The notes under the pieces were generated by a model that searched no databases, was not told the DNA's origin, and saw only the letters and a list, made by a program, of their open reading frames with translations. The translations under genes were made by a program, and so were the position numbers. From Pseudonocardia autotrophica (lineage in GTDB: Bacteria > Actinomycetota > Actinomycetes > Mycobacteriales > Pseudonocardiaceae), in assembly GCF_003945385.1 (NCBI RefSeq), contig NZ_AP018920.1, positions 496,001 to 560,000 on the forward strand: 64,000 nucleotides of DNA, written 5' to 3'. Positions 1-64,000 of the stretch are shown here, in pieces (the stretch's first letter is position 1; each line of letters starts with the position of its first letter).

Positions 1-540
1 CGGGGTGCCGCCGTGCCGGTCCGGCGCGGTCAGCACCACGGCCTCGATGCCGGGACGGGCCGCAGCCAGCTCGGTCATCAGCGCGATCCGGGTCGGTGCC
101 GGGACGTCCTCGAACCGGGTGCCCGCCCACTGCTCGGCGCCCCGCCCGGCCAGCCATTCCCCGACCGCCCGTGGCCAGGCCCGGCGCCCCGCCATGGCCA
201 GTTCCTCACCGATCACGGTGCGCAGCGGCAGCGCCGGGTCCGGCTCGCTGACCCCGGGGGTGTCGACGACGGCCACCGCCCGCCGCAACCGGTCCGGATC
301 GTCGGCCCCGTCACCGCCGAAACTCACCCGGCCCCGGGTCGGACGCATCCGACCGGCCAGGCAGAGCGCGAGCGCGGTGTGCCCGGATCCGGGCGTACCG
401 GCCACGAGCAGGATGCTGCCCGCGGTGACCCGCAGCGAGGTCGTGGCCAGCAGCGGGCCGTGCGGTCCGTCGACGGTGACGCCGTCGGCGACGAGCGTCG
501 TGCCCGGCTCGGCGGAGTCGGGCGATGGTGCGCTGATCAT
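1..540 (-). CDS. Degenerate ABC-type ATP-binding protein (partial)
   Basis: The gene starts at an ATG at 540, after AGGACC on the minus strand, and runs off the left edge after 180 codons. Residues 15-75 look like the start of an ABC ATPase: a strand-forming LVADGVTV, then a P-loop-like GTPGSGHTAL followed by a LAGRM/TRGRVSFGG stretch. The P-loop lysine is replaced by His, so normal nucleotide binding is doubtful. The rest (VDTPGVSEPDPALPLRTVIGEEL, split here only for reference, then a helical part) resembles actinobacterial ATPase-like partners of large membrane proteins. No ABC signature motif is visible before the edge. The family assignment is inference from the P-loop region; the 3' end and any membrane partner lie outside the window. 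Confidence 0.55.
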   Translation of the reverse strand, partial: MISAPSPDSAEPGTTLVADGVTVDGPHGPLLATTSLRVTAGSILLVAGTPGSGHTALALCLAGRMRPTRGRVSFGGDGADDPDRLRRAVAVVDTPGVSEPDPALPLRTVIGEELAMAGRRAWPRAVGEWLAGRGAEQWAGTRFEDVPAPTRIALMTELAAARPGIEAVVLTAPDRHGGTP

Positions 541-805
541 GGTGGTCCTGCGGTCGTGGCACCACGACCCGCCGGCCCGCCGGCAGCGGGTTCGCGCAGG
601 TCACCGGCGCCGAGGAAGGATCGGGTCGGGGCCAGGGTCGGACTCGGCCCGACGGTGGCGGAAGCCTATGCGGGCATCTGCTCCGGTGCCCTGCAGACGA
701 CCAGTCTGGACCCGATCGAGCGGGTCGACTTGACCTCGTACGACAGTCACTTACCCGCGGACGACACTGTGATCCGGCCGACGATCCGGCCGGCGACGGA
801 GGTGC

Positions 806-1990
806 TCAGCCCAGCGCGGTACGGGGTGCCTGCTCCGGAACGTCGCGGGAGCGGCCGAACTGGGCGGGCGGCGCCCCCGGCGATCCGGTGCTGGCCGGGC
901 CGACCTCACCGATCCGTTCCAGCGCGGCCGCGATGTGCCGGTCGGAGACGTCCCGGTGGGTCATCAGCCGCAGCTTCCCGGCGATCGCCCCGGCCCGCAC
1001 CCCGGCCTCGCGGAACGCGGCGATCGTGCCGCGCAGGTCGGCGACGTCGAGCAGGACGATGTTGGTCTGCGGCTCCCGTACCCGCCAGCCGCGTTCGCGC
1101 AGCCCGGCGGCGAGCGTCGTGGCCAGCGCGTGATCCTCGGCGAGCCGGTCGACGTCCTCCAGCGCGACCAGCCCGGCGGCGGCCATCACGCCGCCCTGCC
1201 GGACGCCGCCGCCGAGCATCTTGCGCAGCCGTCTGGCCTGCTCGGTGAACTCCGCGGAGCCGGCGACGACCGACCCGACCGGGGCGCCGAGGCCCTTGCT
1301 CAGGCAGACCGCGACGGTGTCCGCGCCGACCGTGAGCGCCCCGGGCGGCACCCCGAGCGCGACGGCGGCGTTCCACAGCCGGGCGCCGTCGAGATGCACG
1401 GACAGCCGGGCCGCGCGGGCGGCCGCCGCGACGGACGCGTGCTCCTCCGGCGCGGTCACCGTGCCGCCCGCGGAGTTGTGCGTGTTCTCCAGGCACAGCA
1501 GCGCCGGGCGGAGCGCGGCGTAGGAGCCGTGGTCGGCGGTGTCCACCGCGGCCCGCCGGACGGCGTGCGGGGTGACCTTGCCGGGACCGCCGTCGTGCGG
1601 CAGTGGCCGCGGCATCCCGCCGGCCAGCCAGGCGGCCGTGCCGAGCTCGAAGTCCAGGACGTGCGCGCCCAGCGGTGCGAGGAACGACTCGCCCCGGCCG
1701 AGCCTGCTCATCAGCGCGATCAGGTTCGCCATCGACCCGGTCGGCGTCCAGAGCGCGTCGGTGGCGCCGAGCAGGCCGGCCACCCGCTCCTCCAGCTCGC
1801 GCATCGTCGGGTCGCGGTCGAGCACGTCGTCGGCGACCTCCGCGTCCGCCATCGCCTTGCGCATCGCGGGCGTCGGGGCGGTCACGGTGTCCGAGCGGAG
1901 GTCGATCGGCTCGGCCGGATCCACGGCGGGGGCGCCACGCAGGGCGCTTCGCGATGCTCGGCGGCTGCGAGGTGACGGGCGCACGCCCAT
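806..1990 (-). CDS. ltaE: Low-specificity L-threonine aldolase
   Basis: This is a PLP-dependent fold-type I enzyme that cleaves L-threonine or allo-threonine to glycine and acetaldehyde in the cytosol. The family N-terminus IDLRSDTVTAPT lies near residue 30, the substrate-side LENTHNSAGGTV near the middle, and the PLP lysine in VCLSKGLGAPVGSV. The usual family length is about 340-350 residues; here it is 394 from the ATG at 1990. A GTG at 1924 (VDPAEPIDLRSD) would give 372 residues and a more usual N-terminus, so the first 22 residues may not be translated. The C-terminal 30 residues after the helix IAAALERIGEV are a non-conserved tail. It is divergent from the TetR gene, with about 120 bases between them. 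Confidence 0.9.
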   Translation of the reverse strand: MGVRPSPRSRRASRSALRGAPAVDPAEPIDLRSDTVTAPTPAMRKAMADAEVADDVLDRDPTMRELEERVAGLLGATDALWTPTGSMANLIALMSRLGRGESFLAPLGAHVLDFELGTAAWLAGGMPRPLPHDGGPGKVTPHAVRRAAVDTADHGSYAALRPALLCLENTHNSAGGTVTAPEEHASVAAAARAARLSVHLDGARLWNAAVALGVPPGALTVGADTVAVCLSKGLGAPVGSVVAGSAEFTEQARRLRKMLGGGVRQGGVMAAAGLVALEDVDRLAEDHALATTLAAGLRERGWRVREPQTNIVLLDVADLRGTIAAFREAGVRAGAIAGKLRLMTHRDVSDRHIAAALERIGEVGPASTGSPGAPPAQFGRSRDVPEQAPRTALG

Positions 1991-2114
1991 CAGTGTCGGT
2001 CATCCGCGTCCGGACCGACACGGCAGGGTCACGAAATGGTCACGGACAGGGCTGCCACCTGGGTATCGGGACGCGAAACAACTCACTCGAAAGAATGCCG
2101 CTCCGGCAGGCAGG

Positions 2115-2699
2115 ATGACTCTCATGGCGGCCCCCGGGAAACAGACCGAGAAGGGTGAGCGGCGGCGTGCGCTGCTCGTGGCGGCAGCCGCCGAGTTGCT
2201 CGCCGAAGGCGGTTTCGACGCGATCCGGCACCGTGCGGTCGCCGAGCGGGCCGGGGTGCCGCTGGCCGCGACGACGTACTACTTCTCCTCGCTGGAGGAT
2301 CTGGTCTGTGCCGGCCTGGACCGGCTGGGCAACGAGGAGCTGGCCTATGTGCGCGGCTGCCTGGACATGCGGGACGATCCGGCCGAGATCGTCCTCGACC
2401 TGATGCTCGGTCCGCGCTCACGGACCGAGGGGCTGGGTGCGGTGCTGCGCCGGTTCGAGCGGCTGATCGGATCGGGGCACCGGCCGTTCCTGGCGGGGCT
2501 GCTGCGCGCCCAGCGGGTCGAGTTCGACGGGCTGCTCGACGAGGCGCTCACCCGCACCGCGGGCCGGCGGCCGCGGCCGGGTGAGGTGCGGCGGGTGACC
2601 GCGCTGGTCGACGGCATGGTCCTGACCGCCCTGATCGAGGCCGAGCAGGATCCGCGCGGGGTGGCCCGCGAGGCGTTGCGCGAGGCGATCGGGAAGTAG
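2115..2699 (+). CDS. TetR-family transcriptional regulator
   Basis: A 194-residue DNA-binding protein. The N-terminal helix-turn-helix spans about residues 12-60: RRRALLVAAAAELLAEGG, then FDAIRHRAVAERAGVPLAATTYYF, which is the typical TetR recognition helix ending in YYF. The remaining two thirds form the variable ligand-binding and dimerisation domain. I chose the ATG at 2115 because CAGGCAGG lies just upstream; a second in-frame ATG (2124) gives MAAPGKQ. It sits between the divergent threonine aldolase gene and purB, 62 bases before purB. The ligand and targets cannot be inferred; autoregulation or control of the divergent aldolase gene is a guess from position. Confidence 0.85.
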   Translation: MTLMAAPGKQTEKGERRRALLVAAAAELLAEGGFDAIRHRAVAERAGVPLAATTYYFSSLEDLVCAGLDRLGNEELAYVRGCLDMRDDPAEIVLDLMLGPRSRTEGLGAVLRRFERLIGSGHRPFLAGLLRAQRVEFDGLLDEALTRTAGRRPRPGEVRRVTALVDGMVLTALIEAEQDPRGVAREALREAIGK

Positions 2700-2761
2700 T
2701 CCGTGTGAGCCGGGGCTCCCGGCCGCCCCACCCGCTCGACCAGCGATTATCATCGCGCCAC

Positions 2762-4189
2762 GTGATCCCCAACGTGCTGGCCGCGCGCTATGCGAGTCCC
2801 GAGCTGGTCCGGCTCTGGTCCCCGGAGTACAAGATCGCGCTGGAACGACGGCTGTGGATCGCGGTGCTGCGGGCCCAGCGCGATCTGGGCATCGAGGTGC
2901 CGTCGTCGGTCATCGACGACTACGAGGCCGTCGTCGATCAGGTCGATCTCGCCTCGATCGCCGACCGCGAGCGGGTGACCCGGCACGACGTGAAGGCCCG
3001 GATCGAGGAGTTCAACGCCCTCGCCGGCCACGAGCACGTGCACAAGGGGATGACCAGCCGCGATCTCACCGAGAACGTCGAGCAGCTGCAGATCCGGCTG
3101 TCGCTGGAGCTCGTGGCCGACCGCACCGTGGCGATCCTGGCCCGGCTCGGCCGGCGCGCCGCCGAGTACGCCGAGCTGACGATGGCCGGCCGCAGCCACA
3201 ACGTCGCCGCGCAGACCACCACCCTCGGCAAGCGTTTCGCCTCGGCCGCCGACGAGCTGCTGGTCGCGCACGCCCGGCTCGACGACCTGCGCTCGCGCTA
3301 CCCGCTGCGCGGGATCAAGGGCCCGATGGGCACCAGCCAGGACATGCTGGACCTGCTGGGCGGCGACGCCGCGGCCGCGGCGAAGCTCGACGAGCTGGAG
3401 CAGCGGATCGCGACCCACCTCGGGTTCGCCGAGGCCTTCACCAGCGTCGGCCAGGTGTATCCGCGCTCGCTCGACCACGACGTCGTCACCGCGCTGGTGC
3501 AGCTGGCCGCGGCGCCGTCGTCGCTGGCAACCACGATCCGGCTGATGGCCGGTGCCGAGCTCGCCACCGAGGGCTTCGCCCCCGGCCAGGTCGGGTCGTC
3601 CGCCATGCCGCACAAGATGAACGCGCGTTCCGCGGAACGCATCAACGGCCTGATGGTGATCCTGCGCGGACTGTCGATGATGACCGCGGACCTCGCGGGC
3701 TCGCAGTGGAACGAGGGCGACGTCAGCTGCTCGGTGGTCCGCCGGGTCGCGCTGCCGGACGCCTTCTTCGCCCTCGACGGTCTCTACGAGACCGCGCTGA
3801 CCGTGCTCGACGAGTTCGGCGCCTACCCGGCGGTCATCGCCCGCGAGCTGGACCGCTACCTGCCCTTCCTCGCGACGACCGCGGTGCTGATGGCCGCCGT
3901 GCGGGCCGGGGTCGGCCGGGAGACCGCGCACGAGGTCATCAAGGAGCACGCGGTCGCCGTCGCGCTGGCGATGCGCGAGCAGGGTCAGTCCGACAACGAC
4001 CTGCTCGCCCGGCTAGCCGCCGACGACCGGCTCGGGCTGCCCGCCGGGACGCTCGACGGGCTGCTCGACGATCCGCTGCGGTTCACCGGGGCGGCGGCGT
4101 CCCAGGTCGCCGCGGTCAACGAGCGGATCGCGGCGATCACCGCCAAGAATCCGGAGGCGGCCGCCTACACCCCGGGAGGGATCCTGTGA
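2762..4189 (+). CDS. purB: Adenylosuccinate lyase
   Basis: This cytosolic enzyme cleaves SAICAR to AICAR and adenylosuccinate to AMP, each with release of fumarate. The 475-residue protein begins IPNVLAARYASPELVRLWS as in actinobacterial PurB, contains the helix with the HVHKGMTSRDLTENV signature and the fumarase/lyase signature GSSAMPHKMN with its flexible catalytic-loop serine. The GTG at 2762 is preferred over an upstream ATG at 2705 because the family N-terminus starts exactly there. The stop overlaps the purC start by four bases (GTGA), so the two genes are translationally coupled. Confidence 0.95.
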   Translation: MIPNVLAARYASPELVRLWSPEYKIALERRLWIAVLRAQRDLGIEVPSSVIDDYEAVVDQVDLASIADRERVTRHDVKARIEEFNALAGHEHVHKGMTSRDLTENVEQLQIRLSLELVADRTVAILARLGRRAAEYAELTMAGRSHNVAAQTTTLGKRFASAADELLVAHARLDDLRSRYPLRGIKGPMGTSQDMLDLLGGDAAAAAKLDELEQRIATHLGFAEAFTSVGQVYPRSLDHDVVTALVQLAAAPSSLATTIRLMAGAELATEGFAPGQVGSSAMPHKMNARSAERINGLMVILRGLSMMTADLAGSQWNEGDVSCSVVRRVALPDAFFALDGLYETALTVLDEFGAYPAVIARELDRYLPFLATTAVLMAAVRAGVGRETAHEVIKEHAVAVALAMREQGQSDNDLLARLAADDRLGLPAGTLDGLLDDPLRFTGAAASQVAAVNERIAAITAKNPEAAAYTPGGIL

Positions 4190-5046
4190 AGCTGGTGCAC
4201 TCGGGCAAGGTCCGCGAGCTCTACCTCGACGAGAGCGTGGATCCGGCGGAGCTGCTGCTGGTCGCCTCCGACCGGCTCTCGATCTACGACGTGGTGCTCC
4301 CGACGCCGGTCCCGGACAAGGGCGCGATCCTCACGGCGCTGTCGCTGTTCTGGTTCGACCGGACCGCGGATCTCGTGCCCAACCACGTGATCGGCACGCA
4401 CGACGTCCCGGCCGAGTTCGCCGGGCGGGCGGTCCGCTGCCGCCCGCTGGAGATGCTGCCGGTGGAGTGCATCGCCCGCGGCTACCTCACCGGTCTCGGT
4501 CTGAAGGAGTACCAGAAGAACGGCACCGTCTCCGGCGTACGGCTGCCCGACGGCCTGGTCGAGGGCTCCCGGCTGCCCGAGCCGATCTTCACTCCCACCA
4601 CCAAGGCGGCGGTCGGGGAGCACGACGAGTTCATGACCTTCGACGAGGTCGTGGCACTGGTCGGCGCGGACACCGCCGAGCAGCTGCGCGCACTGACCCT
4701 GGAGGTCTACCGGCGCGGGGCCGAGTCGGCCGCGGCGGGCGGGATCCTGGTCGCCGACACCAAGCTGGAGTTCGGTCGCGACACCGACGGCGGCATCGTC
4801 CTCGGCGACGAGGTGCTCACCCCCGACTCGTCGCGGTTCTGGCCCGCCGACTCCTACGAGCCCGGCCGCCAGCAGTTCTCCTTCGACAAGCAGTACGTGC
4901 GCGACTGGTCGGCCGACCTGGACTGGGACCGCACCGCGCCCGGTCCGGAGGTGCCCGACGACGTGGTGAAGGTCGTGCAGGACCGCTACGCCGAGGTGTA
5001 CCGGAGGATCACGGGGTCGGTCTGGGAGTCGCCGGTCGGCAGCTGA
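4186..5046 (+). CDS. purC: SAICAR synthase (phosphoribosylaminoimidazole-succinocarboxamide synthase)
   Basis: The enzyme ligates aspartate to CAIR using ATP, the eighth step of purine synthesis. Visible family landmarks are LVHSGKVRELY at the N-terminus (nucleotide-binding strand), LVASDRLSIYDVV, VECIARGYLTGLG, and the catalytic stretch LVADTKLEFG followed by LGDEVLTPDSSRFWP. At 286 residues it has the usual length. The GTG start at 4186 overlaps the purB stop and has GGGAGGG immediately upstream at 4174-4180. The product feeds PurB, encoded directly upstream. The gene converges with the flavoprotein gene after a 37-base gap. Confidence 0.96.
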   Translation: MKLVHSGKVRELYLDESVDPAELLLVASDRLSIYDVVLPTPVPDKGAILTALSLFWFDRTADLVPNHVIGTHDVPAEFAGRAVRCRPLEMLPVECIARGYLTGLGLKEYQKNGTVSGVRLPDGLVEGSRLPEPIFTPTTKAAVGEHDEFMTFDEVVALVGADTAEQLRALTLEVYRRGAESAAAGGILVADTKLEFGRDTDGGIVLGDEVLTPDSSRFWPADSYEPGRQQFSFDKQYVRDWSADLDWDRTAPGPEVPDDVVKVVQDRYAEVYRRITGSVWESPVGS

Positions 5047-5083
5047 GGTGTTGGCAGGGGCCGACACTGCTGGTGGAGTTCGG

Positions 5084-5653
5084 CTACGGCCGGCCGTCGA
5101 GTGCGTACTCGGTCGCGGCCAGGATCGTGTCCCAGGGGAGCGGGCGGTTCGACGGTGCCTGCCCCGGCTCGTGGAGGTCCCAGACGCCGGGCCCTTCGAT
5201 CAGTCGCACCCCCGCGGCCCGCAGCACGGCGAGGTGTCCGGGCCAGGCCGGATGGCGGGTATGTGCGGCGTTGACCCTCGGGAACACGACGAGCGGGATC
5301 GCCGGGTTGCCGAGCAACTCGCACAACATGGTGAGCGCCTGGTTGTCCCCGATGCCCAGCGCGAGCTTCGCGACCGAGTTCGCGCTGGCCGGTGCCACGA
5401 CACAGCAGTCGAGGGGAGGATGGGGGCTCCGTTCGCCGGGGGCCCGGGGGTGGACGCGCACCGGGAGCCCGGCCGCGTCCTGCAGCGTCGCCAGCTCGTC
5501 CGAGCCCGCCAGCCAGGATCCGGCGGTCGGCGTGAGCGTGACGGCCACACCCCAGCCCCGGGCCCGGGCCGGCCGCACGAACGACTCGCAGGCCGTCTCG
5601 ACACCGCCCGCCGCGCATCCGACGAGCCCGACCACGGGCCCCGATCTGCTCAT
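5084..5653 (-). CDS. Flavoprotein (HFCD/Dfp-like)
   Basis: A 189-residue protein of the homo-oligomeric flavin-containing decarboxylase fold. Visible are an N-terminal VVGLVGCAAGGVETACESF strand-loop-helix, LTPTAGSWL, and LDCCVVAPASANSVAKLALGIGDN, which matches the FMN-binding APASANTxAKxAxG motif of this superfamily; LVVFPRVNAAHTRHPAW follows in the position of the PxMNxxM loop, with a divergent sequence. The ATG at 5653 is preferred; a TTG at 5668 would add five residues. The substrate is unknown: relatives decarboxylate phosphopantothenoylcysteine or peptidyl cysteine, but the length and context fit neither well. It lies on the opposite strand from purC. Confidence 0.75.
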   Translation of the reverse strand: MSRSGPVVGLVGCAAGGVETACESFVRPARARGWGVAVTLTPTAGSWLAGSDELATLQDAAGLPVRVHPRAPGERSPHPPLDCCVVAPASANSVAKLALGIGDNQALTMLCELLGNPAIPLVVFPRVNAAHTRHPAWPGHLAVLRAAGVRLIEGPGVWDLHEPGQAPSNRPLPWDTILAATEYALDGRP

Positions 5654-5795
5654 CGGACGACGCGGCAACGCCGGGCGAGCCCGGTCAACAACGCCCCTCG
5701 GGTGCGGGCCGGCTCGGGTGCCCTCCGGTACAGGGCGTCGCCCGATGCATGCATCGGCTCACGCTACCGCGCAGCCGAGCCCCGGCCGGCGGCGT

Positions 5796-6746
5796 TCACA
5801 CCCCGCCGAGCGCCTCCAGCAGCGCCTGCGCCGTCGGTGCGTCGGTGACGAGCCGGTTGAACAGCCCCGCCCGCGCCCCGGCGACGATGCTCGGCACCTT
5901 CTCCGTGCCGACGGCGACGGCGATCGTCCGCGGTACCTTCCGCAGTTCATCGGGGGAGATCCGGACCATCCGGTCGCTGCCCGGGAACGCGATCTCGCCG
6001 CCGTCGGCGCGGTAGAAGTTCAGGCACACGTCTCCGGCCCCGGCGCGCAGTCCCTCGTCGTCCAGCGGCACCGAGGTGGAGATCGACTCGCGGCCGGCGG
6101 GCGGCGCCCCGACGCCGACCAGCGCGGCCTGCGCCCGGCTCCAGAATCCGGTGACCCGCTGGAACTCCGGGTCCTCGGCGAGCGTGTCGCGCATCGCCGG
6201 TGACGGCATGGCCTGGGTGAACAGGAAGTGCGGGTGCGCCTGCATCCGTTCGGCGAGCGCCCGGGTGATCTCGTTGGTCTGGTGCCACGCCTCCGGTTCG
6301 GCGACCCCGCCGACGGTCGGCACGATCTCGCAGCCGGGGAACGCGGGCAGCGCCTCGTGGCTGATCTCCCACACCGTCCGCCCGGACGACACCAGCAGCA
6401 CGTCCCCGGGGCCGAGCGCGGCCTCGCGCAGTGCCTCGCCGACCGGCTCGGCGAGCATCGAACCGAGCGGGCGCGCCGCGAACGGCGCCAGCCACACCTT
6501 CTCGACACCGAGTGCGGCGGCGAGCCGGGCCGCGTCGTCGCCGCCGACCCGCAGGGTGTCCGGATCGTGCACGGTGATCCGCACGATGCCGACCCGCCGC
6601 GCCTCGGCGAGCAGCCGGGACACCGTCGGCCGGGAGACCGTCAGCCGCTCCGCGATCGCGGCCTGGTTGAGGTCGTCCAGGTAGTACAGCCGTGCCGCCC
6701 TGTGCATCAGGGCGAGATCACGGCGGGTGAACCCGCGTGGCGCCAT
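5796..6746 (-). CDS. SorC/DeoR-type sugar-responsive transcriptional regulator
   Basis: A 316-residue regulator. Residues about 10-60 form the helix-turn-helix (ALMHRAARLYYLDDLNQAAIAERL followed by TVSRPTVSRLLAEARRVGIVRI, the typical SorC pattern). The remaining 250 residues are the SorC sugar-phosphate-binding domain (GPGDVLLVSSGRTVWEIS, FLFTQAMPSPAMRDTL, DICLNFY-like DVCLNFYRADG). It is divergent from the polyol operon beginning at 6905. Family members bind phosphorylated sugar intermediates and control the adjacent operon, so a tetrulose phosphate is a reasonable ligand here (inference). Candidate operator repeats lie in the divergent region. Confidence 0.88.
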   Translation of the reverse strand: MAPRGFTRRDLALMHRAARLYYLDDLNQAAIAERLTVSRPTVSRLLAEARRVGIVRITVHDPDTLRVGGDDAARLAAALGVEKVWLAPFAARPLGSMLAEPVGEALREAALGPGDVLLVSSGRTVWEISHEALPAFPGCEIVPTVGGVAEPEAWHQTNEITRALAERMQAHPHFLFTQAMPSPAMRDTLAEDPEFQRVTGFWSRAQAALVGVGAPPAGRESISTSVPLDDEGLRAGAGDVCLNFYRADGGEIAFPGSDRMVRISPDELRKVPRTIAVAVGTEKVPSIVAGARAGLFNRLVTDAPTAQALLEALGGV

Positions 6747-6799
6747 CGCCGGTCTCCCTTCCTCACGGAGGATCGTGCCGCATCAGCATAGTGCACGTT

Positions 6800-6849
6800 T
6801 GTTCACCCTGGAACCGATGTGTTGACAGATGTTCACGCCGGAACGCATG
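6800..6849 (+). promoter_or_regulatory. Promoter and tandem operator candidates for the polyol operon
   Basis: Two near-identical 20-base direct repeats occur exactly 30 bases apart: TGTTCACCCTGGAACCGATG at 6800-6819 and TGTTCACGCCGGAACGCATG at 6830-6849. Each contains a GTTC...GAAC inverted core. A perfect -35 hexamer TTGACA lies between them (6822-6827), and CATGCT at 6846-6851 could be the -10 with an 18-base spacer. This geometry suits binding of a SorC-type tetramer over the promoter. Which gene it controls is inferred from its place between the divergent regulator and dehydrogenase genes. Confidence 0.55.
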
Positions 6850-6904
6850 CTCAGGCCAAGCGCATGCAGCAGTTCGCATGGCAGGCACCAATGGAGGTTT
6901 CGCC

Positions 6905-8005
6905 GTGAGCACAGGGACCCACGAGATCCCCGCCCGGATGCAGGCCGTCGTCGTACACGGCCCGGAGGACTACCGGCTGGAGGAGGTGGACGTCCCGAAG
7001 CCGGACGCGGGAGAGCTGCTGATGCAGGTCGAGGCCGTCGGCGTCTGCGCCAGCGACCTCAAGTGCTACCACGGCGCCGCCAAGTTCTGGGGCGACGAGA
7101 ACCGCCCTGCCTGGGCGCAGACCGGGGTGACCCCGGGGCACGAGTTCGTCGGCCGGATCGTCGGTGGCGACGACGCCGGACTCGCCCGGCACGGCGTCCG
7201 GCTCGGCGATCGGGTCGCCTGCGAGCAGATCGTGCCCTGCGAGGAGTGCCGCTACTGCCTGCGCGGCCAGTACTGGATGTGCGGGCCGCACGACATGTTC
7301 GGCTTCCGCAACTTCAACGGCGCGATGGCCCAGTACATGCTGGTCCCGACCCGCGCCAGGGTGCACCGGGTCTCCCCGGACCTCGAGCCGCAGCACGCTG
7401 CGTTCGCCGAGCCGCTGTCCTGCGCGCTGCACGCGGTCGAGCGGGCCACCATCTCCTTCGACGACGTCGTGGTCGTCGCCGGCTGCGGCCCGATCGGGCT
7501 GGGCCTGATCGCCGGCGCCCGCGCCAAGAACCCGCGACTGCTGATCGCGCTGGATCTCGACGACGACAAGCTGGAGCTCGGCCGCCGCACCGGCGCCGAC
7601 CTCACGATCAACATCTCCCGCGAGGACGCGGTCGCCCGGGTCAAGGAGCTGACCGACGGCTACGGCGCCGACGTCTACCTCGAGGGTTCCGGCGCGGTCC
7701 CGGCCGTCGCGCAGGGCCTCAACCTGCTGCGCAAGCTGGGCACCTTCGTCGAGTACTCGGTCTTCGGGTCCGACGTGACGGTGGACTGGTCGATCATCTC
7801 CGACGACAAGGAGCTCGACGTCCGCGGCGCCCACCTCGGCCCGCACTGCTGGCCGGCCGCGATCAAGATGCTGGAGGACGGCAAGCTCCCGATCTCCGAC
7901 ATCTGCACCCACCAGGTGCCGCTCGCCGAGTTCCAGAAGGCCCTCGACCTGGTCGGCGACACCTCCGGTGCGTCGGTCAAGGTCTCGATCCTCCCGAACG
8001 CATGA
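6905..8005 (+). CDS. eltD: Zinc-dependent erythritol/L-threitol dehydrogenase-like alcohol dehydrogenase
   Basis: A 366-residue medium-chain dehydrogenase. Catalytic zinc ligands are C48 (GVCASDLK) and the PGHEFVG histidine/glutamate; the structural zinc site is a CxxCxxCx7C cluster (PCEECRYCLRGQYWMC); the Rossmann motif is VVVAGCGPIGLGLIAG. The stretch CASDLKCYHGAAKFWGDENR and the C-terminal SDDKELDVRGAHLGP match, as I recall them, the M. smegmatis erythritol/L-threitol dehydrogenase EltD, which oxidises these tetritols to erythrulose with NAD. The GTG at 6905 has GGAGG seven bases upstream. It is the first gene of an operon with permease, kinase, isomerase and SDR genes. The exact polyol is inferred from similarity. 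Confidence 0.8.
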   Translation: MSTGTHEIPARMQAVVVHGPEDYRLEEVDVPKPDAGELLMQVEAVGVCASDLKCYHGAAKFWGDENRPAWAQTGVTPGHEFVGRIVGGDDAGLARHGVRLGDRVACEQIVPCEECRYCLRGQYWMCGPHDMFGFRNFNGAMAQYMLVPTRARVHRVSPDLEPQHAAFAEPLSCALHAVERATISFDDVVVVAGCGPIGLGLIAGARAKNPRLLIALDLDDDKLELGRRTGADLTINISREDAVARVKELTDGYGADVYLEGSGAVPAVAQGLNLLRKLGTFVEYSVFGSDVTVDWSIISDDKELDVRGAHLGPHCWPAAIKMLEDGKLPISDICTHQVPLAEFQKALDLVGDTSGASVKVSILPNA

Positions 8006-8016
8006 GGGGCGCGGAC

Positions 8017-9324
8017 GTGAAGGAGACCTTCCTCGACCGGCTCGGCATCCCGCACGCACTGCGCTGGGGCTTCGTCGGCGTGCTGGTCTTCATGACCGGT
8101 AACGGCACCGAGTCGAACTTCATCTCCCCGCACATCGAGGCGGTGCTCGGCTCGCCCGAGGCCACCGTCGCGACGATCATCTCGATGTACGGCCTCGCCG
8201 TCCTGATCGCCAGCTACCTGGCGGGCGCGCTCGCCGATCTCTGGGGACCGCGCCGGGTGATGACCCTCGGCGTCGTCGTCTGGGTCGTGTTCGAGGTGCT
8301 CTTCCTGCTGAGCCTGCAGGCGGAGAGCTTCTGGGGCGTCACCATCACCTACTTCCTGCGCGGCTTCGGCTACCCGCTGTTCGCGTTCGCCTTCCTGGTG
8401 TGGATCGCCGCCGTCACCCCGTACCACCGCAACGGTGCCGCGGTCGGCTGGTTCTACGTGATGTTCACCGGTGGCCTGCCGACCCTCGGTTCGCTGTTCG
8501 CGATCGGGATGATCCCGGCGTTCGGTGGATCGACCGGCGGTGAGACCGCCGCGATGGTCGGCGCGACCGCGCTGGTGGTCGTCGGCTGGGCGATCTGCCA
8601 CTTCGGCGTCCGCGAGGGGCACGCCCACCAGCGGCTCGCCCCGGCCGGCGAGAGCAACGCCCAGGTGCTCACCGCCGGGCTGCGGCTGACCGCGAGCAAC
8701 CCGAAGATCCTGATGGGTTTCCTGGTCCGCCTGATCAACACCGCCCCGCAGTACGGCATGTTCGTCATCCTGCCGACGGTCATCGCCGTCGATCTCGGCT
8801 GGGGCCAGAGCCGCTGGCTGACCATGACCGTGTTCGTCTACGCGACGAACATCCTGGTCAACGCGGTCTTCGGCTGGGTAGGCGACAAGTGGGGCTGGCG
8901 CCGCACCGTGCAGTGGTTCGGCGTGTTCGGCTCCGCGGTGGGCCTGCTGCTCTGGTGGTACGTGCCGCAGGCCGTCCCGGCCGGCTCCACCTGGGGCTTC
9001 TGGGTCTCCGTCGCGGCCGGCTGCGTCTTCGGCTGCCTGCTCGCCGGGTTCGTCCCGATGGGCGCGATCATGCCCGCGCTGGCACCCGACCACAAGGGAG
9101 CCGCGATGGCCATGTACACCACCGCGGCCGGTGGCGCCGCGTTCCTGGGTGCTGCCGTCGTCGCGATCATGCTGGCGCTCGGCACCGGCAACGTCGGAGT
9201 CGTGTGGGCCTTCGTCGCCCTCTACGCGGCCGCCTTCGTGATGATGTACTGGCTCGACGTACCCCAGCGCGCGGAGGATCTGCCGACCTCGGCCGACTCC
9301 GCCGGAGTGGGGGAGCGGGCATGA
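8017..9324 (+). CDS. MFS polyol permease (RbtT/DalT/CsbX-like)
   Basis: A 12-helix major facilitator protein of about 435 residues in the cytoplasmic membrane. Recognisable parts are WGFVGVLVFMTGNGTESNF in helix 1, the loop 2-3 motif GALADLWGPRRVM, and a second-half counterpart GWVGDKWGWRRT. The pattern resembles ribitol/arabinitol permeases. The GTG at 8017 follows AGGGG; an ATG at 8002 that overlaps the dehydrogenase stop (ATGA) is an alternative start adding five residues. The stop overlaps the kinase start by four bases. From the operon, the likely substrate is the tetritol oxidised by the upstream dehydrogenase. Confidence 0.87.
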   Translation: MKETFLDRLGIPHALRWGFVGVLVFMTGNGTESNFISPHIEAVLGSPEATVATIISMYGLAVLIASYLAGALADLWGPRRVMTLGVVVWVVFEVLFLLSLQAESFWGVTITYFLRGFGYPLFAFAFLVWIAAVTPYHRNGAAVGWFYVMFTGGLPTLGSLFAIGMIPAFGGSTGGETAAMVGATALVVVGWAICHFGVREGHAHQRLAPAGESNAQVLTAGLRLTASNPKILMGFLVRLINTAPQYGMFVILPTVIAVDLGWGQSRWLTMTVFVYATNILVNAVFGWVGDKWGWRRTVQWFGVFGSAVGLLLWWYVPQAVPAGSTWGFWVSVAAGCVFGCLLAGFVPMGAIMPALAPDHKGAAMAMYTTAAGGAAFLGAAVVAIMLALGTGNVGVVWAFVALYAAAFVMMYWLDVPQRAEDLPTSADSAGVGERA

Positions 9325-11033
9325 CCAGGATCTACGACGACCCGGCCGAGTTCGCCGACGACCAGCTCGCCGGATTCCTCGATCTCTACGCCGACCGTGT
9401 CCGAGGGGTGCACGGCGGTGTGGTCGCGCACCGCGGCGACGAGCCGCAGGTCGCGGTCGTGATCGGCGGCGGGTCGGGCCACTACCCGGCGTTCTGCGGG
9501 ACGGTCGGCCCCGGCATGGCCCACGGCGCCGTGGTCGGCAACATCTTCACCTCGCCATCGGCGGCCCAGGCGTACTCCGTCGGGCGGGCCGCCGACCAGG
9601 GCCGGGGCGTGATCTTCAGCTTCGGCAACTACGCCGGTGACGTGATCAACTTCGGGATCGCGGCGGAGCGGCTGCGGGCCGACGGGATCGACGCCCGGAT
9701 CGTGGTCGTCACCGACGACATCGCCTCCGCGGCCGAGGAGGAGCGCCGCCGGGGCATCGCGGGCGACTTCACGGTGTTCAAGGTGATGGGCGCGGCCGCC
9801 GCCCGGGGCCACGACATCGACGAGGTGGAACGCCTCGGCCGGGCCGCGAACGCCGCGACCCGCACCCTGGGCGTCGCCTTCTCCGGCTGCACCATGCCCG
9901 GCGAGGACGAGCCGCTGTTCACCGTCCCGGACGGACACCTCGGGCTCGGCCTGGGCATCCACGGCGAGCCCGGGATCCGCGACGTCCCGATGCTCCCGGC
10001 CCGCGAGCTCGCCGATCTGCTGGTCGACGACCTCCTGAAGGCTGCCCCGGCGGGCGCGCCCGGCCGGATCGGCACGATCCTCAACGGACTCGGGACGACC
10101 AAGTACGAGGAGCTGTTCCTGCTCTGGGGGCATGTCGCGCGGCGACTGCGCGACGCCGGGCACGAGATCGTCGATCCCGAGGTCGGCGAGCTCGTGACCA
10201 GCCTGGACATGGGCGGTTGCTCGTTGACCCTGATGTGGCTCGACGACGAGCTGGACCCGCTCTGGCGGGCCGACGCCTACACCCCCGCCTACCGGAAGGC
10301 GAGCGCACCGCTGGCCGCGCTGCGTGCCCCGAGCGGTGACGAGCTCGCCGGAGCCGAGGCGGTCGTGACCGCGCCGGAGGCCGGCGAGGCCGCCCGGCGG
10401 CTGGCCGGCACCGTCCGGGACGCGCTCGCCGCCGTCGAGTCGACGATCCGGGAGCACGAGAACGAGCTGGGCCGGATCGACGCGGTCGCCGGGGACGGCG
10501 ACCACGGCCGCGGCATGCTCAAGGGCATCACCGCCGCGACCGCGCGGATCGCCGATCTCGGTCCCGAGGTCGGCGGCGGCTGGCTGCTCCAGCAGGCCGG
10601 CCAGGCCTGGGCCGAGCGGGCCGGCGGCACCTCCGGCGTGCTGTGGGGGGCCGCGCTGGAGGCCTTCGGGCGGCACCTCGGGGACACCGCCGAGTCGTAC
10701 CCGGCCGGCGTCGTCGCGGCCGGTGTCCGCGAGTTCGCGAGCACCATCGAGCAGCTCGGCGGGGCGCAGCCGGGCGACAAGACGCTGCTGGACGCGCTGC
10801 TGCCCTTCACCGACGAGCTGGAACGACGGGTCGCGGCGGGCGAGGAGCTCGCCCCGGCCTGGAGCGCCGCCGGGCAGAGCGCGACGACGGGCGCGCGGGA
10901 CACGGCCGAGTTGCGGCCGCGGATCGGGCGGGCCCGGCCCCTGGCCGAGAAGAGCGTGGGGACGCCCGACGCGGGGGCGACCTCGATGGCGCTGATCGTC
11001 ACCGCGGTCGGACGAGTACTGGAGGGCACGTGA
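9321..11033 (+). CDS. Dihydroxyacetone/erythrulose kinase-like protein (DhaK-DhaL fusion)
   Basis: A 570-residue ATP-dependent ketose kinase. Residues 1-330 are the DhaK domain: [28 protein letters not shown], and GCTMPGE, which carries the region of the substrate-binding histidine in relatives. Residues 360-570 are the DhaL ATP-binding domain: [13 protein letters not shown] with the magnesium-binding aspartates, then [15 protein letters not shown] and PDAGATSMA. In M. smegmatis, enzymes of this architecture (DerK and LerK) phosphorylate D- or L-erythrulose. Coupling on both sides (ATGA with the permease, GTGA with the isomerase) places it in the tetritol operon. Erythrulose as substrate is inferred; glycerone is the alternative. 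Confidence 0.85.
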
Positions 11034-11491
11034 GCGGGAAGCTGCGCATCGTGGTCGGCGCCGACGACGCCGGGTACGAGTACAAGGAGCGGCTCAAGGC
11101 CGATCTGCAGGCCGACGACCGGGTCGTCGAGGTGATCGACGTCGGGGTGGCGCAGGACGGGCACACCGCCTACCCGCACATCGGGGTGGCGGCGGCCCGC
11201 AAGGTTGCCGACGGCGAGGCCGATCGCGCGCTGCTGGTCTGCGGCACCGGGCTCGGCGTCGCGATCTCGGCCAACAAGGTGCCCGGTATCCGGGCGGTGA
11301 CCGCGCACGACCCGTTCTCGGTGGAGCGCTCGATCAAGTCCAACGACGCCCAGGTGCTCTGCTTCGGGCAGCGCGTCGTCGGGATCGAGCTGGCCCGCAA
11401 GCTCGCCTCGGAGTGGCTGGAGCACCGCTTCGACCCGCAGTCCGCATCGGCCGAGAAGGTCGCCGCGCTCGACGAGTACGAGCGCGGCTGA
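11030..11491 (+). CDS. RpiB/LacAB-type sugar-phosphate isomerase
   Basis: A 153-residue RpiB-family protein that interconverts a ketose phosphate and an aldose phosphate. It begins with the family strand [16 protein letters not shown]; the [18 protein letters not shown] loop binds phosphate and [21 protein letters not shown] is the second conserved block. The usual catalytic Cys of the VCGTGxG loop is present (LLVCGTGLG). It starts at a GTG overlapping the kinase stop and ends one base into the next ATG. In characterised mycobacterial tetritol pathways an RpiB-type enzyme (DerI) converts erythrulose 4-phosphate to erythrose 4-phosphate; that role fits here and is inferred. Confidence 0.87.
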
Positions 11492-12210
11492 TGTTCGACC
11501 TGACGGGACGCGTCGCCCTGGTCACCGGTGCCGCCTCCGGGATCGGCGCCGAGGTGGCCGGGGCGCTCGCCGCGCAGGGCGCCGTCGTCGCCGGTGCCGA
11601 TCTCCGCACGGACGCTCTCGGTGGGTGCGCCTCGGCGCATCGGGTGGACGTCGCCGATCCGGACTCCGCCCGGGCCGGTGTGGCCGAGGTGCTCGACCGG
11701 CACGGCCGGCTCGACGTGCTGGTCAACTCGGCCGGGATCGCGCTGCTCGCCCCGGCCCTGGAGCTGGGTGTCGACGAGTGGCGCCGGACCCTCGACGTCA
11801 ACCTGACCGGATCCTGGCTGATGGCCCAGGCCGCCGGGCGGGTGATGGTGGAGCAGGGATACGGCCGGATCGTGAACCTGGCCTCGCAGGCCGCGAGCAG
11901 CGGCTTGGAGAAGCACGCCGCGTACTGCGCCTCGAAGGCCGGGATCAACGGGCTCACCCGCACCCTCGCCGTGGAGTGGGGCCCGCAGGGGGTGACCGTG
12001 AACGCGGTCTCGCCGACCGTGGTCCTCACCGCACTGGGCCGCGAGGTCTGGGACAACCCTGCGGGCGACGCGCACCGCGCGGAGATCCCCGCCCGGCGGT
12101 TCGCCGAGCCGTCCGAGATCGCCGCGGCCGTGGTGTACCTGGCCTCGACCGAGGCGGCGATGGTGAACGGCGCCGAGCTGCGCGTCGACGGGGGCTTCAC
12201 CGCCCGCTGA
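11491..12210 (+). CDS. Short-chain dehydrogenase (threitol dehydrogenase-like)
   Basis: A 239-residue classical SDR. It has the NAD(P)-binding TGAASGIGAEVAG motif near residues 12-24, D-rich VDVADPD, NSAG at the fourth strand, and the catalytic tetrad N (VNLTGSW), S (LASQAASS), Y (AAYCASKAG) and K. The end VNGAELRVDGGFT is typical of polyol dehydrogenases. The ATG overlaps the isomerase stop (TGATG). A D-threitol dehydrogenase of this type (DthD) acts beside an erythrulose kinase in M. smegmatis, so this enzyme may widen the range of tetritols used. Reaction direction and substrate are inferred. Confidence 0.85.
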   Translation: MFDLTGRVALVTGAASGIGAEVAGALAAQGAVVAGADLRTDALGGCASAHRVDVADPDSARAGVAEVLDRHGRLDVLVNSAGIALLAPALELGVDEWRRTLDVNLTGSWLMAQAAGRVMVEQGYGRIVNLASQAASSGLEKHAAYCASKAGINGLTRTLAVEWGPQGVTVNAVSPTVVLTALGREVWDNPAGDAHRAEIPARRFAEPSEIAAAVVYLASTEAAMVNGAELRVDGGFTAR

Positions 12211-12248
12211 CCCCGCCGCACCCCCGGGCCCCGCCGCACACCCCTCGG

Positions 12249-12286
12249 CCCCGCCGCACACCCGTTGCAACAGGTGTGTCGCGGGG
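12249..12286 (+). terminator. Hairpin terminator candidate after the polyol operon
   Basis: A 14-base stem (CCCCGCCGCACACC pairing with GGTGTGTCGCGGGG, two mismatches) encloses a 10-base loop 39 bases after the SDR stop. No U-tract follows, as is common in actinomycetes. The left arm belongs to a small set of near-repeats of CCGCCGCAC in 12212-12262. Termination is inferred from position. The 216 bases between the SDR gene and the deacetylase-like gene hold nothing else I can recognise. Confidence 0.5.
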
Positions 12287-12426
12287 CCAGCGGGTGTGCG
12301 GTCGGCCGGGCCTTCGTGGGTGGCGGCGCGCGGCCCGTCCGCACACCCACCCCGGGTGGGACGGCCGGTCGTTCGTCGCCGGGCCGACCCGCGCGGCTCA
12401 CACCGGGTTCATCTCGGTGCGGTGTC

Positions 12427-13197
12427 ATGGCGGGCATGGGAACGCTGCTGGTCTCGCTGTCCGGCCTCACCGACGGCGACGACGCCGACCGGGCCCGCGC
12501 CGTGGCCTTCGCCGCCGAGCTCGACCGGCGCGGGGTCCCGCTGACCCACCTGGTGCAGCCCCGCGCGGCCGGGGTGCACCCGCTGCGCCGCGGCGACGAC
12601 CTGGTCCGCTGGATCGCCGGCCGGATCGGCGCCGGCGACGACCTGCTGCTGCACGGCTACGACCACACCGCCGACCCGGTCGGGGCCTGGCAGAACGGTT
12701 CGGTCCCGCGGATCGGACGGCGCACCGAGTTCGGCGCGCTGCCCCGGCACGAGGCGATGCTGCGGCTGACCGCCGCCCGCCGGATCCTCACCGCCACCGG
12801 GCTGTCGGCCGACGGTTTCGCGCCGCCCGGCTGGATCGCGTCGGCGGGCACCGTCGAGGCGCTGCCCGAGCTCGGGTTCACCCTGTGTGCGGACGAGGCG
12901 ACGGTGCGCTCCACGATGGCCGGCGGACCGATCCTGCGGGCCAGGGTGCTGACCTTCCGCAGCTCCGAGCCGTGGCTGCGGGCCGAGCGTGCGACGGGTG
13001 GCCGCCGCACGCTCGCGCAGCAGGCGCTGCGCCTGAGCAGGCGCACCGGTGTGGTGCGGATCGGTCTGCGTGCCAAGGACCTGCGCAAACCGCACCGGGT
13101 CGAGGCCGCGCTCGACGCGATCGATGCCGCGCGCGGCGCGGGTGCCGTCGGATCGGTGTACCGCGCGGCGCTGCCGGCGTCCGCCGCGGCGGCGTAG
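12427..13197 (+). CDS. DUF2334 polysaccharide-deacetylase-like protein
   Basis: A 256-residue protein of the DUF2334 group within the NodB-like deacetylase superfamily. The N-terminus TLLVSLSGLTDGDDADRAR gives the first barrel strand and metal-site aspartate region; DLLLHGYDHTAD carries an H-x3-H-like metal pair; FAPPGWIAS and the terminal strands follow. The start could be the ATG at 12427 or the one at 12436. It has no signal peptide, so it may act in the cytosol. The substrate is unknown. It converges with the VOC gene across a hairpin that contains DnaA-box-like sequences. Confidence 0.7.
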   Translation: MAGMGTLLVSLSGLTDGDDADRARAVAFAAELDRRGVPLTHLVQPRAAGVHPLRRGDDLVRWIAGRIGAGDDLLLHGYDHTADPVGAWQNGSVPRIGRRTEFGALPRHEAMLRLTAARRILTATGLSADGFAPPGWIASAGTVEALPELGFTLCADEATVRSTMAGGPILRARVLTFRSSEPWLRAERATGGRRTLAQQALRLSRRTGVVRIGLRAKDLRKPHRVEAALDAIDAARGAGAVGSVYRAALPASAAAA

Positions 13198-13215
13198 CAC
13201 CGGCGTACCCAGAGG

Positions 13216-13278
13216 TTGTCCCCAGAAGTTGTCCACAGTGTGCGTACCCTGTGGACAACTCGGGTCACCTGTGGATGG
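13216..13278. promoter_or_regulatory. DnaA-box-like cluster and hairpin between convergent genes
   Basis: TTGTCCACA (13229-13237) and its inverse TGTGGACAA (13250-13258) match the actinomycete DnaA box exactly and form a perfect 11-base stem, GTTGTCCACAG with CTGTGGACAAC, around a 10-base loop. A near-box TTGTCCCCA lies at 13216-13224 and TGTGGATGG at 13270-13278. The hairpin could simply be a bidirectional terminator for the two convergent genes. The presence of four box-like nonamers in 63 bases is what makes DnaA binding worth considering. Confidence 0.5.
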
Positions 13279-13279
13279 A

Positions 13280-13639
13280 TCAGCGGCGGTACTCGCCCAG
13301 CACGCAGAACTCGTTGCCCTCGGGATCGGCCAGCACGGTCCACGGCTGGTCACCGTGCTGCCCCACGTTGATCCTCGTCGCACCCAGCATCAGCAGCCGG
13401 GCGACCTCCGAGTCGCGCACGCCGTCCGGCTGCAGGTCGATGTGCATCCGGTTCTTGGTCCGCTTGCCCTCGGGCACCGGCACGAAGGTGATCCCCGGGG
13501 CGCCGCCCTGGGTGGGGCGGATGGAGAACTCCCGGCGTGCGGCCGTCACGACCTCCCAGTCGAGCGCCTCGGCCCACCAGCGCCCCAGCCGTTCCGGGTC
13601 GCGGGCGTCGAGGACCACCTGCTCCCATCTCATGCCCAT
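13280..13639 (-). CDS. VOC-family (glyoxalase-like) protein
   Basis: A 119-residue single-domain vicinal-oxygen-chelate fold protein. WEQVVLDARDPERLGRWWAEALDW opens the first beta-alpha-beta module, and the second module ends in PWTVLADPEGNEFCVLGE, the usual C-terminal signature with a metal-position Glu. NRMHIDLQPDGV carries a His in the place of a metal ligand. I chose the ATG at 13639 because GAGGTG lies eight bases upstream. This subfamily is common and mostly uncharacterised in actinomycetes; some members bind or alter antibiotics, but no substrate can be named here. Confidence 0.8.
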   Translation of the reverse strand: MGMRWEQVVLDARDPERLGRWWAEALDWEVVTAARREFSIRPTQGGAPGITFVPVPEGKRTKNRMHIDLQPDGVRDSEVARLLMLGATRINVGQHGDQPWTVLADPEGNEFCVLGEYRR

Positions 13640-13849
13640 CGGACGCACCTCGCCGTTTCCCGGCCGGCGGCCGGTGCGGGGCACGACTGGCCCGCCGGAT
13701 CCTGTGCGTCGCTGCGGTGCATACGACCAGCATCCCCGGTCCGGGCCCACTCGTCCGAGCGGGTGACGTAGGTCGTTGCTCACGTGCCACCGGGCGGGGT
13801 CCCCGCCGGGTACCGATGAGAACGACGTCCGGGCCGGGTCCCATGCCGT

Positions 13850-14713
13850 ATGGACACGTGCACCCTCGATCTCGACGACGCCGTCATCACCTATGACGTG
13901 CACGGCCCCGATCCGGCGCCGGGCGACCGTCCGCTGCTCGCGATCGGCCAGCCGATGGACGCCACCGGGTTCCGTGCGCTCGCCGCGCAGCTGCCGCAGC
14001 GCCGGGTCGTCGCCTACGACCCGCGTGGGATCGGGCGCAGCACCCGGCGGGACGGCCGTACCGACCACGACCCGCACGTGCAGGCCGCGGACGTGCACGC
14101 GCTGATCGGCGCGATCGGCGGGCCGGTCGATCTGCTGGCGAGCAGCGGGGGCGCGGTGACGGCGCTGGCCCTGGTCGCCGCGCACCCCGGCGACGTTCGT
14201 GTCCTGGTCGCACACGAGCCACCGCTGATCGGTGAGCTCCCGGACGCCGGCGCCGCCCGGCGGGCCTGGGACGGGGTGCGGGAGGCCTACGACGCGCGGG
14301 GATCCGGCGCCGGGATGGCCGCCTTCATCGCACTGACGTCGTGGTCCGGCGAGTTCACCGACGAGTACTTCGCCGCCGGATCACCGGACCCGGCGCAGTT
14401 CGGCCTGTCGGACGCCGACGACGGCTCCCGCGACGACCCGCTGCTCTCCGGTCGTTCGGACCCGGTGTTCAGCCACGTCCCGGACGCCGCCGCGCTCGCC
14501 GCCGCACCCACCCGGGTGCTGATCGCGGTCGGGGAGGAGTCCGGGGACACGCTCACCGCGCGTACCGCCCGGGCGCTCGCGGCCCGGCTGGGCCGGCCGG
14601 CGGTGCGCTTCCTCAGCCACCACGGCGGGTTCGCCGGTGGCGAGTTCGGCCACCAGGGCGACCCGGCCGGGTTCGCGGCCCGGCTGTGCGCGGTGCTCGG
14701 GGGCGGCGGCTGA
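13850..14713 (+). CDS. Alpha/beta-fold hydrolase
   Basis: A 287-residue alpha/beta hydrolase. The oxyanion-side strand LLAIGQPMDATGFRAL, the RVVAYDPRGIGRSTR strand, and the nucleophile elbow LLASSGGAVTALAL (ASSGG instead of the more common GxSxG) are visible, with a likely catalytic His in LSHHGGFAGGEFGHQGD near the C-terminus and an Asp or Glu in the preceding strand (IAVGEES). Proteins of this shape act on small esters or amides; no substrate is indicated. It is convergent with the downstream epimerase-like gene with 13 bases between stops. Confidence 0.8.
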   Translation: MDTCTLDLDDAVITYDVHGPDPAPGDRPLLAIGQPMDATGFRALAAQLPQRRVVAYDPRGIGRSTRRDGRTDHDPHVQAADVHALIGAIGGPVDLLASSGGAVTALALVAAHPGDVRVLVAHEPPLIGELPDAGAARRAWDGVREAYDARGSGAGMAAFIALTSWSGEFTDEYFAAGSPDPAQFGLSDADDGSRDDPLLSGRSDPVFSHVPDAAALAAAPTRVLIAVGEESGDTLTARTARALAARLGRPAVRFLSHHGGFAGGEFGHQGDPAGFAARLCAVLGGGG

Positions 14714-14726
14714 CCGGGCACCGGGA

Positions 14727-15743
14727 TCAGCCGGTGGTGTGCGCCCGCAGCACCGACCGCTCCTCGTCGGCGGTGAGCCCGGAACGCCGGTTCCGGGCGA
14801 CCCCCAGCTCCCGCTCCCGGTCCAGCGCGGCACGTGCGGTCTCGCCGACCGGCCGGGTGTCGAGCCCGGCCGCGAGGGACGCGCTGACGTCCCGGTCGGC
14901 GATGCCCCAGTGCGACTCGGGCAGCCACAGCGGGAGCGACCGTGGCCCGGCCCAGATCGCGACGTCCTCGGAGACCAGCGTCTCCGCGGGTACCCGGACC
15001 AGGTCCAGGTCCGGGGCGCCGACGGCGTCGGCGATCTGTTCCAGCACCCGGGCCAGGGTGGAGCGCGGCCCGGTGCCGTCGAAGGTGCCGGTGGCGCCGT
15101 TCGCGGCGGACCGCACGATCCACTCCGCGAGGTCCCGCACGTCGACGATCTGCATCGGATGCCCCGGAACGTCCGGTACGACGGCGCGCCCGCCCCTGGC
15201 GAACCGGTTCGCCCAGTACCCGAAGCGGTCCGACAGGTCCCCGGCCCCGCAGATCAGCCCGCCGCGCACGATCAGCGCACGGTCCCCGACCCGGTCGAGC
15301 ACGGCCTGCTCGCTCGCGACCTTCGTGGCGCCGTAGACGTCCGGGTCGTCCGAGTCCTGGTCGGGATGGGTGTGCATCGGGGCCAGGGTGGCCTGGTCGA
15401 CGGTCCCGCCGCGCACCGACGGATCGGCGTAGGCGTTGATCGACGAGACGAACGTCCAGTGCGCGGCCTGATCGGCGAGCGCGTCCAGGGCGTCCCGCAC
15501 CCAGGGCGCCGACATCGTCGCGACGTCGATCACGGCGTCGTACCCCCGGCCGGACGGCTCCCCGGCCAGCGCCGCCGCCAGCGCGCCGGGCTCGGACCGG
15601 TCGGCCTTCACCGTCGCCGCGCCCGGCGGTGGCGCACCGGAGACTCCGCGGGATACGCAGGTCACGGCGTGTCCGGCGGCGAGCGCCGCCTCGGCGATCG
15701 CGCGGGAGAGGAAGACCGTTCCGCCCAGGATCAGAATCCGCAT
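14727..15743 (-). CDS. NAD-dependent epimerase/dehydratase family (extended SDR) protein
   Basis: A 338-residue extended SDR with the atypical Rossmann motif ILGGTVFLSRAIAEAAL (GGTxFLxR) at the N-terminus, the second strand VIDVATM, FVSSINAYAD with the Ser of the active site, and YGATKVASEQAVLD carrying the Tyr-x3-Lys pair. The GGTxFLG-type start resembles chloroplast CSP41-like and UDP-sugar-related proteins found widely in actinomycetes. The ATG at 15743 places the Rossmann motif at residue 7. The substrate is unknown. It is divergent from purS, with about 90 bases between them. Confidence 0.82.
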   Translation of the reverse strand: MRILILGGTVFLSRAIAEAALAAGHAVTCVSRGVSGAPPPGAATVKADRSEPGALAAALAGEPSGRGYDAVIDVATMSAPWVRDALDALADQAAHWTFVSSINAYADPSVRGGTVDQATLAPMHTHPDQDSDDPDVYGATKVASEQAVLDRVGDRALIVRGGLICGAGDLSDRFGYWANRFARGGRAVVPDVPGHPMQIVDVRDLAEWIVRSAANGATGTFDGTGPRSTLARVLEQIADAVGAPDLDLVRVPAETLVSEDVAIWAGPRSLPLWLPESHWGIADRDVSASLAAGLDTRPVGETARAALDRERELGVARNRRSGLTADEERSVLRAHTTG

Positions 15744-15821
15744 ACCCGATGGTGGGGCCCGGCACGCCGGGCTGTCACCACCCTTCGCCGTGGGACGGGG
15801 GAAGCCCGCGGAACGAACCTC

Positions 15822-15827
15822 TAGGCT
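15822..15827 (+). promoter_or_regulatory. Leaderless-type -10 box of purS
   Basis: TAGGCT lies six bases before the purS GTG at 15834, so transcription would begin at or next to the start codon. The same spacing is seen before several other genes in this window. Confidence 0.5.
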
Positions 15828-15833
15828 GAGGTC

Positions 15834-16067
15834 GTGGCGAGAGTGGTGGTGGACGTGATGCCCAAGCCCGAGATCCTCGACGTCCAGGGTCAGGCGGTGA
15901 CCCGGGCGCTCGGCCGGATCGGTGTCTCCGGGGTGAGCGGGGTGCGGCAGGGCAAGCACTTCGAGCTCGAGGTCGACGACGCGATCGACGACGAGACCCT
16001 GCACCGGCTCGCCGGCTCACTGCTGGCGAACCCGGTGATCGAGGACTGGACGGTGACCCGGCTGTGA
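15834..16067 (+). CDS. purS: FGAM synthase subunit PurS
   Basis: The 77-residue small subunit of the three-part formylglycinamidine ribonucleotide synthase. [20 protein letters not shown] opens the ferredoxin-like fold and [17 protein letters not shown] is the second conserved block. In the B. subtilis type complex PurS dimers join PurQ to PurL. The GTG at 15834 gives exactly the family length. The stop overlaps the purQ start by four bases (GTGA). Confidence 0.95.
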
Positions 16068-16741
16068 GTCGTGTCGGCGTGATCACCTTCCCGGGCACGC
16101 TCGACGACGTCGACGCCGCCCGCGCCGTCCGGCGTGCCGGTGCCGACGCCGTCCCGCTGTGGCACGGCGACCACGACCTGCGCGGGGTGGACGCCGTCGT
16201 CGTCCCGGGGGGCTTCTCCTACGGTGACTACCTGCGGGCCGGTGCGATCGCGTCGCTGGCGCCGATCATGCGCGAGGTCGTGGACGCGGCCGGGCGCGGC
16301 CTGCCGGTGCTCGGCATCTGCAACGGCTTCCAGATCCTCTGCGAGGCGCACCTGCTGCCGGGCGCGCTGGTCGCGAATGCCGGCATGCACTTCCTCTGCC
16401 GTGATCTGGTCCTGACCGTGGAGAACGCCCGGACCGCGTGGAGCAGCGACTATGCGACCGGCGACCAGCTGCTCGTCCCACTGAAGTCGCAGGAGGGTCG
16501 CTACGTCGCCGACGCCGCGACCCTCGACGAGCTGGAGGGCGAGGGCCGGGTGGTGTTCCGCTACCGCGACGGCGCCCCGAACGGCTCGGCCCGCGACATC
16601 GCCGGGATCACCAACCCGGCCGGGAACGTGGTCGGGCTGATGCCGCACCCGGAGCACGCCACCAGCGCACTGACCGGCCCGTCCGAGGACGGTGCGGGCC
16701 TGTTCACCTCGGTGCTGAAGGCGACGGCCGGCCTCGGCTGA
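16064..16741 (+). CDS. purQ: FGAM synthase glutaminase subunit PurQ
   Basis: A 225-residue class I glutamine amidotransferase that supplies ammonia to PurL. It begins [20 protein letters not shown]; the nucleophile Cys is in [11 protein letters not shown]; the His and Glu of the triad are in [10 protein letters not shown]. The GTG at 16064 overlaps the purS stop. The start of purL follows after about 150 bases of non-coding sequence that holds a leaderless-type promoter. Confidence 0.96.
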
Positions 16742-16891
16742 CCGGGACCCCTCGAACGACGTGCCGACGACCTGGCGGAACGCCGGCACGGCGTCCCGTC
16801 GGGCCGGACGACGCGCGGTCGATCCGCCCCCGCTTGTGCTTCCGGGCACCGCCACGATCCGGTACCGATGTGTCGCCATTACCCTGGCCTC

Positions 16892-19198
16892 GTGACGCAG
16901 TCCCAGGTGCAGGTCGATTCCGTCTCCCACGCCGAGGCGACGCCGGAGGCGCCGCAGCCCTACCGTGAGCTGGGCCTCAAGGACGACGAGTACGCCCGTA
17001 TCCGGGAGATCCTCGGTCGCCGGCCCACCGATGCCGAGCTGGCCATGTACTCGGTGATGTGGAGCGAGCACTGCTCGTACAAGTCGTCGAAGGTCCACCT
17101 GAGCTACTTCGGTGAGACGACCACCGAGGAGATGCGCTCCGCGATGCTCGCCGGCATCGGGGAGAACGCCGGGGTGGTGAGCATCGGCGACGACTGGGCC
17201 GTCACCTTCAAGGTCGAGTCGCACAACCACCCGTCCTACGTCGAGCCCTACCAGGGTGCGGCGACCGGTGTCGGTGGCATCGTCCGCGACATCATGGCGA
17301 TGGGCGCCCGCCCGATCGCCGTCGGCGATCCGCTGCGCTTCGGCCCGCTCGACGCCGACGACACCGCCCGGGTGCTGCCCGGCATCGTCGCCGGGGTCGG
17401 TGGCTACGGGAACTGTCTCGGCCTGCCGAACGTCGCGGGCGAGGTCGTCTTCGACCCGTCCTACGCGGGGAATCCGCTGGTCAACGCGCTGTGTGTGGGT
17501 GCGCTGAAGACCGAGGACCTGCACCTCGCGTTCGCCTCCGGTACCGGCAACAAGATCATCCTGTTCGGTGCGACGACCGGTCTCGACGGCATCGGCGGCG
17601 TGTCCGTGCTGGCCTCGGAGACCTTCGACTCCTCCAGCGGCGGAACCGGGCGCAAGAAGCTCCCGAGCGTCCAGGTCGGCGACCCGTTCACCGAGAAGGT
17701 CCTCATCGAGTGCTGCCTGGAGCTGTTCGCGGCCGGGCTGGTCGTCGGCATCCAGGACCTCGGCGGCGCCGGGCTGTCCTGCGCCACCTCCGAGCTGGCC
17801 AGCGCCGGTGACGGCGGGATGAGCGTGGACCTCGACGCCGTCCCGCTGCGCGCCACCGGGATGACCGCCGCCGAGATCCTCTCCTCGGAGTCCCAGGAGC
17901 GGATGTGCGCGGTGGTGAAGCCCGAGCACGTCGAGGCGTTCATGGCGGTCTGTGCCAAGTGGGACGTGCTGGCCTCGGTGATCGGCGAGGTCACCGACGG
18001 CGACCGGCTGGTGATCACCTCCGGCGGACAGACCGTGGTCGACGTGCCGCCGCGCACCGTCGCCCACGAGGGGCCGGTCTACCGGCGCCCGGTCGCCCGT
18101 GACGACGAGCGGCAGGACGCGCTGAACGCCGACGTCCCGGACCGGCTGCCGCGCCCGGAGGTGCCGTCCGAGCTGCGTGCCGAGGTGCTGCGGATGGCGG
18201 CCTCGCCGAACCTGGCCAGCCGCGCCTGGGTCACCGACCAGTACGACCGCTACGTGCGCGGCAACACCGTCGCCGCGCACGGCGCCGACGCCGGAGTCGT
18301 GCAGGTCGACGAGGAGACCGGCCGCGGGATCTCGGTCGCCACCGACTGCAACGCCCGGTTCGTCGCGCTGGACCCCTACGCCGGCGCGCAGCTCGCGCTC
18401 GCCGAGGCGTACCGCAACGTGGCGACCTCCGGTGCGGTGCCGCTGGCCGTCACCGACTGCCTCAACTTCGGCTCGCCGGAGGACCCGCACGTCATGTGGC
18501 AGTTCCAGCAGGCCATCCGCGGCATCGCGGACGGCTGCGCGGTGCTCGGCACCCCGGTCACCGGTGGGAACGTCAGCTTCTACAACCAGACCGGCTCTAC
18601 CGCGATCCTCCCGACCCCGGTGGTCGGCGTGCTCGGCGTGATCGACGACGTCCGCGGGGCGGTCCGGTCCGGGTTCGCCGGCGCCGACGGCGACGCGGTG
18701 ATCCTGCTCGGCTCCACCGCCTCCGAGTTCGGCGGCTCGGAGTGGGCGCACGAGGTGCACGGTCACCTCGGCGGCCTCCCGCCGGCCGTCGACCTGGAGC
18801 ACGAGCGTCGCCTCGCCGGTCTGCTCGCGGCCGCCGCTGCCGACGGCGAGCTCACCGGCAGCCACGACCTGTCCGACGGCGGGCTGGCCCAGGGCCTGGT
18901 CGAGGCCGCGCTGGCCGGTGGCCGGGGTGCCCGGATCGATGTGGCCGTCGTGCACGACGAGGCGTTCACGGCGCTGTTCTCCGAATCCGCCGGGCGGGTC
19001 CTGGTCACCGCCGCCGCGGACGCCGCCGACGGTCTGCTGGTGCGGGCCGCCGAGGCCGGCGTCCCGGCCGTCCGGATCGGGGAGACCGGTGGCTCCGCAC
19101 TCGACTTCGGCGACGCCGCCGGGGTGCTCGAGCTCGACGAGCTGCGGACCGCCTGGGAGGCGACCCTGCCGGCCCGGTTCGGCCCCGTCTCGGTGTGA
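16892..19198 (+). CDS. purL: FGAM synthase large subunit PurL
   Basis: The 768-residue ATP-dependent synthase subunit that converts FGAR to FGAM. Landmarks are [15 protein letters not shown] with the active-site His, [43 protein letters not shown] and, in the second half, [10 protein letters not shown] and [15 protein letters not shown]. The small-PurL length fits a PurSQL system. I chose the GTG at 16892 because a TACCCT box ends six bases upstream (16880-16885), the leaderless arrangement; an ATG at 16868 is the alternative and would add eight residues. The stop overlaps the next GTG. Confidence 0.95.
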
Positions 19199-19557
19199 CC
19201 GGCGCGCTGCACGACTGGCTCGGCGGTGGCCCGGAGCCCGACCGGGCCACCCGCCGGGCCGCGGTGAAGGAGTCGCTGGCCGAGCTGGTGCGGCGGGCGC
19301 CGGGGCACAGCGTCGAGGTGCGGGTGCCGCCGTTCGGTGCGGTGCAGTGCATCGACGGGCCCCGGCACACCCGCGGCACCCCACCGAACGTGGTGGAGAC
19401 CGATCCGCGGACCTGGATCGCGCTCGCGCTGGGCCGGATCTCCTGGACCGACGCCGTCGCCGACGGCTCGCTCCGGGTGTCCGGTTCGCGGGCCGGTGAG
19501 GTGGCGGGCCTGCTGCCCGTGATCGGGTCGCGGAGTGACCCTGCTCCCCGAACCTGA
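19195..19557 (+). CDS. SCP2-like (sterol carrier) family protein between purL and purF
   Basis: A 120-residue protein. [24 protein letters not shown], then [35 protein letters not shown], match the hydrophobic-pocket fold of the bacterial sterol-carrier-like family (W-x-xLA-G-xx-W-xDA pattern). The GTG overlaps the purL stop (GTGA). In actinomycetes a gene of this family lies between purL and purF (Rv0807 in M. tuberculosis, from recall). The function is unknown and any lipid ligand is unproven; the conserved place suggests a link to purine synthesis or to co-expression only. Confidence 0.78.
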
Positions 19558-19624
19558 AGGAACCTGCTGCCGCGGCGTACGATCACGAACGGTCCCGGTA
19601 CGCCGCCAGCCGAGGAGCGCCGCG

Positions 19625-21202
19625 TTGAGTTCCGCCCGGAACACCCACGTCAGCACCGCCCGCATCCCGAACACCGCTCCCGAACCCGAACCCGACGAGA
19701 CCGGTCCCCGCGAGGAATGCGGCGTCTTCGGTGTCTGGGCCCCGGGCGAGGACGTCGCGAAGATGTCGTACTACGGCCTCTACGCACTGCAGCACCGCGG
19801 CCAGGAGGCCGCCGGGATCGCGGTGTCCGACGGCAAGCGCATGGTCGTGTTCAAGGATCTCGGCCTGGTCAGCCAGGTGTTCGACGAGCAGACGCTGTCC
19901 TCGCTGCGCGGTCACCTCGCGATCGGGCACTGCCGCTACTCCACCACCGGGGCGACCACCTGGGAGAATGCCCAGCCGACGTTCCGCACCACCGCGACCG
20001 GCTCCGGCCTGGCGCTGGGGCACAACGGGAACCTGGTCAACACCGCCGAGCTGCGCGAGGACGTCGCGAAGCTGGAGAACCGCAACCGGTCCGGGCTGCG
20101 CGCCACCACCGACTCCGACCTGGTCGGCGAGCTGCTCGCCGCGGGGGCCGCGGATCTCGGCGTCTTCGAGGCCGCGCTGCGGCTGCTGCCGCGGCTGCGC
20201 GGGGCGTTCTCGCTGGCCTTCGCCGACGAGACGACCCTGTTCGCCGCCCGTGACCCGCAGGGGGTGCGGCCGCTGGTGCTGGGCCGGCTCGAGCGGGGCT
20301 GGGTGGTCGCGTCCGAGACGGCAGCGCTGGACATCGTCGGCGCGTCGTTCGTCCGCGAGGTCGAGCCCGGCGAGCTCATCGCGATCGACGCAGACGGAAT
20401 ACGCAGCGAGCGCTTCGCCGCACCGGAGCCGAAGGGCTGCGTGTTCGAGTACGTCTACCTGGCCCGGCCGGACACCCAGATCGCCGGCCGCTCGGTCTAC
20501 GACACCCGGGTCGAGATCGGCCGCCGGCTCGCCGAGGAACACCCGGTCGACGCCGACCTGGTCATCCCGGTCCCGGAGTCCGGCACCCCGGCCGCGATCG
20601 GCTATGCGCAGGGATCCGGCATCCCCTACGGCCAGGGCCTGGTGAAGAACGCCTACGTCGGGCGCACCTTCATCCAGCCGAGCCAGACCATCCGCCAGCT
20701 CGGCATCCGGCTGAAGCTGAACCCGCTGCGCACCGTCATCCGCGGGAAGCGCCTGGTCGTCGTCGACGACTCGATCGTCCGCGGCAACACCCAGCGTGCC
20801 CTGGTCCGGATGCTGCGCGAGGCGGGCGCCCTCGAGGTGCACGTGCGGATCGCGTCGCCGCCGGTGCGCTGGCCCTGTTTCTACGGTATCGACTTCGCCA
20901 GCCGTGCCGAGCTGATCGCGAACGGTGCCGACTCCGAGGGCGTCCGCCGCTCGATCGGCTCGGACTCCCTCGGGTACGTCTCGGTGGAGCAGATGGTGGC
21001 CGCCTCCGAGCAGCCGCGCTCCCGGCTGTGCTGCGCCTGCTTCGACGGGAACTACCCGATCCCGCTCCCGGACGAGGCGAAGCTCGGCAAGCACCTGCTC
21101 GAGGACATCCCGCCAGCGGAGCAGGCCCGGACCGCGCCCGCCCCGGAGCCCGGCCCGCTCGCGGTCGGATACGGTGCCGGTGAGGCGCTGTCCCGGCCGT
21201 AG
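19625..21202 (+). CDS. purF: Amidophosphoribosyltransferase
   Basis: The committed enzyme of purine synthesis, making phosphoribosylamine from PRPP and glutamine. The N-terminal Ntn glutaminase begins with REECGVFGVW; Cys32 is the expected nucleophile exposed after propeptide removal. IGHCRYSTTG and LGHNGNLVN follow. The C-terminal PRTase domain has the PRPP loop VVDDSIVRGNT. CCACFDGNYP near the end resembles iron-sulfur type PurF proteins, together with earlier Cys residues. I chose TTG at 19625 because GAGGAG lies eight bases upstream; an ATG at 19535 inside the preceding gene is less likely. The 525-residue length is normal. Confidence 0.94.
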   Translation: MSSARNTHVSTARIPNTAPEPEPDETGPREECGVFGVWAPGEDVAKMSYYGLYALQHRGQEAAGIAVSDGKRMVVFKDLGLVSQVFDEQTLSSLRGHLAIGHCRYSTTGATTWENAQPTFRTTATGSGLALGHNGNLVNTAELREDVAKLENRNRSGLRATTDSDLVGELLAAGAADLGVFEAALRLLPRLRGAFSLAFADETTLFAARDPQGVRPLVLGRLERGWVVASETAALDIVGASFVREVEPGELIAIDADGIRSERFAAPEPKGCVFEYVYLARPDTQIAGRSVYDTRVEIGRRLAEEHPVDADLVIPVPESGTPAAIGYAQGSGIPYGQGLVKNAYVGRTFIQPSQTIRQLGIRLKLNPLRTVIRGKRLVVVDDSIVRGNTQRALVRMLREAGALEVHVRIASPPVRWPCFYGIDFASRAELIANGADSEGVRRSIGSDSLGYVSVEQMVAASEQPRSRLCCACFDGNYPIPLPDEAKLGKHLLEDIPPAEQARTAPAPEPGPLAVGYGAGEALSRP

Positions 21203-21261
21203 GCCCGGTCAGCACCCCGCGATACGCCCGTCACACACCCCGCGTACTGGAGAACCGACCC

Positions 21262-22359
21262 ATGCCCTCGACCGATTCCGGCCCTGCCAGCTACGCATCG
21301 GCGGGAGTGGACGTCGACGCGGGGGAGCGGGCGGTCGAGCAGTTCCGCCCGTTCGCGGAGAAGGCGTCCCGGCCCGAGGTGATGGGTGGGATCGGCGGGT
21401 TCGCCGGCCTGTTCGCCGCCAAGTTCGGCAAGTACACCGAGCCGGTGCTCGCCGCGTCGACCGACGGCGTCGGCACCAAGGTCGCGATCGCGCAGGCGAT
21501 GGACAAGCACGACACCATCGGCCAGGACCTGGTCGCGATGGTCGTCGACGATCTCGTGGTGTGCGGCGCGGAGCCGCTGTTCCTGCAGGACTACATCGCC
21601 GTCGGCAAGCTCGTCCCGGAGAAGGTCGCCACACTGGTCCGCGGCATCGCCGAGGGCTGTGAGCAGGCCGGTTGCGCGCTGCTGGGCGGCGAGACCGCCG
21701 AGCACCCCGGGCTGATGGAGCCCGGCGGCTACGACCTGTCCGCGACCGGCGTCGGCATCGTCGACGCCGAGAAGATGCTGCGCCCTGAGCGGGTCCGCCC
21801 GGGCGATGTGCTGGTGGCGCTCGGGTCGTCGGGCCTGCACTCCAACGGCTACTCACTGGCCCGGCACGTGTTGCTGGACATCGCCCGGCTGCCGCTGGAG
21901 GGCGAGCTGGAGGAGTTCGACCACTCGCTCGGCGAGGAACTGCTCGTCCCGACCCGGATCTACGCCAAGGACTGCCTGGCGATCGCCGCCGAGACCGGTG
22001 TCCGCACCTTCTCGCACGTCACCGGTGGCGGGCTCGCGCGGAACCTGGAGCGGGTGCTGCCGGACGGCCTGGCCGCGACCGTGGAGCGCGGTTCCTGGAC
22101 CCCGGCTCCGGTATTCAAGCTGATCCAGGGCCGCGGCCGGGTGGAGCGGGCGGAGATGGAGAAGACGTTCAACATGGGTGTCGGCATGGTCGCCGTGCTC
22201 CCGCCCGAGGACGTCGACCGGGCGCTCGCGGTCCTCACCGCGCGGCACGTGCCGGCGTGGATCCTCGGCGAGGTCGCCCGGATCGGCGACGTCGACGGTG
22301 CCGACTCCGGCACGCTCGGTGCCCGGGTGCAGCTGCGCGGGGAGCACCCGCGGTTCTGA
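21262..22359 (+). CDS. purM: Phosphoribosylformylglycinamidine cyclo-ligase (AIR synthetase)
   Basis: A 365-residue ATP-dependent enzyme that closes the imidazole ring to form AIR. It has SYASAGVDVDAGERAVEQF at the N-terminus, AASTDGVGTKVAIA, the dimer motif GQDLVAMVVDDLVVCGAEPLFLQDYI (split here by its conserved DD), LLGGETAEHPGLM and FSHVTGGGLARNLER. It follows purF by 59 bases in the same direction and ends six bases from the stop of the convergent NUDIX gene. Confidence 0.96.
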   Translation: MPSTDSGPASYASAGVDVDAGERAVEQFRPFAEKASRPEVMGGIGGFAGLFAAKFGKYTEPVLAASTDGVGTKVAIAQAMDKHDTIGQDLVAMVVDDLVVCGAEPLFLQDYIAVGKLVPEKVATLVRGIAEGCEQAGCALLGGETAEHPGLMEPGGYDLSATGVGIVDAEKMLRPERVRPGDVLVALGSSGLHSNGYSLARHVLLDIARLPLEGELEEFDHSLGEELLVPTRIYAKDCLAIAAETGVRTFSHVTGGGLARNLERVLPDGLAATVERGSWTPAPVFKLIQGRGRVERAEMEKTFNMGVGMVAVLPPEDVDRALAVLTARHVPAWILGEVARIGDVDGADSGTLGARVQLRGEHPRF

Positions 22360-22365
22360 GCAGGA

Positions 22366-23082
22366 TCAGCGCTCCGCCGCGGCCCGATCGTTCGGGCGGT
22401 GTGAGTCGCGCAGCATCGGCGGGTGCAGCGCGGTGGCCGTGCCCCGCCGGAACAGTCGCGGCGGCCGGCCGCGGCCTCCGGTGACCAGCGTCGTCGTCGG
22501 GACCAGGAAGCCCTCGGTGGAGGTCACCTTCCGCTGGAAGTTCCGCGGGTCCAGAGAGGCGTCCCAGACGGCCTCGTAGACCCGGCGCAGATCGGACACG
22601 GTGAACTCCGGCGGGCAGAACGACGCGGCGAGCGTCGTGTACTCCAGTTTGGACCGGGCCCGCTCGACGCCGTCGCCGAGGATCCGCTCGTGGTCGAAGG
22701 CGAGCGCCGGGATGCGTTCGACCGGCCACCATGCCGACGCCGCGGCGCCACCGCCCGGTGTCGGCTCCGGCATGTCCGGGACGAACGCCAGGTAGCCGAC
22801 GGACAGCACCCGGCCACGCGGGTCCCGGTCCGGGGCGGCATAGCTCGCCAGCTGCTCCAGATGGCCGACGACGGCGTCGCCGGTCGCGGCCCCGGTCTCC
22901 TCGCCGAGCCGGCGGCTGGCGGTGTGCACCAGGTCCTCCTCCGGGCGCACGAAACCACCCGGGAGGGCCCACTCGCCGAGGAACGGCGGCTCCCCGCGCT
23001 CGATGAGCAGCAGGTGCAGCTGGTCCGAGCGGACCGTGAGCACGACGAGATTGACGGCGACCGCGAAGAGGTTGCCGCGCAT
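22366..23082 (-). CDS. NrtR-like NUDIX-related transcriptional regulator
   Basis: A 238-residue protein in two parts. Residues 1-140 are a NUDIX domain (LLLIERGEPPFLGEWALPGGF). Residues about 145-215 are a winged helix (FTVSDLRRVYEAVW, then DPRNFQRKV). This order defines the NrtR regulators, many of which sense ADP-ribose and control NAD metabolism. The NUDIX box reads SRRLGEETG, so the first Glu of the REUXEE catalytic motif is Arg, which fits loss of hydrolysis and a sensor role. The last 25 residues form a non-conserved tail. No NAD-synthesis gene lies nearby, so the target is unknown. Confidence 0.8.
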   Translation of the reverse strand: MRGNLFAVAVNLVVLTVRSDQLHLLLIERGEPPFLGEWALPGGFVRPEEDLVHTASRRLGEETGAATGDAVVGHLEQLASYAAPDRDPRGRVLSVGYLAFVPDMPEPTPGGGAAASAWWPVERIPALAFDHERILGDGVERARSKLEYTTLAASFCPPEFTVSDLRRVYEAVWDASLDPRNFQRKVTSTEGFLVPTTTLVTGGRGRPPRLFRRGTATALHPPMLRDSHRPNDRAAAER

Positions 23083-23290
23083 GTCGTGAACACCTCGGAC
23101 AGGGACGGGGACCGGTGAGCGCGCCCCCGGAAGGAGCGCGTTGGTGATCTTGCCCTATCCGGCCGGTCGGGCGAAACCGCCCGGTACGACCGGCGTTGCG
23201 CTCGCAGCGGCGAGCGGGTGAGAGGGGGTCGCGCACGCGTCGACGCCCGGTCGGGGAACCGGGATTCCCGACCGGGCGCCGGTGCGCGGA

Positions 23291-23494
23291 TCAGCGGCGA
23301 GGGTGGTCGTCCTCGTCGTTGTACTTCGCGGCGAGGTCGGAGTATTCGCCGTACTCCTCTTCGCCGTTGTCGGTAGTAACCGCCGTCCCGCTCCCGATCT
23401 CACGCTGCAGCGCGTCGAGATCCATTGCGGGGGAGCTGTACTTGAGCTCGCGGGCCACCTTCGTCTGCTTGGCCTTGGCTCGTCCGCGCCCCAT
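23291..23494 (-). CDS. DUF3073 family protein
   Basis: A 67-residue acidic-tailed protein. MGRGRAKAKQTKVARELKY is the highly conserved DUF3073 start, followed by SPAMDLDALQREI and a charged tail (EEEYGEYSDLAAKYNDEDD). It is encoded near purM in many actinomycetes (Rv0810c in M. tuberculosis, from recall). No function is known. The basic N-terminus and acidic C-terminus suggest binding to nucleic acid or protein, which is inference only. Confidence 0.88.
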   Translation of the reverse strand: MGRGRAKAKQTKVARELKYSSPAMDLDALQREIGSGTAVTTDNGEEEYGEYSDLAAKYNDEDDHPRR

Positions 23495-23717
23495 GGCTGG
23501 TCCCCCTTACAACAGGGAAGGGGCGGCCCGGTCACCTGACACGACCCGGCGGCCCCTCTCGTCTCATCAATGTCGTGAGACCAACCGTACCCTGCGCACC
23601 CGGCGGCATGCGATGCGGCACCGTCGTCGTCACAGGGGTGGGCGGGCATGTGCCGTCCGGCGACGGCACCCGTTCACCCGGCGGACACCACGAACGGGTG
23701 ACGCCGGACGTCGCAGG

Positions 23718-24893
23718 TCAGCCGCGGCGGCCCGGCCCGCCCCCGGCGAGCTCCCGGGCGGCCCGTCCGGGTGGCGGGCGATCCGGATCCGGCTCGTAGG
23801 AGTCCGGATCGATCGTGACGGGAGACACGCGGTCCTCGGCCCCTGCGGTCAGCTCCGCATCGACCGGGACCGAGCGCTTCACCAGTGCCAGCGCGACCGG
23901 CCCGAGCTCGTGGTGCTGGACGACCGTTCCGACCCGCCCGACGGCGCGGCCGTCGCGCTGCACCGGGTCGCCGGTGCGCGGCAGCTCCTCGTCGCCCGCG
24001 TCGAGGTGCAGCAGCACCTGGCGGCGCGGCGGGCGACCCAGGTTGGCGACCCGGGCGACCGTCTCCTGCCCGCGGTAGCAGCCCTTCGTCAGGTGCACCG
24101 CCGGCCCGATCCAGCCGACCTCGTGCGGGATCGTGCGCTCGTCGGTGTCGAGGTGCAGCCGGGGGGACCGGGACTCGACCCGCAGCGCCTCGAACGCGAT
24201 GGTTCCGGCGGCCCGGGCCCCGGCTGCGGTGAGGGTGGACCACCAGGTGCCGCTCTCCGTACGGGGGACGACGACGTCGGCCGCGTCCTTTCCGGGCCAC
24301 GGGGTGCGCCGGACGAACCCGCCGTCCTCGAGCCCCAGCACGCCGTGCGGGGCGGCCGGGACCGGCAGTCCGGCCCGTTCGAGCACGGCCGGGACGTCCG
24401 GGCCGACCACGGTGAGCACGGCCAGCTCGGGCGTGGCATCGCGCGGCTCGACCTTCGACCAGAACACCATCTTGCCCAGGTAGTCCAGCAGTGGGGCGCC
24501 TTCGCCCGGCTCGGTGTCGAGATAGACGGTGTCCTCGGTGGCGGCGACGCCCATGTGGTGCAGCACCCGGCCCTGGATGTCCAGCACGAGCGCCTCGGTG
24601 CCGGTGCCCGGCGGCAGCTCGCTGACGTGCTGGGTGAGCAGCAGGTGCAGCCAGGACAGCCGTTCCTCGCCGGTCACCGCGAGCACGTCGCGGTGACTGC
24701 GGTCGACGACGGCCGCCGAGCGGGCCATCGCGCGCTGCTCGGCGGGCGGGTCGCCGCGGTGGGCGGGAACGGCGGCGTCGGTGTCCGCCTGTCCCGTCCC
24801 GTCGGCGCTGTCGGTGTCGGCAGCGCTCCGGGTGGGGTCGGCGGGGTCGGTGCTGTCGGGCGCCGTCTGCGGCCCCGGTCCGGTCGTGGTCAC
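23718..24893 (-). CDS. ygfZ: Folate-binding YgfZ-type protein
   Basis: A 391-residue member of the GcvT-like tetrahydrofolate-binding family that helps repair or assemble certain iron-sulfur enzymes. The diagnostic motif KGCYRGQETVAR, with its essential Cys, is near residue 270. VTGEERLSWLHLLLTQHVS is the N-terminal barrel. The first 50 residues are a Thr/Asp-rich low-complexity stretch not seen in short homologues, and the last 50 are a proline-rich tail. The ATG overlaps the stop of the Fur-family gene by four bases, so the two are coupled; a metal-dependent link to iron-sulfur repair is plausible. Confidence 0.88.
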   Translation of the reverse strand: MTTTGPGPQTAPDSTDPADPTRSAADTDSADGTGQADTDAAVPAHRGDPPAEQRAMARSAAVVDRSHRDVLAVTGEERLSWLHLLLTQHVSELPPGTGTEALVLDIQGRVLHHMGVAATEDTVYLDTEPGEGAPLLDYLGKMVFWSKVEPRDATPELAVLTVVGPDVPAVLERAGLPVPAAPHGVLGLEDGGFVRRTPWPGKDAADVVVPRTESGTWWSTLTAAGARAAGTIAFEALRVESRSPRLHLDTDERTIPHEVGWIGPAVHLTKGCYRGQETVARVANLGRPPRRQVLLHLDAGDEELPRTGDPVQRDGRAVGRVGTVVQHHELGPVALALVKRSVPVDAELTAGAEDRVSPVTIDPDSYEPDPDRPPPGRAARELAGGGPGRRG

Positions 24894-25396
24894 CGGTCTC
24901 CCTTCACGGCGCCCGGTGTCGCCGGACCCGCGTCGTCGTGCTCGGTGTCGGTCTGTAGGGCGTGCTGCTGGGCGACCTGGGCCTCCTCGGCGGCACAGTC
25001 GGCGCAGGTCCCCGACAGTGCCACGTGTGTCGCGTCGAGGTGGAAACCCAGGTCCGTGAGGGTGCGTTCGGCCACACCGGACAGCAGCTCGGTGGGTGCC
25101 TCGTCGACCCGGCCGCAGCGGTGGCAGACCAGGTGCACGTGCCGGTGCCGGTGCTCGGAGTAGGTCGGCGCGCCGTGCCCCAGATGGGCGTGCCGGACGA
25201 CGCCGAGCCCCTCGAGCAGATCCAGCGTGCGGTAGACGGTTGTGATGTTGACGGCGGGCGCAGTGGCCTGGACGCGGGTGCAGACCTGCTCGGGAGTGGC
25301 GTGCCCCAGCTCGCGCACCGCGTCCAGGACGAGTTGGCGTTGGGGGGTCATCCGCAGACCGCGCTTGTGCAGCGTGCCCTTCAGCGAGGAGTCCAC
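24890..25396 (-). CDS. Fur-family metal-responsive transcriptional regulator
   Basis: A 168-residue regulator. The winged helix is LRMTPQRQLVLDAVRELGHATPEQVC (split at RQL), then ITTVYRTLDLLEGLGVV. Metal-site residues are visible in HRHRHVHLVCHRCGRVDE and the second CxxC is in GTCADCA, giving the structural Zn Cys4 site. The GTG at 25396 is preferred: TACCAT lies six bases upstream as a leaderless -10, and the family N-terminus follows. An ATG at 25456 would add 20 residues. Whether it is Fur, Zur or another member cannot be settled from the sequence alone. Confidence 0.85.
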   Translation of the reverse strand: MDSSLKGTLHKRGLRMTPQRQLVLDAVRELGHATPEQVCTRVQATAPAVNITTVYRTLDLLEGLGVVRHAHLGHGAPTYSEHRHRHVHLVCHRCGRVDEAPTELLSGVAERTLTDLGFHLDATHVALSGTCADCAAEEAQVAQQHALQTDTEHDDAGPATPGAVKGDR

Positions 25397-25408
25397 ACCA
25401 TGATGGTA
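25397..25408 (-). promoter_or_regulatory. -10 box overlapped by a palindrome at the Fur-family gene
   Basis: The perfect palindrome ACCATSATGGT (5+1+5 bases, 25397-25407) lies directly before the GTG start and overlaps the TACCAT box (25403-25408). This position fits autoregulation, but the sequence is shorter than a usual Fur or Zur box. Confidence 0.4.
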
Positions 25409-25644
25409 TTCGCTTCGGCCCGGTAGGCTGCGGTCGCGAGGACGGTAGCCGCGCATCGTGTCACGGGAGCCTTCTTCGCGGGGGACGCCACGCCGGTGAC
25501 TGATCATTGCGGGCTGCGGCGTTCGCCGCGATGGCGCCCGCGTGGCTACCCTGACCGGCGGGGTCGGACCGGTGCCGCCGGTTGCGTGGGCCTCGCAGTG
25601 GTGTCTCACCGGCACTGCGCCGGACGAACTGTGAGGAGTGAGCG

Positions 25645-27471
25645 ATGACGGCAGACGGGGCGGACCGCCCGGGCGGTTCCCCGCGGTTCGACGTCGTGCT
25701 CCGCGGATACGACCGCAGGCAGGTCGACGAGCACATCGTCGGAATGCAGCGGGTGATGGGCCGGATGCGGGCCGACATCGATGCGTTGCGCAGCAGGCCT
25801 GCGCCGCCGATGCCGATGCCGCCGCCCGGTGGCTTCGCCGGGCCGCCCGGTCCGCCGCGGCAGGGCCCGCCACGGCCTGCGCCGCCGCAGCCGGGGCCCG
25901 GCTCCGAGCCGGACCGGCACACCGGATCCGACAACTTCTCCGACCGGATGCAGGCGATCCTGCAGAAGGCGGAGGAGGAGGCCGAGGAGATCCGGACCAA
26001 GGCCAAGGCCGACGCCGAGCGCGTCACGGCCGAGGCCCGCAAGCAGGTCGATCGTGCCCGGGCGGATGCCGACCGGGCTCGCGAGCAGGGTGACAAGCTC
26101 CGCGCCGAGGTCGGCGAGCTGACCCGTCGCCGCGACGAGCTCCGCGCCGGCGCAGGCAAGCAGGGTGGCGCTCCGGCCGACCGGGCGCGGCCCGACAGCC
26201 GGCCGCTCGCGGCCGCGGCCGAGGGCTCCGACGAGGCGCCACGACCCGAACCGGGCGCGCGCTCGGGCTCCGGCGAGTCCCGCAACGGCGCCCCCGAGCA
26301 GCGCAACGGTGCGTCCCAGCCGGTGCGGCCCGGATCCGGTGCCGCGCCCCAGCCCGACCGGAAGGACCAGCCCGCCGCCGCGCAGCAGGGTCAGCAGGCC
26401 GGTCGCGGACCGGGCACGCCGCAGTCCCCGTCCGGGGTGAACGGTGCCCGCCCCGCTGCCGCGCAGCAGGGCCCCGGCCAGGGCGAGCCCGGGTCGTCAC
26501 CGCGCCCCGGCCCGCGTCCGCAGCCCGGCCCAGCAGCGCCGGGCGGACCTGGGCAGCAGGGCGGCCGCAACGACTCCGGCGCCCAGTCGCGCCCGCAGGG
26601 CAGGCCCGGTGCATTCGATCAGCAGTCCGACGCCGCGAAGCCCGCGGCAGCGGGCGCCGGTGGGCCGGGGCAGCAGGGCTCGGCCCAGCAGTCCAGGCCG
26701 GGCCAGCAGGGTGGCTGGAGCCAGACGATCCGGCCGGACCAGTCCGGCCCGGGTCAGTCGAACCAGCAGGGCCAGTCGAACCTGCAGGGCCAGCCGGGTC
26801 AGGGGAACGCTTCCGGGCAGCAGAGCCGTCCCGGTCAGCAGGGCCAGCCGGGCCCGCGTCCCGGCGGGGCGCCGCGACCGTCGCCGGCTCCGCGTCCCGG
26901 TGCGGGAGTCTCCGGGCAGCAGGGGCAGGAACGTCAGCAGGAACAGGGCGCCGAGCGGACCACCGCGGTCCGGCCGGGCGGCGAGGAGCACGAGCCCGAG
27001 CCCGCCGAGCTGTTCCGGCCGGCGTCCGACGCCCGTCCGGCGGAGCCCGCGACGACCGCGGTGCCGCGTCAGGACGCGAAGGCCGGGTCCGAGAAGGACG
27101 CCGAGCGGACCGTCGCGGTCGGCGCCGTCCGTCGTTCCGGTGACACCCCATCGGATGGTTCGGAGAAGCCCGGGAGCGACGACGAGAAGGCCTCGTCCGC
27201 GAGGTCCGCGGCCGCCTCGGAGCCGCCGACCACCGCGAACCCGGCGATGGGGCGCACCGGCGGCAAGGGCGACCAGGAGTCGCGCCGGAACGGCTCCGGC
27301 CAGGCCGGCAACGGTCAGGGCGGTGCCGGTAGCGGATCCGAGTCCGCGGACAAGGCCGGCGGTCGCCCGGCCAACGGCCAGTCCGCGGGTTCGCACAGCG
27401 GCACGAACGGTTCCGCCGACGCGGCCCGGCCGAGCACCGCGCAGCCCTCGTCGGGGACGCGCAGCACCTGA
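25645..27471 (+). CDS. DivIVA-domain coiled-coil protein with a long Gln/Pro/Gly-rich tail
   Basis: A 608-residue protein. Residues 14-50 (PRFDVVLRGYDRRQVDEHI, then VGMQRVMGRMRADIDALRS) are a DivIVA-type N-terminal segment. After a proline-rich linker, residues about 95-175 form a strong coiled coil (FSDRMQAILQKAEEEAEEI onward). The remaining 430 residues are disordered and dominated by Q-Q-G, P-G and R-P-G units, then a charged TTAVRPGG/RTVAVGAV region. DivIVA proteins mark cell poles and guide growth in actinomycetes, so a polar or septal scaffold is likely. GAGGAG stands just before the ATG. TACCCT at 25547-25552 could be the promoter. Confidence 0.75.
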   Translation: MTADGADRPGGSPRFDVVLRGYDRRQVDEHIVGMQRVMGRMRADIDALRSRPAPPMPMPPPGGFAGPPGPPRQGPPRPAPPQPGPGSEPDRHTGSDNFSDRMQAILQKAEEEAEEIRTKAKADAERVTAEARKQVDRARADADRAREQGDKLRAEVGELTRRRDELRAGAGKQGGAPADRARPDSRPLAAAAEGSDEAPRPEPGARSGSGESRNGAPEQRNGASQPVRPGSGAAPQPDRKDQPAAAQQGQQAGRGPGTPQSPSGVNGARPAAAQQGPGQGEPGSSPRPGPRPQPGPAAPGGPGQQGGRNDSGAQSRPQGRPGAFDQQSDAAKPAAAGAGGPGQQGSAQQSRPGQQGGWSQTIRPDQSGPGQSNQQGQSNLQGQPGQGNASGQQSRPGQQGQPGPRPGGAPRPSPAPRPGAGVSGQQGQERQQEQGAERTTAVRPGGEEHEPEPAELFRPASDARPAEPATTAVPRQDAKAGSEKDAERTVAVGAVRRSGDTPSDGSEKPGSDDEKASSARSAAASEPPTTANPAMGRTGGKGDQESRRNGSGQAGNGQGGAGSGSESADKAGGRPANGQSAGSHSGTNGSADAARPSTAQPSSGTRST

Positions 27472-27514
27472 GGTTGCACGCGCAAGGGCCCGGGCCCCCT
27501 TAGGGTCCGGTCCC

Positions 27515-29272
27515 ATGCAGCTCGGCTCGGTCACGGTTCCGCCCCTCGCGCTCGCCGCGGCGCTGGGGGCGGTAGTGCTCGTGGTGCTGGTCCTCTGGGG
27601 AGTGTGGCGCGCGCGCAGCGGGCCGGCACCCCTGCCGGTCGCGGCGCCGGACACCGTCGGCCCGCCGCCGTGCGCCGAGGACTGGACCGGGGAGTCGGCG
27701 GGTGGCCCGGCCGATCCGCTACCTCCCGCGCGGCCCCGGACCGTCGCGGACATCGTCGCGGAACGGGACGGGGACACCGGTCCCCTCCCGGGCCTGCCGG
27801 TCCGCTCCGGCGGCGCGGCCCCGGCATATGCCGGGACGCCCGGCACCGGACACAGCGGACCCGGACGGCACGCCAGGGAGACGGCCCCGCGCAGCTCGCT
27901 CGACGAGCTGCTCGCGCCCGCCGACGAGTGGCCCGACGCCGCGACCAGGGCCCGCACCCGCCGCGACCCGGCGGAGCCGGTCCGGTCGTCCGGGGACATG
28001 GTGGAGCCCGCCGGGCGGTCCCGGGTCGCACCGGGATCGGCGGCACCGGCCACGGCGGCCCCGTTGGGCGGAGCGGCCGCGCTGGGCGGAGCGGCCCCGC
28101 TGGGCGGAGCGGCCCCGCTGGGCGGAGCGGCCGCGCTGGGCGCCCTCGGTGCGGCGCAGGCGGGCACCGGTGGCGCGGAGCGGGCGATCGACCGCACGTC
28201 CGCCGACGGTCGCGAAGCCATCACCGCCGACGGTCGTGAGGCCTCCACCGCCGACGGTCGTGAGGCCTCCACCGCCGACGGTCGTGAGGCCTCCACCGCC
28301 GACGGTCGTGAGGCCTCCACCGCCGAAGGCCGCGACGCTCTCACCGCTGACGGGGCGAGCGCCACCTCCGCGACGAGCACAGCCGATACAGCCGATACAG
28401 GCAGCACAGGCAGCACAGGCAGCACGGTCAGCACGGCGGACCCAGCGGATACGACCGACACGACCGACACGACCGACACGGCCGACGCAGCGGTGGCACC
28501 GCCCGGGGGACCGGCCGGCGCCACCGGTGGCCCCGCCACCCCGGTCGCGCGCCTGCACATCGCAGACGAGCACTCCGAGCCGTCGGTGACCGAGCCGTCG
28601 GTGACCGAGCCGTCGGTGACCGGGCCACCGACCGGCTCCCCGGCGACCGAGCCGACGCCGTCCCAGGCCCGCCCGGACGGCCCGCCCGCGACCGGCGATC
28701 TCGCCGCGGCACCGCTGCCGCCCTGGTCCGCGGAGCGCACCGTGCCCGCGCACGAGGACCTGCCCACCGGCGAGCTGCCGGTCACCGGTCCCGCCACACC
28801 ACAGGACCGGGGACCGGCCGCGCCCCAGCCGCCCCGGCCCGCTTCGGCGCCGCTGTCCGAGCCGGTCTCCCGGGCCGTCCAGCAGGCACTCGCGGCGCGG
28901 GCGGTGCAGCGGGCGCGGATGCGCCGCGGCGAGACCGACCCCGCCACTCCGGAGCCCGTGCCGGGCGAGCAGCAGGAGCTCCCGCTGTCGGTGGTGCCGT
29001 CATCGGACGGCGACGAGGACGCCCGGGACCGGTTGCTGGCGGTGCTGCTGGCCGACCCGGTACGCGCCGTCGACGCCACCCGCACCCTCGACGACTCGCA
29101 GCACCGCATCGAGGAGCTCGGCGACGTGCTGCGCCGCCGTCGTGACGAGCTGGCCGGTGCCGTCCGGCACCTCGACGAGTGCGGGCTCGACCCGACCCAG
29201 ATCGGGCGGCTCTCCGGGATGGCGCCGGAGGACGTCCGGACCATCCTCGACGGCGAGGACGCCGGTCGCTGA
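27515..29272 (+). CDS. Membrane-anchored low-complexity protein with several tandem repeat tracts
   Basis: A 585-residue protein. Residues 9-27 (PPLALAAALGAVVLVVLVL) form an N-terminal membrane anchor. Most of the rest is disordered and contains at least five different internal repeats: LGGAAxLGGAA, ADGREAST in eight-residue units, short DTADTG/GSTGST units, DTTDTTDT, and EPSVT. The last 100 residues (DRLLAVLLADPVRAVDATR to MAPEDVRTILDGE) are a folded, helical, conserved-looking domain. TAGGGT lies eight bases before the ATG. It directly follows the DivIVA-like gene, so it may be a partner. I do not recognise the family. Confidence 0.65.
   Translation: MQLGSVTVPPLALAAALGAVVLVVLVLWGVWRARSGPAPLPVAAPDTVGPPPCAEDWTGESAGGPADPLPPARPRTVADIVAERDGDTGPLPGLPVRSGGAAPAYAGTPGTGHSGPGRHARETAPRSSLDELLAPADEWPDAATRARTRRDPAEPVRSSGDMVEPAGRSRVAPGSAAPATAAPLGGAAALGGAAPLGGAAPLGGAAALGALGAAQAGTGGAERAIDRTSADGREAITADGREASTADGREASTADGREASTADGREASTAEGRDALTADGASATSATSTADTADTGSTGSTGSTVSTADPADTTDTTDTTDTADAAVAPPGGPAGATGGPATPVARLHIADEHSEPSVTEPSVTEPSVTGPPTGSPATEPTPSQARPDGPPATGDLAAAPLPPWSAERTVPAHEDLPTGELPVTGPATPQDRGPAAPQPPRPASAPLSEPVSRAVQQALAARAVQRARMRRGETDPATPEPVPGEQQELPLSVVPSSDGDEDARDRLLAVLLADPVRAVDATRTLDDSQHRIEELGDVLRRRRDELAGAVRHLDECGLDPTQIGRLSGMAPEDVRTILDGEDAGR
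28061..28132 (+). repeat. Four 18-base tandem repeats
   Basis: Four copies of an 18-base unit with core CTGGGCGGAGCGGCC lie head to tail and encode LGGAAP/A. The last two copies are identical. Confidence 0.9.
28202..28345 (+). repeat. Six 24-base tandem repeats
   Basis: Six head-to-tail 24-base units begin GCCGACGGTCG and encode ADGREAST-like octapeptides. The four central copies (28226-28321) are identical in bases, including wobble positions; the outer two have diverged. Confidence 0.92.
28376..28492 (+). repeat. 9-base tandem repeats (two families)
   Basis: GCCGATACA and GGCAGCACA units are followed by ACCGACACG units, giving Ser/Thr/Asp-rich tripeptide tracts in the same gene. Confidence 0.8.
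28577..28621 (+). repeat. Three 15-base tandem repeats
   Basis: GAGCCGTCGGTGACC occurs three times in a row without mismatch and encodes EPSVT each time. Confidence 0.92.
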
Positions 29273-29293
29273 GCCGACGCCGGCCGGGCCCCG

Positions 29294-30169
29294 TCAGCCC
29301 AGCACGGTGAACCGGACCAGGGCACCGGGCGCCGCCTGGGCCAGCAGCGGCAGGTCGCCGGGCTCGACGACCGCGATCACCGGATAGCCGCCGGTCGTCG
29401 GGTGATCGGCCAGGAACACCACCGGCGGCCCGTCCGGCGGTGCCTGCACGGCGCCGGTCACCATGCCTTCGCTGGGCAGCTCACGGTCCCTCGTGTCCGG
29501 ATGCCGGACCGGCGGTGGCCCGTCCAGTCGCACCCCGATCCGGTTTCCGTCCTGCGACACCGTCCACACCGGACGGATCAGCGCCTCCCGCGGATCGGCG
29601 AACCAGTCGTCGCGGGGACCGAGCCGGACCCGCAGGCGCACCGTCTCCGGCGGCACCGAGACCGGGACCGGGCCGGCGGCCGGGAGCTCGCCGGACCATC
29701 CGCCCACGGGCAGCAGATCGCCGTCGGCGACCGTGGCCGGGCCGAGCCCGGACAACAGGTCGGTGCTGCGACTCCCCAGCTCCGGCGCGACCTCGAACCC
29801 GCCCGCCACCGCGAGGTACACCCGCAGCCCCGCGACCGGCGCCCCGACGTCCAGGACGGCGCCGTCGGGGACGTGCACCGCGATGTGCGATCCCGCGGGC
29901 CGGTCGTCCACCCGGACCGGCGCCGGCGCGCCCGTCACCGCGACGACGCGATCGCCGCGGGCGCGGACCCGCAGCCGTCCACCCAGCAGCTCCAGCCCGG
30001 CGGCGCCGTCGGCATTGCCGACCAGCCGGTTCCCCAGCTCGTACGCGGGCCGGTCCAGCGCGCCGGACGGCGGCACCCCCAGGTGAGCGTTGCCCGCCCG
30101 CCCGCGGTCGGTGACGAGCGCCTGCGGTCCGGCGGCGAGGACCTCGAGGCCGGCCCGGGCGGTGCTCAC
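29294..30169 (-). CDS. pxpC: 5-oxoprolinase subunit PxpC (biotin-dependent carboxyltransferase-like)
   Basis: A 291-residue KipA/PxpC-type protein. VLAAGPQALVTDRGRAGNAHLGVPPSG at the N-terminus (split at GRA) and SEGMVTGAVQAPPDGPPVVFLADHPTTGGYPVIA (conserved QxPPDGxPVVFLADHPTTGGYP block) are diagnostic. With PxpA and PxpB it hydrolyses 5-oxoproline to glutamate using ATP. The GTG at 30169 overlaps the pxpB stop by four bases. No pxpA (LamB/YcsF) gene is in the window. Confidence 0.9.
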   Translation of the reverse strand: MSTARAGLEVLAAGPQALVTDRGRAGNAHLGVPPSGALDRPAYELGNRLVGNADGAAGLELLGGRLRVRARGDRVVAVTGAPAPVRVDDRPAGSHIAVHVPDGAVLDVGAPVAGLRVYLAVAGGFEVAPELGSRSTDLLSGLGPATVADGDLLPVGGWSGELPAAGPVPVSVPPETVRLRVRLGPRDDWFADPREALIRPVWTVSQDGNRIGVRLDGPPPVRHPDTRDRELPSEGMVTGAVQAPPDGPPVVFLADHPTTGGYPVIAVVEPGDLPLLAQAAPGALVRFTVLG

Positions 30170-30780
30170 CGGGCCTCGAACCGCACCCGGTCGCCCGGGG
30201 TGAACAGCGCGGGCCGGTCCGCGGCCGGATCGAACAGGACGGTGTCGGTGCGACCGATCAGCCGCCAGCCGCCGGGGGAGCGGCGCGGGTACACGCAGCT
30301 GTAGATGTCGGCGATCCCGACCGAGCCGGCCGGCACCGCGGTCCGCGAGCTCTCCAGCCGTGGCTGCTGCAGCGGCTCGGGGAGACCGGACAGGTAGCCG
30401 AAGCCGGGGGCGAAACCGCAGAAGTCCACCGTGTACTCGGCGCCGCTGTGCAGCGCGACCACCTCGTCGGGGGAGATTCCGGCGGTCTCCGCGACGAGAT
30501 CGAGATCGGCGCCGTCGTAGGAGACCTCGATCGTGTGCAGGACACCGGTACCCACGGTCCCGGCCCGCGGGTCGGCGTCGGCCACGGCGGCCCGGACCCG
30601 GTCGAGGGATGCGCCGGCGGAGACCTCGACGAGCACGGTCCGCGCGGCGGGCACGAGCTCGGACACCTCGGGCAGCCCGGCGGCACGCACGGCGTCGACG
30701 ATCGCGGCCACCTCCAGCGCCGACCCGACCTCGAACAGCAGTGCCCGGCTCCCGCACGGTCGGACGGTCGCGCCGTCCAC
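30166..30780 (-). CDS. pxpB: 5-oxoprolinase subunit PxpB (KipI-like)
   Basis: A 204-residue allophanate-hydrolase subunit 1 type protein. Its core is VDFCGFAPGFGYLSGLPEPL followed by PAGSVGIADIYSCVYPRRSPGGWRLIGRT (conserved PGGWxxIGRT end). Partner of PxpC in ATP-dependent 5-oxoproline hydrolysis. The GTG start at 30780 directly abuts the stop of the nitrobindin gene, and its own stop overlaps pxpC, so the three are one transcript in the order nitrobindin-pxpB-pxpC. Confidence 0.9.
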   Translation of the reverse strand: MDGATVRPCGSRALLFEVGSALEVAAIVDAVRAAGLPEVSELVPAARTVLVEVSAGASLDRVRAAVADADPRAGTVGTGVLHTIEVSYDGADLDLVAETAGISPDEVVALHSGAEYTVDFCGFAPGFGYLSGLPEPLQQPRLESSRTAVPAGSVGIADIYSCVYPRRSPGGWRLIGRTDTVLFDPAADRPALFTPGDRVRFEAR

Positions 30781-31410
30781 CTAGCCGACCACGCGGTGCA
30801 GCAACGCCGAGATGTGCGGCTGCAACGGCTGGCCGACCATCGCCCGCTCGTCGACGTAGGCGAGGTCGCCCTGGTTCACCAGGCCGTAGAGCCGCTTCGC
30901 CCCGGTGACCTCCTTCGCCGACGGGGTGCGGGCGACCGCGTCGGTCTCGATCTGCCAGGACCGCATGTCGCCCTTCGGCCCGTAGTAGATCTCGACTATC
31001 CCGCTGCTGTGGGCGATCAGCACCTCGACCGAGCCGTCCTGCTGCGGTCGCCAGAAGCCGGTCTCGCGGGCGGCCTGCCGGATGATCCCGCCGTCGGGAT
31101 CGAGCAGCCAGGACCGCGACTCGTAGGACAGGAACGGGCGGCCGTCGTGCGCGAAGGTGATCTGCTGCCCGAAGTGGTACGGGCCGTCGATGGTCGGGTA
31201 GACGACCTCGCCGGTGCCCCGCCAGGTGCCGACCAGCGGCAGCAGGCCCAGGCACGCCTCGTTCAGGTCGGGGCCCTGGCGGAGGTTGGCGGTGTCGTCG
31301 TCGACCGGTAGATCGGTCCACTGCGGCCGGTTGCGCTGCGGCGAGTCCGGCGCCGCGTTGGCGGGGCCGGTGATGGTGGTCTGCAGCTGCTCGTCGTCGG
31401 GATCGGTCAC
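30781..31410 (-). CDS. Nitrobindin-type heme-binding beta-barrel protein (FABP-like)
   Basis: A 209-residue protein. Residues 45-205 form the ten-stranded nitrobindin barrel: LVGTWRGTGEVVYPTIDG has the family GxWxGxG motif, FLSYESRSW is the next strand, and the C-terminal AYVDERAMVGQPLQPHISALLHRV contains the His expected to bind heme iron. Bacterial relatives (Rv0813c, from recall) isomerise peroxynitrite to nitrate. The N-terminal 40 residues are disordered. The GTG at 31410 overlaps the stop of the small membrane-protein gene. Confidence 0.85.
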   Translation of the reverse strand: MTDPDDEQLQTTITGPANAAPDSPQRNRPQWTDLPVDDDTANLRQGPDLNEACLGLLPLVGTWRGTGEVVYPTIDGPYHFGQQITFAHDGRPFLSYESRSWLLDPDGGIIRQAARETGFWRPQQDGSVEVLIAHSSGIVEIYYGPKGDMRSWQIETDAVARTPSAKEVTGAKRLYGLVNQGDLAYVDERAMVGQPLQPHISALLHRVVG

Positions 31411-31592
31411 GAGTCGCGCTCCTCGGTGTGGTGGTCGTCGTCATCGGCGTCGTCCGGGACCCGACGGTCCGTGCGCCCGGGCTCCGGGGCGGTGGCGGGC
31501 TCGACGACGAACAGGCGCCGGAGCAACCACCCGGCCCAGGCGGCGGTCCCCGCGGACAGGGCGATCAACAGCCCGGTGGAGAACCAGTGCAC
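31407..31592 (-). CDS. Small single-pass membrane protein
   Basis: A 61-residue protein. WFSTGLLIALSAGTAAWAGW is one hydrophobic helix (residues 3-22), followed by LRRLF and an acidic, His-ending tail (DDADDDDHHTEERD), so the tail should be cytosolic. The GTG at 31592 is supported by TAGGCT eight bases upstream, a leaderless promoter pattern. It overlaps the nitrobindin gene by four bases and so heads this operon. I do not recognise the family. Confidence 0.6.
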   Translation of the reverse strand: MHWFSTGLLIALSAGTAAWAGWLLRRLFVVEPATAPEPGRTDRRVPDDADDDDHHTEERDS

Positions 31593-31782
31593 GACGCGCC
31601 AGCCTACCGGCACATCGGCGCGGCGCCCGCCGGGAGTGCCGGGGGCACCGGTCCCCGGCCGCGGATCGCCGGAGCCGGGCACTTCGACCTCTCCCGCCGG
31701 ACGCACGCGATGTGGTGTGGTGGAGATCCGACGTCGGCGAGCAGGCGGCCCCTGGACCGGGCGGCCCGTGACCGGAGGCCCT

Positions 31783-33327
31783 GTGGACGACGAGTACGAC
31801 CTGATCTGTGTCGGATCCGGGATCGGCGGCTGCGCGGCGGCGGCCGCGGCGGCGGATGCCGGGGCGCGCGCACTCGTCGTGGAGCGCGCCCAGGTCGTCG
31901 GTGGGGTCACGGCGGTCTCCGGCGGACAGATCTGGATACCCGGCAACCGGTGGGCCCGTGCGCTCGGCATGTCCGACACGGCGGAGGAGGGTGCTCGCTA
32001 CATCGATGGGGTGGCCGGCGGCAACAACGACCCGGCCCGGACCCGGGCGCTGCTGGGCGCGGCCGACGGGGCCCTCGACCTCTTCACCGGCCGCGGGCTG
32101 GACCTGCGCGTGATCCGGGATCTCCCCGACTACTACTACCCGGAGGCCGGGCACTCCGCGGCCGAGGGCCGCTACCTCGAACCCGTCCCGCTGCCGGCCG
32201 GCGCACTCGGCGAGTGGGCCGGGCGCCTGCGCCGTACCGCGGTCTGGAACATGGGCGCCGGCACCCCGGGCGGCGGGACGGCCGACCCGGAACTGGTGAC
32301 CGGCCAGGCCCTGGCCGGCTACTTCGTGCGCGCCGCGCTCGACGCCGGCGCACGATTGACGGCCGGGACGGCGGTGACCCGGCTCCGCACCCGTGACGGT
32401 GCCGTCACCGGGGTCGTCCTCGCCGACGGCCGGGAGATCGTCGCCCGGTCCGGTGTCGTGCTGGCGACCGGCGCCTACGACCGCAACCCGGATCTCGTCC
32501 GTCGTTTCGAAGGGGTGCTCGACGACCACGGCACCGGTTCCCCGCCCGGGATCACCGGGGACCATCTCGGCATGGCGGCCCCGCTCGGCGCGTCGATCTG
32601 GTCGCTCCCGGCGGCCCGCAACACCGTGCAGGTGGGCTTCCCGACCGGCGAGCTCGACGAGGACGGTACGGCCCGCTACCGCACCCACTGGGTGGTCCAC
32701 CCGCACGAGATCATCGTGAACGCGCGGGGCGCCCGGTTCGCCGACGAGAGCTTCTATCCCGCGATCAACGCGGGCCTCCACCAGTTCGACGGGGCGTCGC
32801 AGCGGCTGCCCAACTGGCCCGCCTGGCTGGTCTTCGATCACGATCTCGCGGAGCGCGGCGTCGTGCAGGTCGATCCGGAGCGCGTCGTCAGCGCGCCGTC
32901 GGTCGAGGAACTCGCCCGTCGCGCCGGCATCGACGCCGACGGTCTCGCGGCGACGGTGGCCGGCTACAACGAGGCCCGTGCCCGCGGCCGGGACGACGCG
33001 TTCGGCCGCGGCGAGCGTCCCTGGTCGCTGTGGATGAGCCGGCTGGCCACCGGGACCGGCGACGGCAACCCCACACTGGGGCCGATCGTGCGGCCGCCGT
33101 TCCACGCCGCGCGGCTGGCCAGGGTCCAGGCCGGGCTCGGCTCGGCGGGGCTGGAGGTGGACACGTCCGCGCGGGTCCTCACCTGGGCGGGCGAGCCGAT
33201 CCCCGGGCTGTACGCGGTGGGCAATGCGACCGCACGCAACGACATGGGTTTCTCCGCGCAGAGCGGCACGTCCAACCTGCGGGGCATGGTCCAGGGCTAT
33301 CTCGCCGGTCGTGACGCGGCCCGCTGA
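31783..33327 (+). CDS. FAD-dependent oxidoreductase of the 3-ketosteroid 1-dehydrogenase/fumarate reductase type
   Basis: A 514-residue flavoprotein. YDLICVGSGIGGCAAAAAAAD is the dinucleotide-binding motif and VVERAQVVGGVTAVSGGQIWIPGN the second conserved block seen in ketosteroid dehydrogenases. DDHGTGSPPGITGDHLGMAA lies near the substrate region, and the C-terminal IPGLYAVGNATARNDMG has the FAD-binding GNA. The GTG at 31783 follows GGAGG closely; a GTG at 31768 would add five residues. It stands upstream of an esterase and a Baeyer-Villiger monooxygenase, suggesting degradation of a cyclic ketone or steroid-like compound. The substrate is unknown. Confidence 0.8.
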   Translation: MDDEYDLICVGSGIGGCAAAAAAADAGARALVVERAQVVGGVTAVSGGQIWIPGNRWARALGMSDTAEEGARYIDGVAGGNNDPARTRALLGAADGALDLFTGRGLDLRVIRDLPDYYYPEAGHSAAEGRYLEPVPLPAGALGEWAGRLRRTAVWNMGAGTPGGGTADPELVTGQALAGYFVRAALDAGARLTAGTAVTRLRTRDGAVTGVVLADGREIVARSGVVLATGAYDRNPDLVRRFEGVLDDHGTGSPPGITGDHLGMAAPLGASIWSLPAARNTVQVGFPTGELDEDGTARYRTHWVVHPHEIIVNARGARFADESFYPAINAGLHQFDGASQRLPNWPAWLVFDHDLAERGVVQVDPERVVSAPSVEELARRAGIDADGLAATVAGYNEARARGRDDAFGRGERPWSLWMSRLATGTGDGNPTLGPIVRPPFHAARLARVQAGLGSAGLEVDTSARVLTWAGEPIPGLYAVGNATARNDMGFSAQSGTSNLRGMVQGYLAGRDAAR

Positions 33328-33476
33328 CCGGCACTCGATCGGCGATCTTGCTGCAGCATGCAGGATGCATTCTTCACTCGTTCAGATGTGACGTAACTCG
33401 CTATCGCATTCGTATCTTGTTGTTCCGCCGGCTTCGGCGCGACCGCATCGCTGACGAATTCACAACGAGGTGAACC

Positions 33477-34415
33477 ATGGCGCTCGACGACGCGACGACA
33501 GGATTCCTGGCCCAGATGGCGGAGAGCGGGGCCAAGCCGCTGCACGAGATGACCCCGGCCGAGGCCCGCGAGCTGGGCGGGATGCTGCGGGACATGTACG
33601 GGCCGGGCCCCGAGGTGGCCCAGCGGATCGACGAGAGCGTCCCGGTCGACGGCGGCACCGTCCCGATCCGGATCCTGCTGCCGGAGAACCCGCGGGCGGT
33701 GATCGTCTACTACCACGGCGGTGGCTGGGTGATCGGCTCGATCGACGAGTCCGAGACGCTCGGGCGGAACCTGGTGGCCCGCACCGGTGCGGCCGTCGTA
33801 CTGGTCGACTACCGGCTCGCCCCCGAGCACCGCTACCCGGTCGCCGCCGAGGACTCCTGGGCGGCGCTGCGCTGGACCGTCGGCCACTTCGAGGCACAGG
33901 GCCCGCGGCTGCCGCTGATCGTCGCCGGGGACAGCGCCGGCGGGAACATCGCCGCGATCATGGCGCAGCGGGCGAAGGCCGAGGGCGGGCCGGACATCGC
34001 GCTGCAGGTGCTCGTGTACCCGGTCACCGACGCCGACGTGGACAACGCCAGCTACACCGATCCGGCCAACCAGCTGATGCTGAGCCGGGACTCGATGATC
34101 TGGTTCTGGGACCACTACGCCCCGGACACCGCCTCCCGTTCCCGGCCGGACGCATCACCGCTGCGCTCGGCCGACCTGTCCGGCCTGCCGCCCGCGGTCG
34201 TGCTCACCGCCGAGCACGACGTGCTGTGCGACGAGGGCGAGGCCTACGCCGAGAAGCTGCGGGCCGCGGGGGTTGCGGTGCAGAGCCGCCGGTTCGAGGG
34301 CCAGATGCACGGCTTCTTCACCTTCGTCAACGTCCTGCCCGGTTCGGCGGCCGGCCTGGACTACGTCACCGACCAGGTCGAGAAGCACCTCGCCGGCCGC
34401 TCCCAGCCGGCCTGA
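33477..34415 (+). CDS. Alpha/beta hydrolase, hormone-sensitive-lipase (family IV) esterase
   Basis: A 312-residue esterase. YYHGGGWVIGS has the HGGG oxyanion motif, VDYRLAPEHRYP follows, and the nucleophile is in VAGDSAGGNIAAI (GDSAGG). The Asp is in TAEHDVLCDEGEAY and the His in QMHGFF. The family hydrolyses short acyl esters and lactones. Directly before a Baeyer-Villiger monooxygenase gene, hydrolysis of the lactone or ester product is a natural role (inference). AACGAGGTG precedes the ATG. Confidence 0.9.
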   Translation: MALDDATTGFLAQMAESGAKPLHEMTPAEARELGGMLRDMYGPGPEVAQRIDESVPVDGGTVPIRILLPENPRAVIVYYHGGGWVIGSIDESETLGRNLVARTGAAVVLVDYRLAPEHRYPVAAEDSWAALRWTVGHFEAQGPRLPLIVAGDSAGGNIAAIMAQRAKAEGGPDIALQVLVYPVTDADVDNASYTDPANQLMLSRDSMIWFWDHYAPDTASRSRPDASPLRSADLSGLPPAVVLTAEHDVLCDEGEAYAEKLRAAGVAVQSRRFEGQMHGFFTFVNVLPGSAAGLDYVTDQVEKHLAGRSQPA

Positions 34416-34448
34416 GCGCGCCACCCCGCACCACGCGAACCGCACCCC

Positions 34449-34484
34449 CGCTCTGCACTCCGCTCTGCACTCCGATCTGCAACG
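34449..34484 (+). repeat. 12-base tandem repeat before the monooxygenase gene
   Basis: CGCTCTGCACTC occurs twice in direct succession (34449-34472) and is followed by the related CGATCTGCAACG. It lies 20-55 bases before the ATG at 34504 and may be an operator for the GntR regulator encoded downstream, or slippage-derived. Confidence 0.6.
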
Positions 34485-34503
34485 ACGCACGTCAGGAGCA
34501 AGC

Positions 34504-36123
34504 ATGACCAACGAACGGAACGTGGACGCAGTCATCGTCGGTGCCGGCCTGGCCGGGCTCTACCAGCTGTACCGGTTGCGGGAACTGGGACTGAGCACCC
34601 GGGTGTTCGAGACCGGCGACGACGTCGGCGGCACCTGGTACTGGAACCGGTACCCGGGCGCCCGGTGCGACGTCGAGAGCCTGTCCTACTCCTACTCGTT
34701 CTCCCCCGAGCTGGAACAGGACTGGGAGTGGACCGAGCGCTACCCCGGTCAGCCCGAGATCCTGAGCTACATCGAGCACGTCGCGGAGCGGTTCGACCTG
34801 CGCTCCGGGATCACCTTCCGGACCAGGGTCGTCTCGGCGGTCTTCGACGAGGACGCGAACCGCTGGCGGGTGGACACCGACACCGGCGAGACCGTCGACG
34901 CGCAGTACCTGATCATGGCGACCGGATGCCTCTCCCGGGCAAAGGACATCGACATCCCGGGGATCGCCGACTTCCAGGGCGCGACCTACCACACCTCGCG
35001 CTGGCCGCGGGAGGGCGTGGATTTCACCGGTAAGCGGGTCGCGGTGATCGGAACCGGATCCTCCGGGGTCCAGTCGATCCCGGTCATCGCGGAGCAGGCC
35101 GCCGAGCTCACCGTCTTCCAGCGCACGCCCGCCTACTCGCTCGCCGCCCGGAACCGCCCGCTGGAACGGTCCGAGATCGACGAGATGAAGGCCGGCTACC
35201 GCGACTGGCGGGAGGCACAGCGCACCTCCGGCTTCGGCGTCCCGGTGGAGCTCGCCACCCGGTCCGCACACGAGGTGTCCGAGACCGAGCGGAACGCGAC
35301 GTACGAGGCAGGCTGGCGGAAGGGCACGCTCGTCTCGATCCTGGCCGGCTACACCGACACCCTCACCGACGCGGCCGCCAACGAGACCGCCGCCGAGTTC
35401 GTCCGGCAGAAGATCCGGGAACGGGTCGAGGACCCGGAGGTGGCCGAGGCCCTGTGCCCCCGCAGCTATCCGTTCGGCACCAAGCGCCCGTGCCTGGACA
35501 CCGGCTACTACGAGACGTTCAACCGGCCGCACGTCTCGCTCGTCGATCTCCGGCGGACCCCGCTGATCGAGGTGACGCCGTCCGGGGCGCGCACCTCCGA
35601 ACGCGAGTACGGGTTCGACGTCATCGTGTTCGCCACCGGATTCGACGCGATGACCGGCGCACTCGACGCGATCGACATCCGGGGCCGGGACGGCGTGCTG
35701 CTCCGGGAGAAGTGGGCGGAAGGTCCGCGCACCTACCTCGGACTGGCCGTCGCCGGGTTCCCCAACCTGTTCACCATCACCGGCCCGTCCAGCCCGTCGG
35801 TGCTGTCGAACATGATCGTGTCCATCGAGCAGCACGTCGACTGGATCACCGACTGCATCGTCTCGCTGCGCGAACAGTCGATCCCGGCGATCGAGGCGAC
35901 GGCCGAGGCCGAGGACCGGTGGGCCGCCCACGTCGAGGAGGTCGGCAACACCACGCTCTACCCGACCGCCGACTCCTGGTACATGGGATCGAACGTGCCC
36001 GGCAAACCGCGAGTGTTCCTGGCCTACATCGGCGGGGTCGGGTTCTACCGCGAGCAGTGCGACGCGATCGCCGCCGACGGGTACCGCGGATTCCGGCTCC
36101 ACGAGGCCCTCGCGACGACGTGA
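34504..36123 (+). CDS. Baeyer-Villiger monooxygenase (cyclohexanone monooxygenase type)
   Basis: A 539-residue type I BVMO that uses FAD, NADPH and oxygen to turn ketones into esters or lactones. VDAVIVGAGLAGLYQLYRL is the FAD Rossmann motif, VGGTWYWNRYPGARCD the conserved follow-up, FQGATYHTSRWP the BVMO fingerprint FxGxxxHxxxW(P/D), and VAVIGTGSSGVQSIP the NADPH motif. The ATG follows GTCAGGAGCAAGC. It is downstream of the esterase and overlaps the GntR gene by four bases. The ring or chain ketone substrate cannot be named. Confidence 0.93.
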   Translation: MTNERNVDAVIVGAGLAGLYQLYRLRELGLSTRVFETGDDVGGTWYWNRYPGARCDVESLSYSYSFSPELEQDWEWTERYPGQPEILSYIEHVAERFDLRSGITFRTRVVSAVFDEDANRWRVDTDTGETVDAQYLIMATGCLSRAKDIDIPGIADFQGATYHTSRWPREGVDFTGKRVAVIGTGSSGVQSIPVIAEQAAELTVFQRTPAYSLAARNRPLERSEIDEMKAGYRDWREAQRTSGFGVPVELATRSAHEVSETERNATYEAGWRKGTLVSILAGYTDTLTDAAANETAAEFVRQKIRERVEDPEVAEALCPRSYPFGTKRPCLDTGYYETFNRPHVSLVDLRRTPLIEVTPSGARTSEREYGFDVIVFATGFDAMTGALDAIDIRGRDGVLLREKWAEGPRTYLGLAVAGFPNLFTITGPSSPSVLSNMIVSIEQHVDWITDCIVSLREQSIPAIEATAEAEDRWAAHVEEVGNTTLYPTADSWYMGSNVPGKPRVFLAYIGGVGFYREQCDAIAADGYRGFRLHEALATT

Positions 36124-36857
36124 CCCCTCCGCACGGCTCCGGGGCCGGTGCATCGGGCACCGGCCCCGGGGGCGACCGGCCGGACCAGGGAGAGCATGAT
36201 TTCCCGGTGTCCTTCGCGATCCCGCCGACCCGGCGCGAGGCGATCACCCGCCAGCTCCGTGGTGAGATCGTCCAGGGCACGCTCGCGCCCGGGGCCGTCA
36301 TCAAGGACGCCGAGCTCGCCGCCCGGCTCGGCGTCAGCATCACCCCGGTCCGCGAGGCGATCGCCCAGCTCGTCGCCGAGGGGCTCGTCGACGTCGCGCC
36401 GAACCGGACCCGGCGGATCGCCGACCTGAACGTGCAGAACGCCGTCGACCTGATCGACGTGATGGGCCTGCTCGCCTGCGCCGGCGTCGAGTGGGGCATC
36501 GAGAACATCACCGACGACCACCTCGGACGGCTGCGCACCCGGCTCACCGAGCTCGAGGACGCGCTGGCCCGCAACGACGTGACCGCCGCCAACGCCGCAG
36601 GATCGGACTTCAGCACCATCCTGATCCTGGCGAGCGGCAACCGGGAGCTGCAGACCCACGTCGATCTCGTCGTCACACGGACACAGCGGATGATGGCGCT
36701 GAACTCGGACAGCGCGATGTGGACCCCGTGGACCACCGGCTACCGCGCCGTCCTCGACCTGCTCGAACGCGACGACCGGGCGGGGGCCGTCGAGCGGTAC
36801 CGGCAGATCTACCGGGAATGCCGGGCGCTGCTCGGTGCCGCGACCGAACAGGCCTGA
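36120..36857 (+). CDS. GntR-family (FadR/FCD type) transcriptional regulator
   Basis: A 245-residue regulator from a GTG that overlaps the monooxygenase stop (GTGA). The winged helix is TRREAITRQLRGEIVQGTL, then IKDAELAARLGVSITPVREAIAQL (typical GntR recognition helix VTPVREAL-like). A helical FCD-type effector domain follows. The first 30 residues are Gly/Pro-rich; a GTG at 36207 (VSFAIPPTRREA) would remove them and is a fair alternative. Its place at the end of the catabolic set suggests control of that set. Confidence 0.85.
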   Translation: MTPPHGSGAGASGTGPGGDRPDQGEHDFPVSFAIPPTRREAITRQLRGEIVQGTLAPGAVIKDAELAARLGVSITPVREAIAQLVAEGLVDVAPNRTRRIADLNVQNAVDLIDVMGLLACAGVEWGIENITDDHLGRLRTRLTELEDALARNDVTAANAAGSDFSTILILASGNRELQTHVDLVVTRTQRMMALNSDSAMWTPWTTGYRAVLDLLERDDRAGAVERYRQIYRECRALLGAATEQA

Positions 36858-36862
36858 CGGCA

Positions 36863-36909
36863 CGAACGGGCCCCTGCGCGGGAGTGGCTCCCACACAGCG
36901 GCCCGTTCG
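36863..36909. terminator. Bidirectional terminator hairpin
   Basis: CGAACGGGCC (36863-36872) pairs perfectly with GGCCCGTTCG (36900-36909). An inner GGGAG/CTCCC stem lies in the loop. It stands between the convergent GntR and DUF1416 genes. Confidence 0.75.
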
Positions 36910-36935
36910 CGGTGCTGTCTCGCGCCTTCGCAAGC

Positions 36936-37235
36936 TCAGGCGACGGTGATCTCCGTCTGGTGCAGCCCCGGCCCGTCGACGACGAAGTCGGACTGCCCGT
37001 TGCCCGAGCGCGACAGCGCCCGGACGGTCCAGGATCCCGGAGCGGCAAAGAACCGGAAGTCCCCGGAGGCCGAGGACACGACCTCCGCGGTGAACTCACC
37101 GGTGCCGTCCAGCAGCCGGACGAACGCGCCACCGACCGGGTCGCCCCCGGCCACCACGCGTCCGGCGAGCACGGTCTCCTTCTCCAGGTCGGTGCCCGCG
37201 GGCAGGCTCACGGTCTGGTCAGGTGCACCACACAT
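36936..37235 (-). CDS. sseC: DUF1416 protein (SseC-like)
   Basis: A 99-residue beta-rich protein of the DUF1416 family, which has an immunoglobulin-like carboxypeptidase-regulatory type fold: VLAGRVVAGGDPVGGAFVRLLD, then SGDFRFFAAPGSWTVRALS. Actinomycetes encode it directly after a thiosulfate sulfurtransferase, where it is named SseC. The molecular role is unknown. A single base separates it from the sulfurtransferase stop, so it is the last gene of the sulfur operon. Confidence 0.88.
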   Translation of the reverse strand: MCGAPDQTVSLPAGTDLEKETVLAGRVVAGGDPVGGAFVRLLDGTGEFTAEVVSSASGDFRFFAAPGSWTVRALSRSGNGQSDFVVDGPGLHQTEITVA

Positions 37236-37236
37236 G

Positions 37237-38073
37237 TCACTTCGCTCCCAGTTCGATCGGCACGCCGATCAGCGAGCCGTACTCGGTCCAGCTGCCGTCG
37301 TAGTTCTTCACGTCCGCGTGGCCGAGCAGCTCGTGCAGCACCACCCAGGTGTGGCTCGAGCGCTCGCCGATCCGGCAGTACGCGATGGTCGACCGGCCCT
37401 CGTCGAAGCCGGCCTCCTTGTACAGCGCGGCCAGCTCCTCGTCGGACTTGAAGGTGCCGTCCTCGTTCGCGGCCTTCGACCACGGGATGTTGATGGCCGA
37501 CGGGATGTGCCCCGGGCGCTGCGACTGCTCCTGCGGCAGGTGCGCCGGAGCCAGGATCTTCCCGGAGAACTCGTCGGGCGACCGGACGTCGACCAGGTTC
37601 TTCGCGTCGATGGCCTCGACGACCTCGTCGCGGAACGCGCGGATCGAGTTGTCGGCCTCCTTGGCGGTGTAGGAGGTCGCCGGGCGGTCCTTGACGTCGG
37701 TGGTCAGGGTCCGGCCGTCGAGCTCCCACTTCTTGCGGCCGCCGTCGAGCAGCACCACGTTGTCGTGGCCGTAGAGCTTGAACTCCCAGTACGCGTAGGC
37801 GGCGAACCAGTTGTTGTTGCCGCCGTAGAGCACGACCTTGTCGTCGTTCGAGACGCCCTTGGCGGAGAGCAGCTGCTCGAACTGCTCCTTGGTGGGGATG
37901 TCGCGACGGACCGCGTCCTGCAGCTCGTCGGTCCAGTTGACCTTGACCGCACCGGGGATGTGACCCCCGTCGTAGGCGGTGGTGTCCTCGTCGACCTCGA
38001 GGAACACCACCCCGTCGGTCTCCAGGTTCTGCTCCGCCCAGTCGGCGGTGACGAGGACGTCCTCGCGGCTCAT
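37237..38073 (-). CDS. cysA: Thiosulfate sulfurtransferase (rhodanese, CysA2/SseA type)
   Basis: A 278-residue protein of two rhodanese domains. The N-terminal inactive domain has VVLYGGNNNWFAAYAYW, in which Cys is replaced by Gly; the C-terminal active domain has the catalytic loop AYCRIGERSSHTW with the persulfide-forming Cys. It transfers sulfur from thiosulfate or mercaptopyruvate to thiol acceptors. The ATG at 38073 gives the usual N-terminus (SREDVLVTADWAEQNL). It lies between DUF4395 and DUF1416 genes, 40 bases after the former, in the order known from mycobacterial cysA2-sseC. Confidence 0.93.
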   Translation of the reverse strand: MSREDVLVTADWAEQNLETDGVVFLEVDEDTTAYDGGHIPGAVKVNWTDELQDAVRRDIPTKEQFEQLLSAKGVSNDDKVVLYGGNNNWFAAYAYWEFKLYGHDNVVLLDGGRKKWELDGRTLTTDVKDRPATSYTAKEADNSIRAFRDEVVEAIDAKNLVDVRSPDEFSGKILAPAHLPQEQSQRPGHIPSAINIPWSKAANEDGTFKSDEELAALYKEAGFDEGRSTIAYCRIGERSSHTWVVLHELLGHADVKNYDGSWTEYGSLIGVPIELGAK

Positions 38074-38113
38074 GTGTGTTCTCTCCGAATCGTGTCGCGT
38101 GAAGTTGAACGGG

Positions 38114-38581
38114 TCAGGGGCGCGCGGTGGCGGTGCCACCACTGCGCAGGCGGGCGAGGAGCCCGTACATCTCGCAGCCCAGGCAGTAGCCGAAGGCCGC
38201 GTTGAGGAACGCTGCGACGAGCGCCGCCGCGGTGGCGACGACGCCGAGCGCGGTCAGGCCGGTCAGGTACCCGACGGTGGCGATGACGGTGAACACCAGC
38301 CCGACGGTCTGCGAGAAGCGGACCGGGGCGGCGTCCTCCCACTCCGTGGGCGGTCCCAGCCGTGGCGCGAGCAGTACCCGGTACAGCGCTCCGTAGGGGG
38401 CGAATCGCATCCCGGCCACGGCGCCGACGCCGAACACGACGGCTTGTGCTCCGACGAGCAGCCCGCTCCCGCTCACCAGCACCAGCGCCAGTACGACGGT
38501 GGTGACGGCGGCGGCGAACCGGACCCCACGTGGATCGAGCCGGGGCTCGGTGCGTGCGGGTCCGTTGTCCGCGACGGACAT
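38114..38581 (-). CDS. DUF4395 integral membrane protein
   Basis: A 155-residue protein with about four membrane helices. LDPRGVRFAAAVTTVVLALVL opens the first helix, and the C-terminal NAAFGYCLGCEMYGLLARL carries the conserved GxCxGCxxY pair of cysteines, facing the membrane edge. Family members are found with sulfurtransferase and thioredoxin-like genes, which suggests sulfur or redox transfer across the membrane (inference). The ATG at 38581 has AGGAG five bases upstream; that Shine-Dalgarno sequence can pair with the end of the upstream leader-peptide gene. Confidence 0.85.
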   Translation of the reverse strand: MSVADNGPARTEPRLDPRGVRFAAAVTTVVLALVLVSGSGLLVGAQAVVFGVGAVAGMRFAPYGALYRVLLAPRLGPPTEWEDAAPVRFSQTVGLVFTVIATVGYLTGLTALGVVATAAALVAAFLNAAFGYCLGCEMYGLLARLRSGGTATARP

Positions 38582-38584
38582 GGA

Positions 38585-38658
38585 GACTCCTGGTGGAACC
38601 GGGTTTCGGCCGGGACGTCCGTCAGGACGCGCGGCTCAGGGCACGCGGGTCAGGAGTC
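38585..38658 (-). promoter_or_regulatory. Shine-Dalgarno sequestering pair of the sulfur operon
   Basis: On the minus strand GACTCCTG (38658-38651), which spans the last codons and stop of the leader peptide, is perfectly complementary to CAGGAGTC (38592-38585), which contains the AGGAG ribosome-binding site of the DUF4395 gene. Pairing would hide the site. A ribosome paused at the Cys codons would cover the upstream half and free the site. The pairing is seen directly; the mechanism is inferred. Confidence 0.65.
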
Positions 38659-38724
38659 CAGACAGAGGCAGCCGGCGAGGCGGCACAGATCGACTGCGCG
38701 GCGTCGGGTCAGCGGCCAGTTCAC
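38650..38724 (-). CDS. Cysteine-rich leader peptide of the sulfur operon
   Basis: A 24-residue open frame from GTG at 38724 to TGA at 38650. It reads VNWPLTRRRAVDL..., with Cys at positions 14, 19 and 21, and ends LDS. The RRxxVDLCR core is the pattern of actinobacterial leader peptides found before cysteine and thiosulfate-sulfurtransferase genes. AGGGTA at 38732-38737 (TACCCT on the minus strand) lies seven bases before the GTG, so the message should be leaderless. In mycobacteria, leaderless polycysteine short frames before the homologous operon act as cysteine-responsive attenuators. The last codons pair with the next gene's ribosome-binding site. Confidence 0.8.
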   Translation of the reverse strand: MNWPLTRRRAVDLCRLAGCLCLDS

Positions 38725-38748
38725 ATCTGCGAGGGTAACCGACCCGGA

Positions 38749-38779
38749 GCGACCCGCACACCCCGTGCGGCCGGGTCGC
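38749..38779 (-). terminator. Hairpin terminator after the thioredoxin-like gene
   Basis: GCGACCCG pairs with CGGGTCGC, with an inner CAC/GTG extension and a four-base bulge. It lies between the stop of the thioredoxin-like gene and the leader-peptide promoter, separating two units read in the same direction. Confidence 0.6.
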
Positions 38780-38806
38780 TGCGTCACACTGCGAGAGGGT
38801 GTCCGG

Positions 38807-39235
38807 TCAGGCCGGTGCGGACGGCAGCGCGTCGGTCAGCTCGCCGGCCCGCGGCACACCGGAGATCCGCAGGATCTCGCCGCCGCCGGCATCGAAGACG
38901 ACGGTCGTCGGGGTACGCAGTACGCCCAGCGCACGGGCCACCTCGATCCGCTCGGCCACGTCGATCTCGACGTGCGCGAGGCCGGGATCGGCGGCCGCGA
39001 GATCACCGAGCAGTCGCGCGGTCTGCCGGCACGGCGTGCACACCGGTGAGGAGAGCTGGAGCAGCAGGGCACGCCTGCCGTCCGGTGCGACCCCGGCCAG
39101 TTCCCAGCCTCCGGCCCCGGCCGCCCGGCCCGGCGTCGTCGCCCGGACCCGTCCCGATCGTGCGCGCAGCACCAGCCCGGCGATCGTCGCGAGCGCCAGG
39201 GCCACGATCAGTACGACCAGTCCGCCGGTCTGCAC
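38807..39235 (-). CDS. Membrane-anchored thioredoxin-like protein
   Basis: A 142-residue protein. Residues 3-24 (TGGLVVLIVALALATIAGLVL) form a signal anchor. The thioredoxin fold follows with the redox motif in LQLSSPVCTPCRQTARLL (CTPC) and the cis-proline in LRTPTTVVFD. It probably works outside the membrane or at its surface as a thiol-disulfide exchanger (ThiX-like, Rv0816c in M. tuberculosis from recall). The GTG at 39235 is 15 bases after the DUF2993 gene, suggesting co-transcription with it rather than with the downstream sulfur operon. Confidence 0.82.
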   Translation of the reverse strand: MQTGGLVVLIVALALATIAGLVLRARSGRVRATTPGRAAGAGGWELAGVAPDGRRALLLQLSSPVCTPCRQTARLLGDLAAADPGLAHVEIDVAERIEVARALGVLRTPTTVVFDAGGGEILRISGVPRAGELTDALPSAPA

Positions 39236-39250
39236 CTGCGCCTCCCCGGG

Positions 39251-40066
39251 TCAGCTCGTGGAGCGGGTGGCCCCGTCTCCGCCGATGTCGAGGTCCCGGA
39301 CCGCACCGGAGATCTCCAGGACGTTGTACTCCGGGATCGACGCCGACGTCGGTGTGACGCCGAGCGGGAGCGTCCCGGGATCCAGCTCCACCGCCAGCGC
39401 GCGCAGCAGCGAGTCGCGCACCGCGTCCGGGACGGCCTCGTCGGTGTCCAGCTCGCGGACGTCGCGCGGCACGATCCGCAGCACCCCGTCGGCGACGACG
39501 AGCGTGCTCAGCACGGCCACCCGGGTGTCCGAGCCGTCCACCGGCAGCTCGGCGACGAACCGGGCGGCGGTGCGCGGGTCCGTCCCGCGCAGCGTCGGGT
39601 CGGCCCCGGCCCGGATCGCGGTGTCGATCGCGTTGGCGTCGACCACATCGACGGTCAGCCGCTCGACCCCGGCGGCGGGCCCGCCGGACGCCACGACCAT
39701 CCGCCGGATGTCGTTCGGGCTGATCCGGACGGTCCCCTCGGCTGCGGCCGCCCGGAACCGGGCCGGCCCGGAGCCGACCAGCGCGGACAGCGGCGCGCGC
39801 ACCCCGTACAGCTCCACCCCGACCTCGGGCGTACGCAGCGGGCCGATCGGGACCCGCTCCATCGAGACCTCCACCTGGCCGTAGCGGCCGGTCACGGCCT
39901 GGGCGAGGAAGGAGAACCCGGTGACCCGGACGGCCGGGTCCTCCGGCAGGTCCAGGGTGTCGCGCATCTGCCGGGCGATACCGGACTCGGCCGCGGCACC
40001 GGCGCCGAGATCGGCGAGTACGAGCACGGCGGCCACGGCCAGCACGGCGGCGAGCGCCCGCTTCAC
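39251..40066 (-). CDS. DUF2993 (LmeA-like) exported protein
   Basis: A 271-residue protein. [20 protein letters not shown] is a signal peptide or anchor, and the rest is a DUF2993 domain ([31 protein letters not shown], then [10 protein letters not shown]). One mycobacterial member, LmeA, affects lipomannan elongation, so an envelope role is possible. The GTG at 40066 has GGGAGG four bases upstream. The 226 bases between it and glnR hold both divergent promoters and no further gene. Confidence 0.8.
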
Positions 40067-40292
40067 GGTGCCTCCCACGGGCGGTGCCTCCCTGTGGCGG
40101 GTTCGGGACCCCCGAACGGTAGAGACCGGGCCGCCCGCGCCCGCGCCCGGCCCCCGACCTCCCCGGACGGGCGGGTCGGGGTGCACCGATCAGTGGATCG
40201 ATACACCTTCCGAGCGTGAGGCAGATCGCGATCCGGCTGACCAGCGCATGACGTGGCGGTATCGTCTGCGTATCGCGCGAGAGGAGGAGTCC

Positions 40293-41087
40293 ATGGAACT
40301 GCTCCTGCTGACCACGGCTCCCGACGCGGCAGCGGTGCTGCCCGCCCTGTCCCTGCTTCCGCACAACGTCCGGACCGCGGCGCCCGAGGTGGCCGCACTG
40401 CTCGACGCCGGGCCGCACGACGCGGTCCTGGTCGATGCCCGTAGTGACCTGGTGGCCGCCCGCAGCCTGTGCCGGCTGCTCGGCAGCACCGGAACCGACG
40501 TTCCGGTGATCGCCGTACTCAACGAGGGTGGCCTGGTGGCCGTCTCCGGCGAGTGGGTGGTGGACGAGATCCTGCTTCCCGACACCGGCCCCGCCGAGGT
40601 CGACGCGCGGCTGCGGCTGCTGCGGTCCCGGCCCGGTGCGGAGTCCGCCGCAGGCGGCGGTGCACTGGTGCTCGGTGAGCTGGTGATCGACGAGGCCACC
40701 TACTCGGCCCGGCTCAAGGGCCGGCTGCTGGAGCTCACCTACAAGGAGTTCGAGCTGCTCAAGTACCTCGCGCAGCACGCGGGCCGGGTGTTCACCCGGG
40801 CCCAGCTGCTGCAGGAGGTCTGGGGCTACGACTTCTTCGGTGGCACCCGCACGGTCGATGTGCACGTGCGGCGGCTGCGGGCCAAGCTCGGCGGTGAGCA
40901 CGAGCAGATGATCGGCACCGTACGCAACGTCGGGTACAAGTTCGTCCGGCCGTCCCGTGGCGGGCTGACCGCCCCACCGGACCCGGAGGGTGAGACCGAT
41001 CCCGAGCCCGTCGACCGTCGCCTCCCGGGCGCGGCCCGCCCCACCGGCCCCGGCCGGACCACGCCGGGGGCGCTCTCGTCACGCTGA
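40293..41087 (+). CDS. glnR: GlnR-type OmpR-family response regulator of nitrogen metabolism
   Basis: A 264-residue regulator. [22 protein letters not shown] opens the receiver domain of GlnR proteins (split at AAA), which is atypical and usually not phosphorylated; VLVDARSDL holds the one retained Asp. Residues 125-225 are the winged-helix DNA-binding domain ([21 protein letters not shown], then [19 protein letters not shown]). GlnR controls glutamine synthetase and ammonium uptake. The C-terminal 40 residues form a proline-rich extension. GAGGAGGAG precedes the ATG. Its place before mshD and the pst operon matches Rv0818. Confidence 0.88.
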
Positions 41088-41105
41088 CGTTCTGCGACGA
41101 GGCAC

Positions 41106-41111
41106 TAGGGT
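41106..41111 (+). promoter_or_regulatory. Leaderless-type -10 box of mshD
   Basis: TAGGGT ends seven bases before the GTG at 41119, and CTGACG 16 bases further up (41084-41089) may be the -35. Confidence 0.55.
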
Positions 41112-41118
41112 CCGCGGC

Positions 41119-42015
41119 GTGGATCCGCAGGTGCTCACCCGACTCGACTCCGACACCGCCGCAGCGGTGCACGAATTGCTGGCCGCCGCCGGCTCCCACG
41201 ACGGTGCGGAACCGTTGTCCGACCAGTTCCTGCGCAACCTGCGCACCGACGAGCCCCGCGACGGTGTGCTGCACGTGATCGCCGGTCTCCCCGACGGGCC
41301 GGCCGTCGCCGGCTACGCCCAGCTCGACGGCGAGTACGCCGAGCTGGCGGTACACCCGGACCGGCGCCGTCGCGGGATCGGCTCCGCCCTCGTCCGGGCG
41401 CTGGAGGCGGCGACACCGGATCCGCACGTGTGGGCGCACGGCGACCTCGACGCCGCGAAGGCGCTCGCCGAGGCCCGCGGCTACCGCCGGGACCGGGTGC
41501 TGTGGCAGATGCGGCGTCCGCTCACCGGGCCGGACGCGCCCGCGTTGCCCGGGATCGAGCTCCCCGACGGCGTCATCCTCCGCTCATTCGTCCCCGGGCA
41601 GGACGACGCGGAGTTCCTGCGGGTCAACAACGCCGCCTTCGACTGGCACCCCGAGCAGGGCGGCTGGACCGGCGGCGAGCTCGCCGACCGGCAGGCCGAG
41701 GACTGGTTCGACGCCGACGGGTTCCTGATCGCCACCGACCCGTCCGGCACGCTGCTGGGCTACCACTGGACCAAGGTGCATCCGGCCACCGGTGACGAGC
41801 CCGCGATGGGCGAGGTCTACGTGCTCGGCGTCGACCCGGCCGCACACGGCCGTGGCCTCGGCCGCGTGCTGACCCTGGCCGGTCTGCAGTACCTGCGCGA
41901 CCGCGGACTGGGCACCGTGCTGCTCTACGTCGAAGCGGACAACACCCCCGCGGTGCGGGTGTACGAGCGACTCGGGTTCGACGTGTACGCCGCGGACGTG
42001 AACTACGCCCGCTGA
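41119..42015 (+). CDS. mshD: Mycothiol synthase
   Basis: A 298-residue acetyltransferase that adds the acetyl group to Cys-GlcN-Ins, the last step of mycothiol synthesis. It has two GNAT domains: the first with LAVHPDRRRRGIGSALVRAL, the second with VLGVDPAAHGRGLGRVLT as the acetyl-CoA loops, then LYVEADNTPAVRVYERLGF. Length and tandem layout are those of MshD. GTG at 41119 is chosen from the leaderless promoter. The position between glnR and pst genes matches Rv0819. Confidence 0.93.
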   Translation: MDPQVLTRLDSDTAAAVHELLAAAGSHDGAEPLSDQFLRNLRTDEPRDGVLHVIAGLPDGPAVAGYAQLDGEYAELAVHPDRRRRGIGSALVRALEAATPDPHVWAHGDLDAAKALAEARGYRRDRVLWQMRRPLTGPDAPALPGIELPDGVILRSFVPGQDDAEFLRVNNAAFDWHPEQGGWTGGELADRQAEDWFDADGFLIATDPSGTLLGYHWTKVHPATGDEPAMGEVYVLGVDPAAHGRGLGRVLTLAGLQYLRDRGLGTVLLYVEADNTPAVRVYERLGFDVYAADVNYAR

Positions 42016-42021
42016 ACGGGC

Positions 42022-42058
42022 GTCACCACCCGCCCCGGAGTGATCACCGGGTGGTGAC
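42022..42058 (+). terminator. Hairpin terminator after mshD
   Basis: GTCACCACCC (42022-42031) and GGGTGGTGAC (42049-42058) form a perfect 10-base stem seven bases after the mshD stop. Confidence 0.75.
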
Positions 42059-42101
42059 CGGACGTCGATCGTGTGACGGGGATCCCCCGACCGGCGGCCC
42101 T

Positions 42102-42123
42102 GTTCATTCCACGTTCATCTTCC
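42102..42123 (+). promoter_or_regulatory. PHO box of pstS
   Basis: Two 11-base direct repeats, GTTCATTCCAC and GTTCATCTTCC, match the actinomycete PhoP-binding pattern (GTTCAYC repeated every 11 bases). TAGCGT at 42151-42156 is a possible -10, so the box covers the -35 region, the place of an activator. Confidence 0.75.
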
Positions 42124-42223
42124 GTGGGTGCTGCGTCCAACGACGACTCCTAGCGTCTGCCCTCGGACGGCCTCCCCGGGCCGTCATCCCGAACGGCACC
42201 AGCCGACCACGGAGGAACCTGCA

Positions 42224-43324
42224 GTGAAGACGAAGCGGCGCGCGCCCCGGGCGCGCCTGGCGGCCGTCGGCGTCGCCACCACATGTGCGCTGTTCGTCGC
42301 CGGGTGCGGCGCGGCGAACGAGGGTGGCGGCGGAGCCGAGGGCGAGGGCGTCTCCGGCACCATCTCGGGTGCCGGTGCGAGCTCGCAGCAGGCCGCGATG
42401 CAGGCCTGGATCGCCGGGTTCAGCGACGCCAACCCGGGCGCGACCGTGAACTACGACCCGGTCGGTTCCGGTGGCGGTCGCACCCAGTTCGTCCAGGGTG
42501 GCGTGCAGTTCGCCGGCTCCGACGCGTTCCTCCACGACGAGCAGCTGGAGCAGGCCCGCCAGCGTTGCGGCGGCTCGGTCATCGAGATCCCGAACTACGT
42601 CTCGCCGATCGCGATCGTCTACAAGCTCGACGGCGTGCAGGAGCTCAACCTGGCCCCGGCGACCATCGCCGGGATCTTCAAGGGCGAGATCACCACCTGG
42701 AACGACCCGGCGGTCGTCGCGGACAACCCCGGCGCCACGCTCCCGGCCACGGCCATCACCCCGGTGCACCGCTCCGACGAGTCGGGCACCACCGAGAACC
42801 TCACCGACTTCCTGAACCAGGCCGCCCCTGACGTCTGGACCGACGAGGCCGACGGCAACTGGCCGATTCAGGGCGGCGAGGCCGCACAGGGCACCTCCGG
42901 TGTGATCGGTGCGGTGAACGCCGGCAACGGCACCATCGGCTACGCCGACGCTTCGCAGGCCGGTGACCTGGGCAAGGCCAACGTCAAGCTGGGCGACCAG
43001 GACGTTGCGCCGACCGCCGAGGCCGCCGCGCAGATCTTCGACGAGTCCCAGCGGGTCGAGGGTCAGGGCGACGGGTCGTTCGCCTGCGAGCTCAACCGGA
43101 CCGCCGGCGGCGGTGCCTACCCGGTGGTGCTCGTCTCGTACCTGATGGCCTGCCCGACCTACCCGGACCAGGCACAGGCCGACGTGGCGAAGGCGTTCCT
43201 GAGCTACGTCGTCAGCACCGAGGGCCAGGAGGCCGCGGCCCAGGCCGCCGGCTCCGCCCCGCTCTCGGACACCCTCCGCAGCGAGATCACGCCCGTGATC
43301 GACCGCATCTCGGCCGGTGGCTGA
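42224..43324 (+). CDS. pstS: Phosphate ABC transporter substrate-binding lipoprotein
   Basis: A 366-residue exported phosphate-binding protein. The signal peptide is ARLAAVGVATTCALFVAGCG with the lipobox VAGC. Phosphate ligand regions are SGAGASSQQAAMQAW, QFAGSDAFL and RSDESGTTENLTDFL, the last being the classic PstS SGTT motif. The GTG at 42224 has GGAGG eight bases upstream. It is the first gene of pstSCAB and follows a PHO box. Confidence 0.95.
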   Translation: MKTKRRAPRARLAAVGVATTCALFVAGCGAANEGGGGAEGEGVSGTISGAGASSQQAAMQAWIAGFSDANPGATVNYDPVGSGGGRTQFVQGGVQFAGSDAFLHDEQLEQARQRCGGSVIEIPNYVSPIAIVYKLDGVQELNLAPATIAGIFKGEITTWNDPAVVADNPGATLPATAITPVHRSDESGTTENLTDFLNQAAPDVWTDEADGNWPIQGGEAAQGTSGVIGAVNAGNGTIGYADASQAGDLGKANVKLGDQDVAPTAEAAAQIFDESQRVEGQGDGSFACELNRTAGGGAYPVVLVSYLMACPTYPDQAQADVAKAFLSYVVSTEGQEAAAQAAGSAPLSDTLRSEITPVIDRISAGG

Positions 43325-43466
43325 GCAGGTCCTGCGGAGGCCGGAGATCGAGTCGTATGTCATCTAGCCAGGAACCCCGGGCGGTGTTCATCATGGACGC
43401 GCCGCCCGGGGTCCCGGGTGCTGTTCCGACCCTGTCCAGCGCACGTACGCACCTCCAGGGATCACT

Positions 43467-44411
43467 GTGACCACCACTCAAGCCTCGCCTGAGCGCCCGG
43501 CCGGAAAACCGGTCTCGCAGCTCGGTGACCGCATCTTCGCCGGCTCCGCGAAAGGCGCCGGGATCCTGATCCTGGTCGTACTGGCCGGGGTCGCCGCTTT
43601 CCTGCTCATCGAGGCCTTCCCGGCGATCACGGCGTCGGAGTCGGAGCTGCCCGGCGGGCTCGCCGTCTATGTCGCCCCGCTGATCTTCGGCACGCTGCTC
43701 AGCGCGGTGATCGCGCTCGTGGTGGCGACACCGCTGGCGGTCATGGTGGCCCTGTTCATCAGCCACTACGCCCCGCGCAGGCTGGCCCAGGGCCTCAGCT
43801 ACATCGTGGACCTGCTGGCCGCGGTTCCCTCGATCGTGTACGGCCTGTGGGGCGCCTGGACGCTGGCCCCGCTCTCGGTGGGACTGTCCACCTGGCTCGC
43901 CGACTACCTGGGCTGGATCCCGCTGTTCGCCGGCCCGCCCTCGACCACCGGACGCACGATGCTGGTCGTCGGCCTGGTGCTGGCGGTGATGATCCTGCCG
44001 ATCATCACCGCGGTCGCCCGCGAGGTCTTCCTGCAGGCGCCGAAGCTGCACGAGGAGGCCGCGCTGGCGCTCGGCGCCACCCGCTGGGAGATGATCCGGC
44101 TCGCGGTCCTGCCGTTCGGGCGCTCCGGAATCATCTCCGGCGCCATGCTGGGTCTCGGTCGTGCCCTCGGCGAGACGATGGCCGTCGCGATGATCCTCTC
44201 CGTGTCCGGGGCGATCACCGTCAACCTGATCAGCTCGGAGAACCCGGCGACGATCGCGGCGAACATCGCGCTGCAGTTCCCGGAGGCTTCCGGGCTGACG
44301 GTCAACGTGCTGATCGCGTCCGGTCTGGTGCTCTTCCTGATCACCCTCCTGGTCAACATGCTCGCCCGCTACATCGTCGAGCGCCGCCGCGACTTCTCCG
44401 GAGCGAACTGA
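43467..44411 (+). CDS. pstC: Phosphate ABC transporter permease PstC
   Basis: A 314-residue membrane protein with six main helices. LIFGTLLSAVIALVVATPLAV opens the permease core, SYIVDLLAAVPSIVYGLWG is the conserved PstC segment, and the EAA loop reads EEAALALGATRWEMI followed by LGRALGETMAVAMIL. It forms the channel with PstA. Its GTG start lies 142 bases after pstS; its stop is one base before pstA. Confidence 0.95.
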   Translation: MTTTQASPERPAGKPVSQLGDRIFAGSAKGAGILILVVLAGVAAFLLIEAFPAITASESELPGGLAVYVAPLIFGTLLSAVIALVVATPLAVMVALFISHYAPRRLAQGLSYIVDLLAAVPSIVYGLWGAWTLAPLSVGLSTWLADYLGWIPLFAGPPSTTGRTMLVVGLVLAVMILPIITAVAREVFLQAPKLHEEAALALGATRWEMIRLAVLPFGRSGIISGAMLGLGRALGETMAVAMILSVSGAITVNLISSENPATIAANIALQFPEASGLTVNVLIASGLVLFLITLLVNMLARYIVERRRDFSGAN

Positions 44412-44412
44412 G

Positions 44413-45528
44413 ATGTCCACCGGAACCGAACCCGACCGCACCGAAGAGGTCTCCGTGACCGGAACCGGACTGGAGACCCCCGCCTCCGCCACGCCCACGG
44501 TGCTGCGCCGCAAGGGCAGCCTGCCGCGGTGGGCGCCACTGGGCATCCTCGCCGCCACCGCCGCCGTCATGGCGGGTGTGGTCGTGGCGCTCGGCTCCGG
44601 CATCGGGCTGTGGCTGTTCTTCACCGCCGTCGTGTACGCGGTCGCCACCTACACCGCGTCGAGGGTGGTCGAGGGGGCCCGCAAGGCCGCCGACCGGTTG
44701 GTGACGGTCATCGTGACCGGCGCGTTCCTGCTGGCGATGATCCCGCTCGTCTCGGTGCTCTACACCGTGGTGAGTCAGGGCTGGGAGCGGTTCGACGTCG
44801 CCTTCTTCACCAACTCCATGCGCGGCGTGGTCGGCGAGGGTGGCGGCGCGCTGCACGCCATCCAGGGCACCCTGATCATCACCGGGCTGGCGGCGGTCAT
44901 GTCCATCCCGGTCGGCCTGCTCACCGCGGTCTACCTGGTCGAGTACGGGAACAACTCCCGGCTGGCCCGCGCGATCACCTTCTTCGTCGACGTCATGACG
45001 GGTATCCCGTCGATCGTCGCCGGCCTGTTCGCCTACGCGCTGTTCGCGCTGCTGCTCGGCCCGGGTGTGCGGTTCGGTTTCGTCGGCGCCGTCGCGCTGA
45101 CCGTGCTGATGATCCCGATCGTGGTGCGCTCCACCGAGGAGATGCTCAAGATCGTCCCGAACGAGCTGCGTGAGGCGTCGTTCGCACTGGGCGTGCCGAA
45201 GTGGCGGACGATCCTCAAGGTCGTCATCCCGACGACGGCCGGTGGTATCGCCACCGGCATCACCCTGGCGATCGCCCGGGTGATCGGCGAGACGGCGCCG
45301 CTGCTGGTCACCGTCGGCCTCGCCACCGGGGTGAACCTCAACCCGTTCGACGGCCGGATGGCGACCCTGCCGGTGTTCTCGTACTACTCCTACGCGGTGC
45401 CCGGTGTGCCCCGCGAGCCGTTCCTCGACCGCGCCTGGACCGCGGCCCTGGTGCTCATGCTCATCGTGATGGTGCTGAACGTCGTCGCCCGGCTGATCTC
45501 GACGTTTTTCGCCCCGAAGACCCGATAG
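44413..45528 (+). CDS. pstA: Phosphate ABC transporter permease PstA
   Basis: A 371-residue permease. After a 40-residue cytosolic head there are two extra N-terminal helices ([19 protein letters not shown] and [17 protein letters not shown]), then the permease core with [38 protein letters not shown] and the EAA loop [15 protein letters not shown] followed by [12 protein letters not shown]. The extra N-terminal helices make it longer than E. coli PstA, as in other actinomycetes. Confidence 0.94.
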
Positions 45529-45539
45529 GACATCCCGCC

Positions 45540-46319
45540 ATGGGTAAGAGCGTCGAAGCCAAGAACCTCAACATCTACTACGGGTCGTTCCTCGCGGTCG
45601 AGGGCGTCGACATGACGATCAACCCGAAGACGGTCACCGCGCTGATCGGCCCCTCCGGTTGTGGCAAGTCGACCTTCCTGCGGTCGATCAACCGGATGCA
45701 CGAGAACATCCCGGGTGCCCGGGTGGAGGGCCGGCTCGAGCTCGACGGCCAGGACCTCTACGGGGCGAACGTCGATCCGGTCGGCGTGCGCCGCCAGATC
45801 GGCATGGTGTTCCAGCGGCCGAACCCGTTCCCCACGATGTCGATCTACGACAACGTGATCGCCGGTATGAAGCTGAACAACAGCCGGGCGTCGCGCTCGG
45901 AGCTGGACGACACCGTCGAGCGCTCGCTGCGCGGTGCGAACCTGTGGAACGAGGTCAAGGACCGTCTGGAGAAGCCCGGCTCCGGGCTGTCCGGCGGCCA
46001 GCAGCAGCGGCTGTGCATCGCCCGCGCGATCGCGGTGCGCCCGGACGTGCTGCTGATGGACGAGCCGTGTTCGGCCCTGGACCCGATCTCCACGCTCGCG
46101 ATCGAGGACCTGATCAACGAGCTGAAGAACGACTACACGATCGTCATCGTGACCCACAACATGCAGCAGGCCGCCCGGGTCAGTGACTTCACCGGGTTCT
46201 TCAACATCGAGGGCACCGGCAAGCCCGGCAAGCTGGTCGAGATCGACGAGACGAAGACGATCTTCTCCCAGCCGTCCCAGAAGGCCACCGAGGACTACGT
46301 CTCCGGCCGCTTCGGCTGA
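45540..46319 (+). CDS. pstB: Phosphate ABC transporter ATPase PstB
   Basis: A 259-residue ATPase. Walker A is GPSGCGKST, the Q-loop is in [18 protein letters not shown], the signature is [16 protein letters not shown], Walker B is [12 protein letters not shown] and the switch His is in [13 protein letters not shown]. It powers phosphate import and also reports to PhoU. The ATG at 45540 is 11 bases after pstA. Confidence 0.96.
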
Positions 46320-46335
46320 GCCGGCTCCGGCCTTG

Positions 46336-46370
46336 CGGCCCCGGTACCCCGGTCGGGGGTGCCGGGGCCG
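46336..46370. terminator. Terminator between pstB and phoU1
   Basis: A 15-base stem with one mismatch, CGGCCCCGGTACCCC against GGGGTGCCGGGGCCG, encloses a five-base loop between the two convergent genes. Confidence 0.8.
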
Positions 46371-46383
46371 AGCCGTCTGCGGG

Positions 46384-47043
46384 TCAGAGGGCGATCTCGT
46401 CCGGGGTCGCCCCGGTGACCGCGTAGACCACGTGATCGGCCAGGCGCACGCAGTGGTCGGCGTAGCGCTCGTGGAACCGGGCCAGCAGAGCGGCGTCCAC
46501 CGCGGCGGGCACACCGGCGCCCCAGGTGGGCCCGAACATCAGCTCGAAGACCGAGCGGTGCACCTCGTCCACGGCGTCGTCGTCGGACTCCAACTCGCAG
46601 GCGAGCACCACGTTGCGGGTGCCGAGCACGGTGACCGCCTTCTCACCCAGCGCGGTCACGAGCGTGCCGTACCGGGTGAACAGCTCGACGGCCTGCTCGG
46701 GCAGCGCGGGACCGTCACCGGCCCGGACCACCACCTGAGCGATGTGCCGGGCCAGGTCACCCATCCGCTCCAGCTGCTGCGAGCAGCGCAGTGCGGTGAT
46801 CACCGACCGGAGCGGGGTGACCATCGGCTGGTGCAGCGCCATCGTCTCGACGGCCAGCAGCTCGATCGCCGCCCGGTGCCCGTCGATGATGTGGTCGCGG
46901 GCCACGACCTGCTCGGCGAGCCGCCGGCGGTTGTTCAACAGGGCGTCGGAGGCGTTGCGGAACGCCGTCACGACCAGCGGCCCCATCTCGTCGAGCATGG
47001 CCTGCAGCTGCGTCAGGTTGTCGTCGAGTGTCTCCCTGCGCAT
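46384..47043 (-). CDS. phoU: Phosphate-signalling protein PhoU (first copy)
   Basis: A 219-residue all-helical protein of two three-helix bundles. RETLDDNLTQLQAMLDEMG starts the first bundle; the metal-binding E(D)xxxD motif appears as DHIIDGHRAAIE and DDDAVDEVHRSV. ARFHERYADHCVRLADHVVY is the usual C-terminal helix. PhoU restrains Pst-dependent signalling to the phosphate two-component system. TAAGGT lies seven bases before the ATG (leaderless), and a PHO box stands 45 bases upstream. It converges with pstB. Confidence 0.92.
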   Translation of the reverse strand: MRRETLDDNLTQLQAMLDEMGPLVVTAFRNASDALLNNRRRLAEQVVARDHIIDGHRAAIELLAVETMALHQPMVTPLRSVITALRCSQQLERMGDLARHIAQVVVRAGDGPALPEQAVELFTRYGTLVTALGEKAVTVLGTRNVVLACELESDDDAVDEVHRSVFELMFGPTWGAGVPAAVDAALLARFHERYADHCVRLADHVVYAVTGATPDEIAL

Positions 47044-47089
47044 GCTCACGACCTTAGAGCGGCCCGGATGGCTGTCTCGGCAGGGGAGC

Positions 47090-47107
47090 GGTGAACGCTC
47101 GGTGAAC
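47090..47107 (-). promoter_or_regulatory. PHO box of phoU1
   Basis: On the minus strand GTTCACC occurs twice with exact 11-base spacing (GTTCACCGAGC then GTTCACCGCTC), about 35 bases before the TAAGGT -10 box of phoU1, a usual activator position. Confidence 0.75.
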
Positions 47108-47125
47108 GGGTGGCGCGTGGGCCGA

Positions 47126-47323
47126 TCAGGCGGCCATCCGGACACCGACCCGAAGGTCGACCTGAAAACGTTCGGTCGAGGCGAGCACCGTCGAGCGCAC
47201 ACCGGTGACCTCGAACCATTCGAGGGACTGCCCGGCCCGGCCCACGCCGTTCCGGATCGCCTCCTCGACGCTCTCGTCCGACGTGCCGGTCACCTCGGTG
47301 ACGACACACCCCGTGTGTTCCAT
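47126..47323 (-). CDS. Dodecin family flavin-binding protein
   Basis: A 65-residue protein. VVTEVTGTSDESVEEAIRNG is the dodecin strand-helix start, and LEWFEVTGVRS carries the Trp that stacks on the flavin ring in bacterial dodecins; FQVDLRVGVRM is the last strand. Dodecins form hollow 12-mers that store FMN or FAD. It lies between the two phoU genes in the same direction. Its length is about the family's normal 65-70. Confidence 0.88.
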   Translation of the reverse strand: MEHTGCVVTEVTGTSDESVEEAIRNGVGRAGQSLEWFEVTGVRSTVLASTERFQVDLRVGVRMAA

Positions 47324-47403
47324 GCGGCAAGTGTGCCCCGGCCGTCCGGCGGCCAAACGCGAACCGTTGCCCGGCGCCGTACCCGCGCGCCGTGCGGCAA
47401 CCC

Positions 47404-48060
47404 TCAGACGGCCAGTGGCCCGGGCATCTGGCCGGTGACGACGTAGACGATCCGCCGGGCGACGGCCACGGCGTGATCGGCGTATCGCTCGTAGAACCGG
47501 GCCAGCAGCGCGACGTCGACGGCGGCGGACACCCCGTGCGTCCAGTTGCGGTCCATCAGCACGGTGAACATGTGCTGGTGGAGGTCGTCCATCTCGTCGT
47601 CGTCGACCTCGAGCTCGGTCGCCGCCTCCAGGTCCCGGCTCCGGATCACCCGGCCGGCCTTCTCGGCGAGTGCCACGCCGACCCGGCCCATCTCGGTGAA
47701 GTACGGCTTGACCTCGTCCGGCAGCACCGACTGCGGGTGCCGGCGGCGGGCGGCCTGCGCCACGTGCAGGGCGAGATCGCCCATCCGCTCGATGTCGCCC
47801 GCGCCGTGGATCGCCGCGACCACCACCCGCAGGTCGGTGGCCACCGGGGCCTGGAGCGCGAGGAGGCCGAAGGCGCGGTGCTCGGCGGTCGCGCGGACAC
47901 CGTCGATCCGGACATCCTCGGAGATGACCTGTTCGGCGAGCTGTAGATCGGCGTCGAGCAGCGAGCGGGTCGCCCGGTTCATGGCGGCGGCGACGTCGTC
48001 GCACATCCCCGCCAGACCGGACGCCAGCTCGTCCAGCTGCTCCTGGTACGTGTCGCGCAT
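47404..48060 (-). CDS. phoU: Phosphate-signalling protein PhoU (second copy)
   Basis: A 218-residue PhoU homologue that differs clearly from the first copy: [18 protein letters not shown] at the start, [20 protein letters not shown] as the first metal motif, [15 protein letters not shown] as the second. TAGGCT lies seven bases before the ATG (leaderless) and a PHO box about 45 bases upstream. Two PhoU proteins (PhoY1/PhoY2) are known in mycobacteria, where they act redundantly in persistence; here both lie beside the pst operon. Confidence 0.92.
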
Positions 48061-48104
48061 GCCCCCGAGCCTAGAGCCGGTGTCGACCCGGGTCAGCCTC
48101 GGTG

Positions 48105-48122
48105 GATGAACCCACGGTGAAC
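48105..48122 (-). promoter_or_regulatory. PHO box of phoU2
   Basis: On the minus strand GTTCACCGTGG is followed directly by GTTCATCCACC, two 11-base repeats, about 30 bases before the TAGGCT -10 box of phoU2. Confidence 0.72.
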
Positions 48123-48160
48123 GGTGTCCGACTCCACGCCGATCGGGTGAACAGGATGGC

Positions 48161-50290
48161 TCAGGAGCAGTCGGCGTCGTCGGCCGGGACGGCCTGTACC
48201 GGGGCGGCGCCGGTGGCGCCCACCACGAGCTCCAGCCGCCCGCTGCCGGTCGGGTCCGGAGCCGGCCGGGCGCCCGGGAGAGCGCCGACGAGCGTGCCGG
48301 CGGCGTCGGTGTTGTCGGGTGAGTAGTGGACCATCGCGCCCTCGGCCGGGGCGCCCGTGCTGATCGCACCGATCTCGTAGCCGCGTTCCCGCAGGTTCTC
48401 GGCGACCTGGTCGACCGATCCCGGGGTGCCGGTGGCGTCGACGAGATCGACGACCGTCCCGGCTCCGGCCGGTGCGGCGGCGGACCGGGCGGCCGGAGCC
48501 GTCGCGGACTCGGGCAGCGGTTCGTGCTTGCGCAGCGCGGCGAACAGCGCCCGGGCCTCGCTGCGCTGCAGCTCCAGGTGCCCGCGGGTGTTCGGGACCT
48601 CGGAGACCGGCAGGCCCAGGAACAGCGGGGTGCTCCCGTCACCTGCGGTCCCGGCCCGGCTGAGACCGCGGGCCAGGGTGAGGATCTCGCCGGCGTCGAC
48701 ACCGTCGGCGACGAGCGCGGCCGAGACCCCATCGGCTGCGCGGCCGGGGGCGCCCGGGGTGAGCAACGAGGTCGTGGAGAGTGCGTCGCCCAGCGCGGCC
48801 GCGAGCACCCGCTGCTGGCGCTGCACCCGGTTCGCGGGCGAGCTGTCACCGGTCGCGGCGGCCGAGGCGAACCGGGCGGCGACGGGGCCGTCGAGCGGGA
48901 CCGAGCCGGAGCCCTCGACGACGGGCCCGAGCACCGGATCGACCACCGGGCGCTCGGTGCAGACCCGGATCCCGCCGACCGCGTCGACCAGCTCCGGGGT
49001 CCTGGCCAGGTCGAGGGCGACGAAGCCGGACATCGGGATGCCGGTGAGCTGCTGCACGACGCCGACGGTGCACGCCGGGCCGCCGACGTCGTAGGCGGTC
49101 GCGAACGCCGTCCGCGACTCGGCGGGGACGGTGTCGCCGTAGGCGCCGGTCGCCGGGTCCCAGCGGGCGCACGGCGGCCGGGCGACCTCGAGCGTCGCGG
49201 GCAGCGACAGCGTCACCGGCTGGCCGCCGCCCGCCGGCTGGTGGACGAGGACCGCGGTGTCGGTGCGGGCCGACTCCGGGGAGTCCGCACGATCCGCCTG
49301 CAGGGCAAGGACCAGGATGTTCCGGTCGCCGGTCTGGGTGGCGGCGTCGAGCACGGCGTCCGAGTCCGGTGCCAGCGCGGCGGTCGGTCGGACCCCGTCG
49401 TGGATCGCACCCCGACCGGCGAACCCGAACGCCGTCGTGACGAGGACGAGCGCGGCCGCCGCGGCGGCCCCGATCCGGATCCAGCGCTGCCGTGACGACG
49501 GGGCCGCGGCGGGTTTCCCTGTGGGTTTTCCTGTGGGTTGCTCGGCGGATCGCTCGGCGGGTTCCGCTGTGGGGTCTTCCGTGGGGTCCGCGGCGGGCCC
49601 GTCGGTCGGCGCGTCGTCGGCGGGGGTGTCCGGGACGTCGTCGGCGTAGCGGCGGCGCAGGCGCCGTGGGACGGCCGCGATCTGGGTGTCCCGGGAGTCG
49701 GCCGCGCCGCGGGTGGGATCGGTGCCGTCCTTCGCCGCGGTGGGGTCCGGGGCGGTGGGGCGGCGCCGGGAGCCGCTGTCGTGCCGGCCGCCGGTGTGCT
49801 GGTCTCCACCGTGCGGGCCGGGCTGGTCGTTGCCGTGTGGGCTGCGCTGATCGTTGCTGTGCGGGCCGGGCTGGTCGTTCCTGTGCGGGCCGCTGTCGTG
49901 CAGGTCCCGGCTGCGCCGGTCTCCGCCTGTCCCGGTGCCGGGGCCGCTGGGGCCGCGGGTGCCCGGGTCCGGGATGGCGGGCCCGGCGCTGCGGGGATCG
50001 GGCGCCTCGGAGCCCGCGCCGCCCGGGCGGGGACCGGTCGGCGGGCCCGGCGGCACCGGGGTCGCGCGGCCCGCGGGGGGAACCCGGGGGCCGGTCGGCG
50101 GCCCGGCCGGTGCGGGCCCACCGGGATGGCGGGGTACCCGGCCGCCGCGCACTCGTCGTACGCCGGTCGGGGGGACGGGGCCGGCCGCGGGCGGCTGCGG
50201 TGACCCGTCGGGGGTGCCCGGCGCGTCGTCCGCCCCGGCCCTACGGCGGGTACGCCGGGGCCGGTGGGCGTCGTCGTCGCCGTCCTGCAC
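48161..50290 (-). CDS. LytR-CpsA-Psr (LCP) family protein with LytR_C domain
   Basis: A 709-residue membrane protein. The first 270 residues are cytosolic, disordered and Pro/Gly-rich, with an internal [17 protein letters not shown] repeat near residues 135-165. A single helix spans about 271-292 ([20 protein letters not shown]). The external LCP domain follows ([46 protein letters not shown]), then a LytR_C domain near residues 590-690 ([21 protein letters not shown]). LCP enzymes attach glycopolymers such as arabinogalactan to peptidoglycan; several catalytic Arg positions look altered. GGAGGAGG precedes the GTG. Equivalent to Rv0822c by position. Confidence 0.8.
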
Positions 50291-50374
50291 CGGGCCTCCT
50301 CCTTGCGCAGCCGTTCCCGGCGCGCTCGCCGTGCGCGTCGGGGGACGCGGACGACCGGATCCTGCGCGGTGAGT

Positions 50375-51253
50375 CTATTCAGCCGTCAGTGGGGACGGTG
50401 GCCCGGGGCGGCCACGATGTGCGTCCGGTTGGGGGATCGATCTACGTCCGGATGCAGCACCGGCGAGCACGACGCGCCCGCCGGCGGCCCGGTGTGCGAC
50501 GGCGTTGCGGCCTGCCTGCTTGGCCGTGTAGAGCAGCAGATCGGCCTCGGCCACCAGTGGATCCACGGCGCCGTCGACGGGGCCGGTGTGCGCGACACCG
50601 ATGCTGATCGTCATCCGGAGGTCCTCGTGCAGCTCGGACCAGTCGTGTGCGGCCACCCGTTCACGGGCCGCCTCGCAGGCCGCGATGCCCTCGTCCGGAC
50701 CGAGACCGGGCAGGACGAGGGCGAACTCCTCGCCGCCGTAGCGCGCGCAGAACGCGCCGCGCGGCAGCGCCCGGCCGAGCTCGAGCACGATCCGCTGCAG
50801 GACCCGGTCGCCGAAGGGATGCCCGTGCGTGTCGTTGACCTGCTTGAAGTGGTCGATGTCCGCGAGCGCGAGGCAGACCTGTTCCTCGGTGCCCGCGGTC
50901 AGCAGGCCGGCGAGCGTCTCGTCGAGGTAGCGCCGGTTGTAGGACGCGGTGAGGCTGTCCCGCCGGCTCTGCTCGTGCGCCTCGGCGTGCTCGCGCCGTA
51001 GCCGGTCCAGCTCGGCCTCCACGGTGGCGGCACCGTTCAGTAGCCGGACCGCCTCGCGCAGGTGCAGGTAGGCCTGTTCGAACCGGTCGTGGTCGGCGAG
51101 CCGCTCCGCGGCGGCGGTGTGCAGCGCCGCCCGCGCGGTGGGCGTGGTCGGGCCGACGTCCTCGATCCCGGGATCGGGGACGTCGGTGGGCGGCAACGCC
51201 GCGCGCCGTGCGGAACGCACCAGGTTGCGCACCGTCCAGGCCGTGTCGGTCAC
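50375..51253 (-). CDS. GGDEF-domain diguanylate cyclase
   Basis: A 292-residue cytosolic protein. The first 110 residues are helical (WTVRNLVRSARRAALPP, then a TPR-like RFEQAYLHLREAVRLL). The GGDEF domain follows: RDSLTASYNRRYLDETL, ALADIDHFKQVNDTHGHPFGD, and the active-site ARYGGEEFALVLPG, with GGEEF intact, so it should make c-di-GMP. The RxxD inhibitory site five residues before it is not evident. The GTG at 51253 has GGAGGT upstream; an ATG at 51322 is the alternative. Confidence 0.88.
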   Translation of the reverse strand: MTDTAWTVRNLVRSARRAALPPTDVPDPGIEDVGPTTPTARAALHTAAAERLADHDRFEQAYLHLREAVRLLNGAATVEAELDRLRREHAEAHEQSRRDSLTASYNRRYLDETLAGLLTAGTEEQVCLALADIDHFKQVNDTHGHPFGDRVLQRIVLELGRALPRGAFCARYGGEEFALVLPGLGPDEGIAACEAARERVAAHDWSELHEDLRMTISIGVAHTGPVDGAVDPLVAEADLLLYTAKQAGRNAVAHRAAGGRVVLAGAASGRRSIPQPDAHRGRPGPPSPLTAE

Positions 51254-51405
51254 CGTCCACCTCCCGTCTCGCCGATCGTCACCAGTGCTATCGGTGCGAC
51301 CATTGTGACGCTTGAGGCGCATGAGGATTCAGTACCCGTTCGGCGTGTCCGATTCCCCCGGCCCGGGGACGGACTCGTCGACCCCGGGTGGCGGATGTTC
51401 GACGA

Positions 51406-52563
51406 TCAGCCGCCCGAGTGCTCCAGATCCGCACCGAAGGGGACGGACGGGTCGTCGGGGTCGTCGAGCCAGTGCTCCGGCAGCACCACCCGGCCGGGGG
51501 AGCCCTGGCGGCCACGCGGGCCGTCGGCGTCGGCGGGGAACGGCTCGTCCGGGTCCAGCTCGGCCAGCAGCCCGTCGAGATGCTCGATCGAGGTGACCAT
51601 GCCCAGGCTGCGGCGCAGGTCCGAGCCGACCGGGAAGCCCTTGAGGTACCAGGCGACGTGCTTGCGGACGTCGCGGATGCCCTTGTGGTCGCCCATGTGC
51701 TCGCAGAGCAGCACCGCGTGCCGGCGCAGCGTCGCCGCGACCTGGCCGAGGTTCGGCGGTGCGGGCAGCTCGCGCCCGGCGAACGCCGCCTCCAGGTCGC
51801 CGAACAGCCACGGGCGACCCAGGCAGCCACGGCCGACCACGACGCCGTCGCACCCGGTCCGGGCGACCATGTCCAGCGCGTCCTGCGCGGAGAAGATGTC
51901 GCCGTTGCCGAGTACCGGGACGTGGGCCGGGACGGCCTCGCGCAGCCGGGCGATCGCGCTCCAGTCGGCGGCGCCGGAGTACCGCTGGGAGGCGGTGCGG
52001 GCGTGCAGGGCGACCGCGACGGCGCCCGAGTCGACGGCGATCCGGCCGGCCTCGAGATGGGTGTGGTGCTCGTCGTCGATGCCGATCCGCATCTTGACGG
52101 TGACCGGCCGGTCGCCGGCCCCCTCGACGGCGGCCCGCACGATCCGCTCGAAGAGCTTCCGCTTGAACGGCAGTGCCGCGCCGCCGCCGCGCCGGGTGAC
52201 CTTCGGGACCGGGCAGCCGAAGTTCATGTCGATGTGGTCGGCGAGATCGCGCTGGACGATCATCTCCGCCGCCCGGCGCATCGCGGCCGGATCGACCCCG
52301 TAGAGCTGCATCGAACGTGGGTGCTCGTCGCCGTCGAAGGCGATCATGCGGAAGGTGAGCGGGTTCTTCTCCACCAGTCCGCGGGCGGTGATCATCTCGC
52401 ACACGTAGTAGCCGGCGCCCTGCTCCCGGCACAGGCGGCGGAAGCCGGCGTTGGTGATACCGGCCATCGGTGCGAGTACCACCGGCGTGTCGACCTGGTA
52501 GGGGCCGATACGCAACGGTGGCAGCACGCGTCCGCGGCGGGCGGGGGCGTACTGCACGGTCAC
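51406..52563 (-). CDS. dusB: tRNA-dihydrouridine synthase
   Basis: A 385-residue FMN enzyme that reduces uridines in the tRNA D-loop. VVLAPMAGITNAGFRRLCRE is the FMN-binding N-terminus, IDMNFGCPVPKVTRRGGGAAL carries the catalytic Cys motif (split at GCP), ALHARTASQRYSG the His-Arg pair, and GNGDIFSAQDAL and VVVGRGCLGRPWLF the phosphate-binding loops. The C-terminus is the helical tRNA-binding part plus a short tail. The GTG at 52563 fits. The placement matches Rv0823c. Confidence 0.94.
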   Translation of the reverse strand: MTVQYAPARRGRVLPPLRIGPYQVDTPVVLAPMAGITNAGFRRLCREQGAGYYVCEMITARGLVEKNPLTFRMIAFDGDEHPRSMQLYGVDPAAMRRAAEMIVQRDLADHIDMNFGCPVPKVTRRGGGAALPFKRKLFERIVRAAVEGAGDRPVTVKMRIGIDDEHHTHLEAGRIAVDSGAVAVALHARTASQRYSGAADWSAIARLREAVPAHVPVLGNGDIFSAQDALDMVARTGCDGVVVGRGCLGRPWLFGDLEAAFAGRELPAPPNLGQVAATLRRHAVLLCEHMGDHKGIRDVRKHVAWYLKGFPVGSDLRRSLGMVTSIEHLDGLLAELDPDEPFPADADGPRGRQGSPGRVVLPEHWLDDPDDPSVPFGADLEHSGG

Positions 52564-52621
52564 GCGGACGATTGTCCCAGGTGCGTGTCGCGCGCCGCGC
52601 CCCGCCCGCCGAGGGGACGGA

Positions 52622-53215
52622 TCAGAAGTCGACGGTCACGCAGGCCGGGCGGCCACCGGCGGTCCCGGCGTGCCCGGCGTGGGTGGCGGTGGGCTCCTCG
52701 TGCAGGATCACCGACTCCGCGCGGCGGTCGTCCGGGAAGGTCCAGGCGACGGTGCTCGTCGACTCACCGGCGCCCGTCTCGTCGGTGGTGAGATCGAGCC
52801 AGATCTCGTTCTGCGGGTTCGCGTAGGCGGGGTCGACGCTCGGCGTGACCGGGTCCTCGGAGAACTGGTAATGCGGGCCGGCGTCGGCGCCGTCCTCGGC
52901 GGTGCACGGCTGGGTGTGCGCGTGCGAGCCGTACGTGCGGTTCGGCTGGAGACCGGTCACCCGCAGGGTGGTCGTCGTCGAGCCCTCGCTCTCCGCGCTC
53001 GTCACCTCGAGCGTCGCGCCGGCGGGGACCAGTTCGGTGTCGTAGGTGTAGGCCGGTCCCTCGCCGCCCTCGGCGACGGTGGCCGAGACCTGGACGGTCT
53101 GCCCGGCGGTGGCCTGGGCCTGCTGGTCGTCGCCGCCGTTGCCGCCGCAGGCGGTGACGAGGAGCGCGGCTGCGCCGAGCAGCGCGAGCCGTGTGGTCGT
53201 GCGTCGGAACCTCAT
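52622..53215 (-). CDS. Cu,Zn superoxide dismutase-like lipoprotein
   Basis: A 197-residue exported protein. LALLGAAALLVTACGG is a lipoprotein signal with lipobox VTAC. The beta-barrel of the SodC superfamily follows, with SHAHTQPCTAEDGADAGPHYQ (metal His and the disulfide Cys) and, near the end, PACVTVDF. The usual metal His in the dismutase H(x)H...H set are only partly present (HAGHAGTAGGRPAC), so it may be a non-dismutase or copper-binding relative, as with several actinobacterial SodC-like lipoproteins. Enzymatic activity is uncertain. Confidence 0.75.
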   Translation of the reverse strand: MRFRRTTTRLALLGAAALLVTACGGNGGDDQQAQATAGQTVQVSATVAEGGEGPAYTYDTELVPAGATLEVTSAESEGSTTTTLRVTGLQPNRTYGSHAHTQPCTAEDGADAGPHYQFSEDPVTPSVDPAYANPQNEIWLDLTTDETGAGESTSTVAWTFPDDRRAESVILHEEPTATHAGHAGTAGGRPACVTVDF

Positions 53216-53309
53216 GACCCGATGGTGGTGGAACCGGACTTTCGGGGCGGATCCGCCACGCCGTCGTGGCACGGATCCACCGGGTCGTGTGTCCGCTACC
53301 GTGATGCGC

Positions 53310-53525
53310 GTGACTACCGACGTGGTCGAGCGCACCGAGAACCTCCCGGACCCGCTGGATGCCATCGCCGAGCCGGTCGCCTGCGTCCGCTGCTCGTCGG
53401 GCGCACTCCTGACGATCGTCGGACGCTGCGCGGATTGCATCTCCGACATGGGGCGCAACCACCCGGAGGAGCGGGAGGCCTGGAAACGGGAGCTCACCGA
53501 GACCATCGAGAGCCGCGGCGAGTAG
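53310..53525 (+). CDS. Small zinc-ribbon-like protein
   Basis: A 71-residue protein. Two CxxC pairs, ACVRCSSG and GRCADC, sit 14 residues apart and should bind one zinc; the C-terminus is a charged helix (PEEREAWKRELTETIESR). The GTG at 53310 is supported by TACCGT ending seven bases upstream, the leaderless pattern; an ATG at 53304 would add two residues. It lies just before tRNA-Lys. I do not recognise a named family; a nucleic-acid or protein-binding role is a guess from the zinc ribbon. Confidence 0.7.
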   Translation: MTTDVVERTENLPDPLDAIAEPVACVRCSSGALLTIVGRCADCISDMGRNHPEEREAWKRELTETIESRGE

Positions 53526-53668
53526 CGAACACCCTCCCCGTCCGGAGGTGTCGCATCGACGTGATCGGTGCGGCCCAGCTGTACGATGTGCCACGGGATC
53601 GCCGGGACCGTCCGGGGGACAGATCGTCCGGTGGTGGTCTCGCCCCGGCGTCGGTCGGGGTGGTTCTG

Positions 53669-53741
53669 GGGCCTCTAGCTCAATCGGCAGAGCAGCGGAC
53701 TTTTAATCCGCGGGTTCGGGGTTCGATCCCCCGGGGGCCCA
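53669..53741 (+). tRNA. tRNA-Lys (anticodon UUU)
   Basis: The 73 bases fold into a full cloverleaf: acceptor GGGCCTC with GGGGCCC, discriminator A, D-arm with AGCTCAATCGGCAGAGC, anticodon stem CGGAC/ATCCG-type pairing around loop CTTTTAA, and T-arm GGTTCGATCC. The anticodon TTT reads Lys. The CCA end is not encoded. Its 3' half is the probable attachment site of the integrative element whose integrase gene ends 68 bases further on. Confidence 0.95.
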
Positions 53742-53808
53742 CACAATCACCAGGTCAAAGCGTCGCGCTGATCATCTCACCAAGATCGCAGTACCACTTT
53801 GGGACCAC

Positions 53809-54972
53809 TTACCCGTCCCCGTCGCGGTCGAACATGCCCTCCAGGACCTCGGCCGTCTCACGGTCGGTGAGCCTGCGCCCGAGGTAGCGGTCCTGCGTCA
53901 TGCTGATCTTGGAGTGGCCCAGCTGGTCACTGATCTTCCGGACAGTCACGTTCGCGTCGTCCAGGAAGCTCGCCACGGTCTTACGCAGCGTGTGGCTCAC
54001 GAGCCCGTCCAGCTCGGCGTTGTCGCGCACCTGGCGCCAGACCCGGCGGACGTTCGCGGGGTCTCGCCAGCCGCCGAGGGAGTCCGGGAACACCGCCTCC
54101 ACCCCCGGGCCGATCGCCAGGCGCCGGCGCTTCAACATCGTCAGCCCCCACGAGGGGATGGGGACCAGGCGCTCACCCTTGCGGCCCGACTTGGTGGAGG
54201 GCAGCCGGAGCAGGCCGACCCCGGTACGGCGGACCAGGCGCCAGCGGACGTCCACCACGCCCTCGTCGAGGTCGACCTCCGACCAGCCGACCGCCAGGGC
54301 CTCACCGATCCGGACCCCTGTCGCCAGCATCATCCGGGTCAGGTCGGGCAGGTCCCAGTCCCGCGCCTTCGTGCTCTGCTCGACCGCATCCAGCCAGGCC
54401 GTGCGTTCGGCCGCGGTCAGGGAGCGCGGAGGCCGGCGGGGCTCGGAGTCGATCCGGGCGACCTCCCGGACCGGGTTGTAGGCGATCGCGCCGTGCCGGG
54501 CGGCGAGCTTCATGACGCCCGAGATCACGATCTTCGCCGTTCGAGCCCGAGACGACGAGCGCTGCTTGATCACGCCGAGCGCCCGGTCCACGACCGGCGT
54601 GGTGATCTCCCGGACCCGCAGGTCGGCGAGGGCCGGCCGCACGTGGCGGCGGTAGATCGACCGGTAGATGTCGAGCGTGCCGGGGCTGCGCCGACCGGAC
54701 TCCACGGCCTCCTCGACCTCGGCGAGCCACAGGTCCGCGACCTTGCCGAACCGCGTGTCGGGCACGACCTCGGACTCCTTCACCGGGGTCTGCCGGTCCA
54801 CGAGCGCGGCGCGCAGCGCACGGATGGCAGCAGCCTTGGACCGGCCACGCCGCTTCACCTGGCGGGAAACCCCGTCGAAGTCCCGGAACCGGGTCTTGGC
54901 GACCCACCCGGAGCCGTCCTCCCAGGCGGTGATGGCCCCGTAGCTGCCGAGCGGCATCGGCGGGCGCGCCAT
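53809..54972 (-). CDS. int: Tyrosine-type site-specific integrase
   Basis: A 387-residue recombinase. The N-terminal arm-binding part is GSGWVAKTRFRDFDGVSRQV; the SAM-like core-binding domain spans about residues 60-170; the catalytic domain shows the Arg in ATGVRIGEALAV, the H-x-x-R in LVSHTLRKTVAS, the second His in QLGHSKISM and the nucleophile Tyr in TQDRYLGR. It would join the element to the tRNA-Lys 3' end and excise it with Xis. The ATG overlaps the xis stop (TGATG). Confidence 0.93.
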   Translation of the reverse strand: MARPPMPLGSYGAITAWEDGSGWVAKTRFRDFDGVSRQVKRRGRSKAAAIRALRAALVDRQTPVKESEVVPDTRFGKVADLWLAEVEEAVESGRRSPGTLDIYRSIYRRHVRPALADLRVREITTPVVDRALGVIKQRSSSRARTAKIVISGVMKLAARHGAIAYNPVREVARIDSEPRRPPRSLTAAERTAWLDAVEQSTKARDWDLPDLTRMMLATGVRIGEALAVGWSEVDLDEGVVDVRWRLVRRTGVGLLRLPSTKSGRKGERLVPIPSWGLTMLKRRRLAIGPGVEAVFPDSLGGWRDPANVRRVWRQVRDNAELDGLVSHTLRKTVASFLDDANVTVRKISDQLGHSKISMTQDRYLGRRLTDRETAEVLEGMFDRDGDG

Positions 54973-55169
54973 CACGCCACCCCGTCGTCGAGGCCGTCGA
55001 GCCACGCGGCGACGTCGGTCGGCCGGTACCGCAGGTGCTTGCCCACCCGGCGGCACGGCGGCCCGTAGCCGGTCTGGCGCCACGAGTAGAGCGTCTGCAC
55101 CGGCACCCGGAGGTACTCCGAGACGTCCTGCACCGTCCACAGCGGCGCGATGAGCTGCATGTCGTCCAT
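54972..55169 (-). CDS. xis: Excisionase-like helix-turn-helix protein
   Basis: A 65-residue MerR-like winged helix of the HTH_17 type: LWTVQDVSEYLRVPVQTLYSW (split at SEY) followed by CRRVGKHLRYRPTDVAAWLD. Such proteins direct integrases toward excision. AGGAGA stands six bases before the ATG at 55169. It is coupled to int. Confidence 0.88.
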   Translation of the reverse strand: MDDMQLIAPLWTVQDVSEYLRVPVQTLYSWRQTGYGPPCRRVGKHLRYRPTDVAAWLDGLDDGVA

Positions 55170-57054
55170 GTCGGGTCTCCTGTCAGGCCGCGTGATCACG
55201 AGTTGCCGAACGGTCGGGCGGGGCGTCGCTGGTCGCCAGGACGGCGGCGTCGTAGTCCGCGCGCCATCGGGAGCGTTGGTTGATCGCATGGAGGAGGAGC
55301 ACGGTGCGGGGTGGCACGTCCGAGTCCCCGGGTCTGGTGGTCTCCCAGCTGAACGGGCCGTCGTCGACGGCGTAGGCGGGCTGCACCCCGGCCCGGTCGA
55401 GCAGTTGCCGAACGAACGCGGTCCGCTCGGCCCGGTGGTCGGACAGGCTCTTGTTGGACCATTTGCGGGAGACGAGGACACGGCGTCCGCCGATGCCGAG
55501 GTGTTCGGGCTTGTGCGCTTTGCCCTTGCAATGTCCTGGTGTCGTTCCGGGGCGGGCGCCCTTGGGTTCGATCCCGTAGAGCAGCCAGATCGGGCAGCGC
55601 GGCGAGCACGGCGTGACGGCCAGCTCGGCGGCCAGGCGGCGGGCGTGCTCGCGCTGGCGCGACGTGGCGGACTCGCGTCGAGGCCGGCGGCCTGCCCGAC
55701 GGACTTGGTGAGGTACTTGGTCAGGTAGCCGATGTGGCGGCCGGCCTCCTCCGTCCCGCCGAGGATGCCCTTGACGTGAACCTGCGGCCCGAACACCACC
55801 GTGTGCGCCGGAGCCGCGAGCGCGTCCGGGTCGGTGGCCTCGTCCCAGGTCGGTAGCGGCGCCCGGATGTCCGGGTCGACGAACGCCTTGTGGTGGTTGT
55901 CCCAGCGCGGGAGCCGGTCCCCGCTGTAGACGATCTCGTCGTGGGCCGGCCACCACACCTGGTGGTAGGTGGCGGCGGTGATCGCTCGGAGTTCGGAGCG
56001 GGGGATGGTGCCGCGGATGGCGGCGTGGAAGTGCGGCGCCCCGCGCTTCTGGGGCTCCACGGTCCCGAAGTACTGCACGTCCCAGCCCACGCAGCGGCGG
56101 GTGTTCTGCCAGAACCGATCCAGCAGCTTCGGGAAGTGGATCGCATCCCGGGCGGCCCGGCGGTAGTCGTAGCTGTCCGGGTCGAGCGCGGCGCCGTGCT
56201 TGTCCACCCGCCCATACGAGTCCAGGGTCAGGGTGAGGAACGTGGAGGGCCGGTACTTCCCGCCGAACACCCGGCCCACGGTGCGGTCCTCCACCGGACG
56301 ACGGGGCAGGTTCGGTGCGTCCTGCCGACGGCGGGTGGAGCGGCGCACGGTCTGCGGTGTCGGGTCGAGCGGAGCGAGACGGCCGCGGACCCCGAGCGCG
56401 CGCAGCTCCTGGTCCACCTCGGCGACCGTCTCGCGGATCTCCTCGCACTCCTCCTCGTCGCCCTTGGCGCGGGCGTCGGTGTAGGCGGCGTGCAGGTCCG
56501 CCCGCACCGTCATCAGCTCCTTCTGCGCCGCGGTCGGGTCAGCAGGCTTGGCGATGGGTTCGTCCTCGAGGTGCCAGCCCTCCCGGCACTGCACCATCCG
56601 CAGCCGTCGGGCCTTCTCCGAACACGGGCGGCACTGGTCCTCCCGCGTCGACCCGCACGGCACCGGCACCACGTCGACCCGCCCGCTGCTCTGGTCGATC
56701 CGCCGCATGGCCAGCGGGCGGACACAGACGCCGTGGGGAGCCTGACCCACTTTCCCGGACACCTGCCCTGAGGCGATGATCGCCTTGGAGAGGAGTCCGA
56801 CCGATGCGTGCACCCCGTCCGCCTGAGTTCCGCCGTCGTGCTGTGGAGCTCGCCCGTCAGGGCGAGCAGCCCATCGCCGTGATTGCGAAGGACCTCGGGA
56901 TCAGCGAGTCGTGCCTGCGCCGCTGGATGGCCATCGACGACGTCGACACCGGCCGGGTCGAGGGCGTGAGCTCGAGCGAACGAGCGGAGCTGGTCGAGCT
57001 GCGGCGCCGTAACCGGGTGCTGGAGATGGAAGTGGAGATCCTCAAGCGGGCCAG

Positions 57055-58281
57055 CTTGGACTCAACCGGTCAGCGCAACACCCCACAGGTAGTTGATCAT
57101 GATAGGGGTGGGCGATGGCACGCTTGGGCAGGCCGGGGATGTCCGATGAGGACCGCACTGATCTGTGGGTCCGCTGGGGGCGCGGGGAGTCGATCAGTGA
57201 CATCGCTCGGGCGATCGAGCGGCCCCCGGGTTCAGTGTTCACGGTGCTCAAGTCGAGCGGGGGCTATGTTCCGCCGCCACGCCGGCGCCGACCGGGGACG
57301 CTGACTGCCGCCGAGCGCGAGGAGATCTCGCGCGGGCTGGGCCAGAACAAGTCGATGCGCGCGATCGCGGCCGAGATCGGCCGACCCGCCTCGACGGTGA
57401 GCCGCGAGATCGCCCGCAACAAGGGCCGGCGCAAGTACCGGGCGGTCGACGCCGAGGATCGTGCCTGGCGCCGGGCACGGCGCCCGAAGGTGTGCCTGCT
57501 CGCGCGGCGTCCGCTGCTGCGCGGGTTCGTCGCTGACAGACTCGGCGAGGACTGGTCGCCCGAGCAGATCGCCGGGCACCTGGCCAAGCACTTCGAGCCG
57601 GGCTCAGGGATGCGGGTGTCGCACGAGACGATCTACAAGTCGCTGTTCGTGCAGACCCGCGGCGTACTGGCCAAGACCCTGCAGAAGCACTTGCGGTCGG
57701 GGCGGCCGATCCGGCGCAACGTGCACAACACCACCACCGGGCAGTGGCGCTCGCAGATCACCGACGCGGTCTCGATCCGCGAGCGCCCCGCCGAGGTCGC
57801 CGATCGGGCGGTGCCCGGGCACTGGGAGGGCGACCTGCTGCTCGGGCGCGGCACGACCCAGATCGCCACCGTGGTCGAGCGCACCACCCGGTTCACCGTG
57901 CTCGTCGCCCTGCAGGGACGCGACATGGACACCGTCACCTGGGCGCTGTCGCAGCAGATGTGCCGGCTGCCCGAGCAGTTGCGCCGCTCGCTGACCTGGG
58001 ACCGCGGGATGGAACTGGCCCGACACAAGATCGTCACTGCGCGGACCGGGCTGGAGGTCTACTTCGCCGACCCGGCCAGCCCCTGGCAGCGCGGCACGAA
58101 CGAGAACACCAACCGGCTGCTCCGGCAGTACTTCCCGAAGGGCACCAGCCTCGGCGACGTCACCCAGGCCCAGCTCGACGAGATTGCCCACCGACTCAAC
58201 ACGCGCCCCCGTAAGACCCTCGACTTCGACACCCCGGCTGATAGATTCGAAGCACTGTTGCGCTGACGGGTTGAGTCCAAG
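57055..58281 (+). mobile_element. IS30-family insertion sequence nested in the IS3 element
   Basis: The ends carry inverted repeats of 26 bases with one mismatch (CTTGGACTCAACC then SGTCAGCGCAACA). A two-base duplication AG flanks the element (57053-57054 and 58282-58283). It holds one intact transposase gene, so this insertion is the most recent event in the nest. Confidence 0.88.
57115..58266 (+). CDS. IS30-family transposase
   Basis: A 383-residue transposase. The N-terminal helix-turn-helix pair is GESISDIARAIERPPGSVF and KSMRAIAAEIGRPASTVSREI; the DDE domain shows D in GHWEGDLLLG, D in LTWDRGMELA and E in RGTNENTNRLLRQYFPKG (split at NRL). These are the family's catalytic residues and all are present, so it is probably active. 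The stop is 15 bases from the right end. Confidence 0.95.
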   Translation: MARLGRPGMSDEDRTDLWVRWGRGESISDIARAIERPPGSVFTVLKSSGGYVPPPRRRRPGTLTAAEREEISRGLGQNKSMRAIAAEIGRPASTVSREIARNKGRRKYRAVDAEDRAWRRARRPKVCLLARRPLLRGFVADRLGEDWSPEQIAGHLAKHFEPGSGMRVSHETIYKSLFVQTRGVLAKTLQKHLRSGRPIRRNVHNTTTGQWRSQITDAVSIRERPAEVADRAVPGHWEGDLLLGRGTTQIATVVERTTRFTVLVALQGRDMDTVTWALSQQMCRLPEQLRRSLTWDRGMELARHKIVTARTGLEVYFADPASPWQRGTNENTNRLLRQYFPKGTSLGDVTQAQLDEIAHRLNTRPRKTLDFDTPADRFEALLR

Positions 58282-58319
58282 AGCGCCTACTTCGCCCGGG
58301 AGAACATCCTCCCAAAATA

Positions 58320-59192
58320 GTGTTCCCGCTGGTCCAGGAACTGGCCGCGGACGGGATCCCCGTCGCGGTGACCTGCCGGGTCCTCCGCGTGTCCAGGTCA
58401 GGCTTCTACGACTGGTCGAGCCGCGCCCCCTCGGCACGAGCCACGGCCGACGCCGCGCTGACGGCGACGATCGTCGAGATCCATGTGATGTCGCGACGCA
58501 GCTACGGGGCACCGAGAGTGCACGCCGAGCTGCGCCTGGGCCTCGGGGTGCGCTGCGCGCGCAAACGCGTCGCCCGCCTCATGCGGGTGGCGGGCATCGC
58601 CGGGATCAGCCACCGCCGCAAACGCGGGCGAGACCGGCCGCTGCCGGCTCCACACGACGACCTGGTCCAGCGTCGCTTTGTCGCCGACGAGCCCGACCAG
58701 TTGTGGGCCACCGACATCACCGAACACCCGGCCGCCAGCGGGAAGGTGTACTGCTGCGCAGTAATCGACGCCTTCTCCCGGATGATCGTCGGGTGGTCGA
58801 TCGCCGATCACATGCGCACCGAACTGGTCGTCGACGCCCTACAGATGGCGCTGTGGCGCCGCCAGCCGCAGCCCGGCGCGATCTTGCACGCGGACCGCGG
58901 ATCGCAATACACCTCATGGGTGTTCGGGCACCGGCTTCGCGAGGCCGGGCTTCTCGGCTCAATGGGCCGGGTCGCCTCAAGCGTGGACAACACGCTGATC
59001 GAGTCGTTCTGGTCGACCATGCAGCGTGAACTGCTCGACACCCGCGACTGGGACTCATCCGAGCAACTCTCGTCGGCGATCTTTGAGTGGATCGAGGCCT
59101 GGTACAACCCGCGCCGCCGCCACACCAGCATCGCCGACCGGTCCTCGGCGGAGTTCGAACACCTTCACAGAACCGCCGCTACCGCGGCATGA
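58320..59192 (+). CDS. IS3-family transposase OrfB
   Basis: A 290-residue integrase-core transposase. An N-terminal HTH_21-like part (YGAPRVHAELRLGLGVRCARKRVARLMR, split at GLG) leads into the DDE domain: D in LWATDITEH, D in LHADRGSQYTS and E in NTLIESFWSTMQ. It begins at a GTG that overlaps the OrfA stop and is normally made as an OrfAB fusion by -1 frameshifting. Because OrfA is broken, the fusion cannot now be produced. Confidence 0.93.
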   Translation: MFPLVQELAADGIPVAVTCRVLRVSRSGFYDWSSRAPSARATADAALTATIVEIHVMSRRSYGAPRVHAELRLGLGVRCARKRVARLMRVAGIAGISHRRKRGRDRPLPAPHDDLVQRRFVADEPDQLWATDITEHPAASGKVYCCAVIDAFSRMIVGWSIADHMRTELVVDALQMALWRRQPQPGAILHADRGSQYTSWVFGHRLREAGLLGSMGRVASSVDNTLIESFWSTMQRELLDTRDWDSSEQLSSAIFEWIEAWYNPRRRHTSIADRSSAEFEHLHRTAATAA

Positions 59193-59342
59193 TCACCCAA
59201 CCCGACGTGTCCGGAGAACTGGGTCAGGCTCCGTGGTCCTCGGCGAGCTGCGTGGCGACCTCGCTGGACAGCGCCAGCATGGCCTTCTGCGCTCGGGTGA
59301 GCTTGTCCTGGTCGACCGGGACCGTGGGTGCCTCCGGGGCGG

Positions 59343-59789
59343 TCACGCGGCACCTCCGGCCTGATGCCCGGCGGGGGAGGGCAGCGCCAGCACCGGCGCA
59401 GCGGTGGTCCGCGGGACGGCGCCGGTCACGAAGCCCTCCAGGGCCTTGATCGCCTCGTCCGACACCCACCCCGCCCGCACACGCAGCGGCTCGCGGATGC
59501 CCTCACCGAACAGGTAGCCGACGCCGGCCTCCGACTCCCCGATCCGGTTCGCCCACGCACCCCGGTCGTAGGCGTGCTCACCCAGCACCATCCCAACGTG
59601 CGACCTGGACGCCACCCGCAGGCACACCCGTCGCGGGAACAGTTCCCGGACCGGGACGGTGTCCTTCGTCGGCTCCTGCACGTAGCCCCGGACGGTGAAG
59701 CCCAGCGCGCGGCCCTGCGTGGTCAACAGCGCGATCCGCTCGGTGATCGCCTCCCGGGTCTTGCGGTCCCCGACGTAGCGGATCAGGGC
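59343..59789 (-). pseudogene. 3' fragment of a Tra (FtsK/SpoIIIE-type) DNA-transfer gene
   Basis: About 148 codons of the C-terminal end remain: ALIRYVGDRKTREAITERIA, TQGRALGFTVRGYVQEPTKD, LFPRRVCLRVASRSHVGMVL, then GEGIREPLRVRAGWVSDEAI. This is the end of the RecA-like motor of pSAM2-type TraSA proteins, which move double-stranded DNA between mycelia. The Walker motifs and the 5' two thirds are missing: homology stops at 59789, where the sequence changes to a synthetase fragment. Confidence 0.82.
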
Positions 59790-61040
59790 CCCAGTCGCCG
59801 CATCGACCGGTCGACCGCGGTGAACCAGCCGACGGTGAGCACGGTGATCAGTATCTGCGCGACCAGGATTTCGGCTGCGCCGAGGGTGACCTCCCAGATC
59901 GCGATCGCGGGGATCAGCAGTGCGATCCCGAAGAAGTAGAGCCAGCGCACGACCAGGTGCAGCGCGATCGTGACGGCGTTGTGCCGGTTCTTGCCCCGTA
60001 GCGCGCGCCGCAGTCGTTGCTCGCCGAGCTCGAGTTGTGCGTCGCGGGCGACCGTGCGGGGAATCTCGAAGCTCGGGGAGCCGAGCAGGCCGACACCTTC
60101 GCGAACCGGTCCGTCGATCGGGATCATGACCTTGGTGCCGAGCAGGCAGTTGTTCCCGACCCTGCCCTGCGACGGGTAGGCGATCCGGTTGCCGAAGAAA
60201 CTGCTCGTGCCGATCGTGGTCTGCGACAAACGAAAGAGGCGTGCGAGTACTCCGCGTTGACGATCGAGAGGTCGTCGGCGACGACGGTGCCGGTGCCGAT
60301 CCTGGTGAGATACGGCGACTCGTGCTTGATCAGCATCCCGAAGTTGTTGCCGGTCTGTACCAGGGGCCGGAGCTTGTAGCCCACGGCCCGTAGGTAGTGC
60401 GGGATGGCGGAGCTGTCCCCGAGCAGCATCGTGAACGTGATGCTGTTGGTGAGCAGCGCGACGGTCTGGTGCAGGAAGTAGTGGATCCCGTAGAGCGGGT
60501 AGACCCGGTCCGGTCGGACGGCGTACGCCATCAGGCGCGGAAGGGTGATCATCACCAGGAACGCCAGCAGCAGGACGCCGAAGAACAGCACGAAACTCAG
60601 AGCGAGAATTTCGGCGTAGAAGTACCAGTGGACGAACGCCTCTGGTCCGGGGAACAGCAGCGCCGTCAGCTGTGGGATCTCGCGCAACAGCAGCGCGATA
60701 CCGCCCAGTGCCAGCGGCACGGCGACACCCAGGACGAGGGTCAGCTGCACCAGCGTGTAGAGGATCTTCCGGGTCGGTCCGCACTTGGCGGGCGGGACAG
60801 TGGAGTAGTTCACGCCGGCGGGGCGGGCCGGTGATCCGTGCCAGCGCTCGCCGGCGGGTATCACCTGTCCACTCAGTAGTGCGGAGGTGTGGCCGAGTTG
60901 GCCGCCGTCGTCGATGCGTGAGCCGAGCTCGAGGACCGTGGCTTCGCCGACGAACGCATCGGCGCCCAGGTGACCGATCCGATCTCGATCAGACCATCGC
61001 GGGCGCGGTAGCAGGAGCCCGCGTTCCGCAGCTGATGGCC
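59783..61040 (-). pseudogene. C-terminal fragment of a Pls/PosA-type non-ribosomal peptide synthetase
   Basis: Reading the minus strand from about 61000: HLGADAFVGEATVLELGSRI and TSALLSGQVIPAGERWHGSP form left-handed helix turns, then two membrane helix groups (ILYTLVQLTLVLGVAVPLAL; FYAEILALSFVLFFGVLLLA), TIGTSSFFGNRIAYPSQG and two more helices (LVVRWLYFFGIALLIPAIAI) to a stop at 59783. This is the end of the terminal domain of poly-lysine-synthetase-like NRPSs. The adenylation and carrier parts are absent, and one base is missing near 60228 (AEYSHASF then RLSQTTIG). It is a fragment, not a gene. Confidence 0.68.
61017..61037 (+). repeat. Left copy of a 21-base inverted repeat flanking the IS1634-like element
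   Basis: GCCCGCGTTCCGCAGCTGATG is the inverse complement, with one mismatch, of 63030-63050. The copy lies seven bases outside the CTGGACAC end of the insertion sequence. Confidence 0.8.
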
Positions 61041-61044
61041 GATT

Positions 61045-63024
61045 CTGGACACACGCCGCGGTATCGTCCCAGGTCAGTGGGTCGCGGTAGGTCCGGAACG
61101 ACGAAAGTACTGGACACACGTTCGATCGATGTTCGAGCGTGTGAGCTGCGTGTTGTCGTGTATCGTCTGGACACGTGCATGTGCGGGTGTCAACGCGGCG
61201 AAACAGGGACGGCACGGCCGTGCGGTACCTGCAGCTGACCCACAACGAGTGGGACCCGGCCACGAAGACGTCCCGGCCGAAGGTGCTGCACAGCTTCGGC
61301 CGCGAGGATCAGCTCGACCGCGACGCGATCAAGCGTCTGGTCGCGTCGTTGACTCGGCTACTCGACCCGGCCACCGCCCTGACCTCGTCCGGTGCCGGTC
61401 CGGCGGAGTTGGCGTTCACCTCGTCGCGCCCGGTCGGCGGCACGCTGGTGCTCGACGCGTTGTGGCGCCGGCTCGGGATCGACACCGTCATGGCGCGGCT
61501 GCTCGAGGGGCGCAAGCGCGATCCGCGCACCGAGCGGGTGCTGTTCGCGCTGGTCGCGAACCGGGCGCTGGACCCGGGCACGAAGCTGGCCGCGGCCGGG
61601 TGGGTCACCCGGCGCGCGCACATCGACGGCCTGCCCGAGACCAGCGACGATGCCTGCTACCGGGCGATGGACTGGCTGCTCGACATCGCACCGGAGCTGG
61701 AGCGGGAGGTGTTCTGGCAGGTCGCCACCCTGCTCGATCACGAGGTCGACCTGCTGTTCTTCGATACCACCTCCACCTATTTCGAGACCGAGGGCCCCGA
61801 CGACCCGATCACTCGTGACACCCGCGGCCGACCGGCCCCCGACCCGTCGGGTGACACCGGCACCGAGAACGACGCTGACAGCGGCACCGACAAGTCCGGC
61901 GGGGATACCGCAGGCGACGGGGTGGGGTTTCGGACCTACGGCAAGTCGAAGGACTCCCGTGACGACCTGCCCCAGGTCGTGATCGGCATGGCCGTCACCC
62001 GGGCCGGGATCCCGGTCCGGGTGTGGTGCTGGCCGGGCAACACCACCGACTCGGCGCTGATCCGCCAGGCCCGCGAAGACATGCGGGACTGGACCCTGGC
62101 CCGAGTGATGTGGGTCGCCGACCGCGGCTTCTCCTCCGCGGCGAACCGCCGCGAGCTGCGTCGCGGCGGCGGGCACTACATCATCGGCGAGAAGCTCCGC
62201 TCGGGCTCGGCGGAGGCCACCGCGGCGCTGTCCCGGCAGGGCCGCTACCAGCATGTTCGGGACAACCTGCAGGTCAAGGAAGTCAAGATCGCTACCGATG
62301 AACGGTTCGTGCTCTGCTTCAACCCCGAACAGGCCGAGCGCGATGCCGCGCTACGCGAGGTCATGACCACCAAGCTGGCCGCCCTGATCGCCGAGAGCGA
62401 CCAGCTGAGCGTGACCAAGCGGGCCGAGCTGCGCGGGCGGATCTCGACCATGCCAGGGCTGAACCGGTTCCTGCGCGTCACCCCGAAAGGCCTGCTCCGC
62501 GTCGACAAGAAGAAGATCACCGCCGAGGCGAACCTGGACGGGAAGTACCTGCTGCGCTGCTCGGACCCGCACCTGTCCGCGGAGGACATCGCGCTGGGCT
62601 ACAAGCAGCTCCTGCAGGTCGAACGCGGCTGGCGGGACATGAAGACCACCTTGGAACTGCGGCTGGTCTATCACCGCCTCGAAGACCGGATCCGCGCCCA
62701 TGTCATCCTCTGCTGGCTCGCGCTGCTGCTGGTTCGGATCGTCGAGACCACCACCGGGCGCACCTGGAACCAGGTCCGCGACGACCTGCAAGAACTCCAC
62801 GTCGGCACCTTCGAAGGCCCCGCCGGCACCTTCCGGCAACGCACCGAGCTCTCCGCCGCCCAACGCGACATCCTCACCAAGCTGGGCATCGACACACCGA
62901 AGAAGATCATCGAACTCGGGCCGGCCACGACGCCCTGACCAGCACGAACACCACCGCCTGGACACACGCCTGTCCAGGCAGCTTCTCGCGTTCCCCCAGG
63001 TCACACCCTAAATTCCGTGTCCAG
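61045..63024 (+). mobile_element. IS1634-like (IS4 superfamily) insertion sequence
   Basis: The element is bounded by CTGGACACACGCC on the left and GTGTCCAG on the right; only eight terminal bases are clearly inverted. CTGGACAC recurs inside the left end (61110, 61167) and near the right end (about 62959), as subterminal repeats. No target duplication is evident next to these ends, so the exact limits are uncertain. A 21-base inverted repeat lies just outside. Confidence 0.65.
61175..62938 (+). CDS. IS1634-family transposase
   Basis: A 587-residue DDE transposase of the IS1634/IS1549 type. D is in VDLLFFDTTSTYFETEG, the second D in VMWVADRGFSSAANRREL and the E in the C-terminal ERGWRDMKTTLELRLVYHR, followed by a helix ending in HVILCWLALLLVRI. 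An Asp/Gly/Thr-rich low-complexity insert of about 40 residues follows the first D. The GTG at 61175 follows directly on a CTGGACAC repeat, with no ribosome-binding site. The frame is intact. Confidence 0.92.
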   Translation: MHVRVSTRRNRDGTAVRYLQLTHNEWDPATKTSRPKVLHSFGREDQLDRDAIKRLVASLTRLLDPATALTSSGAGPAELAFTSSRPVGGTLVLDALWRRLGIDTVMARLLEGRKRDPRTERVLFALVANRALDPGTKLAAAGWVTRRAHIDGLPETSDDACYRAMDWLLDIAPELEREVFWQVATLLDHEVDLLFFDTTSTYFETEGPDDPITRDTRGRPAPDPSGDTGTENDADSGTDKSGGDTAGDGVGFRTYGKSKDSRDDLPQVVIGMAVTRAGIPVRVWCWPGNTTDSALIRQAREDMRDWTLARVMWVADRGFSSAANRRELRRGGGHYIIGEKLRSGSAEATAALSRQGRYQHVRDNLQVKEVKIATDERFVLCFNPEQAERDAALREVMTTKLAALIAESDQLSVTKRAELRGRISTMPGLNRFLRVTPKGLLRVDKKKITAEANLDGKYLLRCSDPHLSAEDIALGYKQLLQVERGWRDMKTTLELRLVYHRLEDRIRAHVILCWLALLLVRIVETTTGRTWNQVRDDLQELHVGTFEGPAGTFRQRTELSAAQRDILTKLGIDTPKKIIELGPATTP

Positions 63025-63524
63025 CCCCAACATCAGCTGCGGAACCCGGGCCTGGCCGCGGGGAGCCTGCGGATCACCGACATCGTCGACGCCCAGGCGG
63101 GCCTGTGGTTCGTCGTGCTGATGCCGGCGGCATTCGTGGTCTACCTGCTCAGCGCGGCCGCGATGGCGTTCTGGGGGCCGTTCGACGCCCCGGTGGCCCG
63201 CGACACCGCCGGGGGCGCGGCGGCGGAGCTGTCCGGCGTGGACCGGCTGCTGTTCGCGGCCGGCCGCCGGCTGTTGCTCGTGGCCGCCGCGGCAATGGCA
63301 GTCCCGTTGTTCCTCGGTGGCGGCCACGGGCCGTGGCTGCCCGCCTGGGCCTGGGTGGGACTCAAGACCACAGCGGTGCTGGCGTGTTGGTCTGGCTGCG
63401 CCACCGGCTTCCGACGATCCGGATGGACCGCTGGGCGGAGATCTCCTGGGTCGTGCTGGTGCCGCTGACGATCGTGCAGGCGCTCGTGGTCGCAATCGTC
63501 GTGCTGGCCCGGGGAGGGATGTGA
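63025..63524 (+). pseudogene. nuoH: 3' part of a nuoH-like complex I subunit gene, truncated and frameshifted
   Basis: From 63034 the frame reads QLRNPGLAAGSLRITDIVDA, GLWFVVLMPAAFVVYLLSAA, AFWGPFDAPVARDTAGGAAA and LFLGGGHGPWLPAWAW, the C-terminal half of a NuoH-type quinone-site subunit. Near 63385 one base is missing: restoring a G in GCGTGTTGG gives AVLVWLRHRLPTIRMDRWAE and continues to the stop at 63524. The 5' half is absent at the IS junction. It is followed directly by the nuoJ-like gene. Confidence 0.78.
63030..63050 (+). repeat. Right copy of the 21-base inverted repeat
   Basis: CATCAGCTGCGGAACCCGGGC mirrors 61017-61037. Unlike the left copy, this one is part of the nuoH reading frame (QLRNPG). 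Confidence 0.8.
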
Positions 63525-64000
63525 ATGGTTCTCGCCGTGTTCTGCGTGCTGAGCCTGTTGGCGCTCTCCTCCGGCGTGCTGGTGTTCGGCGTCGACTCGA
63601 TGGCGCGCGCGACGTTCTGCCTGCTGGTGTCGTTCCTCGCGGTCGCCGCGATGGTGTTGATGACCGGGCTGGCCTACCTCGGCATCGTCATCATCCTGAT
63701 GATGATCATCGAGATGGTGATCATGGCGGTGTTCATGGTCATGTTCATGATGAACCCGGCCGGGCTGATGCCGATGTCGATGTTCCACAACACCCGCGGC
63801 GCCGCCGTCATCTCGGGCCTGGTGTTCACCGGGCTGGCCGCGGGGATCCTCGTCGTGGACTGGCCGCAACGCCGCGGTACGCCTGCGCCGGACCCGACCG
63901 TCGCGCTGGGCGAGGCCTTGATGGGCGGTCACATGCTGACGATGATGGTGCTCGGCGTGACGCTGTTCGCCACGATCGTGGCCACCGTGGTCCTGTCCAC
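63525..64000 (+). CDS. nuoJ: NuoJ-like complex I membrane subunit (partial)
   Basis: The ATG directly follows the nuoH stop (TGAATG), and the frame runs off the right edge after about 158 codons. Hydrophobic segments are visible: VLAVFCVLSLLALSSGVLVF, ATFCLLVSFLAVAAMVLMTG, LAYLGIVIILMMIIEMVIMA, a fourth near GAAVISGLVFTGLAAGILVV and one at the edge. AYLGIVIILM resembles the conserved NuoJ third helix (usually YxGAIMVLF). A Met-rich fourth stretch (VFMVMFMMNPAGLMPMSMF) is unusual. nuoI is missing between nuoH and nuoJ. Confidence 0.75.
   Translation, partial: MVLAVFCVLSLLALSSGVLVFGVDSMARATFCLLVSFLAVAAMVLMTGLAYLGIVIILMMIIEMVIMAVFMVMFMMNPAGLMPMSMFHNTRGAAVISGLVFTGLAAGILVVDWPQRRGTPAPDPTVALGEALMGGHMLTMMVLGVTLFATIVATVVLS

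Follow-up and report, generated by a model that had tools for sequence, protein, structure and literature searches.

The 64,000-nucleotide stretch of the Pseudonocardia autotrophica genome analysed here (the window) contains a sulfurtransferase gene and its neighbours preceded by a short reading frame with three Cys codons, which raises the question of whether this frame controls the genes behind it and, if so, how it senses cysteine. In our reading, it is a translational attenuator of the Ms5788A family, leaderless and cysteine-sensing, that controls the genes for a DUF4395 protein, a sulfurtransferase and a DUF1416 protein, with a probability of roughly 0.85. This reading is carried by the anatomy of the leader, its family membership and conservation, the predicted pairing of its end with the Shine-Dalgarno site of the DUF4395 gene and the modelled opening of that site; the stall and the direction of the cysteine response at this leader we infer.

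Anatomy, family and conservation of the leader

The leader and its putative target genes lie on the minus strand. A TACCCT -10 box (38732..38737) is found 7 bases 5' of a GTG codon (38724-38722) that opens a frame of 24 codons (38650..38724, stop codon TGA at 38652-38650) encoding MNWPLTRRRAVDLCRLAGCLCLDS. This spacing would place the transcription start at or beside the GTG, so that the transcript would be leaderless, and it fits the trait that marks the leaderless class, a start codon at the 5' end of the mRNA. Cys codons stand at positions 14 (TGC, 38685-38683), 19 (TGC, 38670-38668) and 21 (TGT, 38662..38664), the last being the Cys of the conserved motif and, given the conservation of TGT among leaders, the likely stall codon. 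Re-reading of the minus-strand sequence reproduced the box, its distance from the GTG, the frame and the three Cys positions given in the preliminary description. The strand GGACTCCTG (38651..38659), which begins at the end of codon 22 and reaches into the stop codon, is the putative anti-Shine-Dalgarno strand, and its pairing partner is the Shine-Dalgarno site CAGGAGTCT (38584..38592) of the DUF4395 gene. The segment GACTCCTG (38658-38651; the last two codons and the stop codon, read as GAC TCC TG) is perfectly complementary to CAGGAGTC (38592-38585) in front of that gene, exactly over the eight bases claimed earlier, and one further G-U pair, 38659 with 38584, lengthens the helix.

The first of the putative target genes, that for the DUF4395 protein (38114..38581; Pfam PF14340, 155 bits), is followed by the gene for a thiosulfate sulfurtransferase-like protein with Rhodanese domains (37237..38073; Pfam PF00581, 127.8 bits, which is the score of the longer open reading frame 37237-38142, the start at MSREDVL having been picked by eye) and by a DUF1416 gene (36936..37235; Pfam PF07210, 140.5 bits), which we take to be SseC-like. 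These three genes are probably co-transcribed as an operon. A thioredoxin-like gene lies upstream of the leader on the same strand, and the frames at 39251-42015 of the window presumably code for proteins resembling LmeA, GlnR and MshD, which are neighbours of cysA2 in mycobacteria. A search with Rfam yielded no matches up to E = 1 at positions 36500-40000 and none at the gathering score in seven related loci, the leader peptide itself had no match in Pfam, and no sigma-70-consensus site was found in a scan of 38560-38800.

On this anatomy, a simple mode of action can be proposed. Transcription would start at the GTG, so that ribosomes would load on the leader itself. With ample cysteine, a ribosome would complete the leader and depart, and the freed strand GGACUCCUG would base-pair with AGGAG in front of the DUF4395 gene, holding the site shut. 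When charged tRNA-Cys is scarce, the ribosome would pause with the Cys21 UGU codon in its A site and cover the anti-Shine-Dalgarno strand, so that the site of the DUF4395 gene would stay open.

The leader peptide scored 46 bits against the NCBIfam model NF042933 ("Ms5788A family Cys-rich leader peptide"; curated cut-off 45) and 41.9 bits, under the cut-off, when the same leader was recovered in a six-frame search of the genome. It sits near the threshold and at the edge of the family. Its score against NF042934 ("putative leader peptide"; cut-off 27) was 35.3 bits. The genomic context of NF042933, upstream of an operon for DUF4395 and a cysA2-type sulfurtransferase, is also that of the window leader. 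Three leaders sampled from a second family of the same order (f2, probably the mycobacterial family) carry the same motif and each end in a Cys run; the gene that follows is a DUF4395 gene by Pfam in two of the three and by eye resembles a sulfurtransferase gene in the third. The published leaderless polycysteine class has contiguous Cys codons, unlike the window leader with its Cys at 14, 19 and 21, and among the leader peptides compared, runs of at least three Cys were confined to the three f2 leaders.

We examined 151 DUF4395 neighbourhoods, namely the window, 80 other loci and a further 70 from the window's family. For these 70, 139 of 150 genomes had matches, from which 30 loci were taken by score and 40 so as to cover genera. 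The motif-bearing leader frame was present in 94 neighbourhoods (the window itself, 33 of the 80 loci and 60 of the 70 from its family), whereas 57 yielded no leader by the search pattern, which demands at least one Cys after RR. A TANNNT box stood 6-7 nt before the start codon used in 93 of the 94 leaders, a proportion that is partly by construction, as the start codon was selected for having a box; among all ATG and GTG codons in the 400-nt upstream stretches, 106 of 1611 were boxed, leader starts included. The recurrence of the motif frame together with the box thus marks the leader as more than a chance frame. The 86 distinct leaders that remain after setting aside one without a boxed start, three that overlap the chosen gene start and the duplicates begin with GTG (65) or ATG (21).

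The frame is therefore found in Pseudonocardia and beyond, and together with the score above the NF042933 cut-off and the modelled opening of the site this supports the earlier proposal of a leaderless cysteine-sensing leader peptide whose end can sequester the ribosome-binding site. What the preliminary description had held to be new fared less well: placement before a DUF4395 gene is shared by two of the three f2 leaders, and three spaced Cys codons are indeed present here but only the last of them is, by itself, near-universal among the 94 leaders. The claims of novelty do not hold; the leader is of a known kind, and it would extend the mycobacterial mechanism to Pseudonocardia.

Two deviations from the common pattern were seen. 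One leader (L165), among the 60 from the window's family, looks decayed: its motif Cys is replaced by Arg (CGT) and it has no boxed start codon; five other sampled genomes of its genus had no DUF4395 match. Four leaders from the window's family (L093, L097, L099 and L167) appear to represent a variant architecture, in which the leader frame extends 14-16 codons beyond the motif Cys and its stop codon comes one base before the DUF4395 ATG (TGAcATG), with the Shine-Dalgarno site inside the leader. Pairing of that site with the stop-codon region is impossible in these four, so translational coupling looks more likely.

The UGU codon and its peptide context

The motif Cys codon was TGT in 93 of the 94 DUF4395 leaders, the only exception being the CGT of L165. 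A class-wide sample, collected by running the peptide model on 118 genomes, of which 89 had matches, gave the same picture, with TGT in all 90 leaders read (89 distinct 57-nt stretches); these represent 27 families, 47 genera and 72 genomes. These 90 are part of a longer match list, mostly the better-scoring part; seven of them were missed by the motif pattern, which asks for Cys, and were added by their search coordinates, and the leaders of two clipped loci (L193 and L194) were positioned by motif. The other Cys codons of the same 90 leaders were TGC in 105 cases and TGT in 19, compared with 182 and 39 in a crude background of surrounding frames of at least 100 codons with GC3 >0.85, leaders included. 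The first motif Cys, present in 77 of the 86 distinct leaders, was encoded by TGC in 74 and by TGT in 3, the DUF4395 genes (in the parts available) had 104 TGC and 3 TGT, and nine genes of the window had 13 and 1. Elsewhere, TGT is a minority codon, not an absent one.

The base that follows the motif Cys codon is constrained as well, being C in 73, T in 16, A in 1 and G in none of the 90 class-wide leaders (C 81, T 11 and A 2 in the 94 DUF4395 leaders). The residue encoded there varies (Arg 39, Pro 19, Cys 9, Leu 8 and Gln 7, more rarely a stop codon, 4, Ser, 3, or Met, 1). Upstream, all 90 leaders share an Arg 13, an Asp 9 and an Arg 6 residues before the motif Cys, while the third bases of these codons drift (Arg-13: G 41, C 26, T 12, A 11; Asp-9: C 70, T 20). 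Because these leaders were collected with a model of the leader peptide, constancy of residues is partly a matter of selection of the sample, whereas the choice of codon lies outside the model. Two things seem, on this codon and residue usage, to be under selection, namely the peptide, and one synonymous codon together with its 3' neighbour.

Attenuation theory explains codon bias in leaders by the differential charging of isoacceptors (PMC1183508). We rejected this cause for UGU: among 52 tRNA matches in the genome, read by ARAGORN, there were two tRNA-Cys genes (as cut, differing at 2 of 73 bases), both with the anticodon GCA, and one anticodon serving UGU and UGC cannot account for the preference. 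A second candidate, RNA pairing of the constant U, was weakened, since in 25 of 86 and 31 of 90 leaders no partner exceeded p 0.3 and the commonest partner offsets were common to only 11 and 10 of the 86; in predicted folds this U was nevertheless paired more often than not (mean unpaired probability 0.33 and 0.38). Synonymous codons read by one tRNA can differ in speed, and this speed depends on their neighbours (PMC4046918; Cys codons are not mentioned there). The literature search, of which the text of Canestrari 2020 lay outside the scope, found no report of a constant UGU in these leaders, although the observation may already be in print.

The reading that we favour for the codon is that UGU, decoded by G-U wobble and followed by a pyrimidine, may act as a slow stall codon of high sensitivity, perhaps in concert with the nascent peptide. 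As speculation, a sulfur-containing tRNA modification could play a role in the reading of UGU. The strongest rival of sensing by starvation at several Cys codons is a sequence-dependent arrest in which the conserved nascent R, D and R and a slow UGU-pyrimidine make one codon the sensor. The constancy of R, D, R and C against drifting third bases, even if partly imposed by the sample, speaks for such an arrest, as do the contrast between UGU at the motif position and UGC elsewhere in the leaders, the near-absence of purines after the codon, the single tRNA-Cys anticodon found, the poorly shared pairing partners of the U and the context-dependent speeds of same-tRNA codons (PMC4046918). However, conservation of the peptide could have another cause, several leaders carry extra Cys codons, as plain starvation sensing expects, and a U that is mostly paired in predicted folds could have a structural role. 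On balance, we regard arrest as a serious contender that falls slightly short of even odds. It is compatible with the attenuator favoured above, since masking of the Shine-Dalgarno site may remain the output step.

A corresponding rule for the whole class would be that the sensor is one UGU-pyrimidine codon in a nascent R-x3-D-x2-R-x5-C context, and not the number of Cys codons, acting either through decoding (G-U wobble in a weak 3' context, perhaps with a dependence on tRNA modification) or through codon-specific arrest; we put this forward tentatively, as a proposition with nearly as much for it as against it. If true, it would amount to a regulon-wide synonymous-codon rule beyond the isoacceptor-charging theory of attenuation. 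The constant UGU and the R/D/R/C peptide also sharpen the question to why one of two codons read by the same tRNA is fixed at one place across 27 sampled families, when UGC prevails among the other Cys codons. The constancy of UGU is unexplained, and this rule of codon and peptide is the part of the present analysis that deserves specialist attention.

Predicted pairing with the Shine-Dalgarno site

The minimum-energy fold of 38724-38570 includes the nine-pair helix between the leader and the Shine-Dalgarno site, which agrees with the pairing described for the minus strand in the preliminary description; the overall energy of this fold is unexceptional (z -1.52; 15 of 200 shuffled sequences fold at least as well). 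In the model of ribosome masking, the predicted probability that the Shine-Dalgarno core of the window is unpaired was 0.03 in the free RNA, 0.01 with a ribosome at Cys14 and 0.42 with one at Cys19 or Cys21. The proposed exposure of the site by a stalled ribosome is thus reproduced by modelling for Cys21, although a ribosome at Cys19 would open it equally well and one at Cys14 would not.

Across 81 leaders, the modelled effect was smaller. Mean accessibility of the site was 0.19 in the free RNA; it rose to 0.24 with a ribosome at the first motif position, to 0.30 at the second and to 0.33 at the third. A ribosome at the motif Cys raised it by >0.2 in 31 leaders, left it within 0.2 in 48 and lowered it in 2. 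In 14 leaders the site was also opened by a ribosome at the first motif Cys position, from which no opening should result, and in 23 by one at the second. Shuffling of the 12 nt after the motif Cys raised mean predicted accessibility from 0.186 to 0.253, and the real sequence was less accessible than the shuffled ones in 53 of the 81 leaders. As modelled, masking fits the window locus and Pseudonocardia well and the other genera only partly.

The pairing itself follows a similar division. Six core pairs can form in 13-15 of the 15 distinct leaders of Pseudonocardia type (MNWPL...), which share a well-defined register, with 121 pairs in place as against 55-76 in slid registers. The covariation that had been proposed as a check in related Pseudonocardiaceae did not materialize within this group, where the 121 pairs compare with a permuted-row mean of 120.0 (410 of 1000 permutations reach the observed number), because the columns of the core pairs barely vary; the observed mean duplex energy was likewise reached by 162 of 2000 permutations. 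The remaining 61 leaders form the two central pairs in only 15 and 11 cases, respectively, and their best-kept pairs join the stop codon and adjoining bases to the bases at or just before the start of AGGA. Here, cognate rows formed 400 pairs versus 364.5 in permuted ones (0 of 1000 permutations), with kinship between rows uncorrected. The same qualification applies to all genera taken together, with 521 pairs versus 479.4 (reached by 0 of 1000 permutations) and a cognate duplex energy of -15.72 versus -13.67 (0 of 2000); since relatedness between rows remains in these comparisons, we do not count the excess of cognate pairing as proof. Two other leader segments paired more weakly with the Shine-Dalgarno site (-12.85 and -12.13). 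The full nine-pair helix is not general and does not extend to most other genera.

This weakness of the helix in many other genera counts in favour of transcriptional attenuation, with an unstalled leader exposing the RNA to Rho and a stalled ribosome shielding it, as Seliverstov 2005 proposed for mycobacterial cys leaders (PMC1262725). It would also accord with the finding of no intrinsic-terminator-like site in the scan of 38560-38800. Nevertheless, the helix at the window locus is strong and in register, the M. smegmatis leaders are described as a case of translation attenuation (PMC13236596), and Seliverstov's own account calls the prediction of Rho sites "rather weak" (PMC1262725), so that we consider Rho-dependent control at this locus unlikely. 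That the frame and its pairing are there by chance, with no regulatory role, would suit the ordinary overall folding energy and the missing covariation within Pseudonocardia-type leaders but is contradicted by the conservation of the frame, the -10 spacing, the peptide motif and the codon across genera and families, as well as by the match to a curated family (NF042933), and can be practically dismissed.

Related leaders and known systems

The proposed translational attenuator before the DUF4395 gene may not act alone. Of 17 leader matches in the P. autotrophica genome, we examined the best 12 (L112-L123; L123 is weak, E 0.166), which comprise the window leader and eleven further NF042934-type places (L112, L113 and L115-L123), several of them upstream of genes of sulfur assimilation. 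The genes that follow the twelve places include those for a sulfite/nitrite reductase (L121), an O-acetylhomoserine (OAH) sulfhydrylase (L123), an SsuC-like permease (L115; below the cut-off of that model), an OsmC protein (L116) and LLM flavin monooxygenases (L113, L118 and L122). A boxed start codon was not seen in several of the twelve places. The motif position carried TGT in 11 of these best 12 of the 17 matches (10 of the 12 again on a second reading); L117, upstream of a gene for a FAD-NAD(P)-binding protein, has a TGA stop codon there. The leader at L112 is of the single-Cys type and is followed by a frame that by eye resembles a transposase; it is perhaps what is left of an operon severed by insertion. 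To judge from these positions, the leader-like places could form a cysteine regulon in this genome, and the window leader fits the idea of a single cysteine signal spread across many sulfur operons.

A stalled ribosome is said, in the model that Canestrari put forward in 2020, to block an RNA structure and so to unmask the sequestered ribosome-binding site of the next gene. Candidate cys leader peptides without terminators had been predicted in Mycobacterium by Seliverstov 2005 (PMC1262725), and Shell 2015 described a conserved Cys-rich leaderless frame before cysA2/Msmeg_5788 (PMC4633059). Six related Cys-rich frames of M. tuberculosis are listed as predicted regulators (PMC9094748), and Canestrari 2020, as recounted in PMC9031893 and PMC13236596, reported cysteine-dependent attenuation of downstream translation in M. 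smegmatis.

Among the closest known systems is the Ms5788A leader of M. smegmatis. It, too, is a short Cys leader that precedes DUF4395 and sulfurtransferase genes and shares the peptide motif, and translation downstream of it is, according to PMC9031893, set by the cysteine-dependent speed of the ribosome. The difference is that the three sampled f2 leaders end in a Cys run, whereas the window leader has three spaced Cys and an anti-Shine-Dalgarno strand that overlaps GAC TCC TGA. The cis-regulatory attenuators of NF042934 (cis_reg_atten) share the 19-residue motif with the window leader but form a broader family, often with a single Cys and also found before other sulfur genes. Another such system is uORFC-8-2 before cysS in Rhodobacterales, a Cys-codon uORF that has been proposed as an attenuator but has an intrinsic terminator and tandem Cys codons, among which UGC dominates, as far as PMC8632094 describes them; judging by this alpha-proteobacterial leader, Cys attenuators do not in general require UGU. 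Finally, the LEU element before actinobacterial leuA resembles the window leader in that its run of leader codons is able to base-pair with the Shine-Dalgarno site, but it responds to leucine, may form a pseudoknot and, in the account given in PMC1262725, has codon mutations that defy the classical prediction of attenuation.
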